Assembly (NCBI RefSeq): GCF_000981765.1
Contig: NZ_CP010975.1
Coordinates: 992,001 to 1,056,000, forward strand
DNA from: Kangiella geojedonensis
GTDB lineage: Bacteria; Pseudomonadota; Gammaproteobacteria; Enterobacterales; Kangiellaceae
Direction of reading: 5' to 3'
Length of the DNA stretch: 64,000 nucleotides
Shown here: positions 1 through 64,000 of the stretch, piece after piece
Layout: each line of letters starts with the position of its first letter
How positions within the stretch are numbered: position 1 is the first letter of the stretch
The notes under the pieces: generated by a model
The model's input: only the letters and a program-made list of their open reading frames with translations
What the model was told of the DNA's origin: nothing
Databases searched by the model: none
Made by a program: the position numbers and the translations under genes

Positions 1-2
1 AA

Positions 3-170
3 GCTATTATTGAAGCGATCGAGCAAGCTAATAAAGAGGGTCGCAATGTCGCCGTGATTGATGGTAGGCTAATTGAACCGTCACTTCGCGAGTGGGCGGA
101 GCGAGTGATTAGTTTGTATAATACCGTCAAAGCAATAGGGCAGAATGAGCTATTAGGGGTGGTACGTTAG
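3..170 (+). CDS. HpcH/HpaI (CitE-like) CoA-ester lyase, C-terminal fragment
   Basis: The window opens inside this gene. The 55 visible residues begin AIIEAIEQANKEGRNVAVID and end at a TAG. The pattern EA...A..EGR.VAVIDGR.I, followed by an amphipathic helix, is the usual C-terminus of the citrate lyase beta / malyl-CoA lyase superfamily, which cleaves or forms 3-hydroxyacyl-CoA esters. The next gene, a double-hotdog MaoC hydratase, starts 15 bp downstream on the same strand. Pairing of a CitE-type lyase with such a hydratase is known for malyl-/methylmalyl-CoA metabolism. The catalytic N-terminal part is outside the window, so the substrate cannot be inferred. Confidence 0.75.
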   Translation, partial: AIIEAIEQANKEGRNVAVIDGRLIEPSLREWAERVISLYNTVKAIGQNELLGVVR

Positions 171-184
171 CTCTAGGGGATTCT

Positions 185-1243
185 ATGAATAAAGCATCAA
201 CTGGACACTTCTTTGAAGATTTTGCATTAGGGCAGATTCTCTATCATGCGGTTTCTCGCACTATAACTGAAGCCGATACGAGTCTCTATACGGCGTTAAC
301 GGGTAGTCGTTTTAGTCTTTATTGCAACAAAGAATTTGCACAGCAGCTAGGGTATGAAAAGCTTCCTATTGATAATTTGTTGTTGTTTCAAATCGCATTT
401 GGGAAAACCGTTGATGACATTTCTTTAAATGCAGTTGCAAACTTAGGCTATGCTGAGGTCGAGTTTTTAGAGACTGTATTCGTGGGCGATACTATTAGTG
501 TGGTGTCTGAGGTTATTGGTTTAAAAGAGAATTCAAATGGCAAAACGGGTATCGTTTATGTTCATTCAAAAGCGATAAACCAACACGGCTTCCAAGTACT
601 TAGTTGGAAGCGCTGGGTAATGGTTCATAAGCGTCAAGAAGGCATGCAGAATATGTTTGCGGTAGAGCCTCAGTTAGCCAACCAAGTCCCTTTCGAAAAT
701 TTAGCCACGCCTCAACCTTTTAATGCGGCAGCTTATGATTGTAAATTCAGTGGTGAAAACTTTAAACTTAATGATTATGAAGTCGGTGAGTGGATCGATC
801 ATATTGATGGTTTAACTATTGATCACAGTGAACACACTATGGCAACCAAGCTGTATCAAAATAATGCCAAGGTGCATTTCAATCAGCATCAAATGTCCTC
901 CTCTCAACACCAAAAACGGTTGGTATATGGCGGTCACATTATTTCTTTATGTCGTACCATTTCTCATAATGGCTTAGCGAATGCTCAATGGTTAGCCGCT
1001 ATTAATGGAGGTGCACATCTTAATCCGAGCTTTGCTGGGGACACTATTTATGCAGTTACGCAAGTGCTGGATACTCAGGAATTAGGCTCTGGCCTAGGGG
1101 CAATGCGTTTACGAACTCTGGGCTATAAAAATTGTTTATGGCAGGAATTGAAACCTCAGTTCGATAGAGCGGTGGAGGGCAAAGCACAACTTCCATCAGA
1201 TTTTGTGCTTGATTTAGATTATACGGTGCTTATTCCATCATAG
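185..1243 (+). CDS. MaoC-like double-hotdog acyl-CoA hydratase (mesaconyl-CoA hydratase type)
   Basis: A 352-residue protein. It begins with the MaoC-type signature GHFFEDFALGQILYHAVSRT, continues with T.ADTSLYTALTGS, and has a second hotdog half from about residue 175. The length of about 350 residues and the two tandem hotdog halves fit the mesaconyl-CoA / methylmalyl-CoA dehydratase type, which adds or removes water on branched C4-C5 CoA esters. An AGGGG Shine-Dalgarno lies a few bases before the ATG. It lies 15 bp after a CitE-like lyase and is probably co-transcribed with it. Together they could interconvert an unsaturated CoA ester with glyoxylate plus propionyl-CoA, or similar. The exact substrate is inferred from context only. 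Confidence 0.75.
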   Translation: MNKASTGHFFEDFALGQILYHAVSRTITEADTSLYTALTGSRFSLYCNKEFAQQLGYEKLPIDNLLLFQIAFGKTVDDISLNAVANLGYAEVEFLETVFVGDTISVVSEVIGLKENSNGKTGIVYVHSKAINQHGFQVLSWKRWVMVHKRQEGMQNMFAVEPQLANQVPFENLATPQPFNAAAYDCKFSGENFKLNDYEVGEWIDHIDGLTIDHSEHTMATKLYQNNAKVHFNQHQMSSSQHQKRLVYGGHIISLCRTISHNGLANAQWLAAINGGAHLNPSFAGDTIYAVTQVLDTQELGSGLGAMRLRTLGYKNCLWQELKPQFDRAVEGKAQLPSDFVLDLDYTVLIPS

Positions 1244-1299
1244 TGCTTATGATGCGGACTTTCTGCTCATTAACACTTTCTGTTCAAAAATTGAGGAAA

Positions 1300-1329
1300 C
1301 AATGCCTAGTATCAAGTTTCTAGGCATTG
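1300..1329 (+). terminator. Perfect inverted repeat downstream of the MaoC gene
   Basis: CAATGCCTAG at 1300-1309 is the exact reverse complement of CTAGGCATTG at 1320-1329, with a 10-base loop. It sits between the ends of two convergent genes, where a terminator is expected. No T-run follows, so intrinsic termination is uncertain. Confidence 0.4.
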
Positions 1330-1394
1330 CTTCTAGATGTATTAGCGTGTTCTTGGCTATCAACCGTTAAGGTGACTTAGAGCACGTAGCAAAA

Positions 1395-2849
1395 CTAGAT
1401 AACCTCACCTGCTCGCACAATCTTCATCGCGTTAGTGCCACCTAAAGTCCCCATGGAGTCGCCTTTGGTGATGATTACCAGGTCGCCATGTTGTACATGA
1501 CCATGAGTGATTAACTCGTCCACAGCTAAGCGGTTGACGTCATGACGTGCCAGTACGGTAGGATCGAACTCTAAAGCTTCAACACCACGGTATAAAGACA
1601 CTTTACGCAAAGTCTGGTTACTGCGACTGAGAGCAAAAATAGGTATGCCCGAACGGATTCGCGATAACCACAGGGCTGTAGAGCCTGACTCTGTTAAAGC
1701 GACAATCGCTTTTACGCCTTTCAAGTGGTTGGCGCTATACATAGCTGCCATCGCGATAGTTTCATCAATACGCTCAAACTCAATATCAATACGATGATTT
1801 GAGGTTTTGGCGAGAGACTGATTTTCAGCGCCTTGGCAAACATTTGCCATGGCATCAACAGTACGTGCTGGATTATCACCTGTCGCTGTTTCTGCGCTAA
1901 GCATGACCGCATCAGTGCCGTCTAAAATAGCATTGGCCACATCAAACACTTCGGCACGCGTTGGGATAGGGTTGTGAATCATGCTTTCCATCATCTGGGT
2001 TGCTGTGATGACAACGCGGTTTAAGGCTCGTGCACGATCGATAATACGCTTCTGAACACCAATTAACTGAGCATCGCCTATTTCTACCCCTAAATCGCCA
2101 CGAGCAACCATGACGGCGTCAGAAGCAAGAATGATTTCATCCAAAATACTTTCGTCATTGACCGTCTCTGCACGTTCAATTTTTGCCACCAGAGCTGAGT
2201 TACCGCCTGCTTCATGCAACAGCTGACGAGCTTCCTCAATGTCCGCAGCACTACGAGGGAAGGAAACGGCTAAATAATCCACATCCATACTAACCGCAGT
2301 TTTGATGTCTTCTTTGTCTTTCTCAGTAAGTGCTGGAGCAGATAAGCCACCACCAAGCAGGTTGATACCCTTATTGTTACTAAGAACACCGCCCACCACA
2401 ACGTTACAGACGATAGTGGTTGCCGTTGTTTCGATGACCTCTAACTGTATACGACCATCATCCAGCATCAAATGATTGCCAGCTTTAACATCATTAGGTA
2501 GATCTTTATAGTCAATGCCGACGGAAGAGTCTGTGCCAGAATATTTATCCAGCTCAGCATCCAGTGTAAATACATGCCCGGGCGTTAGATTAACCTTGTC
2601 ATTTTCAAACTTAGCAATCCGAATCTTAGGGCCTTGTAGGTCTCCTAAGACGCCGATGTATTTGTCCATTTCTTTGGCAATCTTACGAATCTTCTTTGCT
2701 CGCTTAATATGGTCTTCCGCTTCTCCGTGGGAAAAATTCAGTCGAAAAACGTTCGCGCCAGCTTCGATTAAGGAGCGTATTGCTTCTTCGGTATCGGTTG
2801 CAGGGCCTAATGTGGCAACTATTTTAGTTCTCTTTAGCATACAATTCAT
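1395..2849 (-). CDS. pykA: Pyruvate kinase (PykA type)
   Basis: A 484-residue cytosolic glycolytic enzyme that converts phosphoenolpyruvate plus ADP to pyruvate plus ATP. The N-terminal strand RTKIVATLGPATD, the NFSHG motif, the active-site region MVARGDLGVEIG and the following ITATQMMESMI are all present. The wording of these motifs, and the length, are closer to AMP-activated PykA (about 480 residues) than to PykF. ATGs at 2849 and 2840 are both possible starts and differ by three residues. It is monocistronic: the convergent MaoC gene lies beyond its 3' end and a terminator-bounded RND operon lies upstream. No odd features. Confidence 0.96.
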   Translation of the reverse strand: MNCMLKRTKIVATLGPATDTEEAIRSLIEAGANVFRLNFSHGEAEDHIKRAKKIRKIAKEMDKYIGVLGDLQGPKIRIAKFENDKVNLTPGHVFTLDAELDKYSGTDSSVGIDYKDLPNDVKAGNHLMLDDGRIQLEVIETTATTIVCNVVVGGVLSNNKGINLLGGGLSAPALTEKDKEDIKTAVSMDVDYLAVSFPRSAADIEEARQLLHEAGGNSALVAKIERAETVNDESILDEIILASDAVMVARGDLGVEIGDAQLIGVQKRIIDRARALNRVVITATQMMESMIHNPIPTRAEVFDVANAILDGTDAVMLSAETATGDNPARTVDAMANVCQGAENQSLAKTSNHRIDIEFERIDETIAMAAMYSANHLKGVKAIVALTESGSTALWLSRIRSGIPIFALSRSNQTLRKVSLYRGVEALEFDPTVLARHDVNRLAVDELITHGHVQHGDLVIITKGDSMGTLGGTNAMKIVRAGEVI

Positions 2850-2944
2850 TTCTATAAGACTTAAGAATAGTGTAAAGGTATCGCCAATGAATACAACTAC
2901 ATTTTAGTGAAATCACCCTCTAATTTAGGGGTAGAAGAGGTAAG

Positions 2945-2967
2945 AAAAAAGGGGCCGAAGCCCCTTT
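2945..2967 (-). terminator. Intrinsic terminator of the RND operon
   Basis: Read on the minus strand, AAAGGGGC-TTCG-GCCCC is followed by TTTTTT. This is a stable GC stem with a TTCG tetraloop and a U-tract, 20 bp after the RND gene stop. Confidence 0.9.
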
Positions 2968-2986
2968 CATTGTTTAACGTTTTCTA

Positions 2987-5900
2987 CTAACTATTTTCGT
3001 ATGCTTCACGTTGTTTTGCTTCTAGGCTTTTTGCATCACGTTTCAAGAACCAGTCTTTGGTTGAGCCAAGCGCAACGTAAAGACATGGCACCCAAATTAA
3101 CGTGATCACGGTGGCAAAGACGATACCAAACGCTAAGGATACAGCCATCGGTATCACTAGCTGAGCTTGCAAGCTTGTTTCCATCGTTATCGGTAGCAAG
3201 CCAAAGAATGTCGTTAGCGAAGTTAATACAATTGCACGGAAGCGTTGAGTACCTGCACTGATGGCCGCATCGGTACGGCTCATGCCTTCTTCACGCGCTC
3301 GGCCAATGAAGTCAACCATTAAGAGACTGTCATTCACAACAACCCCGGATAGAGCAATAATACCAAAGAATGAGAACATGCTTAGATCTAAGCCTAGAAG
3401 TAGGTGACCAAACATGGCGCCGATAATGCCAAATGGGATGGCAGACATAACGACGATAGGTTTGGAGTAAGATCTTAAAGGTATAGCCATGAGTCCGTAG
3501 ATTAGTAGTAATGCTATAGCGCCTCCCAACAATAACTCATTTGCTAGCGTTGCTTGATCTTCACTTGGGCCACCAGGTACAAGTTTAACAGAGGGATGCT
3601 CTTGCAATATGTCAGGAATAACATTCTGCATCATGTCACTATGAACTTGCCCTGGCGTGATAGGTGACTGCTGGCTGACATCTGCTGAAATGCTATTGGC
3701 GCGCACACCATCTACGCGCGAAATTCGTGAGTAGCCTTCGCCAACAGTATAAGTTGCAACGTCAGAGAAAGTGACATACTCTCCGCTTGGGGTACGAACT
3801 GGCATTTGTTCAAGATTACCAATGGAACGGCGGTCTACAAGCGGGTAACGGACAAACACTTTGACTTCTTCGGTATCACGTAAGAAACGCTGTGCTTCAG
3901 CTCCGTAGAAGGCGTTGCGAACTTGAGTTGAAAGACCTTGAACTGTTAAGCCTAAGTTACGGCCATGAGGTTTCAGATCAACAACGATTTCTTCTTTACC
4001 TCCAGAGAGGCCATCGCTGATATCGTAAACACCGTCATATTCTGATAGCTTGGCTTTGATTTTTTCCGAGACGATTTGTAGTTCGTCAATATCGCTACCA
4101 ATTAAACGGTAACCAACACCGCCACCACCAGGTCCGCCATTGCCGAAACTGACTTCTTGCACTGATGGAAGTTGCCCAACGCGGTCACGCCACATATCGG
4201 TAAATTCATACTGATTAATGGGCATATTTTCACTTTTAACCAACTCTGTCCACATATAAGCCCCAGTGTTGCTGTTGGTCCAAGTTACCGAATGTTGCTT
4301 AACGCCAATACCATATTCCGCCTTAACTTCCTCATGGATTTCATTAAGCTTTTCTTCAACAAGTGTAATACTCTTTATTGTTTGCTCAGCTGTCGAGCCT
4401 TCTGCCATTTTAACTTCGACAAAAATACCATCGCCAGGGATGTTGGGCATCATTGTGGTTTTAACCAAACCACCCTTAATGAACCCAAAAGTTGTGATAA
4501 TTAATAAGCATACAAAGCCTAATATAGTAAGACCACGATACTTCAAGAATTTTGCTAGTCCCGGCTTGTATACGTTTGCTATAAAACGTTTTAGATTTTT
4601 GCTGACAGTTAAACGAATACTGCGGAAAAACATTTTTGTAGATCGTAACTTTGGATTTTTAGTATCTTCAGGCTTATTTAACTTCATATGAGCCAAGTGG
4701 GCTGGAAGAATCAGTTTTGACTCAACCAAAGAGAAGAATAAACAAAAAATCACGACTAAGCCCATAGAGGCCATTGCATTTGTCCATGGCCCGCTAATGG
4801 CAAGAGTAGGGTAAAAGGCTGCCATGGTAGTTAGAACACCAAAGGTAGCAGGGAGAGCAACTTTACGAGCCCCTTTGACCACACTGTCGACACTATGCCC
4901 ATGCTTTTCGATGGATGACCAGGCACTCTCCGCGATAATAATCGCATCATCGACCACGATACCTAAGACCAGTATGAAAGCAAAGAGTGTGATCATATTA
5001 ATGGTCATGGCAAACTCAGGATACATATACATAAAAGCAAAGGCGCCTAAGAAGCATAAAGGAATACCAACCATCACCCAAAATGCTAATTTAAAGCGCA
5101 AAAACAATGCTAAAACTAAGAAAACAAGCGCAATCCCAGCAAACATGTTTTCTTGCATCATCTCTAGGCGACCTTTTAAGTAATAGGTGCCGTCGCCCCA
5201 AGCATCGATAGAAATACCGTGAGGCAGAGTGCCTTGCTTCTTATCTAAGTAAGCATAGACCTCTTCTGCAATTTTAAGGTCATCAGACTCCAGCGATGAC
5301 TTTATTCGCATGTTGACCGAGTCTTTACCATCTAATCTTGATATAAACTCATACTCAGCAAAACCATCATCAATAGCTGCAATATCGCCCACCATTAAGC
5401 TTGTTCCATCAGAACGCGTCATTAGGGGAATCTGAGCGAAGTCTAAACCTGTGTATGCTTGATTTTTAGTTCTTACTAAAATATCACCGCCACGAGTTTT
5501 AATCGTACCGCTTGGAAGGTCCAAAGAGTTGCTTCTGATAGCTGAGGCCACATCTTGAAGTGTGAGCCCGTACTTTCTGAGTTGATAGTCGTTTACGAGG
5601 ATTCCCACCTCATAAGGTCGAGTACCGTTAATTTCTACTATTGAAATGCTAGGCTGCGACAGAAGCTCGGTTTGTATTTCATTAGCATATTCCTTTAAAG
5701 TTCTTTCTCCAGCGTCACCAAATACACTGACCCACATCACTTGGCGCTGCATTCGATTTTCGTAAATAACGGGACGTTCAGCTAAGTCTGGAAGGTTGGG
5801 GATAGAGTCGATTCTAATTTTGACTTCATCCAATACTGAAGAAACCTCATATCCTTCATCCACTTCTATCGTAATTGTCCCAGAGCCTTCTCTTGCTGAA

Positions 5901-6169
5901 GACCTGATTTTTTTGATGCCTTCAATTTCTTTGATATTCTCCTCAATGAGAATAACAATGCCTTCCTCCACTTCTTGAGGCGCAGCTCCTGGGTATGGAA
6001 CTTGAACGCTTATGGAGTTAGTTAATAGGTCAGGGAATAACTGCTGTCTAAGGCTTAAAATACCAATAACGCCAGCTACGAATATAGCAATCATAAGCAG
6101 ATTTGCAGCAACAGAGTTCCGAGCAAACCATGAAATGATGCCTGTGTTAGAGTCAAATTCTTTAGACAT
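2987..6169 (-). CDS. RND-family efflux pump inner-membrane transporter (AcrB-like)
   Basis: A 1060-residue protein of the normal hydrophobe/amphiphile RND length. It has TM1 near residues 14-35, a large periplasmic loop, a TM2-6 block (about 340-480), a central cytoplasmic linker, a second periplasmic loop and TM8-12 (about 885-1040). TM4 carries the proton-relay pair in GIVVDDAIIIAE. In TM10 the sequence is SGVVVNDSLLMVDF, so the lysine found in AcrB TM10 is replaced by Asn, as occurs in several RND subgroups. The adaptor gene ends 9 bp upstream, so the pair forms an operon. No TolC-like outer-membrane partner lies in the window. The substrate is unknown. Confidence 0.93.
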   Translation of the reverse strand: MSKEFDSNTGIISWFARNSVAANLLMIAIFVAGVIGILSLRQQLFPDLLTNSISVQVPYPGAAPQEVEEGIVILIEENIKEIEGIKKIRSSAREGSGTITIEVDEGYEVSSVLDEVKIRIDSIPNLPDLAERPVIYENRMQRQVMWVSVFGDAGERTLKEYANEIQTELLSQPSISIVEINGTRPYEVGILVNDYQLRKYGLTLQDVASAIRSNSLDLPSGTIKTRGGDILVRTKNQAYTGLDFAQIPLMTRSDGTSLMVGDIAAIDDGFAEYEFISRLDGKDSVNMRIKSSLESDDLKIAEEVYAYLDKKQGTLPHGISIDAWGDGTYYLKGRLEMMQENMFAGIALVFLVLALFLRFKLAFWVMVGIPLCFLGAFAFMYMYPEFAMTINMITLFAFILVLGIVVDDAIIIAESAWSSIEKHGHSVDSVVKGARKVALPATFGVLTTMAAFYPTLAISGPWTNAMASMGLVVIFCLFFSLVESKLILPAHLAHMKLNKPEDTKNPKLRSTKMFFRSIRLTVSKNLKRFIANVYKPGLAKFLKYRGLTILGFVCLLIITTFGFIKGGLVKTTMMPNIPGDGIFVEVKMAEGSTAEQTIKSITLVEEKLNEIHEEVKAEYGIGVKQHSVTWTNSNTGAYMWTELVKSENMPINQYEFTDMWRDRVGQLPSVQEVSFGNGGPGGGGVGYRLIGSDIDELQIVSEKIKAKLSEYDGVYDISDGLSGGKEEIVVDLKPHGRNLGLTVQGLSTQVRNAFYGAEAQRFLRDTEEVKVFVRYPLVDRRSIGNLEQMPVRTPSGEYVTFSDVATYTVGEGYSRISRVDGVRANSISADVSQQSPITPGQVHSDMMQNVIPDILQEHPSVKLVPGGPSEDQATLANELLLGGAIALLLIYGLMAIPLRSYSKPIVVMSAIPFGIIGAMFGHLLLGLDLSMFSFFGIIALSGVVVNDSLLMVDFIGRAREEGMSRTDAAISAGTQRFRAIVLTSLTTFFGLLPITMETSLQAQLVIPMAVSLAFGIVFATVITLIWVPCLYVALGSTKDWFLKRDAKSLEAKQREAYENS

Positions 6170-6178
6170 GGCTAGCTC

Positions 6179-7447
6179 CTATTGGTTTACAGCTGCAGTT
6201 TGAGCTTTTTCACCAGCATCTGCCTTGCTGGATTGTTCATCATTACTCTTTTTATCTGCTACTTCTCCTTCACTCTTTGCTGCTTTCTCGCGCTCAGCCT
6301 TGAGTGTGGAAAGTTTCTTCACTTTCATACCATTGACAGGATTTTGTACAGGCGTTGTGATAACTTCTTGGCCGTCTTCCAACCCTGATTTTACGAAAAT
6401 TGTGTTGCTTTCAGTTCGAGCCAGCTCGACTTCCACTAGTTCAATTTCGCTTTCATTGACTAAAGTTAACACTTTATTTCCATAATAGAGTGCTTGTCGT
6501 GGTAGGGTGATTAGCCCATCTCTTTCTTTACCAGCAATTTCAGCTTTAACAAAAGTGCCGTAGCGTAAAGGTGTTTCACGTTCAGACTCTAATCCGTATG
6601 GGTCATCAATTTGTGCGACTAAGTAAGTTAGACGGTTGCTTTCCTCGACCACACCCTCCGTGCGAACAAGTTTGCCAAACCATTCTTTTTCCTCGCCAGC
6701 AAACACACCGCTTAATCTGACGTCAGGGTAAGTGTTTTCGTTATCTTGTCTTGGCAGATTCAAATAAGCCATTTGTTGATCTGGGATAGGTAGGCGTACT
6801 TCTGCGGTATCCGTTCCGAAAAGGGTCGCTACTTGAGTACCCATATTAACAAATTGTCCAAGGCCTACATTTTTAGTTTTAACCAATGCATCAAAGCCAG
6901 CTTTAACTTTAGTGCGCTCTAAGTCTTGTCGTGCGCGATACAGGGCTGCTTCTGCTGATTGAACCGATGCTTTCGCTTGATTGAGTTGCGGGATTCTCAG
7001 TACAAGGTCATTGGGTTCGCCTCGTCCAATTTTCTTCCAGTCTTTACGGGCTTGGTCTGTCGTTGCTTGGGCATTTTGTAGGTTAGCTTTTGCTTGAGCT
7101 AAGTTAGCCTCCGCTGAACGGACGCTTGCAATATAGTTAGCTGGGTCTACCTCAAGTAGTAGGTCTCCCTTGTTAACAAATGAGCCGACACGAAACTTGT
7201 CGGAAATTTTAGTGATTCGGCCACTGACTTCAGCCACTAAGCTGGTATTGGTGACTGGCTGCACAGGCCCCTGGCTGTCGACAAAGAATTGTGTAGACTC
7301 CTTGTTAACAATGGTAGTTTCAACAACCGTCGCTTGCACTACAGGTTTCTTTTTAGGTGGTGTAGGTGCTAGCTTTACCATTACGACAACAATAGCTACT
7401 GTTATCAATACAAAAGCTGTACCAGTCCAAAAAATTCGTTTAGTCAT
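6179..7447 (-). CDS. RND efflux periplasmic adaptor (membrane fusion protein)
   Basis: About 422 residues. An N-terminal anchor (IFWTGTAFVLITVAIVVVMV) is followed by a barrel-sandwich/lipoyl half (VAEVSGRITKISDKFRVGSF), a long alpha-hairpin with heptad Ala/Gln-rich segments (about 100-180), the second lipoyl half, and beta-barrel and membrane-proximal domains. The C-terminus is a charged Lys/Glu tail. Such adaptors link an RND pump to an outer-membrane channel. The reading frame extends to a TTG at 7459, but the ATG at 7447 with GGGG upstream is a better start. It is the first gene of the two-gene efflux operon. Confidence 0.9.
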   Translation of the reverse strand: MTKRIFWTGTAFVLITVAIVVVMVKLAPTPPKKKPVVQATVVETTIVNKESTQFFVDSQGPVQPVTNTSLVAEVSGRITKISDKFRVGSFVNKGDLLLEVDPANYIASVRSAEANLAQAKANLQNAQATTDQARKDWKKIGRGEPNDLVLRIPQLNQAKASVQSAEAALYRARQDLERTKVKAGFDALVKTKNVGLGQFVNMGTQVATLFGTDTAEVRLPIPDQQMAYLNLPRQDNENTYPDVRLSGVFAGEEKEWFGKLVRTEGVVEESNRLTYLVAQIDDPYGLESERETPLRYGTFVKAEIAGKERDGLITLPRQALYYGNKVLTLVNESEIELVEVELARTESNTIFVKSGLEDGQEVITTPVQNPVNGMKVKKLSTLKAEREKAAKSEGEVADKKSNDEQSSKADAGEKAQTAAVNQ

Positions 7448-7577
7448 AAAGCCCCGCAAAATACTGTAAAGACAGAAAAAATTTGATGATTACATTATAC
7501 GGAGCGAGAGTGCTTATAACTAATGTTTTGTAGTGACAAAAAGTTAACAAATGTTTCAGTCGACACACTATAGATAT

Positions 7578-7602
7578 AAAAAAAGGTGCCCGAAAGCACC
7601 TT
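7578..7602 (-). terminator. Intrinsic terminator of the S9 peptidase gene
   Basis: On the minus strand AAGGTGC-TTTCGG-GCACCTT is followed by a run of T, about 40 bp after the peptidase stop codon. Confidence 0.85.
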
Positions 7603-7640
7603 GAATAACAATAAGTTAAACAACTTATTTAGATTGGCTA

Positions 7641-9683
7641 TTAATTGCTGGTTAACCATTGATTGAGCCAGTCGTTAACGACTTGGTGCCACTGAATACT
7701 ATTGTTTGGTTTTAATACCCAGTGGTTTTCATCCTCAAAGATTAACAACTGGCTTGGAATTCCTTGTCTTTGCAAGGCGGTAAAAGTCCCCAGCGATTGC
7801 GTTTCAGGTACACGGAAGTCTTTCGTGCCTTGTACCACGAGCATCGGTGTTTTCCAGTTTTTAACGTGATGGACAGGGTTATGCTTTTCAAATGTTTCAG
7901 GGGTATCAAAGTAGGCGCCACCGTTTTCCCATTCGACAAACCATAACTCTTCAGTCGCGTAGTACATCATGCGGTTATCAAAAATACCGTCGTGGTTAAC
8001 CAGACACTTAAACTGTTCTGGCCATTGTCCCGCGATCCAATTGATCATATAGCCGCCATAAGATGCCCCTAGCGCACAGCTGTTGTCCGTATCGATAAAG
8101 TCATAGGTGTCGTCGATATAGTCCATACCTTTTTGAAGGTCGACCAATGGTTTTCCGCCCCAGTCACCAGTAATCGAGTCGGTAAAGTCTTGCCCGTAGC
8201 CGGTAGAACCGTGGAAATCAATCATGACCGCTACGAAGCCTTGTCCTGTATAGGTTTGCGGATTCCAGCGGTAATGGAAGTGATCACCGAAACTGCCCTG
8301 AGGGCCACCATGGATTAAAAACGCGAGAGGATACTTTTTATCAGCATCAAAGTCGGCGGGTTTGACTACGTAGCCATACACGGTTTCATCGTTCCAACCT
8401 TCAAAGCTAAATTGCTCGTAATCACCAAACTGTATATTAGCCAGTTTAGCTTTATTAACATGAGTAATCTGCTGTGATTCATTGTTCGCTAAATTCAATC
8501 GATACAAATCAGCTGGTTGTTTTAAATCATCATATTGGTATATCAACTGACCATTACCGACGCTGACGCCACCAACATAGCCTTTCTCTGTAAGCAGTGT
8601 TGGTTTTTTGGACTCTATATCGAAAGACCATAGTGATTTTTTACCGATATTATTGCCCGTAACATAAAGTGTCTTGCCATCTTGGCTAAAGCTATAACTA
8701 GCAACAGAGCGGTCCCAGTCTTTGGTTAAGTTGGTGACTTCGCCAGACTCTAAGTCTTTAAGGTGAATTTGGAGTCTGTCTGCTTCGAACCCAGGACGAT
8801 CCATCGCCAACCATGCCAACTTAGTGCCATCAGGACTAAATACTGGCTGGGTGTCCCATGCTGGATTATCTGGTGTGATATTAATTGCTTCGCCTCCACC
8901 AACAGCGACCTGATAGAGATCAAAGTTAGTCGAGCGAGACTCTTTTTCATCAGCGATTCGCAAGGCAAACACGACGGTCTTACCATCAGGACTGATGGTG
9001 TATTCTTCGGCTCCACCGAAAGGGCGAGAAGGGACATTACCATTCAAACTGTGTGACACAGGACGAACATTAGTAGCATTATCTCCAGATAGCTCCGCAC
9101 TGAATAGCTGACTTTGCGTGCCGTCTAACCATTGATCCCAGTGACGCACGAAGGTTTGGTGATAGAGTTTCCCCGTGGCTTTAGCACTTTTCTGCTTATC
9201 GAATTTCCTTTTACTGCACTCAAAGCTATCGCAGCCCGGAAATACTGATGCGCTGAAAACAAGGCGACTGTTATCGCTGGTGAGTTTATAAGTTTCTATA
9301 CCAACGGCTAAATCAGTGACCTGAATTATTTTTTTTGACGCTAAGTCGTATTTATACAGTTGGTTTGAGCCGTTTCGGCTGGATAAGAAATATAGTGCAC
9401 TGCCATCAGAAGACCAAGTAGGGGAGGTGTCAGCTGCTTGGTGCTTCGTGATTTGCTGGGTATCAGAACCATCGCTTGATACCGTATAAATATCGTAGCG
9501 GCCTTTATCAGCCTCAAGATCCGTTGTTCTCAGTTGGTAAGCAACTCTAGTTCCATCTGGAGAAAGAGTCGCCGCACCAACGCGGTTAAAAGTGACCATG
9601 TCCTCTGCTGTAAAGTTTCGCGGTTCAGCGGCTTGGCCCTGAGCCACTACCGTCAAACCCAGCATAAATGCTAAATATTTCAT
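7641..9683 (-). CDS. Secreted S9-family prolyl oligopeptidase-like peptidase
   Basis: A 680-residue protein with a Sec signal peptide (MKYLAFMLGLTVVAQGQAA). It has a WD40-like beta-propeller region (about 30-400; repeated SPDG, FSPDGTKLAW and SQDGKTL motifs) and a C-terminal alpha/beta-hydrolase domain. The catalytic triad is readable: Ser541 in GASYGGY, Asp622 in GTKDFRVP and His654 in DENHWV. HGGPQGSF gives the oxyanion segment. This fits the acylaminoacyl-peptidase/S9C dipeptidyl-peptidase subgroup, likely degrading peptides in the periplasm or outside the cell. That agrees with the amino-acid-catabolic gene content of the window. Monocistronic. Confidence 0.9.
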   Translation of the reverse strand: MKYLAFMLGLTVVAQGQAAEPRNFTAEDMVTFNRVGAATLSPDGTRVAYQLRTTDLEADKGRYDIYTVSSDGSDTQQITKHQAADTSPTWSSDGSALYFLSSRNGSNQLYKYDLASKKIIQVTDLAVGIETYKLTSDNSRLVFSASVFPGCDSFECSKRKFDKQKSAKATGKLYHQTFVRHWDQWLDGTQSQLFSAELSGDNATNVRPVSHSLNGNVPSRPFGGAEEYTISPDGKTVVFALRIADEKESRSTNFDLYQVAVGGGEAINITPDNPAWDTQPVFSPDGTKLAWLAMDRPGFEADRLQIHLKDLESGEVTNLTKDWDRSVASYSFSQDGKTLYVTGNNIGKKSLWSFDIESKKPTLLTEKGYVGGVSVGNGQLIYQYDDLKQPADLYRLNLANNESQQITHVNKAKLANIQFGDYEQFSFEGWNDETVYGYVVKPADFDADKKYPLAFLIHGGPQGSFGDHFHYRWNPQTYTGQGFVAVMIDFHGSTGYGQDFTDSITGDWGGKPLVDLQKGMDYIDDTYDFIDTDNSCALGASYGGYMINWIAGQWPEQFKCLVNHDGIFDNRMMYYATEELWFVEWENGGAYFDTPETFEKHNPVHHVKNWKTPMLVVQGTKDFRVPETQSLGTFTALQRQGIPSQLLIFEDENHWVLKPNNSIQWHQVVNDWLNQWLTSN

Positions 9684-9772
9684 GACTATAGATTAATCCC
9701 ATTTGGTTAAAACATGTGCCAGCACTATACAAAGCTTTCAAAGGCAAGTCGATAAAATCCATCAAAATCCAG

Positions 9773-9800
9773 TTGACAGGATCGACCTCCGTGCTAAAAT
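9773..9800 (+). promoter_or_regulatory. Sigma70 promoter of the tRNA-Ala/tRNA-Glu transcript
   Basis: A perfect -35 TTGACA (9773-9778) and -10 TAAAAT (9795-9800) are separated by 16 bp and followed by a GC-rich discriminator (GCGCGCC). Such discriminators are typical of stringently controlled stable-RNA promoters. The mature tRNA begins at 9815. Confidence 0.75.
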
Positions 9801-9814
9801 GCGCGCCAGTTTAG

Positions 9815-9890
9815 GGGGCTATAGCTCAGCTGGGAGAGCGCTACACTGGCAGTGTAGAGGTCAGCGGTTCGATCCCGCTTAGCTCCACCA
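9815..9890 (+). tRNA. tRNA-Ala (anticodon GGC)
   Basis: A 76-nt cloverleaf. The acceptor GGGGCTA pairs with TAGCTCC, the D-arm is GCTCAGCTGGGAGAGC, the anticodon stem is CTACA/TGTAG with loop CTGGCAG, the T-arm contains GGTTCGATCCC, and CCA is encoded at the 3' end. It reads GCC/GCU codons. It is first in a transcript with tRNA-Glu 107 bp downstream. Confidence 0.96.
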
Positions 9891-9901
9891 AATTTAATTG
9901 A

Positions 9902-9963
9902 CTGCTTTGTTAAAAGATTCGTCGCTTACTGCAGTAAGCTTCCTCATCTTTTGCCTCGCACTC
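9902..9963 (+). repeat. Structured intergenic repeat, family 1 copy 1
   Basis: It follows the order CTGCTTTGTTA, short arm AAAGAT, TCGTC, the perfect palindrome GCTTACTGCAGTAAGC, TTCCTC, the complementary arm ATCTTT, then TGCCTCGCACT. The same constant words with different but still complementary stems recur at 25802-25883 (opposite strand) and 61331-61452. This copy lies in the spacer between tRNA-Ala and tRNA-Glu and would be transcribed with them. Confidence 0.65.
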
Positions 9964-9997
9964 AAATAAATTAAATTTTTAGATTTAAAAGTTTTGT

Positions 9998-10073
9998 GTC
10001 CCGTTCGTCTAGAGGCCTAGGACACCGCCCTTTCACGGCGGTAACAGGGGTTCGACTCCCCTACGGGATACCA
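9998..10073 (+). tRNA. tRNA-Glu (anticodon TTC), copy 1
   Basis: A 76-nt cloverleaf starting GTCCCGT with the acceptor partner ACGGGAT. The anticodon stem is CCGCC/GGCGG with loop CTTTCAC, so the anticodon is UUC. The T-arm contains GGTTCGACTCC and CCA is encoded. It is identical to the copy at 13878-13953, including the preceding GTTTTGT. Confidence 0.96.
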
Positions 10074-10082
10074 TATAAATAA

Positions 10083-10111
10083 AGCTCGACCATTTGGTCG
10101 GGCTTTTTTTA
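10083..10111 (+). terminator. Intrinsic terminator after tRNA-Glu copy 1
   Basis: GCTCGACC-ATTT-GGTCGGGC, an 8-bp stem with one G-T pair, is followed by seven T, 10 bp after the CCA end. Confidence 0.9.
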
Positions 10112-10275
10112 TATCTGTAATCCCGCAGCGGAGCTTTTAAACACTTCGACGACCGCCATGGATGGCGGAAGTGCCGAAAACGCATGGATGCAGTTTTCGG
10201 CCTCCCCAAAGCACTTCTAATTTCACCCAGCAAAAGTCACTGGATCCTGACTTACGTCAGGATGACAATATAGAT
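10111..10275 (+). repeat. Structured repeat, family 2, attached to tRNA-Glu copy 1
   Basis: Conserved text CTGTAATCCCGCAGCGGAGC is followed by three hairpins. The first is CCGCCAT/ATGGCGG (10153-10168), the second GCCGAAAAC/GTTTTCGGC enclosing GCATGGATGC (10173-10201), and the third ATCCTGAC-TTAC-GTCAGGAT (10244-10263). The same order occurs after the other tRNA-Glu (13989-14185) with compensatory base changes. The rest of the spacer up to 10378 shows no gene; the open frames here follow repeat sequence and are not coding. Confidence 0.7.
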
Positions 10276-10378
10276 GGATTTAGTGCGAGAGCAAAACTCT
10301 CCACCCATGGGGCTTTTTATATGATCGTCCTGACAAGACTTGTTTTCTTGCTGAGTCCAATTTTTACTATTATCGAGC

Positions 10379-10840
10379 CTAATCCAGCGTTGCTATAAAC
10401 TGTCTTGTCATTGTACGCATGGCTTGAATGCGTTCGGTGATATCTTGTTCAGCGGCTGGGCTTGAGCTTAGCTGTCGGTGAGATTGCTGCCAAGTAGCTT
10501 TTAGCTTTTGTGCTTCTTGGCTGAAGTCTGCAGAGAGGAGTGGGGATAGATCTTCAATTAAGGCTATGTGTCCCCAACCTTGGATGAGTGCTTTATCAAA
10601 GTAACGTTGCCACTCTGCATTGTTATCAGCAGGTGCATTAAAATGAAGATCGTTAGTAATGCTCTGTAGTTCGGCAAGTTGAATGATAAGTTCAAAAGAG
10701 GCGCTACGATAGTTTCTATTTAATTCGGTCGTTGAGCTGCGCCACGTGTTATAGGTCAAAGCTGCTACGGCAACCAGTAGGCTGATAATAGCAATAAGGT
10801 TATTGCTGAATTGTTGTCGAAAACTAATTTTCTTGCCCAT
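10379..10840 (-). CDS. Hypothetical single-pass membrane protein, third gene of the Cpx-like operon
   Basis: 153 residues, not recognised as a named family. A positively charged start (MGKKISFRQQFSNN) leads into one hydrophobic segment (about 15-31, LIAIISLLVAVAALTY). The remainder, probably periplasmic, is a helical domain rich in Gln, Glu and Ala with no Cys and no obvious catalytic motif. It starts 5 bp after the histidine kinase stop on the same strand, so it is almost surely co-transcribed with the two-component system. It may modulate or sense for the kinase; that is inference only. Confidence 0.7.
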   Translation of the reverse strand: MGKKISFRQQFSNNLIAIISLLVAVAALTYNTWRSSTTELNRNYRSASFELIIQLAELQSITNDLHFNAPADNNAEWQRYFDKALIQGWGHIALIEDLSPLLSADFSQEAQKLKATWQQSHRQLSSSPAAEQDITERIQAMRTMTRQFIATLD

Positions 10841-10845
10841 AAGTT

Positions 10846-12264
10846 CTAAGCTTTAACGTTCACGGGTAGTTTTATACTAACACTCAATCCTAATATATCA
10901 CCAGAGCTATCAGGTTTATCAGATACAATGTTTTCAGCATAAATAGTACCGCCGTGACGCATGATAGCTTTGCTGGCGATAGCTAGTCCAAGGCCTGCGC
11001 CATTCGATTCCTGCATTGCCTGTTTGCCACGGAAGAAGGGCACGAATAATTGTTCCAGTTCATGCTCATCCACGCCGCAGCCCTGATCTTGGATGGTGAT
11101 ATTAATCACACCGCTGTCTTGTGCTGAACTAACATTAATACTGCTATCGATGGGGCTGTATTTAATGGCGTTGCGAATCACATTGTCGAAAGCAAAGCTG
11201 AGTAACATTTCATCGCCAATTAGGCTCAAGTTATCCTCAATGTTGCTATCGATGGTAATCTTTTTCTCACGCGCTTCAAGGCGACAGGAGCGAATGATCT
11301 GCGATAATAAATCCGTTAAATCAACATCATCTTGCTCAATAGACACTTCATGGTTTTCGAGTTTCGCCAAGCGCAAAACATTGCCAATAATGTCGTCTAA
11401 CTTGTGCAGTTCCCGCTCAGCTCGTTCTAGTTGACGCTGGTTATTCTCGGGCTCTTTAAGCGCCATAGCAAGAGTCAACTCTAATCGAGTAAGCGGCGTG
11501 CGTAATTCATGTGACACGTCAGCCAATAATCTTTTATACAAGCTAATAAGAGCCGACAGTTTGTCCGCCATATTATTGAAATCACTGGCGAGATAGCCAA
11601 TTTCGTCTTGGCGTTTCTCGAAACCATCAACACGATGTTGTAGGTCACCACTAGCCAGCGTCTGGCTACTGTGGCGAAGTTTGGTCACGGGTTTACTGAT
11701 ATTACGGGCGATAAGCCAGCAGGGCACAAGGGTCACTAGTGCAAGCAGTATTAGCTTCAACCAAATCGGCATCTTCCAAAGCTGAATCCAGAAATGATCG
11801 GCATGGCGGTTTTTTGAAATGAGCATGAGCTGATAGCTTTTGTCACCGCGATCAAATAATTTGGGGCCAACCACCGTGATATGTTCATCCCGAACTTGTA
11901 GTGGCTTTGCCTTTAATGCCAGGTTAGAGATGATACCTTTGTTCAAGCGAGGATGAATTTTCGGTGGATAAACTAACTGTCCTGTATCGGCATCTTTCAA
12001 CACGATCATGGTGTTTTTAAATTTATGCTCAAGCTTTTCCGCCAATAATTTAATATTGTACTGGCGCGACTCACTCAGCATGCTGGATATCTTATAAAGT
12101 GACTTCTCCTGATACTTATCAGCGGGGCGTACCTTATCCCAGTTAGCTAATTGTTGGTTAACCAGCAGTACAATACCCACGATAAATATAACGGTACCCC
12201 AGAAGCCCAGAAAGATTCTGCCAAACAAAGTGTTAAAAGGGTTTAGTGTTTTCAATATGCTCAA
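10846..12264 (-). CDS. cpxA: Sensor histidine kinase, CpxA-like
   Basis: About 472 residues. It has TM1 (RIFLGFWGTVIFIVGIVLLV), a periplasmic sensor domain of about 140 residues, TM2 (WLKLILLALVTLVPCWLIA), a HAMP linker, and a HisKA H-box SHELRTPLTRLEL with the phosphoacceptor His codon at 11509-11511. It also has N-box NVIRNAIKYSP, G1 DQGCGVDE and G2 GAGLGLAI. It shares its layout with CpxA and sits after a CpxR-like regulator. No ATG is available. The frame extends to a TTG at 12333 inside the regulator, but the TTG at 12264, directly after the regulator stop, gives a better-sized N-terminus. The ligand is unknown. Confidence 0.88.
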   Translation of the reverse strand: MSILKTLNPFNTLFGRIFLGFWGTVIFIVGIVLLVNQQLANWDKVRPADKYQEKSLYKISSMLSESRQYNIKLLAEKLEHKFKNTMIVLKDADTGQLVYPPKIHPRLNKGIISNLALKAKPLQVRDEHITVVGPKLFDRGDKSYQLMLISKNRHADHFWIQLWKMPIWLKLILLALVTLVPCWLIARNISKPVTKLRHSSQTLASGDLQHRVDGFEKRQDEIGYLASDFNNMADKLSALISLYKRLLADVSHELRTPLTRLELTLAMALKEPENNQRQLERAERELHKLDDIIGNVLRLAKLENHEVSIEQDDVDLTDLLSQIIRSCRLEAREKKITIDSNIEDNLSLIGDEMLLSFAFDNVIRNAIKYSPIDSSINVSSAQDSGVINITIQDQGCGVDEHELEQLFVPFFRGKQAMQESNGAGLGLAIASKAIMRHGGTIYAENIVSDKPDSSGDILGLSVSIKLPVNVKA

Positions 12265-12265
12265 G

Positions 12266-12967
12266 TTAAGGAGTATCCGATAATTCTGTTGAAACCAAAC
12301 GATAACCAGAGCCACGAATGGTTTTGATCTCAAGTTCTGACTCAGGCTTTAATTTTTTGCGTAAATTACTAATATGAACATCAATGCTACGATCATATTG
12401 CACAATACGTCTTCCCAGTATTTCTTTACTTAATTCATCTTTACTGACTAAGTTACCAAAATTTTCTAGTAAAAAGGAAAGAAACTGATATTCAGTGCCC
12501 GTAAGAATGACTTCTTCGCCACCGATATGCACCATATGGGTATTGTGGTTCATAACCAAAGTACCGGCTTTCTGCACATTGCTCTTTTTCTCTTCTTGAG
12601 CATAATCGAAACGGCGCAAAATAGCTTTGACCCGCGCCAGTAGCTCCCGGTGATTGAAGGGCTTCGGTAAATAATCGTCAGCGCCAAGTTCCAACCCAAG
12701 AATTTTATCGTAATCCTCGCCACGAGCGGTCAGCATCAAAACAGGGACTTTACTAAAGCGACGAAGCTCTTTCAGCGTTTCAAGGCCATCTATCCCCGGC
12801 ATCATAATATCCAGCAATATCAAATCATAAGGCTTCTGTTTACAGAAATTCAGCCCTGATTCGCCATCGAAAGCCTGGTCACAGTGAATCTGCTCGCTGG
12901 TCAGATACTCAAGCAATAAGCTTGATAGCTCTTTGTCGTCATCAATAATTAGGACTTGTTTGCTCAT
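12266..12967 (-). CDS. cpxR: OmpR-family response regulator, CpxR-like
   Basis: 233 residues. The N-terminal receiver has an acidic pair (IIDDDKE), phosphoacceptor Asp in LILLDIMMPG, the switch Thr in MLTARG and Lys in YLPKPFNHREL. The C-terminal winged helix contains LTGTEYQFLSFL and RSIDVHISNLRKKL. The wording LGLELGADDYLPKPFN...RELLARVKAILRR closely resembles CpxR. It is first in an operon with the kinase and a small membrane protein, and is divergent from a CpxP/Spy-like gene. A CpxR-box-like pair of GTAAA repeats lies in the shared upstream region, which suggests autoregulation. Confidence 0.92.
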   Translation of the reverse strand: MSKQVLIIDDDKELSSLLLEYLTSEQIHCDQAFDGESGLNFCKQKPYDLILLDIMMPGIDGLETLKELRRFSKVPVLMLTARGEDYDKILGLELGADDYLPKPFNHRELLARVKAILRRFDYAQEEKKSNVQKAGTLVMNHNTHMVHIGGEEVILTGTEYQFLSFLLENFGNLVSKDELSKEILGRRIVQYDRSIDVHISNLRKKLKPESELEIKTIRGSGYRLVSTELSDTP

Positions 12968-13054
12968 GGTAGCTGCACTAAAGGTTCACACGAATTTTAT
13001 GAATAATGTCACTATCTTAAGTTATATCCTTGTTAACTAAATGAATAAACTACT

Positions 13055-13070
13055 TTTACCTAAACTTTAC
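13055..13070 (-). promoter_or_regulatory. Candidate CpxR box between cpxR and the cpxP-like gene
   Basis: On the minus strand GTAAA-GTTTAG-GTAAA: two direct GTAAA pentamers with a 6-bp spacer, matching the known CpxR pattern GTAAA-N(4-8)-GTAAA. It lies 88 bp upstream of the cpxR start and 80 bp upstream of the CpxP/Spy-like start, so it could serve both. Confidence 0.6.
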
Positions 13071-13149
13071 ATTGGCTTAGCGTTGCTTTGTAAAGCCGAG
13101 AGTAGACTGTAATTGTTCAAAATAAATACACCGACTGAGAGGAAATACT

Positions 13150-13647
13150 ATGAACAGTTTAACAAAGCCTTTAGCTTACTTATCAATGATCGCCTTGTTC
13201 GCTGGCGCATTCGCAATCGCCCCGGCGCAAGCAGGTCCAAACCATGATAGTCATAAGCATGCAAAAAAGCATCGTGGCCATGGTGGTATGCACATTCTTA
13301 AAAAGCTTGACCTTAGCGATGAGCAAAAAACTGAAGTTAAAGCTATCATGAAAAACGCCAAAGAGCAGGAGAAGGGCCTTCATGAGTCTCTAAAAGCTTA
13401 TAAACAAGCACTTAGTGATCTCATCAACAGCCCAGACTACAGTGAACAAGCGGTTCGTAGCCTACAGACTCAATATCAATCAGTTTTCGCTGATAAAGCG
13501 GTCATTAAAGCCAACGCTAGCCACCAAATCAATGCGTTACTTACCCCAGCACAGCAAGCCAAGAAAGCTGAAATTAAAGCCAAAATGAAAGCGCGTTGGG
13601 CGGAAAAGAAAGAGCGTATGAAAGAACGCAAAGCTGATCGTTCATAA
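13150..13647 (+). CDS. Periplasmic CpxP/Spy-like stress protein (LTxxQ family)
   Basis: 165 residues. A signal peptide (cleavage after APAQA) precedes a His/Lys-rich stretch (GPNHDSHKHAKKHRGHGG) that may bind metal. Two LTxxQ-type helices follow: LSDEQKTEVKAIMKNA (about 57-72) and LLTPAQQAKKAEIKAKM (about 136-152). The tail is basic. Spy and CpxP are cradle-shaped periplasmic chaperones, and CpxP also inhibits the CpxA kinase. Divergence from the cpxRA-like operon, with a GTAAA box between them, supports a CpxP-like feedback role. A GAGAGGA Shine-Dalgarno precedes the ATG. Confidence 0.85.
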   Translation: MNSLTKPLAYLSMIALFAGAFAIAPAQAGPNHDSHKHAKKHRGHGGMHILKKLDLSDEQKTEVKAIMKNAKEQEKGLHESLKAYKQALSDLINSPDYSEQAVRSLQTQYQSVFADKAVIKANASHQINALLTPAQQAKKAEIKAKMKARWAEKKERMKERKADRS

Positions 13648-13671
13648 AAGCCAAAATAAGAGAAGTGACAC

Positions 13672-13702
13672 ACCGCCGGAGTTAACCCTCCGGCGGTTTT
13701 TC
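13672..13702 (+). terminator. Intrinsic terminator of the CpxP/Spy-like gene
   Basis: ACCGCCGGAG-TTAACC-CTCCGGCGGT, a 10-bp perfect stem, is followed by TTTT. Confidence 0.93.
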
Positions 13703-13795
13703 ATTCGTAAGCCGTTGAAAATTTGAGCAAAGTGACTGATTTTAGAACAAAAAAACAAAAACATGCTAAAAATAGAAAAAAAGTGCAATTATCTT

Positions 13796-13824
13796 TTGAC
13801 AAACGAACCCGATAACATTATTAT
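13796..13824 (+). promoter_or_regulatory. Sigma70 promoter of tRNA-Glu copy 2
   Basis: TTGACA (13796-13801), a 17-bp spacer and TATTAT (13819-13824) are followed by a GC-rich discriminator (CGCCCGCG). The mature tRNA starts at 13878. Confidence 0.78.
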
Positions 13825-13877
13825 TTCGCCCGCGTTTGGGGGATACAGCAACAACACTCCCAAACAACAAGTTTTGT

Positions 13878-13953
13878 GTCCCGTTCGTCTAGAGGCCTAG
13901 GACACCGCCCTTTCACGGCGGTAACAGGGGTTCGACTCCCCTACGGGATACCA
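13878..13953 (+). tRNA. tRNA-Glu (anticodon TTC), copy 2
   Basis: Identical over all 76 nt to the copy at 9998-10073 (loop CTTTCAC, encoded CCA). It has its own TTGACA/TATTAT promoter and its own terminator. Both the leader GTTTTGT and the downstream family-2 repeat are shared with copy 1. Confidence 0.96.
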
Positions 13954-13961
13954 CATAAATA

Positions 13962-13988
13962 AACCCAGCTTTTTAGCTGGGTTTTTTT
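13962..13988 (+). terminator. Intrinsic terminator after tRNA-Glu copy 2
   Basis: AACCCAGCT-TTTT-AGCTGGGTT with a T7 tail. The stem sequence is unrelated to the copy 1 terminator although the flanks are repeated. Confidence 0.92.
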
Positions 13989-14185
13989 ATGTCTGTAATC
14001 CCGCAGCGGAGCTTTTAGACAATTCGACGACAACCATGGATGGTTGGAGTGCAAGAAACGCAGGAGCAGTTTCTTGCCTCCCCTAGGAAAGCAAAACTCT
14101 GAGCCTCTACGACAACTTCGTTATTCCCGAGACTGCTTTCCACCCTAAAAGGTCGCTAGATCCTGACTTTCGTCAGGATGACAAT
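13989..14185 (+). repeat. Structured repeat, family 2, attached to tRNA-Glu copy 2
   Basis: Same opening text as 10111-10275. It has the hairpins CAACCAT/ATGGTTG (14031-14046) and GCAAGAAAC/GTTTCTTGC (14051-14077), then an extra unit of about 75 bp bounded by GGAAAGCA/TGCTTTCC, and finally ATCCTGAC-TTTC-GTCAGGAT (14160-14179). Stems differ from copy 1 by paired changes. No gene is visible from here to 14458 apart from the MITE-like element at 14308. Confidence 0.7.
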
Positions 14186-14307
14186 TCTTCAGAACCGAGC
14201 ACAAAGTTTAATACTTCCCACAACTTACTGATCTTGCTACTATTTAGAAGAATTGAAATTGCATCTAGTGCCTAGATTCACATCGTATTATCAAAACCAA
14301 AGTAAGC

Positions 14308-14395
14308 GTAGCCTCGAAAGAACATCGGTGATTTTGAGGTTTTTATGTTGATAGTTTACCCTTCCCTCGATTATGCTTTTGCTAATCGAGGTTAC
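14308..14395 (+). repeat. MITE-like repeat, family 3 copy A
   Basis: It starts GTAGCCTCGA and ends TCGAGGTTAC, a 10-bp terminal inverted repeat with one mismatch. Internal words GAGGTTTTTAT, TCCCTCGA and GCTAATCGAG are shared with copy B at 14808-14916, in the same orientation. The pair brackets the cupin gene. Confidence 0.65.
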
Positions 14396-14458
14396 GTTCA
14401 CTAAGCACAGTGATGTGCATGCAAGAAGTCAGAGCCAAGCAAGATTGCAGGAAATCAA

Positions 14459-14794
14459 ATGAACAAAGTCAATATACGCGAAGCCCTAGATAGCGTTACT
14501 GAGCATTGGTCACAAAAAACCATTGGTGAGGCTAACGGGCAACTTTACAAAGTAGCTAAAGGTATCGGTGAGACCAATTGGCACAAGCACGATGATCAAG
14601 ACGAGCTTTTTATCGTTTATAAAGGAACTTTAAAAATTCAATTGAGAGATAAGGATGTTGAATTGCAAGAAGATGATATGTTTGTAGTGCCGAAAGGAGT
14701 AGAGCACTGCCCAGTAGCTAAAGAGGAAGCAGAGTTTTTAATTGTTGGGCTTAATGTAACGTCTAACGCGGCAGGTGGAAAAACAAATACATAA
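14459..14794 (+). CDS. Small cupin-domain protein
   Basis: 111 residues forming one cupin barrel. Motif 1 is readable as WHKHDDQDELFIVYKG (His, His, Glu metal ligands followed by Gly), and motif 2 as PKGVEHCPVA with the last His ligand. The metal site therefore appears complete, but single-domain cupins of this size are functionally diverse and no substrate can be assigned. The gene stands alone, bracketed by two copies of a MITE-like repeat in the same orientation, so it may have moved or been rearranged as a unit. No strong Shine-Dalgarno is seen (CAGGAAATCAA before ATG). Confidence 0.8.
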   Translation: MNKVNIREALDSVTEHWSQKTIGEANGQLYKVAKGIGETNWHKHDDQDELFIVYKGTLKIQLRDKDVELQEDDMFVVPKGVEHCPVAKEEAEFLIVGLNVTSNAAGGKTNT

Positions 14795-14807
14795 ATAAGT
14801 AGCAAGC

Positions 14808-14916
14808 GTAGCCTCGAAGAAGTGAAACGCCTTCGAGGTTTTATCTTAATAATTACCACTCCCTCGACTACGACCAAAGGAAGTGCCATTGGTACGCTGA
14901 CGCTAATCGAGGCTAC
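14808..14916 (+). repeat. MITE-like repeat, family 3 copy B
   Basis: A perfect 10-bp terminal inverted repeat, GTAGCCTCGA / TCGAGGCTAC, encloses an internal CTTCGAGG hairpin and the shared words TCCCTCGA and GCTAATCGAGG. It is 109 bp against 88 bp for copy A. It begins 14 bp after the cupin stop codon. Confidence 0.68.
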
Positions 14917-14944
14917 AGTAACCAACTCTTCATTAGCCAACTCT

Positions 14945-14973
14945 TTGTACATATTGTATCATTCACTCATAAA
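14945..14973 (+). promoter_or_regulatory. Candidate promoter of the nitroreductase gene
   Basis: TTGTAC (14945-14950), a 17-bp spacer and CATAAA (14968-14973) each match 4 of 6 consensus bases. The predicted start lies at the Fur-like box at 14981. Confidence 0.4.
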
Positions 14974-14980
14974 TTCTAAT

Positions 14981-14995
14981 TGAGAATCATTCACA
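14981..14995 (+). promoter_or_regulatory. Fur-box-like site at the nitroreductase start
   Basis: TGAGAATCATTCACA differs at one position from TGAGAATCATTCTCA, a common natural form of the 7-1-7 Fur motif. It ends at the base before the ATG (14996), so a bound repressor would block initiation. Confidence 0.4.
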
Positions 14996-15547
14996 ATGAT
15001 CGAGTCTATTATTAATCGTGTGTCTTGTGGTCGTTTGGAAGCGCCGGCGCCTTCTAAAGAGCATTTGGATCTGATGTTTAAGGCGGCTTTACGTGCGCCT
15101 GATCATAAGGGGCTAAAGCCTTGGGAGTACATTGTTTTTGAGGGTGAGGAGGCTTTGAGTCGGTTTGGCGAGTATTTGCTTCAAGCTTCTCTGAAAGATA
15201 ATCCTGACCTTGATGAAGCGAAGCAGGAAAAGATTAAAAACAAGCCACACAGAGCTCCTATGGTGGTTGTGGCAGTAGCCAAAGCGAATAATAACCCAAA
15301 GGTTCCGCATGTTGAGGAAATCCTGTCAGCGGGGGCAGGGGTGCAGAATTTGATTCTTGGGGCTTACGACTTAGGTTATGGCGCTTATTGGCGTACAGGA
15401 AGCTTGGCGTTTAATGACCACATGAAGCAGCCGTTAAGTTTAGACTTCGAAGATACAATTATTGGTTTTATCTACCTTGGTACACCGTCGGTTGAGCTTA
15501 AGTCTAAACCGGTTCCTGAGGTGGATGATTTTGTGAGGTGGGGGTAG
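14996..15547 (+). CDS. Nitroreductase-family FMN oxidoreductase (YdjA type)
   Basis: 183 residues. Family marks are the N-terminal IINRVSCGRLEAPAP, the FMN-phosphate contact region LRAPDHKGLKPWEYIVFEG, AVAKANNNPKVPHVEEILSAGAGVQNLILGAYDLGYGAYWRTGSL in outline, and the closing GFIYLGTP. The short, compact form matches the YdjA subgroup, which reduces nitro- or enone-type compounds with NAD(P)H; the physiological substrate is not known. Its last 44 bases overlap the end of the opposite-strand gene at 15504-15932. A Fur-box-like site touches the start codon. Confidence 0.88.
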   Translation: MIESIINRVSCGRLEAPAPSKEHLDLMFKAALRAPDHKGLKPWEYIVFEGEEALSRFGEYLLQASLKDNPDLDEAKQEKIKNKPHRAPMVVVAVAKANNNPKVPHVEEILSAGAGVQNLILGAYDLGYGAYWRTGSLAFNDHMKQPLSLDFEDTIIGFIYLGTPSVELKSKPVPEVDDFVRWG

Positions 15548-15932
15548 TCCCACTTCTCTTTTGTACTATCTGATAATACAGCCAGCAGAGTAGAGCTAAG
15601 GGTATGATATTTAAATAGTCACTTGAAAGTAGCGATATCATTAAAAGGGCGAAACTAATCAAGCTACCGACATGCAGTGTAAGTGAAATCTTCTGAATAC
15701 CGTACTCCTTAATAAATACCTGATAATTTAGAATAATAAATGTAACTAAAGAAAAGCCTACTAAAATGATTAAAACGATAGTAATGAGCGAATTTGCATG
15801 AATAAAAGCTGGCAACGTATACACCGATATAGCCCAAAAAAAAGCTATATAACAGAAGGTAAATAATGATGTGTACGAATAAATAATATTACCCAGCACA
15901 TTGATATTATTTCTCAGGTTGCGTAACGCCAT
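15504..15932 (-). CDS. Hypothetical four-helix membrane protein
   Basis: 142 residues, no recognised family. Four hydrophobic segments are evident: about 20-45 (FTFCYIAFFWAISVYTLPAF), 49-72, 83-104 and 107-123. A hydrophilic Pro/Gln-rich tail (SGTTPTSQNHPPQEPV) follows. It overlaps the upstream C15-like lipoprotein gene by 26 bp on the same strand and the convergent nitroreductase by 44 bp. The same-strand overlap suggests translational coupling with the lipoprotein. The composition of real membrane helices makes a chance frame unlikely. Confidence 0.65.
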   Translation of the reverse strand: MALRNLRNNINVLGNIIYSYTSLFTFCYIAFFWAISVYTLPAFIHANSLITIVLIILVGFSLVTFIILNYQVFIKEYGIQKISLTLHVGSLISFALLMISLLSSDYLNIIPLALLCWLYYQIVQKRSGTTPTSQNHPPQEPV

Positions 15933-17067
15933 TTACCAACATCTCTTTTATCTGCTCTACGATTTCTTTAATAACTGTTTTATCAAACTCTTTAATTCGC
16001 GGTGTGTGAATATGCCCTGTGGGGACTTTAGTACCAAGCTTATTGCCGAGATTGACGGTTCGGTAAGAGATTTCATTGGAGAGATAGCCACCACCGCCGC
16101 CTTCGACGGCTATTGCGTCTTTTAATTCTTCTAAGCTATTGGGCTTGAAGGTTTTTTCAATCGTTGTGACTTCTCGATTATCGTTAATTTTATACTTACC
16201 CTCGGTTTTCATCATGGCTTCATAGGGTAGCGAAAACTCAACAAACTCTGGGCCCTCTAAGTGCTTTTCACCTATTTTGCCGATAACCGGTTTTGCTGCT
16301 GAACCACCTGAGTAGATATTATTGTTATCAGGTGCTGAGGACGAGCGGCGACGTCCTGGGAAATGTTCTAAATCAAAATGCTCACGGCCCATACTGATGG
16401 TGGCGAGCATGTCGATGGAATTGTTTTCTAAGAAGGGTTCGACGACTTTCTCGACGATACCTTCATCAAAATCTTGGTAGCGTACGGGGAACATGGCCGC
16501 TTGGATTTCGATGGTTTTGTCACCGCTTTCGATGATGGTGTTATCTAAGCGAAGTGCCGCGACTCCAGAAGGGTTGCTTTGCTTGATATTCCTGTCGAGT
16601 AGAAAAGGGTCAAAGCCAGTGATTAGAATTTTAATATCTGAATCTTGATTAAAGCTTAAGGTGCTGTAGCCTCTGGAAACTTGATCAATGATGGTTTCCA
16701 GTTCATGTATTTGTGACTCTTCAAGTGGTTTAACAAGCTCTTCTGTGCGCAGGGCTTTGGTCATTTTCAAGCGAGCCCAGTAAAGCGGGCGATCGTCAAA
16801 TGTCGAGTCCGATGCCTGTAAATCTTTGACTGCTATTTGCCACAACGCCTCTGCGTATTGGGTGGTCATGGCGAGCGTCTTATCAAAGCCTGGGCTGTTT
16901 CTGAGTTCGCGTTTAAAAGTTTCTACCGTCTCGTCATAGCGGCTTACAACCTCGGGGAGTTGTTCTGCCGCTTCGGCTAAGCGCTTCTCTTCAATTGTAA
17001 GCTCGGTGCAAGCAAATAGTGCGGGCGTTGCTAACAGTAATGTTAGCGCTAGATATAGTATGCGCAT
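15907..17067 (-). CDS. Lipoprotein with a peptidase C15 (pyroglutamyl peptidase)-like domain lacking the catalytic Cys
   Basis: About 386 residues. A lipoprotein signal (MRILYLALTLLLATPALFAC, lipobox LFAC) and a helical N-terminal region of about 125 residues precede a domain with pyroglutamyl-peptidase I landmarks. These are ILITGFDPF, NPSG, the Glu-bearing segment FDLEHFPGRRR, APDNNN and the terminal GHIHTP with its His. Where the family has AGxYxCN, this protein reads GGGGGYLSN, so the nucleophile Cys is Ser (codon 16078-16080). Canonical C15 enzymes are cytosolic and about 215 residues; a lipidated, extended, Cys-less form is unusual. It may be a binding protein or a Ser variant. The ATG at 17067 is preferred over TTG at 17073. 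Confidence 0.75.
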   Translation of the reverse strand: MRILYLALTLLLATPALFACTELTIEEKRLAEAAEQLPEVVSRYDETVETFKRELRNSPGFDKTLAMTTQYAEALWQIAVKDLQASDSTFDDRPLYWARLKMTKALRTEELVKPLEESQIHELETIIDQVSRGYSTLSFNQDSDIKILITGFDPFLLDRNIKQSNPSGVAALRLDNTIIESGDKTIEIQAAMFPVRYQDFDEGIVEKVVEPFLENNSIDMLATISMGREHFDLEHFPGRRRSSSAPDNNNIYSGGSAAKPVIGKIGEKHLEGPEFVEFSLPYEAMMKTEGKYKINDNREVTTIEKTFKPNSLEELKDAIAVEGGGGGYLSNEISYRTVNLGNKLGTKVPTGHIHTPRIKEFDKTVIKEIVEQIKEMLVNGVTQPEK

Positions 17068-17096
17068 GTCCAAGTCCCATTTAAAACTAGACTAAA

Positions 17097-17321
17097 TTAA
17101 AAACCTTTCCATAATTTGGATTGTTTTTCTTCGTAATCGGGATTATCGCGTTTGGCGTTAATCTCTTCGTATTTTTGTCGCTCAGCTTGGCGGGCAGGGG
17201 AGTCTGGCTGAATGGTCTCATCAAGCTCTTCAAGAAACTGAGTAATCTCGCTTTTGTAGCCAGACTTAGTGACTTTCTGCTTATCGCTATCACTAGTCTT
17301 ATCGTTATTTCGTTGACTCAT
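17097..17321 (-). CDS. Small hydrophilic hypothetical protein
   Basis: 74 residues, not assigned to a named family. It is highly charged, with a Lys/Asp/Ser-rich start and then a helical segment ITQFLEELDETIQPDSPARQ, and ends KLWKGF. It has no signal peptide, Cys or membrane segment. The gene sits alone between the asnS terminator and the C15-like lipoprotein gene, starting 46 bp after the terminator hairpin and ending 29 bp before the next start, so it may be co-transcribed with the lipoprotein. Coding is supported by composition and position only. Confidence 0.6.
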   Translation of the reverse strand: MSQRNNDKTSDSDKQKVTKSGYKSEITQFLEELDETIQPDSPARQAERQKYEEINAKRDNPDYEEKQSKLWKGF

Positions 17322-17365
17322 GCCTGTTCCTTACGGTGTATGACTTCATTGACTATATCAGCATA

Positions 17366-17395
17366 TAAAAAAGGCTGCAAAAATGCAGCCTTTTC
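17366..17395 (-). terminator. Intrinsic terminator of asnS
   Basis: On the minus strand AAGGCTGCA-TTTT-TGCAGCCTT is followed by TTTTTA, 15 bp after the asnS stop codon. Confidence 0.9.
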
Positions 17396-17409
17396 GATTA
17401 GGAAGCTGT

Positions 17410-18807
17410 TTAGAACTTCACGTTATTCGGTACCCGAGGGAACGGAATAACATCACGAATATTGGCGACGCCCGTAACGTAAGACACGCAACGGTCGAAA
17501 CCTAAGCCGAAACCTGCGTGAGGCACTGTGCCATAACGACGTAGGTCACGGTACCACCAGTAATGCTCAGCCGGTAAGCCCATCTCTGCAATACGCTTAT
17601 CGAGAACGTCTAAACGCTCCTCACGCTGTGCGCCACCGATGATTTCACCAATGCCCGGTGCTAGAACGTCCATCGCGGCAACGGTTTTCTCGTCATCGTT
17701 AAGACGCATGTAGAAGGCTTTGATGTCTTTCGGGTAGTTCATCACAACGGTAGGGCGGCCTACATGCTCTTCAGCGATGAAACGCTCATGCTCAGACTGT
17801 AGGTCAATACCCCATTCAACCGGATATTCGAACTTTTTGTCTGACTTTTTCAGGATGTCGATCACGTCAGTGTAGTCCATGCGCTCGAATTTATTGTCGA
17901 TAACGTTGCGTAAACGATTGATGCATTCGCTGTCGACGCGTTGCTGGAAGAACTCCATGTCGTCTTCACGCTCGTTTAATACCGCTTCGAACACGTAACG
18001 CATCATGTCTTCTGCTAGATCAGCGTTATCGTTCAAGTCGGCAAACGCAATTTCCGGCTCAACCATCCAGAACTCCGCTAAGTGGCGGCTGGTGTTTGAG
18101 TTTTCCGCACGGAACGTCGGGCCAAAGGTATACACCTTTGACATGGCCATACAATAAGCTTCGACGTTTAACTGGCCAGAAACCGTTAGGAACGACTCTG
18201 AACCAAAGAAGTCTTTGCTGTAATCAATGTTGCCTTTGTCATCTTTCGGCAGGTTCATTTGATCCAGCGTACTGACACGGAACATTTCACCAGCGCCTTC
18301 GGCGTCCGAGGCGGTGATGATCGGCGTATGAATCCAGTTAAAGCCGTTTTCATGGAAGAAACGGTGAACGGCCTGCGCGATAGTGTTGCGCACGCGTGCT
18401 ACGGCACCTGAAATATTAGTACGAGGGCGTAGGTGAGCGTTATCACGTAAAAACTCCATGCTGTGGCGCTTAGGCTGCATTGGGTAGGTGTCAGGATCTT
18501 CAACCCAGCCTAATACTTCAACTGTTGTCGCTTGGATTTCAAACGACTGACCTTTGCCTTGCGACTCGACCAATTTACCGGTGATTTTTACGGCGCAACC
18601 AGCGGTTAACTTAATCACTTCAGAGCTGTAATTCTCAATAGTATTGTCGACCACGGCTTGGATAGGATTAAAACAGCTGCCATCATGCACGTTGATGAAT
18701 GATAATCCAGCTTTTGAGTCGCGACGAGTGCGAACCCACCCTTGGACGGTGACTTCTTCACCAATGCCTGGTTTCCCCGCTAGGGCATCGACAATAGTTA
18801 CTAACAT
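17410..18807 (-). CDS. asnS: Asparaginyl-tRNA synthetase
   Basis: A 465-residue class IIb aminoacyl-tRNA synthetase, charging tRNA-Asn. The N-terminal OB fold ([20 protein letters not shown]) binds the anticodon. The catalytic core has motif 2 around [22 protein letters not shown] in outline, and motif 3 [15 protein letters not shown] with the following [10 protein letters not shown]. The length is normal (E. coli 466). It is monocistronic with its own terminator. Nothing unusual. Confidence 0.97.
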
Positions 18808-18881
18808 AGTGTTAAGCTCCGTTTCGGCTTATAAGGTTATTGTGTTTAGGTGTTACACGTTCAAAAAGAGGAGGTATTGTA

Positions 18882-19079
18882 TTAGAACTTTAATTTGCCT
18901 TCCATTTTTAGACGGAAATTGACCGCTTTTTTTTCATTATCAGAAAAATTATGCCAATTTAGGACCTCATCAAAGGTTCTACCACAGCCACGACAGACTT
19001 CGTCACCTAAAACGGTGCTACAGGTACCGATGCAAGGTGAGGCGGTTGGGCTACGTTTGCCTTTGGTGGAAATGGACAC
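18882..19079 (-). CDS. DUF1289 small Cys-rich protein
   Basis: 65 residues. The core SPCIGTCSTVLGDEVCRGCGRTFDEVLNW has four Cys in the C-x3-C-x7-C-x2-C arrangement of DUF1289 proteins, presumed to bind zinc or an Fe-S centre; the function is unknown. The length is typical. It lies 74 bp upstream of asnS on the same strand and could be transcribed with it. The divergent free-methionine sulfoxide reductase starts 210 bp away. Confidence 0.85.
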   Translation of the reverse strand: MSISTKGKRSPTASPCIGTCSTVLGDEVCRGCGRTFDEVLNWHNFSDNEKKAVNFRLKMEGKLKF

Positions 19080-19288
19080 GCTATTTTCTCCTAGAACTCT
19101 CTGAAAGACTCAATACAGCACTTATGTTACCGCGAGAATTTGCGCATGGCTAGTGGTAAAACTATCAAATTAACACTATATCTAGTTATTCGCTTTAGTT
19201 ATTAGGACAGGCCGAAAATCCGCTTGTCATGACCTAAATAGTGGGCTATTGTGCGCAAACTTATCTATTTAACCGTCTAAGAGCCTAT

Positions 19289-19798
19289 ATGTTCGAGCTT
19301 GATAGTAGCCAGATTGAAGAATATCGAAAAGACAAACCTGAATATTATCGCCAGTTAGCGTTACAGCTTGGCGCGTTATTAGGGGAAGACACCAATGTTG
19401 TGACCAATATGGCGCAAACGTCGGCTTTTATCTATCAAATGGTCCCAGATTTGAATTGGTCCGGATTTTATGTGGCTAATCCAGACAAGCCTAACCACCT
19501 AATTCTAGGGCCATATCAGGGCAAAGTTGCCTGCGTACATATTCCGTTTGGGCGAGGCGTTTGTGGTGCGGCAGCTGAAAGTCAGCAGACCCAGTTAATC
19601 AAAGACGTCAATCAATTCAGTGGGCACATTGCTTGTGATGCTGCGTCACAAAGTGAAGTGGTGGTGCCGTTGATCGTTGATGGTGTTGTAAAGGGTGTGT
19701 TGGATATCGACAGCCCACTCGTCGAACGATTTGATAAAGATGATGCAAGGGGCTTTGAGTCTCTCGCTCAGGTCTTTATCGAGAAGAGTGACCTTTAA
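19289..19798 (+). CDS. msrC: Free methionine-(R)-sulfoxide reductase (GAF domain)
   Basis: 169 residues from the ATG at 19289; the frame extends 16 codons further upstream with no support. The single GAF domain has the three redox Cys of fRMsr at 82, 92 and 116, in KVACVHIPFGRGVCGAAAE and HIACDAAS. This is the same spacing as E. coli Cys84, Cys94 and Cys118. The enzyme reduces free L-methionine-R-sulfoxide using thioredoxin, protecting the amino-acid pool from oxidation. It is monocistronic and ends at a terminator shared with the convergent TPR gene. Confidence 0.92.
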   Translation: MFELDSSQIEEYRKDKPEYYRQLALQLGALLGEDTNVVTNMAQTSAFIYQMVPDLNWSGFYVANPDKPNHLILGPYQGKVACVHIPFGRGVCGAAAESQQTQLIKDVNQFSGHIACDAASQSEVVVPLIVDGVVKGVLDIDSPLVERFDKDDARGFESLAQVFIEKSDL

Positions 19799-19826
19799 AA
19801 AAGCCTAAGTTAAGAAGCACAATGAA

Positions 19827-19853
19827 AAAAGACGACATTTAGTCGTCTTTTTT
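19827..19853 (+). terminator. Bidirectional terminator between msrC and the TPR gene
   Basis: AAAGACGAC-ATTTA-GTCGTCTTT has A-runs before and T-runs after, so it can act on both strands. The TAA stop of the minus-strand TPR gene (19839-19841) lies within the loop and first stem bases. Confidence 0.88.
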
Positions 19854-21947
19854 ATCACCATCACTTTTCTTTTGTTTTTGATCGTCATCCTCACTGTCAG
19901 GCTTGTCATCCGACTCCTTGTCAGATGATTGACTATCCGGTTGTTCTTCTTCGGTATCGGCCTCGCTGTTGTTTTGCGGGCTGTTTTTGTCTGATGCCTT
20001 ACTGTCAACTTTGTCAGCGTGTTTTTCTATTAACTTCTTAGCGACTTCGTTGTCTTTGTCGAGAGCCAGAAGCTTTTTAGACTCGTTTATACATTCATCG
20101 TATTCACGTGCTGCGCAGTGGATTTTAGCACGCAACTCACGGGCATCAATGTAAGAACTATCACGGTCGAGCAGGTCTTTCAGAATGACCAAGCTTTCTT
20201 GCTTATTGCCTAGGTCTGACTCAAGCTTTGCTAGCGCAAATGCAGAGTGCAGGTTCTTTTCATCAAGCTCAAAAGCTTCTGTGTAAGCCGCTCGGGCGAG
20301 ATCGTTTTGCCCAATTGCGTGGTGTGCTTGCGCTTTAAGTTCTAACGCCTCGATATCTTTAGAGTGATTCTCAAGAAGCTTATTGATGATATTAATAGCT
20401 TCTTGGTAACGCTCGAACTTGAAGCTTTCTTTAGCGTAAATAAAAGCCACGCGTCTGCTTTCTGGATAAATATTAAAAGCATGCTTGAGGCTATTAAAAC
20501 CAGCAACTTGCTCGCCATTGTGCAATTGTAATTGACCATTAATTAAATGAGCCTCAGCGCTGTTAGGCAGTTTTTCTGCAATAGTCTCTGCAACTGCTTG
20601 AGCTTCCTGATACGCTTCCGTTAAGAGTAGGCCGCGTGCGTACTCTAACTGGCTCGGCCAACCAACGACGGGATGCTCAAAGATATCTTTATCCAGTCCA
20701 TCAAGGTACTTTTTGTCTTTTTGGATAACTGCTAGCTTTAGCCGTAAGTATTGATAAAGTTCTTCATTATCAAACTTTTTCTCTTTCTCGATATCTTTAG
20801 CGATGTCTTCGGCTTTATCGTACTCTTCGTCACTAAGAGCTTTGATCAATTCGATGAGTTGTTCTTCGTCATTGTCAGGCTGTTTAATACCGCTGGCAAT
20901 TTTGTCTGCACGTTCAAGATTTCCAGCCGCTAAATAGTTAATGCTTTGCATCAAGGCTGTTTCTACTATGTCGCTAGAGCGCTTTCGAGCTTCCTTATAA
21001 CCCTCTTCGGCTTTGGCAAACATCAATTGGGAGAACAAGTAATTGGCTCGTTTAAGCGCTGGTTTGTAACGGTTTGGGGCTAAAGAAACAGACTTGCGAT
21101 AGGTTTCAAGCACTTCTTCTTGTGAAAACTTAGGGATTTCTTGTTGGGCTTCAGCCAAGCTTAACCAGGTAGTGCTGTTAGTCGGCTGGTACTCAATAGA
21201 TTTACTGAAGCGTTTAGCGGCTTCTTCGTATTTACCGAGTTTGTAATAAGCTTCACCAAGGTTTCGGTAAGACTTCGCTTTACGGCGACCACTGGTGGTA
21301 TTAATCGCATACTTAAAAGCTTTTACAGCTTTTTCGTACTCTTTAGCATCGTTCAGCAAGAGGCCATAGTTAATGGCACTTGCTTGATGATGTGGGAAGC
21401 GTTCGAGTTGTCCTTGGTAGGCACGAATAGCTCGCTCGGTTTTGTTATCTTTCGTTAACGCCAGAGCGTAATAAAACCCTGGACGTTCCTGGTGACGCAT
21501 AGAGCGAGGTAGCTTGCCAATCAGTGTATGTGTTTTTTCATAATCACCATTAGAGAAAAACTGCAGGGCGGCTTTAAACAATATTTTGTTTTTGTCGCCT
21601 TCGCTGAAGCCTTTTAAGGGATCAATGCGGTGTATTCTCCACAGTACTTTCTTTGAAAAATCCATATCTGAGAGTGCCAAAACGGTTTCTTTTACCACAT
21701 CTTCAGTAATATCATCTTGATCGGCTTGATCCTCTGGACTCGGTGCAGGAATATCAAATTCATCGTCATCACTACCCGAGTCAACGCTTTCGCTTGAGCC
21801 ATCGTCAACGTCAATTTGGATCAGGGTACCGTCATTAATGACTTCGCGTTCATTGCGTTCAATAATGACTAAACCAATAGTTAGAAGTAGGGCAATCGCA
21901 CATAATGCCGGTGCTGACAGCCCTTTATTATATTTAGGTGTTGTCAC
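19839..21947 (-). CDS. Membrane-anchored TPR-repeat protein
   Basis: 702 residues. An N-terminal anchor (GLSAPALCAIALLLTIGLVIIE, about 9-30) is followed by an acidic Ser/Asp linker (about 45-80) and many tetratricopeptide repeats (e.g. AKSYRNLGEAYYKLGKYEEAAKRF in outline, NSTTWLSLAEAQ). The last 60 residues are very low complexity, Asp/Ser/Lys-rich. TPR arrays bind proteins, so this is probably a periplasmic scaffold. Its start codon lies inside the last 14 bp of the transglutaminase/ATP-grasp fusion gene, implying translational coupling and a shared process, perhaps peptide or envelope-polymer modification. The function is unknown. Confidence 0.85.
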   Translation of the reverse strand: MTTPKYNKGLSAPALCAIALLLTIGLVIIERNEREVINDGTLIQIDVDDGSSESVDSGSDDDEFDIPAPSPEDQADQDDITEDVVKETVLALSDMDFSKKVLWRIHRIDPLKGFSEGDKNKILFKAALQFFSNGDYEKTHTLIGKLPRSMRHQERPGFYYALALTKDNKTERAIRAYQGQLERFPHHQASAINYGLLLNDAKEYEKAVKAFKYAINTTSGRRKAKSYRNLGEAYYKLGKYEEAAKRFSKSIEYQPTNSTTWLSLAEAQQEIPKFSQEEVLETYRKSVSLAPNRYKPALKRANYLFSQLMFAKAEEGYKEARKRSSDIVETALMQSINYLAAGNLERADKIASGIKQPDNDEEQLIELIKALSDEEYDKAEDIAKDIEKEKKFDNEELYQYLRLKLAVIQKDKKYLDGLDKDIFEHPVVGWPSQLEYARGLLLTEAYQEAQAVAETIAEKLPNSAEAHLINGQLQLHNGEQVAGFNSLKHAFNIYPESRRVAFIYAKESFKFERYQEAINIINKLLENHSKDIEALELKAQAHHAIGQNDLARAAYTEAFELDEKNLHSAFALAKLESDLGNKQESLVILKDLLDRDSSYIDARELRAKIHCAAREYDECINESKKLLALDKDNEVAKKLIEKHADKVDSKASDKNSPQNNSEADTEEEQPDSQSSDKESDDKPDSEDDDQKQKKSDGDKKDD

Positions 21948-24342
21948 GTGCCGTCTCCATTTCTCCAGAAAAACCTTTGTGCTGAACGTTTTGTATTTCT
22001 AAGCCAGGTCGACCATTGACCTCAAGCACCATAGGTCCCAACTTTTCATCAATACAAATATCAACGCCAATGTAACCAAGCGGGATGGCTTTTTGAGAGT
22101 TCTCTGCTATCTGCTTGATTTTATTCCAGAATGGAACCTGTACACCAACGATATCATAGCCAGTATCAGGGTGAGCTTTGAGCTCTTTACCTTTAAAACT
22201 ACACTTAGTCGTGATGCCGGTTTCAATGTCCACGCTCAGGCCGATCGCACCTTGGTGAAGGTTGGCTTTACCGTCGGAAAGTTTGGTTGGAACTCGCAAC
22301 ATACAGCTGATGATTTTTTGATTACACAAAATAACTCGGATATCACTTAAGCCTAAATTGGCAATTTTAGAGATACCATGGTGTTCAATCAAAAGTGGTT
22401 CGATATAAGCTGTGTCTGGTTGACCATCCTGAGCAAAGTTACCAGTAATAATCTCAGACACATGGTAGCGAATATCAACCAGACTCAAGCGCTTGCCTGA
22501 GGTGGTGACAAACGTGCCATCGTCATTTTTCACAATGACTAAGATGCCGTTACCTTGTGAGCCGCGGTTTGGCTTCACTACAAAACTATTGAAGTCTCTT
22601 AAGTGTTCAACAAACTCATCAAGATTTCTGAAGCTATCACACATGTCCAGCGTTTGCGGTACAGGGACGCCATGTTGCAGCAGTACTTTTTTAGTTTCGA
22701 TTTTGTCGATTGCTAACTGAAGTAATTTGCGTTCGTTAAGGCGATAAACGTAATCACGGTTACGCTGGTTAATTCCCAGTGTATTATTTTGCTTATTGAT
22801 ACCTTTAAAGCGCATGTATTCTGAAATACGCAAACCTGTCCATTGACCGATAAAGATCTGAGCGGCCATAACGAGTAGTAAGGTTTCTGGGAACAAGGCA
22901 AAGAAACTCTGTAAAGTGATAGAGGAGAAGGCCAAGTAGCAAACCGTGATCATCACAATACTGCCCATGCTGGTTATAAAGAGCTCACCCCAGTTGTTAT
23001 CTTGGGTCATATTGCTTAAGCGTTCAGCAATGAATGAGATAATAACTACAGGGAATAGTGTCATCATGCCCATCTGTAATGGCGTTTGCTCTCCAAGCAC
23101 CATGAAAATACCAATAAACAAGATGGTGTTTAGCGTGATGATCGCTGCTAGTCGAGGTATTTTGAGTAGCTTATGTTTATCAAAGTACATCTGGCCTAAC
23201 CAAGCGGTTAGAAGCACGCCAATAAAGCCGATTAAGCCCATCCAGAACCCAGTATAAACACAAGCCGCTGAGACCAGCATCGGCATGAAAATACCAAAGG
23301 TTTTGATGCCAAAGACATTTCGAGCAAATGATATCAATAGGGCTACGAACGGAAACAGTAAGAAAATCCCTGCTGTTTTATTCTCGATGCCGAGTTTTGC
23401 CAGTAGCGAGGCGGCATTAAAGAAAGCACCTTCGTCATTATCAAAGCGAAGTAACGGAGCAGCAATGTGCTCACGTTTAATATCAAAAATGTAATCAAAG
23501 TTGATATTACGGGTATGACTAAAGAGCGCTTGATCGTCGATATAAAGCTCAAGGTAATGGTGCGGGATTTGCGCAAAGTAATCATTGAGCGGATCAAACG
23601 GAACCCAGTGACCTTGAACATAAGCTTCTACCCATTGGTGTGAGGTTTTCTTCTTGCTGGTTTCGAGGATTACACCGCCAACAAGGCGCGTTGGAATTCC
23701 ATTTAGACGTGCTAAAGCCGCGAATAGACGGCTTTTACCGTTACAGCTTGCACGCTTCAATATCATTGTGGTGATGGCGTCAGTGGTACCTTTAAAAGGC
23801 GCGCCTTCAATTTCATTGTAGGTATAGTCGTGAATAGCCCTTAAGGTTGAGAGTAGTTTTCTTTCCTTTGGCTGGATATTCATCCACAACTCTAGAATAC
23901 GCGGGTCATTGACCTGAATAACGTCAGTTGGCTCCAACCAGCGCTTTAAATGCGGCGGGTAGTCAGTAGGGATGTCCAACTCAGGATCAATTTCATACTT
24001 TTGTTCACGAGACGAAATGATGGCGCTGTAGCGGATTGGCGTAGTTGAAAAGCCCGTCCAAATACCTTGACGACCGACCAGAGATTCATCGTTAGTGAAC
24101 TCTAGGGTTCCCGACTGCAATGACTCATTGACCACTTCTTGGCGATCATTGGTCAAAGGAAGGTAGGTGCGGTTGACGATATCTTCGTTACCCGCATCAA
24201 AAGTCATGGTTAAAGAGTAGCGGTGCAGTAACTCAGCACCGAGCTGTTTTACGTGCGATGGCTGCCACCAAAAGTGTAGGGCAAGCAAGGTCAAACCAAG
24301 CAAGGCAAACCATACTGAAGGTCGATTTAGATTTTTTAGCAT
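21934..24342 (-). CDS. Fused transglutaminase-like / 7TM / ATP-grasp membrane protein
   Basis: 802 residues with three parts. An N-terminal TM (about 11-28) leads to a periplasmic transglutaminase-like domain with a complete Cys200-His235-Asp250 set (RASCNGKSR, TSHQWVEAYV, PFDPLNDY). A membrane block of about seven helices spans roughly 320-510. A cytosolic ATP-grasp domain spans about 530-802 (FVVKPNRGSQGNGILVI, YIGVDICIDE, LEVNGRPGLEI), of the kind annotated as alpha-L-glutamate-ligase-like. In relatives I recall these as two adjacent genes, a 7TM protein with an often inactive transglutaminase and a separate ATP-grasp protein. Here they form one chain and the triad looks intact. The TPR partner overlaps by 14 bp. 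Confidence 0.85.
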   Translation of the reverse strand: MLKNLNRPSVWFALLGLTLLALHFWWQPSHVKQLGAELLHRYSLTMTFDAGNEDIVNRTYLPLTNDRQEVVNESLQSGTLEFTNDESLVGRQGIWTGFSTTPIRYSAIISSREQKYEIDPELDIPTDYPPHLKRWLEPTDVIQVNDPRILELWMNIQPKERKLLSTLRAIHDYTYNEIEGAPFKGTTDAITTMILKRASCNGKSRLFAALARLNGIPTRLVGGVILETSKKKTSHQWVEAYVQGHWVPFDPLNDYFAQIPHHYLELYIDDQALFSHTRNINFDYIFDIKREHIAAPLLRFDNDEGAFFNAASLLAKLGIENKTAGIFLLFPFVALLISFARNVFGIKTFGIFMPMLVSAACVYTGFWMGLIGFIGVLLTAWLGQMYFDKHKLLKIPRLAAIITLNTILFIGIFMVLGEQTPLQMGMMTLFPVVIISFIAERLSNMTQDNNWGELFITSMGSIVMITVCYLAFSSITLQSFFALFPETLLLVMAAQIFIGQWTGLRISEYMRFKGINKQNNTLGINQRNRDYVYRLNERKLLQLAIDKIETKKVLLQHGVPVPQTLDMCDSFRNLDEFVEHLRDFNSFVVKPNRGSQGNGILVIVKNDDGTFVTTSGKRLSLVDIRYHVSEIITGNFAQDGQPDTAYIEPLLIEHHGISKIANLGLSDIRVILCNQKIISCMLRVPTKLSDGKANLHQGAIGLSVDIETGITTKCSFKGKELKAHPDTGYDIVGVQVPFWNKIKQIAENSQKAIPLGYIGVDICIDEKLGPMVLEVNGRPGLEIQNVQHKGFSGEMETARDNT

Positions 24343-24656
24343 ATGAGGCCGACGTTAATCCCAAAGGTTATAAGCAAGCAAAAGTCTGTAAATACAGTGA
24401 GATATGAACCTTCACTTGTCGATAAAGTGAGGCAATTGTAAAGCATTGTCGCATTATCGGTGTGAAAAGGCTCACAAGTTACAAACCGTAAAAAAGTTAA
24501 AACTTCTCTATTAATAGCCCCTAAATGCAAATAAAATTTGATATACGAGCGTTTATTTTACGCTAAGTTTCGTTTCTAGCTACTGAATTTTATATGGTTG
24601 TACCATTGGCTGAACAGTGGCTTAACTGTACAGCCAATGGTGATGCCCACCTATTT
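24343..24656. other. Intergenic region between kynA and the transglutaminase fusion gene
   Basis: 314 bp without a supported gene. It should hold the promoter of the fusion gene on its left and the 3' end signals of kynA on its right, including the long hairpin at 24602-24641. I see no convincing -35/-10 pair. Confidence 0.5.
24602..24641 (-). repeat. Long two-step hairpin downstream of kynA
   Basis: ACCATTGGCTG (24602-24612) pairs perfectly with CAGCCAATGGT (24631-24641). After one unpaired A on each side, ACAGT (24614-24618) pairs with ACTGT (24625-24629) around a GGCTTA loop. It lies 15 bp beyond the kynA stop but has no T-run, so it is more likely an mRNA 3' end stabiliser or a protein site than a classical terminator. 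Confidence 0.6.
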
Positions 24657-25742
24657 TTATAGGTGAAAGTTTACCGCTTTAATGACTTCCGGCGGTAATT
24701 CAGGCAGTGATGAGCGTGGGATTAAGAACGTCGTTAAATTAAACAAATCTCTGAAAAAACGGTTGTTCTGAGTGGTTTGCTTTAGGTAGTCGTGGCCAGA
24801 AGAGCCTCCGGTACCAATTTTAGTCCCTAGCATGCGATGCACCATCGTGGTATGGCGGTAACGCCAAGTGGTAAACTTCTCATCGATATCAATCAAGCCC
24901 TGCAGTAAACGGAAAGGTGAGTTAAGCATCGGTTGTTCTCGATAAAGGTTAATAAATAACGCGCTTAAGGTAGCTTCCTGACTTAGTCTAAAACGACCCT
25001 GTTGCTTGAGTTCTTGGTATTTGTCTTTATCGAACAAAGCATCAAAATTCGAGCGTGTATTAGACAGGTCGTTCAGTTGAAAGGTCTTTTCAGCGTCAGT
25101 TAAATAGTCCGCGTCTTTAATTACTTGCTCGTCGTGTTTTAACATGTCTTCGACTGCATCTTTATACATTTGCCAGAATTTAAAATCACCAAACTCTAAA
25201 AACGGCATTCGTTCGAGCCAATGTTCAACCGCATCGAATAGGCTGGGTTGTTCTTCTAAGTTGAGAAGATAGTTGCGGTCTTTTTCATTTAAGCGGTTAT
25301 AGAACGATTTCTTATCAAAATTAATACGAAACTCAGATTTTAAGCCAAGTAGGATTTCGATTTCCTTAAACTGAATGCTCTGGAAACCAGATGCTGGGAT
25401 CAGGTAGTCACGGAAATCGAGGAAATCCAGTGGTGTCATGGTTTCTAAGATATCGATTTGATCGACCAAGACTTCTTGGATACGGTGAATGCGCTCGATA
25501 CGAAGGTTAACGGTGCTTAACTGATCTTCATTGACGGGATCTTGAGACAGCACAGGAAGAATAGCATGGATCTCATGCAACACTTGCTTGAACCACAGCT
25601 CATAGGCTTGGTGCACAATAATGAATAAAGTCTCATCGTGAGCTTCAGCGCCATACTTTGTACTTTCTGGATGTTGTGCGTCGAGCAACTTATCCAGTTG
25701 TAAGTAATCGGCGTAATAACAAGGTTTAACGTTCTTTTGCAT
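24657..25742 (-). CDS. kynA: Tryptophan 2,3-dioxygenase
   Basis: 361 residues. This cytosolic heme enzyme opens the indole ring of L-tryptophan to N-formylkynurenine, the first step of the kynurenine route. Family marks are YADYLQLDKLL, HDETLFIIVHQAYELWFKQVLHE with the distal pocket, SGFQSIQFKEIEILLG, the C-terminal TTWRYRHTTMVHRMLGTKIGTGGSSGHDYL region, and LIPRSSLP. It is longer than the short bacterial form of about 280 residues, with an extra helical segment around 160-260. No other kynurenine gene is nearby. The start has CTGGTGG upstream of ATG. Confidence 0.94.
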   Translation of the reverse strand: MQKNVKPCYYADYLQLDKLLDAQHPESTKYGAEAHDETLFIIVHQAYELWFKQVLHEIHAILPVLSQDPVNEDQLSTVNLRIERIHRIQEVLVDQIDILETMTPLDFLDFRDYLIPASGFQSIQFKEIEILLGLKSEFRINFDKKSFYNRLNEKDRNYLLNLEEQPSLFDAVEHWLERMPFLEFGDFKFWQMYKDAVEDMLKHDEQVIKDADYLTDAEKTFQLNDLSNTRSNFDALFDKDKYQELKQQGRFRLSQEATLSALFINLYREQPMLNSPFRLLQGLIDIDEKFTTWRYRHTTMVHRMLGTKIGTGGSSGHDYLKQTTQNNRFFRDLFNLTTFLIPRSSLPELPPEVIKAVNFHL

Positions 25743-25801
25743 AATCCACCAGCATATATTTTGTTTAACACTCTAAAATTGTGTTTTAAGGTGCAAGCTA
25801 A

Positions 25802-25883
25802 AGTGCGGCGAGGCAATGGCTAATTTTTTAAGCGGAGTTTAGTGAACTAAATGAGGATTAAAAAATTAGTCATTAACAAAGCA
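25802..25883 (-). repeat. Structured intergenic repeat, family 1 copy 2
   Basis: On the minus strand the order is GCTTTGTTA, arm ATGACTAATTTTTTAA, TCCTCA, hairpin TTTAG-TTCA-CTAAA, CTCCGC, complementary arm TTAAAAAATTAGCCAT, then TGCCTCGC. On the plus strand the arms are AATGGCTAATTTTTTAA (25815-25831) and TTAAAAAATTAGTCATT (25858-25874). It lies between kynA and the gltA terminator. Confidence 0.7.
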
Positions 25884-25904
25884 GCGCTGACGATTGCGCC
25901 TTAA

Positions 25905-25938
25905 AACAAAAAAGGAGCGGCTTTTACGCCACTCCTTT
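25905..25938 (-). terminator. Intrinsic terminator of gltA
   Basis: On the minus strand AAAGGAGTGGC-GTAAAA-GCCGCTCCTTT with one mismatch, followed by a T-rich tail (TTTTTTGTTTT), about 70 bp after the gltA stop codon. Confidence 0.85.
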
Positions 25939-26008
25939 CCGATTATAGACATTTAAAAAAAATAATGTCAGCAAAGATTTTAACTATTTTTAGTTAATTG
26001 TTTGCGTT

Positions 26009-27304
26009 TTATTTTCTTGTGTTAATGTCAACGTAATCACGTGCTTTCTCACCCGTGTATAACTGACGAGGGCGGCCGATTTTACGGCTAGACTCACCCA
26101 TCATTTCGTTCCACTGTGATACCCAGCCTACGGTACGCGATAATGCGAAGATTACCGTGAACATATTAGTTGGGATACCAATCGCGTCTAGAATAACGCC
26201 TGAGTAGAAATCGACGTTAGGGTAAAGCTTCTTCTCGACGAAGTAAGGATCTTCAAGCGCGATTTTCTCAAGCTCTAATGCAACCTTAAACGTAGGGTCA
26301 TCATGCTTGCCCAGTAACTCAAGAACCTCGTGAGCACTTTCACGCATGACTTTAGCGCGTGGGTCAAAGTTTTTATAGACACGGTGACCAAAGCCCATTA
26401 GACGGAACGGATCGTTTTTGTCTTTCGCACGCTTCACGTACTCAGGGATGTTCTTAACATCGCCAATTTCACGTAACATGTTCAAGCATGCTTCGTTGGC
26501 ACCGCCGTGAGCAGGGCCCCACAGGCAAGCAATACCTGATGCGATTGCTGCGAATGGGTTCGCGCCTGATGAACCGGCTAGGCGTACCGTCGACGTTGAA
26601 GCGTTTTGCTCGTGATCAGCGTGTAGTACAAAAATGCGGTCCATCGCTTTCACTAATACCGGATCTGGCTTCCAGTTATCTTCTGAAGGCATGCTAAACA
26701 TCATGTTCAAGAAGTTTTCAGCAAGGCTCATGTCGTTCGTTGGATAAACAAACGGGTGGCCTACAGAGTAGCGATAGCACATAGCGGCGATAGTTGGCAC
26801 TTTAGAAATTAAGCGCAATGCACTGATATCACGATGTTGCGGGTTATTAATATCCAATGAATCGTGATAGAAGGCTGAAAGTGCGCCAACAACCGATACC
26901 ATAATAGCCATTGGGTGAGCATCGCGGCGGAAGCCGTTGAAAAAGCTCATCATTTGCTCATGAAGCATGGTGTGGTTGTTAATTTTCGCGACGAATTCGT
27001 CGTATTGCTCTTTATTAGGTAGTTCGCCATTAAGTAGTAAATAGGCAACTTCTTCAAAATTTGAGTTATCCGCTAACTGTTCGATCGGATAACCGCGATA
27101 AAGTAGCTGTCCTTTGGCACCATCAATATAAGTGATCTTTGATTCACAGGCACCAGTAGATACATAGCCCGGGTCATAAGTGAAATAACCCGCTTTCCCT
27201 AATGCACCAACGGCAACGACGTCTTTACCTAGACTTGGTGTTAGCACGTCTAGGGTGAGTTCCTCGCCATTTGGTAGGCTAAGTTTAGCTGTTTTATCCG
27301 ACAT
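26009..27304 (-). CDS. gltA: Citrate synthase (type II, hexameric family)
   Basis: 431 residues from the ATG at 27304, which has a GAGGAG Shine-Dalgarno 6 bp upstream; a start at 27322 would put that site inside the coding sequence. It condenses oxaloacetate and acetyl-CoA to citrate. Catalytic regions are readable: [20 protein letters not shown] in outline, [23 protein letters not shown] with the second His, and the NVDFYSG Asp. The length and N-terminal [10 protein letters not shown]-like strand match the Gram-negative type. It is divergent from sdhCDAB, 346 bp apart, as in E. coli. Confidence 0.96.
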
Positions 27305-27476
27305 ATAGTCTCCTCGGGACAATAAATTGCTTACTTTTTAATCTAAAAGCTGTGTTTAAGAGTAAGAAGGGCACACATTCTACAAAATTTTGAATGAATT
27401 TCATAAATTAATTTTATGACGGTTTCTATTAATCCATCAGTTTTACCAATGAGTTGAAAATAGAAGGGGGAAATAA

Positions 27477-27505
27477 TTGTAATCAGTGATAAGCACTTAT
27501 ATAAT
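27477..27505 (+). promoter_or_regulatory. Candidate promoter of the sdh operon
   Basis: TTGTAA (27477-27482), a 17-bp spacer and a perfect TATAAT (27500-27505). This would give an untranslated leader of about 140 nt before sdhC. The rest of the gltA-sdhC divergent region (27305-27650) is AT-rich and shows no gene. Confidence 0.5.
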
Positions 27506-27650
27506 TTCGTTCTGAAATATGTATCACTGGGGAGTTCGTCAGGTAAGCAGTTTTTCTGGGTCGAACACACATTAAAGCAGTTGTAGAAATCCTGGCGAAA
27601 GCATAAACTCATGCCTTCTTCGACCAAGGCAATAATTTTGTAAGATACTT

Positions 27651-28025
27651 GTGATTAAAAAGAGACCAAAAAACTTAGACCTTACTACGGTAAGGTTTCC
27701 TGTGCCTGCAATATCATCAATCTTGCATCGTATTACGGGTGTTGTTCTATTCATTGCTGTACCAATCCTTTTATGGATGCTGCAAAAGTCGTTTGATAGC
27801 GCCGGCTACGCCGAGCTGCAATCGATGTTCACTGAATCATTCCTATGGCAATTTATCCTGTGGGCAATTTTAACGTCGGTGGCTTATCACGTTATTGCCG
27901 GTGTCCGTCATTTATTAATGGACCTAGGAATTGGCGAGTCGCTTGAAGGCGGTCGTCGAGGTGCTTGGAGTGTTTTAGTCCTTTCAGCTATTGCAGCAGC
28001 ATTATTAGGAGTTTGGGTATGGTAA
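27651..28025 (+). CDS. sdhC: Succinate dehydrogenase cytochrome b556 subunit
   Basis: 124 residues with a GTG start. It has the family signature RPKNLDLTTVRFPVPAISSILHRITGV in outline, with the Ser/Arg of the quinone site and SILHRITG. Three membrane helices are seen (about 30-50, 68-90 and 105-124). The heme-ligand His lies in SVAYHVIAGVRHLLMD. It anchors the SdhAB head in the inner membrane, feeding electrons from succinate to ubiquinone. Its TAA stop overlaps the sdhD start (ATGGTAA), indicating coupled translation. Confidence 0.93.
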   Translation: MIKKRPKNLDLTTVRFPVPAISSILHRITGVVLFIAVPILLWMLQKSFDSAGYAELQSMFTESFLWQFILWAILTSVAYHVIAGVRHLLMDLGIGESLEGGRRGAWSVLVLSAIAAALLGVWVW

Positions 28026-28366
28026 CTACCGTCACTAGTTTGGGCCGTTCAGGTCTACACGATTGGGTGTTGCAACGCCTTTCAGCGGTAATTATGTTGG
28101 CCTATGTGGTTTATTTAGGCTACTTCTTTGCAACAACACCAGAAATTACGTTTACTGCATGGCAAGGCTTGTTCGCCAGCACTTTCATGAAAGTGTTTTC
28201 GTTCTTAACGCTGCTATCAGTAGTTATGCACGCTTGGATTGGTCTGTGGATTGTGTCCACTGACTATATGCCGAAAGTGAGCATTCGTATCGCTTTCCAA
28301 GCGATTGTTATTGTGATTTGTCTTTCACTGATAGTGTGGGGCAGCCAGATATTGTGGAGCTTATAA
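28019..28366 (+). CDS. sdhD: Succinate dehydrogenase membrane anchor subunit
   Basis: 115 residues from the ATG at 28019, which overlaps the sdhC stop; the frame runs further upstream inside sdhC but lacks support. It has the N-terminal SGLHDWVLQRLSAVIMLAYVVY with the Arg and Asp of the quinone region, and three helices. HAWIGLWIVSTDYM carries the conserved Tyr of the quinone site, with the heme His side nearby. It is three bases from sdhA. Confidence 0.92.
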   Translation: MVTTVTSLGRSGLHDWVLQRLSAVIMLAYVVYLGYFFATTPEITFTAWQGLFASTFMKVFSFLTLLSVVMHAWIGLWIVSTDYMPKVSIRIAFQAIVIVICLSLIVWGSQILWSL

Positions 28367-28369
28367 AGC

Positions 28370-30133
28370 ATGTCTATACCTACGTACACTTTTGATGCCG
28401 TAATTGTAGGGGGCGGTGGCGCTGGTATGCGTGCCTCGCTACAACTTGCTAAAAGCGGCCAGAAAGTAGCATTGATTTCAAAAGTATTCCCAACCCGTTC
28501 GCACACGGTATCGGCGCAAGGCGGTATTACTGTTGCGCTGGGTAACTCACACCCGGATGACTGGCGCTGGCACATGTTCGATACTGTTAAAGGTTCGGAC
28601 TATATCGGTGATCAAGACGCTATTGAGTACATGTGTGAAAATGGTCCAGCAGCGGTTTATGAGCTGGAGCACATGGGCTTGCCGTTCTCACGTTTGGATA
28701 ATGGTAAAATTTATCAGCGTCCTTTCGGAGGTCAGTCGAAAGAATTCGGTGGTGAGCAGGCCGCACGTACTGCTGCGGCTGCTGACCGTACTGGTCACGC
28801 GTTACTGCACACCCTTTACCAAGCAAACTTAGCCGCGCAAACCCAATTCTTTAACGAATGGTATGCGATGGACATCGTTCGTAACGACGACGGCGATGTT
28901 TGTGGTGTCACGGCAATGTCAATCGAAACGGGCGAAGTGGCACTATTTAAGTCTCGTGCTACAGTATTTGCGACTGGCGGCTCTGGCCGAATCTATGCTT
29001 CAACAACAAACGCTTTAATAAACACTGGTGACGGTGTTGGTATGGCGCTTCGTGCAAAACTTCCCGTACAAGACATCGAAATGTGGCAGTTCCACCCAAC
29101 GGGTATTGCTGGCGCAGGTGTATTGGTTACGGAAGGTTGTCGCGGTGAAGGTGGCTACCTGATCAATAAAGATGGCGAACGCTTCATGGAGCGTTACGCA
29201 CCAAACGCCAAAGATTTGGCGTCGCGTGATGTTGTTGCTCGTTCGATGATGAAAGAAATTCTTGCTGGCCGTGGAGCTGGTGAAGAGGGCGATCACGTAT
29301 TCTTGAAGCTCGATCATCTTGGTGAAGAAGTCTTAAATAAGCGCTTACCGGGCATTAGTGAGTTATCAAAAATCTTCGCTCACGTTGATCCTGCTAAAGA
29401 TCCAATTCCAGTAGTACCAACCTGTCACTATATGATGGGTGGTATTCCAACCAATAAGTTCGGACAAGTTATTGACCGTAATCCTAATGGCGAAGAAAAA
29501 GTGGTTAAAGGGTTCTACGCTGTGGGTGAGGTTGCTTGTGTGTCAGTACATGGCGCGAATCGTTTGGGCGGTAACTCATTGCTCGACTTGGTGGTATTTG
29601 GTCGTGCTGCTGGCTTGCATCTTGAAGAATCGCTTCGTGAAGGCTTACCATTCTCTGACTTTAACGATGCTGACGCTGAGCGTTCAATGGCTCGCTACAA
29701 GCGTTGGGAAGAGTCTAACGAAGGTGAAGATGTTGCTCAGTTGCGTAAAGAATTACAGCAAACGATGCAAAACCACTTCGGCGTATTCCGTACTGGCGAC
29801 TTGATGAAAGAAGGTCTTGAGAAAGTTAAGAAGCTTCGTGAGCGCATGAAAAACGCTGTATTGAAAGATAAGTCACAAGGCTTCAATACAGAGCGCGTTG
29901 AGTGTCTGGAACTTGAGAACTTGATGGAAGTTGCTTATGCCACAGCGATGGCTGCTGAGTACCGTACTGAAAGTCGTGGCGCACACAGTCGTGAAGACTA
30001 CCCTGACCGTGATGACGAAAACTGGCTAGTACACTCGGTGTTCTACCCAGAAACGGAAGAAATGGGTACTCGCGATGTGAATATGCATCCTGAAAAAGTC
30101 GACGCTTTCCCGCCGAAAGCTCGTACTTATTAA
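28370..30133 (+). CDS. sdhA: Succinate dehydrogenase flavoprotein subunit
   Basis: 587 residues. The FAD-binding [17 protein letters not shown] is followed by the covalent-flavin motif [10 protein letters not shown]. The substrate-binding and catalytic stretches are [32 protein letters not shown] and [22 protein letters not shown]. The C-terminal [19 protein letters not shown] is intact. It oxidises succinate to fumarate and passes electrons to SdhB. The length equals that of E. coli SdhA (588). Confidence 0.97.
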
Positions 30134-30179
30134 TCTCTATTAAAGAGTCCGTAAGAATTGCATACGGAGCAAAAATTAT

Positions 30180-30878
30180 ATGAAATTTAAAATTTATCGT
30201 TATAACCCAGAAACGGATAAGAAGCCTTACATGCAGGAATTCGATATTGATATTCCTGAAGGTTCGGACAAGATGTTGCTAGATGTTTTGGTCGACTTAA
30301 AAGAAGTTGATCCAACGCTGTCGTTCCGTCGTTCTTGCCGTGAAGGTGTGTGTGGTTCAGACGGCATGAACATCAATGGTAAAAATGGCTTGGCGTGTAT
30401 TACCTCGATTTCAAGCTTGAAGTCGCCGGTAGTTATTCGCCCATTGCCAGGTTTGCCTGTGATTCGTGACCTAGTCGTGGACATGGCTCAGTTCTACAAG
30501 CAGTATGAGAAAATTAAGCCATACTTGATTGCAGATACAGAAACACCAGCAAAAGAGCGCTTACAATCTCCTGAAGACCGTGAGAAGCTTGATGGTTTGT
30601 ATGAGTGTATTCTATGTGCCTGTTGTTCGACGTCTTGCCCATCGTTCTGGTGGAATCCTGACAAGTTCGTTGGCCCAGCAGGTCTACTGCAAGCCTACCG
30701 TTTCTTGACGGATAGCCGTGATACTCATACTGAAGAACGATTAAAGGATTTAGATGACGCTTATAGTGTGTTCCGTTGTCGTGGCATCATGAACTGCGTT
30801 GACGTTTGTCCAAAAGGGCTAAACCCAACAAAAGCGATTGGTCATATCCGTTCTATGCTACTGAAAAGTGGTGTATAA
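30180..30878 (+). CDS. sdhB: Succinate dehydrogenase iron-sulfur subunit
   Basis: 232 residues. It has a [2Fe-2S] ferredoxin-like half ([22 protein letters not shown]), then [4Fe-4S] [13 protein letters not shown] and [3Fe-4S] [14 protein letters not shown] clusters. The Trp/Pro quinone-site region is [22 protein letters not shown] in outline. It forms the electron wire between SdhA and the membrane quinone site. It starts 46 bp after sdhA with CGGAGC upstream. Confidence 0.97.
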
Positions 30879-30965
30879 TCAGCGATATTGAATAAGTAGT
30901 ATCTGATACTGATAACCGGAACGTTGAAAAGGTTGCTTTATTAATAGCAAAATACACAACGCATG

Positions 30966-31034
30966 AATCGCAACTCAAAGCAGTAACCCTTTGTAAATTA
31001 AAAAGGTCTTACTGTGTTAAGAGTTGCGATTTTT
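30966..31034 (+). terminator. Long hairpin with T-run between sdhB and sucA
   Basis: AATCGCAACTC (30966-30976) pairs with GAGTTGCGATT (31021-31031), an 11-bp perfect outer stem. Inside, CAGTA pairs with TACTG and CCTTT with AAAGG. A T5 run follows. It looks like an intrinsic terminator or processing hairpin that would separate sdhCDAB from sucABCD expression. Confidence 0.65.
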
Positions 31035-31079
31035 GGTTATCATAGCGAAACAAATACCGAGAAGTGGTGTTAAATTACA

Positions 31080-33899
31080 ATGAAAAATGGCTTAGAGGCA
31101 ATGTTTGATAGTGCCTACCTTTCGGGAGGTAGCGCTGCCTATTTAGAAGAACTTTACGAACAATATCTTGAAGATCCTCAGTCAGTTGATGCCGAGTGGC
31201 GTGTAAAATTTGATGAATTTGAAAAAGTTAGCGATAAACAAGAGGTTGCGCACAGCGACATTCGCGAACACTTTCGTCAAATTGGTCTAAACCGTCAGAA
31301 GCTTGCATTCAGCCAAGGTGGCGGCAGTGCAACGGCTGATCCAAAACAAGTTAAAGTCCTTCACCTTATTGAGTCTTACCGCGCACGCGGTCATCACCAC
31401 GCCAATATTGACCCTTTGGGCTTATGGAAACATCCTTACCCAACCGATTTGAGCCTTGAAGCTTATGACTTAGGCGATGTGGATCCTAATAAGAAATTCC
31501 ACGTCGGTAACCTAGCAGGACCAGAGCAACAGTCGTTAAAAGAAATCGTAGAGCGACTGAAATCAACCTATTGCAATACGATTGGTGCTGAGTTCCTTCA
31601 TATCAATGATCTAGAAGAGCGTCGCTGGATTCAGGAAAAGCTAGAGTCAGTCTCTTCGTCGCATGACTTTCGCGATGAAACTAAGAAAAAGACCCTTGAA
31701 GGTCTAACTGCAGCTGAAGGTTTAGAGAAATACTTAGGTTCTAAATTCCCAGGCGCTAAGCGCTTCTCGTTGGAAGGTGGCGATAGCCTGATTCCGATGA
31801 TGAGGGACTTTATCAACCAAGCTGGTGCCATGGGTACCAAAGAAATCGTTATCGGCATGGCCCACCGCGGTCGACTGAATATGCTGGTTAACGTCATGGG
31901 TAAAAAGCCAGAAGTATTGTTTGATGAATTTGCGGGTAAAAACGCTGTTGTCGAAGAAGGAAACTCTGGTGATGTTAAGTACCACATGGGCTATTCAAGC
32001 GATGTGGAAACCGAAGGTGGCCCTGTACACCTTGCGTTAGCATTTAACCCATCGCATCTAGAGATTGTAAGCCCGGTTGTTATTGGTTCGGTTCGTGCAC
32101 GCCAAGAGCGTCGTAACGATACTAACTGTGAGCAAGTTGTTCCTGTGTTAATCCATGGTGACTCTGCAGTGACAGGGCAAGGCGTCGTGATGGAATTGTT
32201 CAACATGTCACAAGCGCGAGGTTTTTATATCGGCGGCTCTGTGCATGTAGTGATTAATAACCAAGTTGGTTTTACAACTTCGAAGCAGCAAGACACGCGT
32301 TCGACAGCTTACTGTACTGACGTTGCAAAAATGGTAGAAGCGCCTGTCTTCCACGTTAACGGTGATGATCCGGAAGCGGTGCTATACGTAACTCGTCTAG
32401 CGCTTGAGTTCCGTAATAAGTTCAAGAAGGACGTGGTAATTGACTTAGTCTGTTATCGCCGTCATGGTCACAATGAAGCTGATGAGCCAAGCGCTACTCA
32501 GCCTGTTATGTATCAAAAAATTAAGAAGCATCCAACACCGCGCAAGATATATGAAGACAAACTAACGTCTAACGGCACGCTGAGTGCTGAGGAAAGTAAG
32601 AAGTTAGTTGATGATTATCGCGATATGTTAGATGAAGGGAAGTCGGTGGTTTTAAACCGTATTCCGACACATCGTAATGAGTACAGCGTTGATTGGAGTC
32701 CGTTTGAAGGCCAATCTTGGCAGTCACCTGCGGACACCTCAATTAAAAAAGCGAAGTTCGATGAGCTAGCAGAACGTATTTGTGCTTACCCAGAAGACCT
32801 CCCTTTACAGCGCCAAGTGAAAAAAGTAATGGCCGCACGCAAAGAAATGGCCAAGGGCGACGTTAAAATGGACTGGGGTTTCGCAGAAACATTAGCTTAT
32901 GCGACTCTGCTGGATGACGGTTTTGAAGTGCGATTGTGTGGCCAAGACAGTGGTCGTGGTACTTTCTCTCATCGTCATGCGGTATTGCATGATCAGGATG
33001 ATGCTGAGGTGTATATTCCACTGCAGCATATTAAGGAAGAGCAGCCACGCTTTACCGTGATAGACTCGGTGTTGTCCGAAGAAGCGGTCATGGCGTTTGA
33101 ATACGGCTATTCGACGAATGAGCCAAATTCGATGGTGATTTGGGAAGCACAGTTTGGCGACTTCGCTAACGGTGCGCAAGTCGTTATCGACCAGTTTATT
33201 AGCTCTGGTGAGCAAAAATGGGGCCGTTTATCAGGTCTTACCTTATTCTTACCTCATGGTTATGAAGGTCAAGGTCCAGAACACAGTTCAGCCCGTTTGG
33301 AGCGTTTCTTACAGCTGTCTGCCGAACAAAATATGCAGGTCGTTGTGCCATCAACACCGGCACAAGCATTCCACATGATTCGCCGTCAGATGGTTCGCGA
33401 TTTGCGTAAACCTTTGATTGTGATGACGCCAAAGAGTTTATTGCGTCATCGCGACGCGGTGTCTAGTGTTGAAGAGCTGACTAATGGTCAGTTCCAAAAT
33501 GCGATTGATGAAATCGATAAAATCGTTAAAAAGAAGGTAGCACGGGTGGTCATGTGTTCTGGTAAAGTCTATTATGACCTACTGAAGAAACGTCGTGACG
33601 AAAAGCTCGATCATGTTGCGATTATTCGTATTGAGCAGTTATATCCATTCCCTCATGACGAAGTTAAGAAGATTTTAGGCTCCTACAAAAATGCGAATAC
33701 TTTTGTGTGGTGCCAAGAAGAGCCGCAAAACCAAGGTGCTTGGTACTGCAGTCGTCACAATTTAGATGATGCTGTGCCGAACAAAGAGCCAGTGATTTTT
33801 GCGGGTCGAGCTGCTTCTGCTGCTCCAGCAGTCGGTTATGCCAGTATTCATAACGAGCAGCAAGCAAAATTAGTTAACGATGCCTTAGGTCTTGACTAA
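31080..33899 (+). CDS. sucA: 2-oxoglutarate dehydrogenase E1 component
   Basis: A 939-residue thiamine-diphosphate enzyme that decarboxylates 2-oxoglutarate and passes succinyl to the SucB lipoyl arm. It begins with the E2-binding segment YLEELYEQYLEDPQSVDAEW. Further marks are GMAHRGRLNMLVNVMGK, the ThDP-binding GDSAVTGQGVVMEL and NNQVGFTT, the Glu-bearing VCYRRHGHNEADEP, GQDSGRGTFSHRH and FLPHGYEGQGPEHSSAR. The length is normal (E. coli 933). No SD is obvious before ATG. The E3 subunit gene is not in this cluster. Confidence 0.97.
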   Translation: MKNGLEAMFDSAYLSGGSAAYLEELYEQYLEDPQSVDAEWRVKFDEFEKVSDKQEVAHSDIREHFRQIGLNRQKLAFSQGGGSATADPKQVKVLHLIESYRARGHHHANIDPLGLWKHPYPTDLSLEAYDLGDVDPNKKFHVGNLAGPEQQSLKEIVERLKSTYCNTIGAEFLHINDLEERRWIQEKLESVSSSHDFRDETKKKTLEGLTAAEGLEKYLGSKFPGAKRFSLEGGDSLIPMMRDFINQAGAMGTKEIVIGMAHRGRLNMLVNVMGKKPEVLFDEFAGKNAVVEEGNSGDVKYHMGYSSDVETEGGPVHLALAFNPSHLEIVSPVVIGSVRARQERRNDTNCEQVVPVLIHGDSAVTGQGVVMELFNMSQARGFYIGGSVHVVINNQVGFTTSKQQDTRSTAYCTDVAKMVEAPVFHVNGDDPEAVLYVTRLALEFRNKFKKDVVIDLVCYRRHGHNEADEPSATQPVMYQKIKKHPTPRKIYEDKLTSNGTLSAEESKKLVDDYRDMLDEGKSVVLNRIPTHRNEYSVDWSPFEGQSWQSPADTSIKKAKFDELAERICAYPEDLPLQRQVKKVMAARKEMAKGDVKMDWGFAETLAYATLLDDGFEVRLCGQDSGRGTFSHRHAVLHDQDDAEVYIPLQHIKEEQPRFTVIDSVLSEEAVMAFEYGYSTNEPNSMVIWEAQFGDFANGAQVVIDQFISSGEQKWGRLSGLTLFLPHGYEGQGPEHSSARLERFLQLSAEQNMQVVVPSTPAQAFHMIRRQMVRDLRKPLIVMTPKSLLRHRDAVSSVEELTNGQFQNAIDEIDKIVKKKVARVVMCSGKVYYDLLKKRRDEKLDHVAIIRIEQLYPFPHDEVKKILGSYKNANTFVWCQEEPQNQGAWYCSRHNLDDAVPNKEPVIFAGRAASAAPAVGYASIHNEQQAKLVNDALGLD

Positions 33900-33964
33900 G
33901 ATCGTGACGCTGGGTGTTGAGAAAACAGTTTTTAAAATTAAATTAAGGTAAAAAAGGTTATAAC

Positions 33965-35200
33965 ATGGCTATCGAAATTAAAGTTCCTGTGTTGCCTGAA
34001 TCAGTAGCGGATGCAACGATTGCTACTTGGCACGTTAAGCCAGGTGAAGCGGTATCGCGTGATCAGAACTTGGTCGATATTGAGACTGATAAAGTAGTGT
34101 TGGAAGTTGTAGCGCCAGAAGACGGTGCCATTTCTGAAATTTTGAAAGAAGAAGGTGACACGGTTCTTCAAGAAGAAGCTATTGCTAAGTTTGAAGCTGG
34201 TGCCGGCGCATCCTCCGCTTCTAGCGATAAAGGTGATGCTTCTGACGAAAAGAAAGAAGATACTAAGTCTGATTCTAAAGCCGAAGAAAAACCTGCTGAG
34301 CCTTCAAAAGATACTGACGTGTTATCACCTGCCGTTCGTCGTTTAGTCGCAGAGCATAATCTTAACCCAGCAGATATTCCTGCAACGGGTAAAGGCGGGC
34401 GTTTAACAAAAGAAGACGTCGAAAAGTTTATTAAAGACGGTGGCAAGAAATCGGCACCGGCTGCAAAGGGTTCTTCAGATGCTCCTGTGGCTGCGGGCTT
34501 ACGCGAAGAGAAGCGTGTTCCAATGACACGTTTGCGTAAGATGATTGCTACTCGTTTAGTAGAAGCGCAACAAAATGCGGCACTACTAACGACCTTCAAT
34601 GATATCAACATGAAGGAAGTGGTTGAGTTACGTGCTCGTTATAAAGAACAGTTTGAGAAAGTACATGAAACGCGCTTAGGCTTCATGTCTTTCTTCGTAA
34701 AAGCAACGGTCGAAGCTCTGAAACGTTATCCAGCGGTTAACGCTTCAATCGATGGCGACGACATTGTTTATCATGGTTACTACGATATCGGTGTAGCTGT
34801 GTCGTCACCACGTGGTTTGGTTGTGCCAGTATTGCGTGATGCCGACACGATGAGCCTTGCCGACATCGAAGCTAAAATTCGTGAGTTTGGTCAAAAAGCT
34901 CGCGATAATAAATTGACTGTCGAAGAGATGACAGGCGGCACCTTTACTATCTCTAACGGTGGTGTGTTTGGTTCGCTTATGGCAACGCCAATCATTAATC
35001 CACCACAAAGTGGTATTTTAGGTATGAACCGTATGGAAGATCGTCCAGTTGTGATTGATGGCGAGATTGTTATTCGCCCAATGATGAATGTTGCGCTTTC
35101 GTATGACCATCGAATTATTGATGGCCGTGAATCAGTTGGCTTCTTAAAAACGATCAAAGAGTTTATTGAAGATCCAGCTCGCATCTTATTGGATGTTTAA
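33965..35200 (+). CDS. sucB: Dihydrolipoamide succinyltransferase (2-oxoglutarate dehydrogenase E2)
   Basis: 411 residues. A lipoyl domain with the lipoylated Lys in ETDKVVLEV is followed by a Ser/Lys/Glu-rich flexible linker (about 80-115) and the peripheral-subunit-binding domain ([20 protein letters not shown]). The catalytic acyltransferase core ends with [16 protein letters not shown], where His and Asp act in catalysis. One lipoyl domain is typical of gammaproteobacterial SucB. It lies 65 bp after sucA and is followed by an intrinsic terminator before sucC. Confidence 0.96.
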
Positions 35201-35218
35201 TCTATAAGTATCAAATAC

Positions 35219-35245
35219 AGCCGGATAGTTACTATCCGGCTTTTG
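35219..35245 (+). terminator. Terminator-like hairpin between sucB and sucC
   Basis: AGCCGGATAG-TTA-CTATCCGGCT, a 10-bp perfect stem with a 3-base loop, is followed by TTTTG. It lies 19 bp after the sucB stop and 35 bp before the sucC ATG, so it probably attenuates transcription into sucCD or protects an mRNA end. Confidence 0.75.
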
Positions 35246-35279
35246 TCTTTTTAATTAACGTGAAATTAGGAACATCAAA

Positions 35280-36446
35280 ATGAACCTACACGAGTATCAA
35301 GGTAAACAATTATTCCGTGAATACGGTTTACCAGTATCTGAAGGTTATGCAGTCGATAATCCTCAGTCAGCTTTTGAAGCAGCTGGCCAAATCGGTGGTG
35401 ACATGTGGGTGGTTAAAGCTCAGGTGCATGCTGGTGGCCGTGGTAAAGCGGGCGGTGTAAAACTAGTTAAAACTAAAGATGAAGTTAAAGAGTTTGCTAA
35501 GCAGTGGCTTGGTAAGAACTTAGTAACTTATCAAACAGACGCAAACGGTCAGCCCGTCAGCAAAATTTTAGTAGAGTCTTGCACAGATATTGCTCAAGAA
35601 CTTTATCTAGGCGCTGTTATCGATCGTTCTTCACGTCGAGTTGTTTTTATGGCTTCGACAGAAGGTGGTGTTGAGATTGAGAAGGTCGCTGAAGAGACGC
35701 CTGAAAAGATTCTTAAGGCTACGATCGATCCATTGGTAGGCCCTCAGCCATACCAAGGCCGCGAGTTAGCGTTCAAGCTTGGTTTAGAAGGTAAGCAGGT
35801 TAAGCAATTCACGCATATTTTCATTCAGTTAGCAAAAATGTTTGCTGAAAAAGATTTGGCACTGCTTGAAATCAATCCTCTTGTGATCAAAGAAGATGGT
35901 GACTTGCACTGTTTAGATGCCAAAATCAACATCGACGGCAATGCTTTGTATCGTCATCAAAAGTTATCAGAAATGCACGATCCTTCACAAGAAGACGAGC
36001 GTGAAGCACATGCGGCTAAGTTTGAGCTTAACTATGTTGCTCTAGACGGTAATATCGGTTGTATGGTTAACGGTGCTGGCCTTGCGATGGGTACCATGGA
36101 CATCATCAAGTTACACGGTGGTGAACCAGCAAACTTCCTAGACGTAGGTGGCGGTGCAACTAAAGAACGTGTTTCTGAAGCATTCAAAATTATTCTTTCA
36201 GACGACAACGTAAAAGCAGTCTTAGTTAATATTTTCGGCGGTATCGTACGTTGTGACCTGATTGCAGAAGGTATTATTGGCGCGGTTAAAGAAGTGGGTA
36301 TCGAAGACCCTGTTGTTGTTCGTCTAGAAGGTAACAACGCTGAGTTAGGTACTAAAGTTCTTGCCGAGTCCGGTTTGAATATTATCGCGGCAGAAAGCTT
36401 AACTGACGCAGCGAAAAAAGTTGTTGCTGCAGCGGAGGGCAAATAA
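35280..36446 (+). CDS. sucC: Succinyl-CoA synthetase beta subunit
   Basis: 388 residues, the same length as E. coli SucC. An N-terminal ATP-grasp fold ([32 protein letters not shown]) carries the nucleotide site. The C-terminal flavodoxin-like half has [18 protein letters not shown] and [16 protein letters not shown]. With SucD it converts succinyl-CoA to succinate with ADP/GDP phosphorylation. Its TAA stop shares one base with the sucD start. Confidence 0.97.
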
Positions 36447-37318
36447 TGAGTATTTTATTAACTAAAGACACTAAAGTTATTTGTCAGGGGATCACTGGCT
36501 CACAAGGTACTTTCCACACTGAGCAAGCGATCGAATACGGCACAAACATGGTTGGCGGTGTGACTCCTGGTAAAGGCGGTCAAACACACCTAGGTTTACC
36601 AGTATTCAACACTGTAGCTGAAGCTGTAGAAAAAACTGGTGCAGAAGCATCGGTTATCTATGTTCCAGCACCATTCTGTAAAGATTCTATCCTTGAAGCA
36701 GCAAACGCTGGTATCGAGCTAGTTATCTGTATTACTGAAGGTATTCCTACTCTAGACATGTTAGAAGCTAAAATCGTATGTGACCGTTTAGGCGTTCGTT
36801 TAATTGGCCCTAACTGCCCTGGTGTTATCACTCCAGGCGAGAGCAAAATCGGCATTATGCCAGGTCACATTCACAAGCCCGGTAAAGTCGGTATTGTTTC
36901 ACGTTCAGGTACCTTAACGTACGAAGCCGTTAAGCAAACAACTGACTATGGTTTTGGTCAGTCGACTTGTGTTGGTATCGGTGGTGATCCAATCCCAGGT
37001 TCTAGCTTTATCGACATTTTAGAATTGTTCGAGAAAGATCCTGCGACCGAAGCTATTGTGATGATTGGTGAAATTGGTGGTTCAGCGGAAGAAGAAGCCG
37101 CTGCATACATCAAAGAAAACGTCACTAAACCTGTCGTATCTTACATTGCAGGTGTTACTGCGCCTCCTGGTAAGCGTATGGGACATGCTGGTGCAATTAT
37201 CGCTGGTGGTAAAGGTACAGCAGCTGAAAAGTTTGCTGCACTTGAAGATGCTGGCGTTAAAACGGTTCGTTCATTAGCAGACATTGGCTCTGCCATGAAA
37301 GAAATTACCGGATGGTAA
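36446..37318 (+). CDS. sucD: Succinyl-CoA synthetase alpha subunit
   Basis: 290 residues. It has the CoA-binding Rossmann half ([30 protein letters not shown]) and a ligase half ([20 protein letters not shown]). The phosphorylated active-site His lies in [16 protein letters not shown]. It overlaps sucC by one base and ends the sucABCD operon at a strong terminator. Confidence 0.97.
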
Positions 37319-37358
37319 TCACCGTTTAGGTAGTATCAATTAGATACACTGCGTTAAA

Positions 37359-37391
37359 AAGCCGAGAATTATTGTGATTCTCGGCTTTTTT
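37359..37391 (+). terminator. Intrinsic terminator of the suc operon
   Basis: AAGCCGAGAAT, a 7-base loop and ATTCTCGGCTT form an 11-bp perfect stem followed by TTTTT, 40 bp after the sucD stop. Confidence 0.93.
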
Positions 37392-37583
37392 CGTATCTAA
37401 CGTCCTGTAACTTCCTGATTTTTTCCCCTTGTCATATTTATTAACATTTCCTACCTATACTGTTACAAAGCTTTATAAGATACTTTGGGTGGCTCATTAT
37501 CTTGGGGGGTGCTTCTTGGTAATGAAGAATCAACTAATAATAGACCTGCAAACTGTGGGAAAAAAAATTATAGAGGGATATCT

Positions 37584-40322
37584 ATGACTTTAACATTTAA
37601 GAAAACATTCTTAGCGATCGCATTAGCGACAGGCATGGGTGTGGCTTACGCAGAACTACCAGATGGCGTGGAGAAAGTAACCTCAGTTGAGGGTATTACT
37701 GAGTACCGTCTAGATAATGGATTACAGGTTTTACTGTTTCCTGATCCAAGTCAAGAAACGGTAACGGTTAATATTACCTATCATGTTGGTTCAAAGCATG
37801 AAAACTATGGTGAAACAGGTATGGCTCACCTTCTTGAGCACTTAGTTTTTAAGGGCACTCCGAATCATAAAGATATCCCTAAAGAACTGACAGATCATGG
37901 TGCTGAGCCAAACGGCACTACTTGGTATGACAGAACTAATTATTTTGAGACCTTTTCGGCAACACCAGAGAATATTTCATGGGCTTTGGATTTAGAAGCT
38001 GATCGAATGATTAACTCGTTTATTGCTAAGAAAGACTTAGACAGCGAGATGACGGTGGTCCGTAATGAGCTTGAAAATGGCGAAAATAATCCATTCCGAG
38101 TGTTAATGCAACGATTGATGTCTACAGCTTACGATTGGCATAACTATGGTAAATCGACTATTGGTGCTCGGTCAGACCTAGAAAATGTTGATATTAGTAA
38201 TCTCCAAGCGTTTTACCGTAAGTATTATCAGCCTGATAATGCAACGTTAATTGTTTCGGGAAAAATTGATGAAGAAAAGATTATCAAACTGATTGAAGAA
38301 GAGTTTGGTGATATCCCAAAGCCAAAGCGAGTAATTCGTGAGCTCTACACTGAAGAGCCAATACAAGACGGTGAAAGACGCGTCGTTGTGCGTCGTCCTG
38401 GTGATGTACAGATGGTTGGTGTGCTGTATAAAACGCCTGCTGGACCTTCAGAAAATTTTGCCGCGACTCAGGTTCTGACGCAAATTTTAGGCGACAGTGA
38501 AACTGGTCGCTTACATGATGAGTTGGTGAAGAATGGACTGGCAGCAGCAGCATTTGGTTTTCCATTCCAGCTAGGTGAGCCTGGAGCTTTATTGTTTGGT
38601 GCTCAAGTTGCAAAGGATAAAGATATTCAGAAAACCGAAGAAGCATTTTTGAAAACTCTGGAAGGAATACAAAATGCACCAATCACAGCGGAAGAAGTGG
38701 AAAGAGCAAAGGCTAATATTTTAAAACAAATAGAGCTTAGCTTTAACTCTTCACAAAGTATCGCCTTAGAACTCACTGAGTGGGTTGGAATGGGTGACTG
38801 GCGATTATTATTCTTGAACCGAGATCGTTTAGAAAAAGTGACGGTAGAAGACGTTCAAGCTGCCGCGGAAGAGTATTTAGTAAACGATAATCGTACCTTA
38901 GGTTTGTTCTTGCCGGAGCAAAAGCCAGATCGCGCTGATTCGATCGCCCGCTTAACCTCAGAAGAGGTAGAAGCTATGTTAAAAGGCTATAAAGGGCGTG
39001 CTTCTGTAGCGCAAGGGGAAGACTTTGATCCATCGCAAGACAATATTGATGCCCGTACCGTTGAAACTAAGCTAAGCAATGGCGCTAAGGTTGTTTTCCT
39101 ACCGAAGGAAACTCGTGGCGATTCTGTTGTTGCTCAGATCGTGCTGGACTTAGGTAATCTAGACGACTTACGAAATAGCGGCATGATCCCTTCGTTAACC
39201 GCTGGTATGTTAGAGCGTGGTACTGCTGAGCATAGCCGTGAGGAGTTACAGGCGGAGTTCGATCGCTTAAAGGCGAACGTTAACGTTAGCGGTGATACGA
39301 GTTCTGTGCGAGTAAACGTGGAAACAACCAGAGAAAACTTGAACAAGGTGCTTGAACTAGTTGAAGAGGTACTAAAAGAGCCTTCATTTAATGAAGAAGA
39401 ATTTGAAGTCCTTAAGCGTGAGCGAGTTGTGTCGTTAGAGCAACAAAAGCAGCAGCCTACTACTCAAGTATTTACTCAGTTAGGACGTCATATGAATACG
39501 TATGATAAGTCTCACCCGCTGTATAGCATGAGCATTGATGAGCAAATTGAAGCCATTAAAGCCGCTAAGCCTGAGCAGTTAAAAGCTTTCCATGAAAACT
39601 TCATGGGTGCTCAGGATGCCGATATTGCTGTTGTTGGTGACTTTGATCAAGCGTCTACGCAAAAGGCTCTTGAAGGTATTTTAGGCGACTGGAATGCAAA
39701 AGTAGCTTATGAGCGGATTAAAACATCAGCATCCGATGTCGAGTCAATTAATCAATTTATTGATACGCCAGACAAGGCAGGTGCTGCTTTTGGTGCTATG
39801 ACTCAACTATCAGTCAGTGACAGCCATCCTGACTATGCTGCTTTAGTAGTTGCTAACCAAATCTTTGGCGGTGGCTTTTTGAATAGCCGATTAGCAACAC
39901 GCTTACGTCAGAAAGATGGCTTAAGTTATGGCGCTGGCTCATTCTTTAATGCAAGCTCTTTCGATGACAAAGCTACCTTTGGTGCCTTTGCCATTTGTGC
40001 CCCGGAAAACTTAGCAAAAGTTGAGCAGGGTTTTAAAGAAGAGTTTGAGAAGGTTATCAAAGAAGGGTTTACTCAAGAGGAGTTAGATGCGGCGGTTAAA
40101 GGTATGGTTCAAAATCGACGTATTGATCGTGCTAAAGACAACCGCTTAGTTGGTACGCTCGCTGGAAATCTTGATTTAAGTCGCTCAATGAAGTGGGACA
40201 AAGATCTGGAGCAGGCTCTTAAGTCGCTCACAGTTGAAGATATCAATAAAGCTTTCCGTGAACACTTAAGCTTAGATAAGATTTCAATTGTCAAAGCTGG
40301 TGACAAAGCAAAAGCCGAGTAA
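37584..40322 (+). CDS. Exported M16-family zinc metallopeptidase (pitrilysin-like)
   Basis: 912 residues from ATG 37584, which has GAGGGA upstream and opens a signal peptide (MTLTFKKTFLAIALATGMGV, cleavage near AYA-E). The frame extends 33 codons upstream without support. Two M16 repeats are seen. The first has the inverted zinc motif HLLEH (His82, Glu85, His86) and the distal Glu162 in RNELENGEN, an exact 76-residue spacing. The second (from about 480) lacks the motif and has the R-Y-like substrate-binding end. It is probably a periplasmic peptide-clearing protease, fitting a peptide-feeding organism. Monocistronic. Confidence 0.92.
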   Translation: MTLTFKKTFLAIALATGMGVAYAELPDGVEKVTSVEGITEYRLDNGLQVLLFPDPSQETVTVNITYHVGSKHENYGETGMAHLLEHLVFKGTPNHKDIPKELTDHGAEPNGTTWYDRTNYFETFSATPENISWALDLEADRMINSFIAKKDLDSEMTVVRNELENGENNPFRVLMQRLMSTAYDWHNYGKSTIGARSDLENVDISNLQAFYRKYYQPDNATLIVSGKIDEEKIIKLIEEEFGDIPKPKRVIRELYTEEPIQDGERRVVVRRPGDVQMVGVLYKTPAGPSENFAATQVLTQILGDSETGRLHDELVKNGLAAAAFGFPFQLGEPGALLFGAQVAKDKDIQKTEEAFLKTLEGIQNAPITAEEVERAKANILKQIELSFNSSQSIALELTEWVGMGDWRLLFLNRDRLEKVTVEDVQAAAEEYLVNDNRTLGLFLPEQKPDRADSIARLTSEEVEAMLKGYKGRASVAQGEDFDPSQDNIDARTVETKLSNGAKVVFLPKETRGDSVVAQIVLDLGNLDDLRNSGMIPSLTAGMLERGTAEHSREELQAEFDRLKANVNVSGDTSSVRVNVETTRENLNKVLELVEEVLKEPSFNEEEFEVLKRERVVSLEQQKQQPTTQVFTQLGRHMNTYDKSHPLYSMSIDEQIEAIKAAKPEQLKAFHENFMGAQDADIAVVGDFDQASTQKALEGILGDWNAKVAYERIKTSASDVESINQFIDTPDKAGAAFGAMTQLSVSDSHPDYAALVVANQIFGGGFLNSRLATRLRQKDGLSYGAGSFFNASSFDDKATFGAFAICAPENLAKVEQGFKEEFEKVIKEGFTQEELDAAVKGMVQNRRIDRAKDNRLVGTLAGNLDLSRSMKWDKDLEQALKSLTVEDINKAFREHLSLDKISIVKAGDKAKAE

Positions 40323-40340
40323 CGCTTCAGCGTAAAGTAA

Positions 40341-40374
40341 AGCCGTGGCTTGATGACAAGTCCACGGCTTTTTT
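40341..40374 (+). terminator. Intrinsic terminator of the M16 peptidase gene
   Basis: AGCCGTGG (40341-40348) pairs with CCACGGCT (40362-40369), with CTTG-ATGA-CAAG extending the stem inside, and a T-run follows. Confidence 0.9.
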
Positions 40375-40412
40375 ACATTTAGAGTAGGTCGCAAATTCGT
40401 TATATCACCACT

Positions 40413-41945
40413 CTACCAGGAGTAATTAGCGGTATAAGTCACTGTCACTTCACCATTGGCTGGTACCTCAACGTCAAAATGTATGTGGCGGGCATCTTGT
40501 TTGGTATAGTCATGAGATTTACGACCAATTTCCCATTCTGACCAGCGATATAAGGTTTCACGAATTACCACTGTCGCGTCTTCAGGTTTGTGGTTTTTCA
40601 AGGTGATTTCAAAACTTTCACTCATGGTTCTTGCTTTAGTATCAACTCGATAGTCAGTTTGCTTACGCTCACCTTTGATGTCGAAAGCGTTACCCATCTT
40701 GATCAAAACATCTTCATCTTTTGGCGTATGGTCGATAATATCTTCACCAATGAACTCTAAACTGCCATCGGAATCCTTTTGATTAACACGAATGCGGCCC
40801 GCTGGAAGTGGCATGCCCATGTTGTTATCTTCGCTGTTGTTAAAGCGCAAATAGACATTAACGTCGCCTTGAGTATTACGCCCATAGTTTTGGTTGGTAT
40901 TTAAACCACCGTAGCCATATTGACTTGAGGCATCGAATACCAGCTCTTTGTTACAACTAATAGAGTTTACTGAGGGGAAAAGCTCTAACTGCTTAGTCGA
41001 GTTATCAGGAAGCGTAGCAGGGCGCCCTAGCGTATATAGATGGTACTCAAAGAATGATTTTTCCTCGAAGCCTTGATGTTCATACATGGCATCAGCTTTA
41101 ACTCTTGAGCCGGTAACGACTATTCGCTCATGTTCAGGCTGTGCACGATTTACATCTCCTGCAATTAATTTGAGCTTTGCATCTTCGAAGCTCGCACCAG
41201 ATTGATTGATAATACTAACCCATGCTGATAAATCGAGTTTACAGGCGTTGTTGCTATTTCCGCTGCTTTCTTCACTGTAGATCACGTTATAGTCTGACCA
41301 CCAAGTCATGCCTTCAGTCTGATAACTTAATTCAATCTCATGCTTTCCCGGTTTGGTCGCATTCAAATCCCAAACCAGTGTGGGTTTGGTGCGCAGTCCT
41401 CCAGGCAACTGAGGGAATTTAATATTGCTGTAATTGCTGATGCTATGCACATTACCGCTGCTGTCTTGTAAAACAAGACCACCACTGGCACTGATTAGCT
41501 CACCTTTAATACGATTAATATCATTGCCTTGTACCTGTTCAACGGTGATTATTTTCCCTAAGTAGCGTTGAAGTAGCTTTTGTTGGCTGACTAAATCGAA
41601 TTGGTAGTTTTGCTCTAAAACGTGAGCTTCAGGGTCGGTTAATGAACGGAATGATACTGTAGTAGGGTCGAGTAAAGCCGCAACGTCATTGACCTCAAGT
41701 TGATTTAACCCTTTTTTGATATTATGACTCTGGGTGCTTTTTACTACAGCGTAGCCTGGAACATTGTAGTATCCGCGATGTTGTCCAGGTATAGGGCGAT
41801 AGGTATTCGGTGAAATAGAACCAGGTTGGGCGCTGCTATAAATAGTAATGGCTTCGCTGGATTTCGCGTGACTCATAGTGGTTGCTCCTAAGCTGGCAGC
41901 TATTAAGAATGCCAATAGGCTATGTGAATTATGTTTGATGCGCAT
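40413..41945 (-). CDS. DUF4139 domain exported protein
   Basis: 510 residues from ATG 41945, which has AAGGGA upstream; the frame extends 11 codons more. A signal peptide (about 1-28, ending TMSHA) precedes a beta-rich protein. Landmarks are DVAALLDPTTVSFRSL, TVEQVQGNDINRIKGELIS, the DUF4139 core LVWDLNATKPGKHEIELSYQTEGMTWWSDYN in outline, and the closing VPANGEVTVTYTANYSW. The family's function is unknown; it is related to mucoidy-inhibitor-type proteins. It is convergent with the M16 peptidase and divergent from the YceI gene. Confidence 0.85.
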   Translation of the reverse strand: MRIKHNSHSLLAFLIAASLGATTMSHAKSSEAITIYSSAQPGSISPNTYRPIPGQHRGYYNVPGYAVVKSTQSHNIKKGLNQLEVNDVAALLDPTTVSFRSLTDPEAHVLEQNYQFDLVSQQKLLQRYLGKIITVEQVQGNDINRIKGELISASGGLVLQDSSGNVHSISNYSNIKFPQLPGGLRTKPTLVWDLNATKPGKHEIELSYQTEGMTWWSDYNVIYSEESSGNSNNACKLDLSAWVSIINQSGASFEDAKLKLIAGDVNRAQPEHERIVVTGSRVKADAMYEHQGFEEKSFFEYHLYTLGRPATLPDNSTKQLELFPSVNSISCNKELVFDASSQYGYGGLNTNQNYGRNTQGDVNVYLRFNNSEDNNMGMPLPAGRIRVNQKDSDGSLEFIGEDIIDHTPKDEDVLIKMGNAFDIKGERKQTDYRVDTKARTMSESFEITLKNHKPEDATVVIRETLYRWSEWEIGRKSHDYTKQDARHIHFDVEVPANGEVTVTYTANYSW

Positions 41946-42043
41946 AAAGTTTCCCTTGTGTTTCATTAGTTCTAACACTATAAACGTCAGAGTAACTGAA
42001 AAGGGTTAAGTTCTACAAAAAATTTAAAAACGTAGGTTTTGAT

Positions 42044-42619
42044 ATGTTAAGAAAAAAGTTTTTACTGATATTTGCTTCATTGATTCTGCTAGCGCCGTTA
42101 ACTACTCAGTCAAAGGAGTACACAGGTGTTGTGGCTGAGAGCAGTAAAATTGAATTTAGCGGTGTCCAGAATCGAAAAACGGCCTTTACCGGACACTTCA
42201 AAGAGTATGAGGTTTCTGCTGATTTTGATAGCGGTGATTTATCAAATAGCTACATTAACGTGATGATCGAACTCGGGACGTTAGAAAGTGGTAGTGAAAA
42301 ACGTGACACAAAGCTCAAAAAAGGGAATTGGTTTGATATTGATAACACTCCTAGAAGTTACTTTAAGTCAGAGTCAATAAAGCCTGTATCCGACGGTATT
42401 TATGAGATTGAAGGGCTACTTGAAATAAAAGGGATATCAAAGCCTTACAGCTTTACATTAGAAATTCGTGAACTAGTCGACTTGTTGAAATTGTCGGGTA
42501 ATTTTACAATCAACAGACTCGATTTTGACCTTGGCCTAGGCGCTTGGAAAAATCCAGACTGGGTCAAACATGAAGTTGAAGTTGAGTTTGATATAACTGT
42601 TAAGAAGAAGACAGAATAG
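42044..42619 (+). CDS. YceI-family periplasmic lipid-binding-like protein
   Basis: 191 residues with a signal peptide (KKFLLIFASLILLAPLTTQS). The YceI lipocalin-like barrel is marked by SSKIEFSGVQNRKTAFTGHF in outline, the KLKKGNWFDIDNTPRSYFKS pattern, and FTINRLDFDLGLG near the end. YceI proteins bind isoprenoid or other lipid molecules in the periplasm; the ligand here is unknown. It lies 61 bp upstream of a small periplasmic protein on the same strand. Confidence 0.88.
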   Translation: MLRKKFLLIFASLILLAPLTTQSKEYTGVVAESSKIEFSGVQNRKTAFTGHFKEYEVSADFDSGDLSNSYINVMIELGTLESGSEKRDTKLKKGNWFDIDNTPRSYFKSESIKPVSDGIYEIEGLLEIKGISKPYSFTLEIRELVDLLKLSGNFTINRLDFDLGLGAWKNPDWVKHEVEVEFDITVKKKTE

Positions 42620-42680
42620 GACAAAAAATTTCATAGGGATGGGTTAACAGTTATTGGTATAAACCATATAGCAAAGAGTG

Positions 42681-43022
42681 ATGAAAATGTTTAAACCGTT
42701 CCTAGCTGGAGTATTGTTATTAGCTGTGACATCAGTAGCGAAAGCAGAGGTTCTTGATATTGACGATCACATGGCTGATAAAATCGTGTCGATTTGTAAG
42801 TTTGTGCAAGGTGAAGGGCATCCAGAGCAATTAAGACTGAAAGGTATGGCTTGGTGCAAAGTTGGCGTTGATTACTTGCCAGAGGAGTTTAAGCGTCAAA
42901 AAAAGCTGGTGAATCATCTTTATGGCTCTGATAGTTACAAACATTTGCTGCAGAAAGATGAGTTTACCTCACAACTTAAAAAAGCTCGCCGCAGAATTGC
43001 TGAGATTTCTTTAGGGATGTAG
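42681..43022 (+). CDS. Small exported hypothetical protein
   Basis: 113 residues starting at ATG 42681 (a GTG one codon earlier is possible). The signal peptide MKMFKPFLAGVLLLAVTSVAKA leaves a mature part of about 91 residues. That part has two Cys (IVSICKFVQGEG and GMAWCKVGVDY) that could form a disulfide, and a Lys/Arg-rich helical C-terminus. No named family recognised. It lies 61 bp after the YceI gene and before a shared terminator; it may be co-transcribed with it. Confidence 0.75.
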   Translation: MKMFKPFLAGVLLLAVTSVAKAEVLDIDDHMADKIVSICKFVQGEGHPEQLRLKGMAWCKVGVDYLPEEFKRQKKLVNHLYGSDSYKHLLQKDEFTSQLKKARRRIAEISLGM

Positions 43023-43050
43023 TTATTGAGCTTTTAACAAAGTTAATAAA

Positions 43051-43076
43051 AAAGCGCCTGTGTGGCGCTTTTTTTG
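43051..43076 (+). terminator. Terminator between the small exported protein gene and hutH
   Basis: AAAGCGCC-TGTGT-GGCGCTTT with T-run after and A-run before, so it can serve both convergent genes. Confidence 0.9.
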
Positions 43077-43097
43077 TGCTTACTGCAATCTTAATAT

Positions 43098-44627
43098 TTA
43101 TAAGCTAGGTAGCTCTAGCTCTCTAGCGAACTGGTTAAATAGCCCACTATCAATTAACTCACGAATGGCTTCAATGTCTGGACCAAAGTGACGGTCTTTT
43201 TCGTAATAAGGAACCTTTTCACGAATCGCGTCGTAAGCTTTTTGTAGTGTTGCAGAGGTTTTTAGCGGCGCACGGAAGTCGAGGCCTTGAGCAGCGCTTA
43301 ATAATTCAACTGCTATTACGCCGGCTGTATTGAAGTTCATGTCTCTTAAACGACGAGCAGCGAAAGTTGCCATCGAAACGTGGTCTTCCTGGTTTGCCGA
43401 TGTTGGCAAGCTGTCCACTGAAGCAGGGTGGGCTAGGGTTTTGTTCTCTGAGGCCAATGCCGCAGCAGTTACTTGTGCAATCATAAAACCTGAGTTGACA
43501 CCGCTGTCTTCGACCAAGAAGGCTGGTAGGCCGCTTAAGTGTTTATCGAGCATCAGTGCGATTCGACGCTCAACAATCGCGCCCACTTCAGAAATGACGA
43601 TGGCCAATAAGTCAGATGACATAGCAACTGGCTCTGCGTGGAAGTTACCGCCAGAAATAATATCGCCGTCTTCAGGGAACACTAGCGGGTTATCAGAAAC
43701 TGCATTTGCCTCTGTCAGGAGCACCGAAGCAGCAAAACGCATATGGTCAAGCGCAGCGCCCATGACTTGAGGCTGGCAACGTAAAGAGTAAGGGTCTTGA
43801 ACTTTATCGCAGTCTTCGTGAGACTCGTTTAATTCACTGCCTTTGATTAGATTAAGTAGCGACAGAGCCACTTTCTTTTGACCGTCGTGACCACGAACTT
43901 CGTGAATTCGTGCGTCAAACGGCGCAACCGAACCAAGCACCGCATCAACCGTTAAACCGCCAGCGACTATGGCTGCCGAGAAATTGTTTTCCGCACCGAA
44001 TAAGCCAGCCAGCGCTAACGCTGTAGAACATTGGGTACCGTTAAGTAGCGCCAAACCTTCCTTAGCAGCTAGCGTCAGTGGATCCAGGCCCGCAACCTTT
44101 AAGCCTTCAACCGCACTCATGATTTTGCCGTTATGACGAACTTCACCAACGCCGATCAGCGTACAGCTCATGTGAGCGAGTGGTGCTAAGTCGCCTGACG
44201 CGCCGACAGAGCCTTTTTCAGGAATGCATGGATAGACTTCATGGTTTACCAGCTTAATCAACGCGTCCACTGTTTCGCGGCGCACGCCAGAGTGACCTTG
44301 CGATAGGCTAGACAGTTTAAGAACCATCAATAAGCGAACCACGTTATCAGGAAGTAACTCGCCAATGCCTGCGGCGTGAGAAAGTACTAAGCTTTCTTGC
44401 AACAGTTCTAATTTCTCGCGTGGAATACGAGTCGAGGCCAGCAAACCAAAACCTGTGTTAATGCCGTAAACGGTTTGGTTATTTTCGACCACGTCAGCAA
44501 CCGTCTGCGCGGAGCGATCGATGACCGGATAAAAGTCAGGGTTGAGTTCGATCTGACAAGGTTTCGAGTAAATATCTCGACAATCGGCAAGCGTTAGCTT
44601 GCCCGGTGTTAATGTATAAGTTGTCAT
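43098..44627 (-). CDS. hutH: Histidine ammonia-lyase
   Basis: 509 residues, the usual length. It eliminates ammonia from L-histidine to give urocanate. The self-formed MIO cofactor arises from Ala143-Ser144-Gly145 in [15 protein letters not shown]. Other marks are YGINTGFG with the active-site Tyr and [14 protein letters not shown]. It is last in the hutC-hutU-hutH order on this strand, 44 bp after hutU, and ends at a terminator shared with the opposite strand. Confidence 0.97.
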
Positions 44628-44671
44628 ATAGTGATACCTTTAAATTCTATTCGCAAAACTGCTGTCAGTTC

Positions 44672-46339
44672 CTACTTAACCATGGGTAGATTTAAGTTAT
44701 TTTCTTTGGCGCATTCAACGGCAGCGTCGTAGCCCGCGTCAGCATGACGCATAACGCCAGTCGCTGGGTCGTTGAACAATACACGGTTAATGCGTGCGGC
44801 TGCTTCATCTGTACCGTCACAGCAAATGACGACGCCAGAATGTTGCGAGAAGCCCATGCCGACGCCACCGCCATGATGTAGCGACACCCACGTCGCACCA
44901 CCAGCTACGTTGAGCATGGCGTTCAATAACGGCCAGTCTGACACAGCGTCAGAGCCATCTTGCATGCCTTCAGTTTCGCGGTTCGGACTGGCAACTGAGC
45001 CTGAGTCTAAGTGGTCACGGCCAATGACCACAGGTGCTTTTAACTCGCCATTTTTGACCATTTCGTTAAATGCCAAGCCTAGCTTGTGGCGTAAGCCTAG
45101 GCCAACCCAGCAGATACGCGATGGCAAGCCTTGGAATTGAATACGTTCTTTCGCCATGTCGAGCCAGTTATGCAGGTGCGGATCGTCAGCGATGATTTCT
45201 TTAACCTTTTGGTCGGTTTTATAAATATCTTCTGGATCACCTGATAGCGCTGCCCAGCGGAATGGACCAATACCACGGCAGAAAAGAGGGCGGATATAGG
45301 CTGGAACAAAGCCTGGGAAATCAAACGCGTTTTCCACGCCTTCTTCCAGCGCCATTTGGCGAATGTTGTTACCGTAATCCACCGTTGGGATGCCAGCGTG
45401 AGCAAACTCAACCATGGCTTTAACTTGAACTGCCATGGATTTTTTAGCTGCCTTTGTGACTTCGTCGGGGTTCGACTCTGCTTTTTCGCGCCACTCTTCA
45501 ACCGTCCAGCCTTGTGGCAAATAGCCGTTTACAGGATCGTGTGCAGAGGTTTGATCCGTCACTAAGTCTGGTTTAACGCCGCGTTTGTGTAACTCTGGGA
45601 ATACGTCAGCTGCGTTGCCGAGTAAACCAATCGAAATGGCTTCGCCTTTATCCAGTGCTTCTTGCAACATGTTCAATGCTTCATCAATACTGGTGGCTTT
45701 ATTGTCCACATAGCCCGTACGTAAACGGAAGTCGATACGAGTTTCGTCACATTCGACAGCAATCATGCAATAACCCGCCATCGTCGCGGCAAGCGGCTGT
45801 GCGCCACCCATGCCACCAAGACCACCCGTTAAAATCCACTTGCCCGTGGTGTTGCCGTCGAAGTGTTGACGACCTGCTTCGACAAATGTCTCGTAAGTGC
45901 CTTGAACAATGCCTTGGCTACCAATATAAATCCACGAACCTGCCGTCATTTGGCCGTACATCATAAGCCCTTTTCGGTCGAGCTCATTAAAATGTTCCCA
46001 GTTTGCCCAGTGTGGCACCAGATTTGAGTTCGCAATTAAAACGCGCGGTGCATCAGCGTGGGTTTTGAAAACGCCAACAGGTTTGCCCGATTGAACTAAA
46101 AGTGTTTCGTCGTCGTTCAGCTCTTTTAGAGACTCTACGATTTTGTCGTAACACTCCCAGTTACGTGCAGCGCGACCAATACCGCCATAAACGACTAAGC
46201 CTTGTGGATGCTCGGCAACGTCAGGATCAAGGTTGTTCATTAACATGCGAAGCGGTGCTTCGGTTAACCATGACTTTGCATTTAACTCTGTGCCTTTTGG
46301 CGCTCTTATTTCGCGACTTGCATCAAAACGTTCGCTCAT
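44672..46339 (-). CDS. hutU: Urocanate hydratase
   Basis: About 555 residues from ATG 46339, preceded by GAGAGGA; a start at 46354 is possible but lacks an SD. It converts urocanate to 4-imidazolone-5-propionate with a tightly bound NAD. Family marks are [47 protein letters not shown] and the [21 protein letters not shown]-binding stretch. [14 protein letters not shown] near the C-terminus bears the conserved Cys. It lies 33 bp after hutC. Confidence 0.97.
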
Positions 46340-46372
46340 TTTGATTCCTCTCAATTGTTGTATTTGTCTGAG

Positions 46373-47104
46373 CTAAAGCTCAGTCAGTTGGTGTTCAGTA
46401 GTAAATCGTCCTGTAAGCTTAAAGCGGCTAGCAGGGTGGAATAATTGGCAATAGCTGACTAACAAGTCTTTCGACCAAGTGGTTCTGTCTATTGATAGTA
46501 CTGGCTCGTGCTCTTGCAGCTTTAGCGTCACACGCATAAAGGGATCGGCTTCTTTGGCTTCGATCTGGTGCTCAGCTTGCGTTAATGGCGCCACTTCGGA
46601 TAAATACACGTTTGGCGTCATTTCATTAAAATTCTGTTTTAAGTAGTCCGGCGCAGCCTTTGGGTTGACGTAGCGCTGTTCGATCTGAATTGGCTTGTTA
46701 TTTTCTTTATGCACCATGATCGAGTGAAAAATATCTTCGCCTTCTTCCAAATCGAAGTAATGTAACAAGTGAATAGGGCAGTGTTCTTTTTGCAATAAAA
46801 TCAATTCATTGGAGTATTCATTGCCTCGTTCTTTTACTTCATCAGCGATATTTCGGATTTCGAGCATGGGTGAATGCAATTTTTTAGGGGCAACGAAAGT
46901 CCCGCGACCTTGAGCTCGGTATAAGATGCCTTCTTCGGTCAGCTCGTCCAACGCACGTCGTGCAGTCATGCGACTAACGCCACAGGTTTCGACAAGCTCG
47001 TTTTCAGACGGAACACGCTTGTGCTCAGCCCAGCTGCCATCTTCAATGCCTTGTTTTATAAAGTTTTTTACCACCATATAGCGGCGAGTATTCGGATCGG
47101 TCAT
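46373..47104 (-). CDS. hutC: GntR/HutC-family transcriptional repressor of histidine utilisation
   Basis: 243 residues. An N-terminal winged helix (YMVVKNFIKQGIEDGSW, RVPSENELVETCGVSRMTARRAL, EGILYRAQGRGTFVA) is joined to a UTRA effector domain (from about 85, ending ILSIDRTTW.KDLLVSYCQLFHPASRF). HutC proteins release DNA when urocanate binds. It heads the hutUH transcript and is divergent from hutG. The palindrome TTGTATATACAA, 71 bp upstream of its start, is a likely operator, giving autoregulation. Confidence 0.93.
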   Translation of the reverse strand: MTDPNTRRYMVVKNFIKQGIEDGSWAEHKRVPSENELVETCGVSRMTARRALDELTEEGILYRAQGRGTFVAPKKLHSPMLEIRNIADEVKERGNEYSNELILLQKEHCPIHLLHYFDLEEGEDIFHSIMVHKENNKPIQIEQRYVNPKAAPDYLKQNFNEMTPNVYLSEVAPLTQAEHQIEAKEADPFMRVTLKLQEHEPVLSIDRTTWSKDLLVSYCQLFHPASRFKLTGRFTTEHQLTEL

Positions 47105-47174
47105 TAGCTATTGCGTAAAGATTATTTTTGTCCGTATCATGTCTTGAACCTAGCAAAAAATCCTGTATGCTAAG

Positions 47175-47186
47175 TTGTATATACAA
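47175..47186. promoter_or_regulatory. Candidate HutC operator
   Basis: A perfect 12-bp palindrome TTGTATATACAA lies in the 162-bp (47105-47266) divergent region of hutC and hutG. GntR/HutC-type regulators typically bind GT-N-TA-N-AC dyads, and this one has the form TGTATATACA. No clear second copy lies in the short hutI-hutF divergent gap. Confidence 0.6.
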
Positions 47187-47275
47187 GTTGAACTATACTA
47201 ATAAATACGTATGCTTTTCAAGCGTAAATAGCAAAGAAAAGTGAAAAGAGAAATAAAGAAAGGCAAGTGAGACCG

Positions 47276-48496
47276 ATGAGTTCTGAATCATTAACTGAGC
47301 GATTTAAAAAACAAGACATTGAGCCTAGTGAATTCAATCACTTGGCGCACTTAAAGGTCGCCTGGGACTATATCCATGAATACTCTATGGTCGAGGCTCG
47401 CGAAAAGTTCCATCAGGATATTATCAAGCTGACCAAAGTCCTTGGCGCAGAAGAAAAGTATCATCGAACGCTGACCGACTTCTTTTTAGATTACTTATAT
47501 CAAGTGAAATGGTACTTAAACCATACAGGGCAAAGCTCGGAATCATGGCGTTCAGTGGAGCAACAGTGCCCATTATTGATTAACGACGCCAAAAGACTGA
47601 TCAGTTATTACTACAGCGATGAATTAATCAACTCAGACCTAGCGCGAACCCAATACGTTGACGCTGATATTATGCCTTTGGATAGAGCCAGCCTGCGTTT
47701 TAGTGAGGCTGAGATACCAGTTTTCGATTTAGTTGAGCAGGATTCACCTATTATTGTTTCTATGCCGCATCACGGGCAGTTTATCCCGCATGACGTCCTA
47801 GAGCAGATGACCGACACCGCCTTAAATAGCGCCGACACTGACTGGTACCTGGTTCAGCTTTATAGCTTTTTAGAAGAGTTAAAAGTCACTCGAATCAATG
47901 CTAACTACTCGCGCTACCTGATTGATCTTAATCGAGACAGCAGTGGAAAGGTGTTATATAAAGGTGCTGACAATACTGAGCTTTGCCCGACCTCAACCTT
48001 TGATTTAGAAGCATTATACGAAGGAGACGAAGAACCTGATTCGCATGAGGTCGCGCGCAGAACAGAGCTGTACTGGAAACCGTACCACCAAGAGCTACAG
48101 CGTTTAATTAAACAAACCAAAGACAAGTTCGGCTACTGCTTACTGTTTGAAGCGCACACTATTCAATCCCACGTGCCGCGTTTCTTCGACGGGCAATTGC
48201 CAGACTTTAACTTCGGCACTAACGAAGGCCAAACAGTAAACGACCAGCTTAAAGCAGTACTTGAAAACTTTGATACTGGCGATTACTCAAAAATTATCAA
48301 CGGACGCTTTAAAGGTGGTTTTATCACGCGCCAATACGCAAACCCAGAAGATAATATCTACACCATTCAGTTGGAGTTGTCGCAAATTACTTACCTAGAT
48401 GAAAAACTAAGGTTGTTTGATAAGGAAAAAGCGCAGAAAGTTGGAGAAGCGATAAAGCGTTTGGTTCTGGAGTTGGGGAGTATCTTAGAGCGATAA
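47276..48496 (+). CDS. hutG: N-formylglutamate amidohydrolase with an extra N-terminal helical domain
   Basis: 406 residues. Residues about 145-405 are the N-formylglutamate deformylase domain (VSMPHHGQFIP, NANYSRYLIDLNRDSSGK, LFEAHTIQSHVPRFFDG), releasing Glu and formate in the last step of the HutF branch. Residues about 1-130 are an additional helical module (FNHLAHLKVAWDYI, EKYHRTLTDFFLDYL, LISYYYSDELINSDLART) absent from the usual enzyme of about 265 residues. It resembles small stand-alone hypothetical proteins I recall. ATG 47276 is preferred, though GTG 47267 is possible. It is divergent from hutC. Its TAA is the first base set of the attC-like site of the next element. Confidence 0.9.
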   Translation: MSSESLTERFKKQDIEPSEFNHLAHLKVAWDYIHEYSMVEAREKFHQDIIKLTKVLGAEEKYHRTLTDFFLDYLYQVKWYLNHTGQSSESWRSVEQQCPLLINDAKRLISYYYSDELINSDLARTQYVDADIMPLDRASLRFSEAEIPVFDLVEQDSPIIVSMPHHGQFIPHDVLEQMTDTALNSADTDWYLVQLYSFLEELKVTRINANYSRYLIDLNRDSSGKVLYKGADNTELCPTSTFDLEALYEGDEEPDSHEVARRTELYWKPYHQELQRLIKQTKDKFGYCLLFEAHTIQSHVPRFFDGQLPDFNFGTNEGQTVNDQLKAVLENFDTGDYSKIINGRFKGGFITRQYANPEDNIYTIQLELSQITYLDEKLRLFDKEKAQKVGEAIKRLVLELGSILER

Positions 48497-48568
48497 CGCC
48501 GCCAGCAGCGGCCGAGTGAAACGAGGTCCAGCGACCGCAGGGAGCGATGCTGGCTGGCCTTGTTATGA
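48491..48568 (-). other. attC-like recombination site (59-base-element type)
   Basis: On the minus strand the site begins TCATAAC-AAGGCC and ends GGCGGC-GTTATCG. The inner arms GCCAGCCAGCA and TGCTGGCGGC pair with one unpaired A in the first arm, the extra-helical asymmetry typical of attC. The centre has nested stems (GCGGCCGAG with CTCGTTTC and related pairs). The 78-bp length is in the known attC range. The TAA of the gene ending here is inside the TCATAAC box. Confidence 0.72.
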
Positions 48569-48880
48569 GTTTTCATCTTCTATTAGCTCTTTTCTGGCTT
48601 GTTGCCATTGTTCCCAGGCATACTCTGGATCTAAATCTGGATAACCTCGGGACTCAGCCATTTGCTCTGCAGCTGAAATGGGCATCATGATACAAGCCGC
48701 ATTGTCTCGTATTTCAATAACTTCCGCTTCAGTTAACGGCGAGCCTTTTTCATTTTCTTGATTGAGTAGCACTGCGACTAACGCTGGAACAGGAACCGGA
48801 ATAAGCTCTTCTTCAGGCTCTTTTTCCTTTGGTTTTCCTTTGAATAGTTTACCGATCATTTCGTCTTCCTTTACTCATAA
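48497..48880 (-). mobile_element. Solitary integron-type gene cassette
   Basis: Taking crossover at G|TT, the cassette runs on the minus strand from TTATGAG (48880) to the last G of the attC-like site (48497), 384 bp. It holds one gene (48859-48563) followed directly by the site. The left boundary GTTATGA (48881-48875) is the exact reverse complement of the site's first box TCATAAC (48568-48562), as required for a cassette excised as a circle. The right boundary is GTTATCG. No integrase or second attC is in the window, so this looks like a cassette inserted at a secondary site. Confidence 0.68.
48563..48859 (-). CDS. Hypothetical acidic protein carried by the cassette
   Basis: 98 residues, no recognised family. 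A short basic start (MIGKLFKGKPKEKE) is followed by an acidic/Pro linker (PEEELIPVPVPALVAVLL), then a soluble helical region with SPLTEAEVIEIRDNAACIMM, AAEQMAESRGYPDLDPEYAWEQWQQARKEL in outline. No signal peptide or membrane segment. Start ATG at 48859 has GGAAGA upstream and lies 22 bp inside the cassette boundary. The TAA stop overlaps the attC-like site. A TATAAT on the minus strand (48887-48882) lies just outside the boundary and could drive expression. Confidence 0.75.
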   Translation of the reverse strand: MIGKLFKGKPKEKEPEEELIPVPVPALVAVLLNQENEKGSPLTEAEVIEIRDNAACIMMPISAAEQMAESRGYPDLDPEYAWEQWQQARKELIEDENS

Positions 48881-48934
48881 CATTATATTACCAGACGGCG
48901 CTGGAAAGCTTTTGATTTTAAAATGTTTGTTTTT

Positions 48935-49031
48935 AATGTCCGTTTTTATGGCTAATACCATATAAAATCGGACATTTATGTCCAGGTATCTTTTTTGTGT
49001 CCAGTTTACTGACGCCACGGTTAGTAAACTG
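48935..49031. repeat. Two hairpin-forming inverted repeats in the cassette-hutI spacer
   Basis: AATGTCCGTTTTTATGG (48935-48951) pairs imperfectly with CCATATAAAATCGGACATT (48958-48976) around CTAATA. CAGTTTACT (49002-49010) pairs perfectly with AGTAAACTG (49023-49031). They lie in the 359-bp gene-free stretch 48860-49218, together with the cassette boundary and the repeat at 49118. Confidence 0.5.
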
Positions 49032-49117
49032 TAGGTCTTATACTAAGTGTATCTTGTGAAATTGCAATTGGTTTTAGTAAGTGAAACTTTTGAGCGTGAG
49101 ATGAGATTCTGAGAGTA

Positions 49118-49219
49118 GTTCGTCATCCCCGCGAAGGCGGGGATCTCCTACGGAATAGATTTAGCAAGATTCCCGCACCACAGGCATTTCCGTTGGTCAC
49201 CTACGCGGGAATGACGAGT
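49118..49219. repeat. Dispersed inverted-repeat element abutting hutI
   Basis: CGTCATCCCCGCG (49121-49133) and CGCGGGAATGACG (49204-49216) form a 13-bp terminal inverted repeat with one mismatch. GCGAAGGCGGGGATC and GCAAGATTCCCGC lie inside. I recall repeats with such CGTCATTCCCGCG ends as common across bacterial genomes. It ends at the hutI stop codon and may act as an mRNA 3' stabiliser. Confidence 0.6.
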
Positions 49220-50466
49220 TATTTTTTATTAATCGAGTTATAAACTTTAACTAAATTATTCCCACCTAACTGATAACTCAACTGATTTGGGTGGTCGATG
49301 TCCCACAGTGCTAACTCAGCTTTTTTGCCTATTTCAATACTACCGACTTTATCTTCTAATCCTAGGGCTTTTGCGGCGTTGATGGTGACGCCTTGTAAGG
49401 CTTCGAGGGGCGTCATGCGGAATAGGGTGCAGGCCATGTTGAGCATAAGTAATAGCGATTGCGCTGGTGAGGTACCGGGGTTGCTGTCGGAGGCGACGGC
49501 AATGGGTACGCCTGCTTGGCGCAGTTCGTCCATTGGTGGCAATTTTGTTTCGCGTAGGAAATAGAAAGCACCGGGTAGTAGCACCGCAACTGTTCCGCTC
49601 TTGGCCATCTTGTCGATAGAGTCTTGCGATAAATATTCTAAATGATCCGCGGATAGGGCTTTGTAGTCAGCGGCTAAGCCTGCGCCAGATTGATCGGATA
49701 GTTGCTCAGCGTGCAGTTTGACTTTGAGGCCATGTTTTTGTGCGGCTTTAAATACGCGTTCGGTTTGGGTATAGCTGAAGCCAATGCTTTCGCAAAAAGC
49801 ATCGACACAGTCTGCTAAACCCAGTTCCGCGATTTTAGGGATCATGTCATTGCACACTAGATCAATATACCCATCAGAATTGTCCTTAAATTCTGGCGGC
49901 AGGGCATGTGCGCCAAGGAAGGTTGTACTGACGCGAATTGGGAATTCTTGCTCCAGTCGTTTGGCGACTTTGAGCATTTTAATTTCGTTCTCAGTATCTA
50001 AGCCATAACCAGATTTGATTTCAATCGTTGTCACGCCTTCGTCGATAAAGCTTTGTAGGCGTTTAGCGGCACTTCGGAAGAGTTCTTCTTCGGTGGCTTC
50101 ACGTGTAGCTTCAACGCTAGAGATAATACCGCCACCCGCTTTGGCGATCTCTTCGTAGGCCACGCCATTGAGGCGCATTTCAAATTCGTTGGCACGGTTG
50201 CCGCCATAGACAAGGTGCGTGTGGCAGTCGATTAAGCCGGGAGAAAGCCATTGGGCTTGCGCATCAATGGTTTCTGTTGCATTGAGTTTTGAGTCGTTTT
50301 TATCAAAAGAATCGCCAACATACGAAATCAGACCATCATTAACGCCAATCGCGCCGTTTTCAATAACACCATAGGGATTATCTTCGCTGGCGTACTGGTC
50401 GGACAAAGTCGCGATATTGACGTTGTGAATAATGTAATCAAAAGGTTTCGTTTCACTCTGGCTCAT
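49219..50466 (-). CDS. hutI: Imidazolonepropionase
   Basis: 415 residues, amidohydrolase superfamily, opening the imidazolone ring to N-formimino-L-glutamate. Metal ligands are visible in LIDCHTHLVYGGNRANEF (His-x-His), AEQLSD (KLHAEQLSD) and AVASDSNPGTSP (Asp). TIEIKSGYGL is the typical substrate-site stretch. The length is normal. It is divergent from hutF with only 41 bp between starts, so their promoters must overlap. It ends at a dispersed repeat. Confidence 0.96.
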   Translation of the reverse strand: MSQSETKPFDYIIHNVNIATLSDQYASEDNPYGVIENGAIGVNDGLISYVGDSFDKNDSKLNATETIDAQAQWLSPGLIDCHTHLVYGGNRANEFEMRLNGVAYEEIAKAGGGIISSVEATREATEEELFRSAAKRLQSFIDEGVTTIEIKSGYGLDTENEIKMLKVAKRLEQEFPIRVSTTFLGAHALPPEFKDNSDGYIDLVCNDMIPKIAELGLADCVDAFCESIGFSYTQTERVFKAAQKHGLKVKLHAEQLSDQSGAGLAADYKALSADHLEYLSQDSIDKMAKSGTVAVLLPGAFYFLRETKLPPMDELRQAGVPIAVASDSNPGTSPAQSLLLMLNMACTLFRMTPLEALQGVTINAAKALGLEDKVGSIEIGKKAELALWDIDHPNQLSYQLGGNNLVKVYNSINKK

Positions 50467-50507
50467 ATTATGATCCTGATATTGTTTTAACTATTTTACT
50501 CGACACT

Positions 50508-51911
50508 ATGACAAGTATTCACCCGCAACAGATTTTCGCTAAATTTATACTGTTAGCCGACGGCTGGCAGGAGAACGTGTTGTTGGAGCACGATTCTAAT
50601 GGGGTTATCACTAAAATTAAACCACAAACCGAGAAACCCGCAAACTTTAGTGGAAAAGTGATTGATGGCGCAGTGATACCTGGCATGGTGAATAATCACT
50701 CCCATGCCTTCCAGTGGGCGATGGCCGGCTTGGGTGAAGCGAGCGGAAGCTCTAAAGATAGCTTCTGGACGTGGCGCAAGGCGATGTACGGTTTTGTGGA
50801 AAATATTGAGCCAGAAGATCTGAACCATATCGCTAGCGCGCTTTATATGCAGATGCTAAAAGCGGGTTACACTTCGGTGGGTGAGTTTCACTATTTGCAT
50901 CATGACAAGAAGGGTGGCTTTTACGAAAATCCGGCGGAAATGTCGATGCAGATTTTTGAAGCAGCAAAAAACAGCGGTATTGATGTCACTTTATTGCCTG
51001 TGTTTTACCGTTACAGTGGCTTTGGGCCACAAGCACCTAACGATGGGCAGAAGCGTTTTATTCACTCGCAGGATGATTACGGACGCTTGTTAGAGCAGGT
51101 TCATTTGTTGTCCTCTGAGTACAATCAAAGCTACGGTATCGCACCGCACTCGCTACGAGCGGTCGATAAGTCAGATCTAGAGTTTGCGGTTAAAGCATTA
51201 CGCTCTCAGTCTGAGAGCGCACCAGTTCATATTCATATCGCCGAGCAAACCAAGGAAGTGAATGATTGTGTTGCTCATTATGGTCAACGTCCTGTCGAAT
51301 GGCTCTACGACAACTTAAGCCCTGATGACAAGTGGTGTTTAATTCATGCGACCCACTTAACCGACGGTGAGGTAAAGTCGATTGCCGGATCGAAAGCGGT
51401 GGTGTCAATTTGCACGACTACCGAAGCGAATCTGGGCGATGGTTTTTTCCCGATGCTGGATTACAAAGCGCAAGGTGGCCGTTGGTCAGTGGGTAGCGAT
51501 AGTCATATTTCGGTGAACGCGATTGAAGAATTACGTTGGCTCGAATACCAGCAGCGGTTGCGTGAGCATTCACGGACGGTATTGGTCGATGGAGCTAATA
51601 GCTCAACGGGGCACTGGTTATGGACCCAGGCGGCGCAGGGTGGTGCTCAAAGTTTACAACAACCAGTTGGGCAGATTGCAGTCGGCTATAAAGCCAATTT
51701 CGTGGAGCTTAACCTTGAGTCGCTAGTGTTTACGGGTAAATCTCGAGAGCAACTACTTGATGCCTTTATTTTTAACCATCAAGCAGATAATGATGCGATT
51801 AATACGGTATGGATTCGAGGTAAAAAAGTGGTTGAGCAGGGCAATCATATTTCTCAAGAGGATATTATTGATGACTTTAAGAAAAGCATGGCGCGGTTAC
51901 AAGTTGGTTAA
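50508..51911 (+). CDS. hutF: Formimidoylglutamate deiminase
   Basis: 467 residues, amidohydrolase superfamily. Metal ligands lie in GMVNNHSHAFQWAMAGLGE, HIHIAEQTKEV, HATHLTDGE and WSVGSDSHISVN. It converts N-formimino-glutamate to N-formylglutamate plus ammonia, so this organism uses the HutF-HutG route rather than direct formiminoglutamase. It is divergent from hutI. Its last 15 bp overlap the convergent sensor-like gene. Confidence 0.95.
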   Translation: MTSIHPQQIFAKFILLADGWQENVLLEHDSNGVITKIKPQTEKPANFSGKVIDGAVIPGMVNNHSHAFQWAMAGLGEASGSSKDSFWTWRKAMYGFVENIEPEDLNHIASALYMQMLKAGYTSVGEFHYLHHDKKGGFYENPAEMSMQIFEAAKNSGIDVTLLPVFYRYSGFGPQAPNDGQKRFIHSQDDYGRLLEQVHLLSSEYNQSYGIAPHSLRAVDKSDLEFAVKALRSQSESAPVHIHIAEQTKEVNDCVAHYGQRPVEWLYDNLSPDDKWCLIHATHLTDGEVKSIAGSKAVVSICTTTEANLGDGFFPMLDYKAQGGRWSVGSDSHISVNAIEELRWLEYQQRLREHSRTVLVDGANSSTGHWLWTQAAQGGAQSLQQPVGQIAVGYKANFVELNLESLVFTGKSREQLLDAFIFNHQADNDAINTVWIRGKKVVEQGNHISQEDIIDDFKKSMARLQVG

Positions 51912-53642
51912 GGTTTCGCCTAGCTTCTTCGGGTCGACTGGTTTGGTGATAAATTGAGCCGATTCAAGTTGATTGAAGGCTTCCGACTCAGCCACACTTA
52001 AATCGTGACTAACAATGATGATGTGTGGTTGGTTATCTAAGTGTTGAAGTTCTTCCAAAAAGTTAGTGAAAGAAAAGGATGGGTCATCCTGAATAAACTC
52101 AGAGTTGACTAAGATAGCATTGTAAGAGTCATGACGAAGCTTTTGTAGAACAACCTGCTTTGTTGTCGCTTTATCAACGTCAATGCCTAACTTTGTGAGA
52201 TACCCAATCAAAACCATTTTATCGATGGGGTCAGAATCATAAACCAGTACATTCAAACTTAGACCAAGTGGTCTGATTCGTTCGGGTTGAGATTTTTTCT
52301 CGGCTTGATTGACTGTGTTCAGAGGCATTTCTAGGCGAATCTCATCGCTAAAATACAAGTACTCACCACCAAACTTTTTCAAAATATGTTTGGCGGATAT
52401 CAGTTGTATATTATTACTATGAGCCGTAACTGGTAACTTTTCTTTAAATTGAAATAAACTTTGTTCTTTCAGTGCCTGTAAAAACACCTTTGACTCAGAA
52501 GAAAATGAAACCCTGAGATTGGCCGTGTCTTGGTAATCTTGACGTAAGTCAAAATGAATATTGAGTGTTTCATTCTCGCAAATATAAATCAGTTGCTGTA
52601 TTAGTAGGCGCAACATTTGCTTGAAAGACTTATCATCCAAATGAACTTGGTAACTCATACGGTTGCCACTAAATGACTCTTGAATCAAAGTGTTCTTTTC
52701 TTTGGCGAGGGTCGATAGCTCAACCACAGTTTGTGATAAAAGGTCACGGGACCAGACTAATTGTCGTGTTTGATCGACTGGTTGTTTAATGACTTCATAA
52801 AACATCATCAAATTATTGATAGAACTGTTGAAGTTTTGCTGTGTTATGAAGCCTATAAACTCATGTAATTCAGTATTAGCATCTAGGCGAGCCTTCTGAA
52901 CTTCCGTTTTAAGGATGTTCAGTTTGTGTCTTAGATTTTGAGTCTTAATAACTTGCTGTTCTACGGCATTAAGAAGCTTTGAGCCTTCTGAGGTTTTTAA
53001 GTTTTCTCTAAACTCTTTGTAACTTTCTGAGTTATTTAATTGATCGACAAGTTTATTAACAATTTTTGACTGGTGTGTTTGACGAATTCTGAGGTATACC
53101 CAAAACAAGGCAAGAGGGATAATGACACCAAGGTTTAACAATAGGTGTAAAACACCGTCATAGGCACGGCTGTATTTGTACGGCGTACTCGCAATTTGCA
53201 GTTGCCCCAGACGGCGGTGATCGTTTTCAGCGCTTTCCAGTAGCTGGCTTGGAAAGTTACTTTGGAAGCTAGAACCAAGTTTTTGAACAATGTCTCGATC
53301 GACTGTTTTTAGCTCGATGTCTTGAGAGATACCAACCAAGCCGCGGTTGTCGACTTGAGAAACTACGGTACCTTGATTATCTAATACTCTGACAAAAGCT
53401 ATTTCAGGGTTATTACGTAAAGGAAATAGGGTTGATTCTAAATCGGTGGTGTTACCATAGCTAAGTCCATACTCTATACCAGGAGTAAAACTTGAAATAA
53501 TGAGATCGCAAAGCTTTTGTTGCTGATTCTGATGGGATTGCTCTAGAGAGCGATAAAAAACAAAGTTCACCACAAGCAACACGACGACAAAGGCCAAGGT
53601 ATAGGCAATGCTGTATTGATGACTGAGCTTTACTTTCTTCAA
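51897..53642 (-). CDS. Degenerate hybrid histidine-kinase-like membrane protein
   Basis: 581 residues. It has TM1 (11-29), a periplasmic domain (about 30-163), TM2 (about 165-186), a coiled-coil-like dimerisation helix, a kinase-like region and a C-terminal receiver-like domain (about 463-580). The H-box equivalent reads FIGFITQQNFNSSINNLMMF (Gln268/269 where His is expected). The ATP-binding part has no DxGxG, and the GxGLGL stretch is SNNIQLIS. The receiver reads AILVNSE, Asn513 for the phospho-Asp, but keeps Lys567 (FITKPVD) and acidic residues at the top. The layout recalls BarA-type sensors, but phosphotransfer looks impossible; a scaffold or pseudo-kinase role is inferred. Confidence 0.8.
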   Translation of the reverse strand: MKKVKLSHQYSIAYTLAFVVVLLVVNFVFYRSLEQSHQNQQQKLCDLIISSFTPGIEYGLSYGNTTDLESTLFPLRNNPEIAFVRVLDNQGTVVSQVDNRGLVGISQDIELKTVDRDIVQKLGSSFQSNFPSQLLESAENDHRRLGQLQIASTPYKYSRAYDGVLHLLLNLGVIIPLALFWVYLRIRQTHQSKIVNKLVDQLNNSESYKEFRENLKTSEGSKLLNAVEQQVIKTQNLRHKLNILKTEVQKARLDANTELHEFIGFITQQNFNSSINNLMMFYEVIKQPVDQTRQLVWSRDLLSQTVVELSTLAKEKNTLIQESFSGNRMSYQVHLDDKSFKQMLRLLIQQLIYICENETLNIHFDLRQDYQDTANLRVSFSSESKVFLQALKEQSLFQFKEKLPVTAHSNNIQLISAKHILKKFGGEYLYFSDEIRLEMPLNTVNQAEKKSQPERIRPLGLSLNVLVYDSDPIDKMVLIGYLTKLGIDVDKATTKQVVLQKLRHDSYNAILVNSEFIQDDPSFSFTNFLEELQHLDNQPHIIIVSHDLSVAESEAFNQLESAQFITKPVDPKKLGETLTNL

Positions 53643-53823
53643 ACGAACTTCCCTAGAGTAATTGTTTTGTCAGTGAGCCTTATTTAAGGTTTGAATGTAC
53701 CCAATTGACTAGCGAATGTCCATTCAGTTTAACTCTATGATTTAAAGGATAAAAATTGGTCGAATAGCAGGGGGCGCTATTTGAGTTAGGGAAAGGTTTT
53801 CAGCGTTTTAATTATTGGGAAGA

Positions 53824-54111
53824 TTAATTGCTATTATCGACCATGTTGAGGGCCGTTTCTAGTGAATCAGCTTGAGCTTCAAATTCAACCCTATTATCAC
53901 TACCAAAAGCACCTGACCAGTTGTCTGGCGGAGCAATCGGGGCTATTTCAAGTAACTCCCAGCTGGCTTCATCAATTTCTTCGATTTCGCCACTATAATA
54001 TTGAATTTCAATACATTCTTCGTCGCGGTCAATAGCCACAACTTCAAAGTTCTCATCAAGATCCAGTCTTTTGTACCATTGACCTCTTTCTGCGGTGATG
54101 GCCTGAGCCAT
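53824..54111 (-). CDS. DUF6763-type small acidic protein
   Basis: 95 residues. ERGQWYKRLDLDENFEVVAIDRDEECIEIQYYSGEIEEID and PPDNWSGAF match the pattern I recall for DUF6763 proteins, small acidic beta-rich proteins of unknown function. No signal peptide. It lies alone, 181 bp downstream of the start of the pseudo-kinase gene and divergent from the outer-membrane protein gene. A GGAGGA-like SD (CTAGGAGGACATATG context on the minus strand) supports the start. Confidence 0.75.
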   Translation of the reverse strand: MAQAITAERGQWYKRLDLDENFEVVAIDRDEECIEIQYYSGEIEEIDEASWELLEIAPIAPPDNWSGAFGSDNRVEFEAQADSLETALNMVDNSN

Positions 54112-54317
54112 ATGTCCTCCTAGTAGTAAGCTTTTTTCTTACTACTTTATCTAATTTCCAGATTAACATATTGGTTAAAAAATGCACGATACTATAGGTG
54201 CTATTTGTCTAGTGGTTCTGATTTTCAAAATAAGTATTTAAGTTCTACCGGTAGTAATTACAGTCCTTATTTCCTACAATAAGCTCACCTAACAGACCAG
54301 ACGGTATGTGAATTATA

Positions 54318-55532
54318 ATGACGATCAAAATCAAGGACATCCTATTAACTGCTTTATTTATCAGTACTTTTTTCGTGCACAGTGATTTAAGTGCTGCAGA
54401 GTGGAGTGGTGTAGTTTCAGGCGAAGGGCGATATTTCTTTGAAGAAGGTGACTTCGGGCAAGACCAAGAAGAGTTCTCGGTTGCCATTGAGCCTGAATTT
54501 TTCCACCGTTGGGAAGATTCTGACTGGAGCTTTGTATTTAAGCCATTCCTTCGTTGGGATAGCTTAGATGATGAGAGAACTCATGCAGATATCCGCGAGC
54601 TTATGGTGCGCTATGTTGGGGACCAGTGGGAGCTTAAAGCGGGTATGAGCAAGGTGTTTTGGGGCGTCGCAGAGTCTCAACACTTGGTAGACATCATCAA
54701 TCAAACTGACTTTGTTGAAAATATTGATGGCGAAGATAAGCTTGGACAGCAAATGATTGTTCTTTCAACAGAGCAGGACTTTGGCTTATTGGAGCTGTTT
54801 TTACTGCCCGGTTCTCGCGAACGAACATTTGCTGGCGAAGAAGGGCGTTTTCGTTTTCCTTTAACCTTGGATGACGATAATCCAATTTATGCTGATGAAG
54901 ATGGCAAGCAACGTTTGGATGGCGCTATTCGGTGGTCCCAGTGGGTCGGTGATTGGGATATTGGTTTGTCACACTTTTCAGGAACGAGTCGCGAGCCTTT
55001 GTTTGTGGTCGACTCTTCTAATCCGCTACAGCCTCAGTTAAGACCTTTGTACGTGACAATTGACCAAACCAGCTTGGATGTACAGGCAACAAAAGGCGCT
55101 TGGTTGTGGAAGCTTGAGGCGATGAGTCGTTCAGGGTTTAATGAAGATCGGTATTGGGCTGCAGTGGGCGGTTTTGAATATACGTTCTTTGGAGTCACTG
55201 AAAGCGGTGCTGATTTAGGTATGATTCTTGAGTACCAACACGATTCAAGAGAAACCTTGCCAGGTGGTTACCAGCAACAGGATGTTGGTGTTTTAGGTTT
55301 TAGATTGGCGATGAATGATATTCCATCAACAGAAGCGTTATTCGCACTTTCTTACGCCAATGGTCAAAGCTTTATGAACCTAGAGGCTAGCCGACGGTTG
55401 GGCGATGATTGGAAAATGATCCTTGAGGCACGGTTATTCTCCGTTGATGAAGAAGAAGGCCCAACTGCGAGTTTGCTATATCCATTTAGAAATGATGATT
55501 ATGTATCATTAACGTTTGAGCGTTATTTTTAA
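54318..55532 (+). CDS. Predicted outer-membrane beta-barrel protein
   Basis: 404 residues. A signal peptide (DILLTALFISTFFVHSDLSA) precedes alternating amphipathic beta strands (e.g. WSFVFKPFLRW, WELKAGMSKVFWG, YVSLTFERYF). It ends in Phe, the BAM recognition position for barrels. It has no plug or OmpA domain. About 16 strands would fit the length, so it may be a porin-like channel. No close named family recognised. Monocistronic with its own terminator. Confidence 0.78.
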   Translation: MTIKIKDILLTALFISTFFVHSDLSAAEWSGVVSGEGRYFFEEGDFGQDQEEFSVAIEPEFFHRWEDSDWSFVFKPFLRWDSLDDERTHADIRELMVRYVGDQWELKAGMSKVFWGVAESQHLVDIINQTDFVENIDGEDKLGQQMIVLSTEQDFGLLELFLLPGSRERTFAGEEGRFRFPLTLDDDNPIYADEDGKQRLDGAIRWSQWVGDWDIGLSHFSGTSREPLFVVDSSNPLQPQLRPLYVTIDQTSLDVQATKGAWLWKLEAMSRSGFNEDRYWAAVGGFEYTFFGVTESGADLGMILEYQHDSRETLPGGYQQQDVGVLGFRLAMNDIPSTEALFALSYANGQSFMNLEASRRLGDDWKMILEARLFSVDEEEGPTASLLYPFRNDDYVSLTFERYF

Positions 55533-55583
55533 TCGGATCTGACGACACAAATATGGGCTTTAAGACCTAACAATCATTGTGTC

Positions 55584-55609
55584 AAAGGGGCGTTGATAGC
55601 CCCTTTTTT
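55584..55609 (+). terminator. Intrinsic terminator of the outer-membrane protein gene
   Basis: AAAGGGGC-GTTGATA-GCCCCTTT followed by TTT, 50 bp after the stop codon. Confidence 0.9.
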
Positions 55610-55645
55610 AGTTACATGTTATGGCGCTTGCTATGCACAGTAACA

Positions 55646-57637
55646 CTAACATGTCGGGGAGGCTGAGTTTGAAGCGTTAGCGTAATTACAGCTGTCGTTA
55701 CCGCCGGTTTCTGTGTTCAGAATATAACTAAAAGTATCATCATCAACGCCTAGTTTTAGCGCATAAATGGCACGGTATGTCATAACCTTTTTGATGTAAT
55801 CCCTCGTTTCAGTGTAAGGGATGCTTTCAATCCAAATCTCCGTGGGATGGCGTCCAAATGGTATCCACTGATCAATTCGGTGCTTACCTGCGTTGTATGC
55901 CGCTGAGGCGTAGATAGGGTTTTCCCCCATTTGTTCGTTGCGCAACTCTAGGTAACGACTGCCCATTTCTATATTAATGTGAGGCTTCAATAAGTCACGA
56001 CGTCCGGTATACGGAATATTAAATTTTTTTGAATAGACCTTTGCTGTAGCGGGCATGACTTGCATTAGGCCATAGGCTCCGGCAGGTGATACCGCAAGTG
56101 GGCCATAAGCGCTTTCTTGGCGTGATACACCCATTAACCATTGTGGGGGTAAATTAACTTTCTTCGCCATTTTAATATAACTATCTTTGAACGCTGTAGG
56201 GAAGCGAATCTCGGTATCATCCCAGTAGCCGGACTTCGCAATAGTTAAAATACCTTGGTTATACCATCCCCATGAGTGTGCAATTTTAGCGGCCGCTTGG
56301 GTCTCCGCATCAGCACTCATTAGTTGTAATTGTTTACGCCACTCTCGGCTGGCATTGATATAGCGTTCAAGCTCGAACAATTCTTTAGCGCGTTTCACAT
56401 TGGCACTATTTTCGACCTTTTTGAAAACTTCAGGAGGAATGTTCACCGCAACATGATTGAGCTTTAGTGGTTGCTTTAAACGAGTAGCAGCCAAGTAACC
56501 ATAATAATCACGTTTTTCAGCTAATAGCTTTAAGGTTAATGATGAGGCTTCATTCTCACCGAGATTCTGTTGTGCAATGGCATGCCAGTATTGCCACTGA
56601 TTACTTTGCTGTTGATTAATAGGGAGCAGAGTATAGAGTTCTTTAATGGTTTCCCATCGTTCGTTTCTTAATAGAACCGCAAGTTTCCAGTGATTAACGA
56701 GGTCATCCGTTATGAATTTATTGAGATTCCCATCATCCAGCCAATCAAGTGCTTTCGGCTTATTTTCAGTGGCAAGTGCTAAGAACAAAGTCCGCTCAAC
56801 TTCATCTTCGTGATCTTTGGTCAGTGGTATTCGGTTTTTAGTGTGGAGCCATACTTTATAAGCTTTATCTCGATCTCCCCATGCAAGTCGTTTCATGGCA
56901 AAAACCAATATCGGTGCTTCTAGGTTTGGATCTTTGCCCGGGAAAAAACTTCGACGATTTACCACACCAGGATTCTTTTTTGCTTTAACCCAAAGATCAA
57001 CGATGTAACGCTTATCACGGTCTAAAAAACGCTCTAAATACTTCAATAAACCAATTGAGCCTTCGTGGGCAGTTCGGTAAAACCGATGGTAAGCAATATT
57101 ATGGTTAACTGCACCAGAGTCTATCCACTTCTTAAATACCGGATCGCATTCTTTGGGTTGTGACTTAGGGACGCTCCAAAGATCTTCTATATCGCTGGAT
57201 AACGCTTTAATGGTGCTACCGTTTTTGAGTTTATGGCTGAGAATTTGACAGTCGAGGCTCGCGCTGTCGCCATAATTGTAGTACTGCTCTAAAACATCAT
57301 ACTGCTTTTTAGCGGCCAACTGATTTATAAACTGTTGTTTCAATCTATCGGCTAAGGGCGAGTCATTGTAAGTGACAATAAAACTGTCGATTTCTGCTCG
57401 GTTCTGTACATCTAATTTTTTGAGCAGTTCTTTATATTCGAGATAGGGATATAAAGGGTAGTCCTTCAATGAATTTTTAAGTTTGCGGTAATTTGTTAAA
57501 TCGCCGTTAGCAAAAGCTTTTTCAGCGGCTAAAAATGCTAATTGTTCGCTACTATTAACAGCCTGTATTTTTGATGAAAACGTAAGGGAAATTAGTGAGA
57601 TAGTGGACGCTATGATGAGGTTAGCTGTAGCCCGCAT
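55646..57637 (-). CDS. slt: Soluble lytic murein transglycosylase
   Basis: 663 residues. A signal peptide (about 1-26) precedes a long alpha-superhelical U-domain (about 27-440) and a C-terminal lysozyme-like SLT domain. The catalytic Glu508 lies in SRQESAYGPLAVSPAGAYGLMQVMPATAK (read in pieces), followed by NIEMGSRYLELR and ASAAYNAGKHRIDQW. It cleaves peptidoglycan to 1,6-anhydro-muropeptides in the periplasm. The domain order and length match Slt70. A Ser/Asn/Cys-containing tail of about 25 residues follows the SLT domain. Confidence 0.94.
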   Translation of the reverse strand: MRATANLIIASTISLISLTFSSKIQAVNSSEQLAFLAAEKAFANGDLTNYRKLKNSLKDYPLYPYLEYKELLKKLDVQNRAEIDSFIVTYNDSPLADRLKQQFINQLAAKKQYDVLEQYYNYGDSASLDCQILSHKLKNGSTIKALSSDIEDLWSVPKSQPKECDPVFKKWIDSGAVNHNIAYHRFYRTAHEGSIGLLKYLERFLDRDKRYIVDLWVKAKKNPGVVNRRSFFPGKDPNLEAPILVFAMKRLAWGDRDKAYKVWLHTKNRIPLTKDHEDEVERTLFLALATENKPKALDWLDDGNLNKFITDDLVNHWKLAVLLRNERWETIKELYTLLPINQQQSNQWQYWHAIAQQNLGENEASSLTLKLLAEKRDYYGYLAATRLKQPLKLNHVAVNIPPEVFKKVENSANVKRAKELFELERYINASREWRKQLQLMSADAETQAAAKIAHSWGWYNQGILTIAKSGYWDDTEIRFPTAFKDSYIKMAKKVNLPPQWLMGVSRQESAYGPLAVSPAGAYGLMQVMPATAKVYSKKFNIPYTGRRDLLKPHINIEMGSRYLELRNEQMGENPIYASAAYNAGKHRIDQWIPFGRHPTEIWIESIPYTETRDYIKKVMTYRAIYALKLGVDDDTFSYILNTETGGNDSCNYANASNSASPTC

Positions 57638-58004
57638 GTTTAAGTTTTATCCTTAAAAAGTGAATCTTGAATCTATTATGTCTTAAATGACAAAATATTT
57701 GGGTAAAGAAGTGTAAGATATCTAGAGGTATATCGGCTGTAAGCCTTTACAACGTTAGTATCCAGAGCACTCACATTCATTAGATATCTAAAATCTAAAG
57801 AGTTCAAGCTGTTTTCAAAGTGTTTGGAGTTTTGGCGTAAATGCACTTGTTTTTGTGGCATGAACTGTAATAATGTGTGCGCCTGTCGGGTCAGCCTTAA
57901 AGGGATCAGACCTGATAAAATGTTTAATTGCGTTATAATGTGGTTTTAGTAACGAAAGCGTAATTAACTAAAAGTTGTTACAACAGAAATAGTTAGGTAG
58001 GTAT
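57638..58004. other. Divergent slt-phhA intergenic region
   Basis: 367 bp with no supported gene. A perfect TATAAT on the plus strand (57934-57939) lies 66 bp before phhA, but no good -35 is present at 16-18 bp, which suggests activator dependence. I see no clear TyrR/PhhR box. Confidence 0.45.
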
Positions 58005-58808
58005 ATGGCTAAAGGTACAAAATATAAAGCACGTCCTATGGACGAAGATGGTTTTATTCATTACACCGACGAAGAGCACCAGATCTGGAGCGAGTTAATG
58101 GCTCGTCAGGAGAAGCTTATCGAAGGTCGTGCCTGCCCTGAGTATTTCGAAGGCCTTGAAAAAATTAACCTGCCTCATGATCGTATTCCGCAGCTTGAAG
58201 AAGTGTCTAGTGTATTGCGTAAAGAAACGGGCTGGGAAGTGGCTTGGGTCCCTGCGTTAATCAACTTCGATAAGTTTTTCGCGCTTTTAGCAGATAAAAA
58301 GTTCCCTTGCGCGACCTTTATTCGTACTCGTGAGGAAATGGACTATTTACAAGAGCCTGATGTGTTCCATGAAATCTATGGTCACACAGCTATGTTAACT
58401 AACCCATATTTCGCTGAGTTTACAGCAGCTTACGGCAAGCTTGGCTATGAAGCGAGTAAAGAAGATCGCGTCTACTTAGCTCGCCTATATTGGTTTACCG
58501 TTGAGTTTGGTTTAATTAATACGGGGCAGGGCGATCGTATTTATGGTGGTGGTATCTTGTCATCAATTGGCGAAACTCCTCATAGTTTGGAAGATCCAGA
58601 AGTAATTCGTGCACCGTTTGATCCAATAGAAATGCTTCGTACGCCATACCGTATTGATATCATGCAACCGAAGTACTTTGTGATTGAAGACTTTAAACAG
58701 CTTTTTGATTTAGCCAATGGCGATGTGATGGGGATGGTAAAAGAGGCCAAGCGCCTTGGTTTACGCGAGCCCCTTTATCCACCAAAGGAAGAGCAAAAAG
58801 CTAGTTAG
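58005..58808 (+). CDS. phhA: Phenylalanine 4-monooxygenase
   Basis: 267 residues, a pterin-dependent iron enzyme hydroxylating L-Phe to L-Tyr. The facial triad is readable: His and His in PDVFHEIYGHTAML, and Glu in YWFTVEFGLI. RIYGGGILSS is also typical. The bacterial single-domain length is normal. It starts with AGGTAGG upstream. It lies 329 bp before the hpd-hmgA-fah-maiA run on the same strand and supplies tyrosine to that pathway. A tyrosine aminotransferase gene is not in the window. Confidence 0.96.
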   Translation: MAKGTKYKARPMDEDGFIHYTDEEHQIWSELMARQEKLIEGRACPEYFEGLEKINLPHDRIPQLEEVSSVLRKETGWEVAWVPALINFDKFFALLADKKFPCATFIRTREEMDYLQEPDVFHEIYGHTAMLTNPYFAEFTAAYGKLGYEASKEDRVYLARLYWFTVEFGLINTGQGDRIYGGGILSSIGETPHSLEDPEVIRAPFDPIEMLRTPYRIDIMQPKYFVIEDFKQLFDLANGDVMGMVKEAKRLGLREPLYPPKEEQKAS

Positions 58809-59137
58809 GCCCTAAATCGTTATTTGGCAGCCCGCGAGATTGTGAAATGTCGTGGGCTGTTGCATAATAGAGGGATAGTTAAAGCCTTGAAATTGCTTTA
58901 AATTTTTATACTTATGTTATTGAAATTAAATAAACAACTCATCCCAACGTTTATCGTTGCGGCACAAATACGCGCTCAATGGAGCAAAGCGTAGGAATAG
59001 CTATTTTCAAATTAATTTGGTCTTTTGATCGTTAAAGTTGCGTATTGAGTTCGTTTAATCACTGAAGAGAACATCTCGAGAACTGATAAGCAGGATCAAA
59101 AGGAACGTAATTCCACCTCACAATGAGGAGTTTATAA
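58809..59137. other. phhA-hpd intergenic region
   Basis: 329 bp with no gene seen. It holds an imperfect hairpin CAGCCCGCGA / TCGTGGGCTG (58828-58859, one G-T pair) just after phhA, which may end or stabilise its transcript. It also holds two small hairpins near 58945-58995, and CCTCA-CAA-TGAGG (59116-59128), which includes part of the hpd Shine-Dalgarno. Confidence 0.5.
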
Positions 59138-60196
59138 ATGACTGATACTACTTTTAATCCACTTGGAACTGACGGTTTTGAGTTTGTTGAATATTCTGCA
59201 CCTGATGCTGCTGGCGTAAAAAAACTAAAAGAGCTTTTTGAGCTGTTAGGTTTTACTGAAGTGGCAAAGCACAAATCTCAAGAAGTCTTCTTGTATCGCC
59301 AAGGCGACATTAACTTCTTAATTAATGCTGAAACAGACGGTTACTTTAATGAGTTTAGCCAACAGCACGGTCCTTGTGCATGTGCCATGGCTTGGCGCGT
59401 AGAAGACGCTCAAAAAGCCTATGACTACGCTGTTGAGCAAGGTGCTAAGCCGTTTGATAAAGAAGAGCACAGCGCTCACCCAGGCGTTTACGGTATTGGG
59501 GGTTCGGTACTGTACTTCGTGGATAAGTGGGGTAAAGAGAACAACATTTATCAAGACGACTTCAACTTCTATGATGGCGTTGATGAGTTCCCACGTGGCA
59601 TGGGCTTACAAACTCTTGATCACTTAACGCACAACGTTAAGCGTGGTGGTATGGATGTGTGGGCGACTTTCTATGAAAACATCGCGAACTTCCGTGAAAT
59701 TCGTTATTTCGATATCGAAGGTAAGCAAACAGGCTTATTCTCAAAAGCGATGACAGGGCCGTGTAACAAGTTGCGTATTCCAATCAACGAATCAGCAGAC
59801 GACAAGTCTCAGATCGAAGAGTACTTAAGAGAATACAATGGTGAAGGTATTCAACATATCGCACTATCAACGGAAGACATTTACGGCACCATCGAGAAGC
59901 TTCGTGAAGGCGGTATGGAGTTCATGGACACGCCTGAAACCTATTACGACATGATCCCTAAGCGTATTCCTGAGCACCATGAAGATGTCGATAAATTACG
60001 TAAAAACCGCATCTTGATCGATGGTTCTTTGGATCACGAAGAAGGTATCTTGCTTCAGATTTTCACTAACACAGTGATTGGTCCTATTTTCTTCGAGATC
60101 ATTCAACGTAAAGGTAACCAAGGCTTCGGCGAAGGAAACTTCAAGGCGTTGTTTGAGTCTATCGAACTAGACCAACAGAAACGTGGAGTAATTTAA
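59138..60196 (+). CDS. hpd: 4-hydroxyphenylpyruvate dioxygenase
   Basis: 352 residues, a non-heme iron enzyme converting 4-hydroxyphenylpyruvate to homogentisate. It has two vicinal-oxygen-chelate halves. The ligands are His in QTLDHLTHNV, His in EGIQHIALSTEDI and Glu in GPIFFEIIQRKG. The C-terminal GFGEGNFKALFESIELDQ helix gates the site. GAGGAG precedes the ATG. Its stop is one base from hmgA, so the two are co-transcribed. Confidence 0.96.
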   Translation: MTDTTFNPLGTDGFEFVEYSAPDAAGVKKLKELFELLGFTEVAKHKSQEVFLYRQGDINFLINAETDGYFNEFSQQHGPCACAMAWRVEDAQKAYDYAVEQGAKPFDKEEHSAHPGVYGIGGSVLYFVDKWGKENNIYQDDFNFYDGVDEFPRGMGLQTLDHLTHNVKRGGMDVWATFYENIANFREIRYFDIEGKQTGLFSKAMTGPCNKLRIPINESADDKSQIEEYLREYNGEGIQHIALSTEDIYGTIEKLREGGMEFMDTPETYYDMIPKRIPEHHEDVDKLRKNRILIDGSLDHEEGILLQIFTNTVIGPIFFEIIQRKGNQGFGEGNFKALFESIELDQQKRGVI

Positions 60197-60197
60197 C

Positions 60198-61328
60198 ATG
60201 CGTAAATGGATTGCTTTCCCGCATAAGGAAGGAACCATTTCTCGCCAAGCACACGCTGATCTACCTGAAGAAGCACCCTATGAGCGTGAGGCGGGGCGAA
60301 GCGGTTTCTTTGGCCCAACGGCTCACTTTCACCACAAGAACCCGCCAACGGCGTGGGAAAAGTGGGAAGGCCCGTTGCGTCCACGCGCTTTTGACCTGAA
60401 TGAGTTGGATAAAAATTCCAACTCGCCTTGGGGTGCAGAGAGCTTGTTATACAACGCCCATTGCCGTTTCCGTATTTGGAACTGTAATGAAGCCATGATG
60501 AATTTGGCGCGTAATGGCGATGGTGATGAGTTGTTCTTCATCCACAAAGGCCAAGGTGACTTGTTCTGTGATTATGGTCATATGGAAATTCGTGAGGGCG
60601 ACTATGTGGTCGTTCCTCGCGGCACTATGTGGAGAATCGAGCCACAAGAGCCTATGACGATGTTATTAATCGAAGCCACTAACGACAGCTACCAATTGCC
60701 GGATAAAGGTTTGGTCGGCCCGCAGGCGATTTTTGACCCTGCGATGTTGGATGTGCCAAGCATTAATGACAAATTCAAAGCGCAACAAGACGACACGCCA
60801 TGGGCTGTTGAGATTAAGCGTCGTGGTCAGCTATCACGCGTGCAATATAACTATTCGCCATTAGACGCGATAGGTTGGCACGGTGATTTATCGGTGGTGC
60901 GTATTAATTGGCGTGATATTCGTCCGTTAATGTCACACCGTTACCACTTGCCACCATCAGCACATACTACGTTTGTCGCCAGCCGTTTTGTGGTGTGCAC
61001 TTTTGTGCCAAGACCGATTGAGTCGGATCCAGGTGCCTTAAAAGTACCGTTCTACCACAACAACGATGACTTCGATGAAGTCTTGTTCTATCACGCCGGA
61101 GACTTCTTCAGCCGTGATAATATTGATGCTGGTATGGTCACCTTCCACCCATCGGGCTTTACTCACGGACCACATCCAAAAGCTTTCGAAGCAGGGCGTA
61201 AGCATGCTAAGAAGGAAACGGACGAAGTGGCCGTGATGTTGGATACGCGTGATGCGCTGGAAGTTGGTGATGCGATGGCTGGGGTTGAAAATCCAGAGTA
61301 TTGTAATAGTTGGAAAGCCTCCGAGTAA
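60198..61328 (+). CDS. hmgA: Homogentisate 1,2-dioxygenase (short bacterial form)
   Basis: 376 residues, a cupin-type Fe(II) dioxygenase that opens homogentisate to maleylacetoacetate. Marks are YNAHCRFRIWNCNEAMMN, DELFFIHKGQGDLFCDYG, VPRGTMWRIEP, DEVLFYHAGDFFSR and the metal-site tail HPSGFTHGPHPKAFEAG. It is shorter than the form of about 430-445 residues found in fungi, animals and pseudomonads, mainly at the N-terminus. The start ATG directly follows the hpd stop. Confidence 0.93.
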   Translation: MRKWIAFPHKEGTISRQAHADLPEEAPYEREAGRSGFFGPTAHFHHKNPPTAWEKWEGPLRPRAFDLNELDKNSNSPWGAESLLYNAHCRFRIWNCNEAMMNLARNGDGDELFFIHKGQGDLFCDYGHMEIREGDYVVVPRGTMWRIEPQEPMTMLLIEATNDSYQLPDKGLVGPQAIFDPAMLDVPSINDKFKAQQDDTPWAVEIKRRGQLSRVQYNYSPLDAIGWHGDLSVVRINWRDIRPLMSHRYHLPPSAHTTFVASRFVVCTFVPRPIESDPGALKVPFYHNNDDFDEVLFYHAGDFFSRDNIDAGMVTFHPSGFTHGPHPKAFEAGRKHAKKETDEVAVMLDTRDALEVGDAMAGVENPEYCNSWKASE

Positions 61329-61330
61329 CG

Positions 61331-61452
61331 AGTAATGGTCTTTTCTGGCTTATACGTTGTTATTTAGCGTACTCAGTGAGTCATGTATTATTCATACACT
61401 CCTCACTTCCGTGCGCTAAATGCCTCGTCTAAGCACGAAAACCCTCATTACT
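61331..61452 (+). repeat. Structured intergenic repeat, family 1 copy 3, within a long palindrome
   Basis: The core runs TTGTTA (61357-61362), arm ATTTAGCG, GTGAG-TCA, hairpin TGTAT-TATTC-ATACA, CTCCTCAC, arm CGCTAAAT (61414-61421), TGCCTCG (61421-61427). Here the outer flanks AGTAATG...GGCTTATACG and CGTCTAAGC...CATTACT also pair, extending the element to about 122 bp. It lies between hmgA and fumarylacetoacetase; the remainder of the 232-bp gap holds no gene. Confidence 0.7.
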
Positions 61453-61560
61453 TGCAATAGGCCACGCTAATCAGCTGGCCTAAGCAGTTGAATTTAGTGT
61501 TGTTGGTGCCATATCCATTGGTATCGACAACAGAATTAACAAAGAATTAGGATGTAGATA

Positions 61561-62544
61561 ATGAAATTAGCTACTTTAAGAGATGGTTCTCGTGACGGTC
61601 AGTTGGTTGTAGTCAGTAATGATCTTACAAAAGCAACTAAAGTTGACTACGTTAAAACATTACAAGCGGCCCTAGACGATTGGGATGCTTTCAAGCCAAA
61701 GCTTGAAAAGACTTATCAAGAGCTAAATGACGGTCAAATTTCAGATGTCATGGATTTTGATCAAGGTGCTTGTGAGTCACCACTTCCACGTGCCTATCAG
61801 TGGGCTGACGGCAGTGCTTATGTGAACCACGTTGAATTGGTACGTAAGGCGCGTAACGCTGAAATGCCAGAAACTTTCTGGACTGATCCATTGATGTACC
61901 AAGGCGGCAGCGACACCTTCTTAGGCCCTCGTGACACAATCAAGATGGCGAGTGAAGAGTATGGTATCGACATGGAAGCAGAAGTTGCCGTTATTACGGG
62001 CGACGTGCCGATGGGTGCTTCTGCTGAGCAAGCGGAAAAAGAAATTCGTTTATTGATGACGGTTAATGATGTCTCATTACGTAATTTAATCCCAGGCGAG
62101 TTGGCGAAAGGCTTTGGTTTCTTCCAAGCAAAACCGTCATCAGCATTTTCACCTGTTGCAGTAACTCCTGATGAGTTAGGCGATAAGTGGGACGGTAAAA
62201 AAGTTTACTTACCATTAATTACACACTTGAACGATAAAGAGCTTGGTCACCCAGATTGTGGTGTGGACATGGTGTTTGACTTCCCAACGTTGGTTGCGCA
62301 TGCTGCCAAAACACGTCCTCTTTCAGCGGGCACTATTGTGGGTTCTGGCACGATTTCAAACAAAGACCGCTCGGTTGGTTCTTCATGCCTTGCAGAAGTT
62401 CGTATGCTTGAAATCATCGCTGACGGTAAGCCTTCAACACCATTTATGCAGTTTGGTGATCGCGTCACTATCGAGATGTTTGATGAGAATAACCAGAGCA
62501 TCTTCGGACAGATTAACCAAGTTGTAGAAAAGTACGAAGCATAA
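61561..62544 (+). CDS. Fumarylacetoacetate hydrolase
   Basis: 327 residues of the FAH fold. It cleaves fumarylacetoacetate to fumarate and acetoacetate, the last step of tyrosine breakdown. Marks are GSDTFLGPRDTIKMASEEYGIDMEAEVAVITGDV (acidic metal ligands), NDVSLRNLIPGE, FGFFQAKPSSAFSP and GTIVGSGTISNKD. The length of about 330 residues is the proteobacterial form. Its order with maiA (22 bp downstream) and hmgA confirms the role. Confidence 0.94.
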   Translation: MKLATLRDGSRDGQLVVVSNDLTKATKVDYVKTLQAALDDWDAFKPKLEKTYQELNDGQISDVMDFDQGACESPLPRAYQWADGSAYVNHVELVRKARNAEMPETFWTDPLMYQGGSDTFLGPRDTIKMASEEYGIDMEAEVAVITGDVPMGASAEQAEKEIRLLMTVNDVSLRNLIPGELAKGFGFFQAKPSSAFSPVAVTPDELGDKWDGKKVYLPLITHLNDKELGHPDCGVDMVFDFPTLVAHAAKTRPLSAGTIVGSGTISNKDRSVGSSCLAEVRMLEIIADGKPSTPFMQFGDRVTIEMFDENNQSIFGQINQVVEKYEA

Positions 62545-62566
62545 GAAATAGATAAGGAGAGGGTTT

Positions 62567-63217
62567 ATGTTGAAGCTTTATAGTTACTGGCGCTCTACGG
62601 CGGCTTACCGCGTAAGAGCAGCTCTTAATATTAAGCGTTTGTCATATTCCATTATACCCATACATTTGGTCAAAGATGGTGGCGAACAACATAAACCCGA
62701 ATATGCTGAAAAAAACCCACAGGAGCTAGTGCCGTTACTAGACGATAATGGCAAGCTCTTGAGCCAATCTATGGCTATCTGTGAGTACATAGATGAAGCC
62801 TATGATGGGCCTAAATTACTTCCCAGTGAACCTTTCCTAAAGGCTAAAGTCAGAAGTGTATGCCAGGTCATTGCTTGTGATATTCACCCCCTAGATAACT
62901 TGCGAGTATTGCAGTATTTGAAGGGGGAGCTACAAGTTAGTGATGAGCAAAAAACAACATGGTATGCGCATTGGATTCTAAAAGGATTCGCAGCTCTTGA
63001 AGAGACGTTAACTGAATACAAAGCGCAAGGGCCTTTTTGTTTTGGCGAAGATTTAACATTGGCTGATGTGTTTTTGGTGTCACAAATGTACAATGCTCGA
63101 CGATTCGATGTTGATTTATCGGACTTCCCACGTTTGGTGGAGATCGAAAAGCACTGTTTGACTCTGGATGCTTTTAGAAATGCGACCCCTGAATCGCAGC
63201 CTGACGCTGTTATTTAA
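62567..63217 (+). CDS. maiA: Maleylacetoacetate isomerase (zeta-class GST)
   Basis: 216 residues. The N-terminal thioredoxin fold carries LYSYWRSTAAYRVRAALNIK, the zeta-class active-site segment where S-S-C is replaced by S-T-A here, so the usual Cys of SSCSWR is absent. NPQELVPLLDDNGKLLSQSMAICEYIDE is the GSH-binding stretch. It isomerises maleyl- to fumarylacetoacetate with glutathione. AAGGAGAGGG gives a strong SD. It is the last catabolic gene of the run. Confidence 0.93.
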   Translation: MLKLYSYWRSTAAYRVRAALNIKRLSYSIIPIHLVKDGGEQHKPEYAEKNPQELVPLLDDNGKLLSQSMAICEYIDEAYDGPKLLPSEPFLKAKVRSVCQVIACDIHPLDNLRVLQYLKGELQVSDEQKTTWYAHWILKGFAALEETLTEYKAQGPFCFGEDLTLADVFLVSQMYNARRFDVDLSDFPRLVEIEKHCLTLDAFRNATPESQPDAVI

Positions 63218-63257
63218 TAGTGAAATACACTGACATAGTTTGCGAAAGAGAGAATTA

Positions 63258-64000
63258 ATGAAATTTAAAACGACAAAAACATTGCTTGCGCTAAGTATTG
63301 CTACTTTGACCTCTGGGTCTATCGCTGCTCCTTATGAGATTGTTGATTTGGGCGGTCTTGGAGGCGACACAAGTGTCGCGAATGATATTGACTCAGCAGG
63401 GAATGCCTTTGGCTACGCAGACGCTGAAGTGGTAGACGGGACAAGTGATTTTATTACTCACGCAGTTCAGTTCGATGAAACCCAGGGAAATATCGATTTA
63501 GGTTCTTTGCCTGAAGGAACCGAAAGCTATGCCGTTGGCGTTAATGACTCTATGGTTGCCGTCGGTTACTCCAATGAAATTACAGAGGAAGAGAATGATA
63601 ATGGGCAGCTGATTAAGGTGATAAATCATCATGCTGTGTTTTTTGAAGGTGGCGTAGTAACAAAGTTTCCTGAGTTTGCTAACTATAGTTCACCCGTAGC
63701 GCTCGATATTAATAACAGCCAAATGGCTATATTAACCGGTAAATTTGACGCTGATACTACTGATGAAGCTAGTGGTGTGGATCGTGGCGCCGTTTACGAT
63801 AGACAAAATGATACTTATCAGGTTGTTGAACCGTTTGCTGCCGGTACTGATAGACGGTCTTATATTACTGATATTAATAACTTAAATGATATTGTTGGTT
63901 TTGCTGATAAAGAAGTTGGCGAAACTATACAGATAGCTTCGTATATCGCCAATACATCAGATATAACTAATCGTGTTGAAATAGAAACTATTGACAACAG
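63258..64000 (+). CDS. DUF3466-family exported protein, N-terminal part
   Basis: 247 residues are visible; the gene runs off the window. The signal peptide is MKFKTTKTLLALSIATLTSG (ending SIAA). The mature part carries repeated units of the type VDLGGLGGDTSVANDIDSAG, LPEGTESYAVGVNDSMVAVG and DINNLNDIVGFADKE, i.e. beta-rich repeats with the pattern GxxxxxAxxINxxGxVVGYA that is typical of DUF3466/HAF-like proteins of unknown function. GAAAGAGAG precedes the ATG. It lies 40 bp after maiA but has no evident link to that pathway. Confidence 0.85.
   Translation, partial: MKFKTTKTLLALSIATLTSGSIAAPYEIVDLGGLGGDTSVANDIDSAGNAFGYADAEVVDGTSDFITHAVQFDETQGNIDLGSLPEGTESYAVGVNDSMVAVGYSNEITEEENDNGQLIKVINHHAVFFEGGVVTKFPEFANYSSPVALDINNSQMAILTGKFDADTTDEASGVDRGAVYDRQNDTYQVVEPFAAGTDRRSYITDINNLNDIVGFADKEVGETIQIASYIANTSDITNRVEIETIDN

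Follow-up and report, generated by a model that had tools for sequence, protein, structure and literature searches.

A gene cassette beside an attI homologue between hutI and hutG of Kangiella geojedonensis suggests an integron with landing sites spread over the genome

The stretch of Kangiella geojedonensis DNA analysed here (64,000 nt, hereafter the window; the whole genome comprises 2.495 Mb) carries between two catabolic genes an element with the hallmarks of an integron gene cassette, and raises the question of how such an element came to lie there. The flanking genes are convergent: hutG, encoding a protein of the N-formylglutamate amidohydrolase family, occupies 47267..48496 on the plus strand, and hutI, encoding imidazolonepropionase, occupies 49219..50466 on the minus strand. 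The cassette itself (48497..48880, minus strand) measures 384 bp from G|TT to G|TT, starting as G|TTATGA at 48881/48880 and ending in G|TT at 48497/48496, where the TAA of hutG begins the right flank, leaving the hutG stop codon intact. It contains a 98-codon gene (48563..48859, minus strand) followed by a 78-bp attC site (48491..48568, minus strand) with boxes R'' at 48568-48562, L'' at 48558-48549, L' at 48509-48501 and R' at 48497-48491. A preliminary description of the locus, made by inspection, had already delineated these elements, and all its coordinates, including the cassette boundaries and the integrity of hutG, were borne out by the open reading frame and by a covariance model of attC.

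The attC site has the architecture expected of a recombination substrate. L'' GCCAGCCAGC base-pairs with L' GCTGCTGGC, leaving one extrahelical base, an extra C, in the first arm (L''), as the preliminary description had stated. The TAA of the 98-codon gene sits inside the R'' box TCATAAC, and this box is the exact reverse complement (7/7) of the cassette start GTTATGA at 48881-48875, as in the circular form of a cassette. Because a home-made attC stem score failed to distinguish the site from background, we trained a covariance model on 15 attC sites from elsewhere, the window site being left out. This model yielded a single match in the 64-kb window, at 48491-48568 (41 bits, E=9e-9). Genome-wide it located three sites: the window site, one downstream of a perM-like transporter gene (position 330488), and one adjoining a tonB-like gene (position 1998375). 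The cassette, initially described as solitary, is therefore the only one with an attC site in the window and one of three cassette loci in the genome, another of which has an attI-type leader. With one attC at this locus and the other two far off, it falls outside the CALIN class, defined as two or more attC sites without an integrase (IntegronFinder; PMC9024848). A search of Rfam returned nothing above the curated cut-off, and nothing to attC or to an integron leader. The canonical hairpin of the bottom strand (-13.1 kcal/mol) is not the minimum-energy DNA fold (-18.0 kcal/mol for the best fold), and the activity of the site may for this reason be weak.

A DNA search with the whole locus revealed that the segment preceding the cassette recurs in most congeners as a repeat, the end of which lies at most a few bases from the cassette boundary. 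Approximately 190-192 bp of this segment are homologous to the intI-attI spacer of two congeners, G016 and G025 (E about 1e-39 to 1e-37), in which this repeat fills the attI region separating the first cassette from the divergently oriented intI. The homology stops at the G|TT crossover (48881/48880), which coincides with the cassette boundary, and the window keeps the last 192 bp of an intI-attI head with no intI coding sequence. This attI/leader (48878..49067, minus strand) lies directly upstream of the cassette and had been missed by the preliminary description; a leader covariance model scored the window copy at 131 bits (E=5.5e-24). An alignment of 25 leader copies ends in CCGGTAATATAATG|TTA, and both this end and the leader core AATATAATG|TTA resemble the core of attI2, which PMC12901181 quotes as AATAAAATGTTRRRY. 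The leader has in common with an attI site its homology to the spacer between intI and the first cassette and the joining of the cassette at G|TT; it has no intI adjacent in cis, and without an intI in the genome the locus is not a complete integron.

Leaders of the intI-linked type conserve a promoter-like TTGCAA-16-TACTAT, which in the window reads TTGCAA-16 nt-TAGTAT (49040..49067, minus strand), with the putative -10 box at 49045-49040. A consensus promoter scanner placed the window copy below its threshold, and its designation as a putative cassette promoter is inferred from its conservation in intI-linked leaders. Two inverted repeats, GATACC...GGTAT and ATGTCCG...CGGACAT, are likewise conserved in the leader (48918-48995 in the window, and in its homologues); they would fall in the 5' UTR and could have a regulatory role. 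Outward of the leaders, REP-like inverted repeats (GTCATTCCCGCG...CGCGGGGATGACG) are found at 49128-49215 in the window and near many other copies.

To delimit the distribution of the leader, we compared genomes within the genus, using one genome per species. The leader covariance model identified 51 copies in 17 of the 20 Kangiella genomes, from one to nine per genome and in the majority far from intI. Twenty genomes representing five further genera of the family contained no copy, nor, under stricter filters, did 184 other genomes of the class. Diverged leader types ending in GTATTCTTATG|TT and GCATATTCAACTG|TT each comprise both intI-linked and dispersed members, and the 330-kb locus of K. 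geojedonensis has its own attI-type leader of the GTATTCTTATG|TT type, with an R'' box (TGCTAAC) that matches its boundary (GTTAGCA). Among leaders with differing upstream promoters, the common part is restricted to the last 98-118 bp. Such a number of leader copies, usually far from an integrase, suggests an integron with landing sites spread over the genome. At its tonB-like position (L156; G000:C1:1995500-2001500), the K. geojedonensis genome retains the promoter portion of a type III leader with the attI core deleted, and a cassette array with attC follows this leader remnant.

These copies also provide a measure of how often R'' and the cassette boundary correspond. In 23 of the 27 leader copies with a readable first gene, the R'' at the gene end agrees with the boundary in at least 6 of the 7 positions, whereas permutation of the boundaries among the 27 loci yielded 8 matching loci on average and never more than 15 in 1000 trials. 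The correspondence at the hutI-hutG locus, which the preliminary description had judged rarely attainable by chance, is on this basis not a chance match.

Approximately 34 of 52 leaders reside at some ten chromosomal positions common to at least two species. These positions, named by reading the neighbouring proteins and listed here in part, include comM, an ABC-F ATPase gene, a gene beside secG, the tonB-like gene, rpoD and mnmE, and the neighbour genes at them show about 70-97% identity between species. The 50 first genes downstream of leaders, on the other hand, include no pair similar at E<=1e-3. Fixed positions with changing loads are the pattern that would be expected of sites used by a cassette integrase. 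The cassettes encode, among others, a type I restriction methyltransferase, a CAP12-TIR domain protein, an HNH protein, a small multidrug resistance protein and many unknowns. In one genome (G032), the 3' end of the tonB-like gene and the leader are tandemly duplicated (L106, 2321-2811 and 3981-4472), and the duplicates are followed by different cassettes. A short repeat, GGGGTCAGAGTAAATTATTA, occurs with variants in both orientations at cassette ends of L106, L108, L109 and L156, where it may have replaced attC sites.

The hutI-hutG position is not among the shared ones: a leader is present there in no other genome, and no cassette swap was seen at that site. The gap between the two genes is itself variable, holding a different single gene in each of the three closest relatives (L011, L012 and L013; one of them HNH-like) and an azurin-like or GNAT-like gene in more distant relatives (L014-L028). 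The gaps of the closest relatives contain no leader and, by model search, no attC, and hence represent neither empty sites nor cassettes; the empty site anticipated by the preliminary description was accordingly encountered in no relative, the gap being filled by other genes.

The preliminary description had noted the lack of an integrase nearby, and this absence extends to the whole genome, in which the integron-integrase family had no match over its cut-off and a congeneric IntI query returned only two Xer-like proteins, of 303 and 315 aa, together with a recombinase of 429 aa, all below the family cut-off. Among 19 congeners, 10 have intI at E<=1e-25 (nine of them over the family cut-off), and in all 10 the gene adjoins comM; intact intI was found nowhere else. 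In K. geojedonensis comM is intact, with neither intI nor a leader beside it, and since the intI of its relatives sits beside comM, the simple reading of these sequences is that intI has been lost in this lineage. At the comM locus of G017 (L096) just the two ends of intI are left, eroded intI 5' ends persist away from comM at L098, L099 and L107 (in G016, G017 and G021), and the remnants are graded across L107, L098, L099 and L096. Because three loci away from comM keep eroded intI 5' ends, the likeliest origin of the window leader type would be a duplicated intI-attI head whose intI then eroded. In two genomes comM seems truncated beside the integron, with ~310 (G017, L096) and ~285 (G021, L121) of 506 residues aligning, and an intact comM may be the price that these species pay for the resident integron.

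Relatives of the 98-aa product of the cassette gene at 55-59% identity are encoded on a Vibrionaceae chromosome (Thaumasiovibrio) and at a Neorhodopirellula locus in which attC-like sites are recognizable by eye, although our genus-trained attC model did not flag them, and further relatives are found on Pantoea plasmids. This scatter, across an attC-like locus, a Vibrionaceae chromosome and plasmids, fits a mobile gene. None of 39 other genomes of the family contained the gene, and one of 368 others of the class did, as a broken copy; no source copy of the cassette was detected elsewhere in the genome or the genus. Searches of Pfam, NCBIfam, PADLOC and PHROGs gave no convincing family for the protein, virus contigs held no relative of it, and the structure that AlphaFold predicted from three sequences was of low quality (pLDDT 62).

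We consider it probable that the cassette was inserted by IntI at a dispersed attI platform, and that intI has since been lost here. A circular cassette would have been inserted through attC x attI recombination, with an IntI encoded beside comM acting in trans; the conserved promoter preceding the leader would drive transcription of the cassette gene, and the later loss of intI from the lineage would have left the cassette frozen. The preliminary description had proposed a different event, in which a lone cassette was caught between hutG and hutI at a secondary site that is neither attI nor attC. A single cassette in a core catabolic setting with no integrase agrees with such a capture, and insertions of this kind, into attG sites, are described for IntI1 by Loot et al. 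(2024), a study cited in PMC11023631, PMC12444791 and PMC12901181. The left flank of the cassette, however, is a homologue of the intI-linked attI that ends at the crossover base, and the genus contains dozens of comparable loci; with an attI homologue as the target, we rejected capture at an attG site, which we now deem highly improbable.

Two further explanations accept the leader as an attI homologue and differ in how the cassette became associated with it. A complete integron may once have resided at hutI-hutG and decayed to attI and one cassette, the dispersed loci then being what is left of individual integrons that each had an intI of their own, with action in trans unnecessary. The eroded intI 5' ends away from comM at L107, L098 and L099 show that whole heads have moved, and integrase-less clusters are commonly taken as degraded integrons (PMC9024848). 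Against this reading, neither the window locus nor most dispersed copies retain any intI coding remnant, intact intI stands beside comM only, leaders with different upstream promoters have just their terminal 98-118 bp in common, and the loads at common positions differ in every species, even where no remnant of intI is present; we thus view decay in place as possible and as a tentative alternative. We find it rather unlikely that duplication or ectopic recombination, for instance via REP-like repeats, brought leader and cassette here as a single unit. A repeat of this type does lie on the left side of the locus, the tonB-like 3' end and leader of G032 demonstrate tandem duplication, and no relative has a leader at hutI-hutG, all of which would accord with a joint move. 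Yet the G032 duplicates bear different cassettes and no first gene is common to any two leaders, which indicates that leader and cassette are not linked over time, and the cassette has no source copy in the genome or the genus from which such a unit could have been derived.

Beyond insertion by IntI at an attI platform in this one genome, we lean, with some reserve, towards regarding the genus as possessing a distributed integron, in which the comM-side integrase would serve up to about nine attI platforms with their own promoters, at conserved positions downstream of housekeeping genes, the cassettes being reloaded in each species. In the textbook integron, the single entry point is the attI site beside intI, and only the first cassettes are well expressed. 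If the distributed arrangement holds, dispersed attI copies with their own promoters lift this first-cassette limit, allowing many cassettes to be first in line at once, and dispersed platforms explain orphan cassettes in core chromosomal regions without recourse to stray insertion. Outside class 1 integrons, attI is not a target of current software (PMC9024848), and dispersed attI platforms would therefore be missed. The open-access literature, to which our search was confined (subscription papers lay outside it), contained nothing relevant on Kangiella integrons or on dispersed, orphan or second attI sites. A single attC without an integrase belongs to a known class; genus-wide, dispersed and position-conserved attI platforms are, as far as this literature shows, undescribed.

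The Kangiella system resembles several known arrangements and departs from each of them. The sedentary chromosomal integrons of Vibrio and Xanthomonas likewise comprise attC sites, cassette boundaries and an attI/leader, and the intact version of the genus, beside comM, corresponds to them; a sedentary chromosomal integron, however, has one attI beside intI, whereas here intI is missing both in cis and from the genome at large, and the attI module occurs as many dispersed copies. CALIN and single-attC loci (IntegronFinder; PMC9024848) also hold attC cassettes without a neighbouring intI, in our case with one attC. Those loci are defined by attC alone, while the present locus keeps an attI/leader and a putative promoter, and in Kangiella the positions are conserved across species while the cassettes change. 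The attG insertions of Loot et al. (2024), cited in PMC12901181 and PMC12444791, similarly place a chromosomal cassette away from an integron, in a generic genomic target instead of the attI homologue found here. Finally, the delta-attI-type cassettes of class 1 and 2 integrons (PMC12901181) also involve attI sequence away from intI, with a similar G|TT core; in those cassettes, an attI fragment replaces attC after the gene, whereas at hutI-hutG a whole leader precedes a normal attC cassette.
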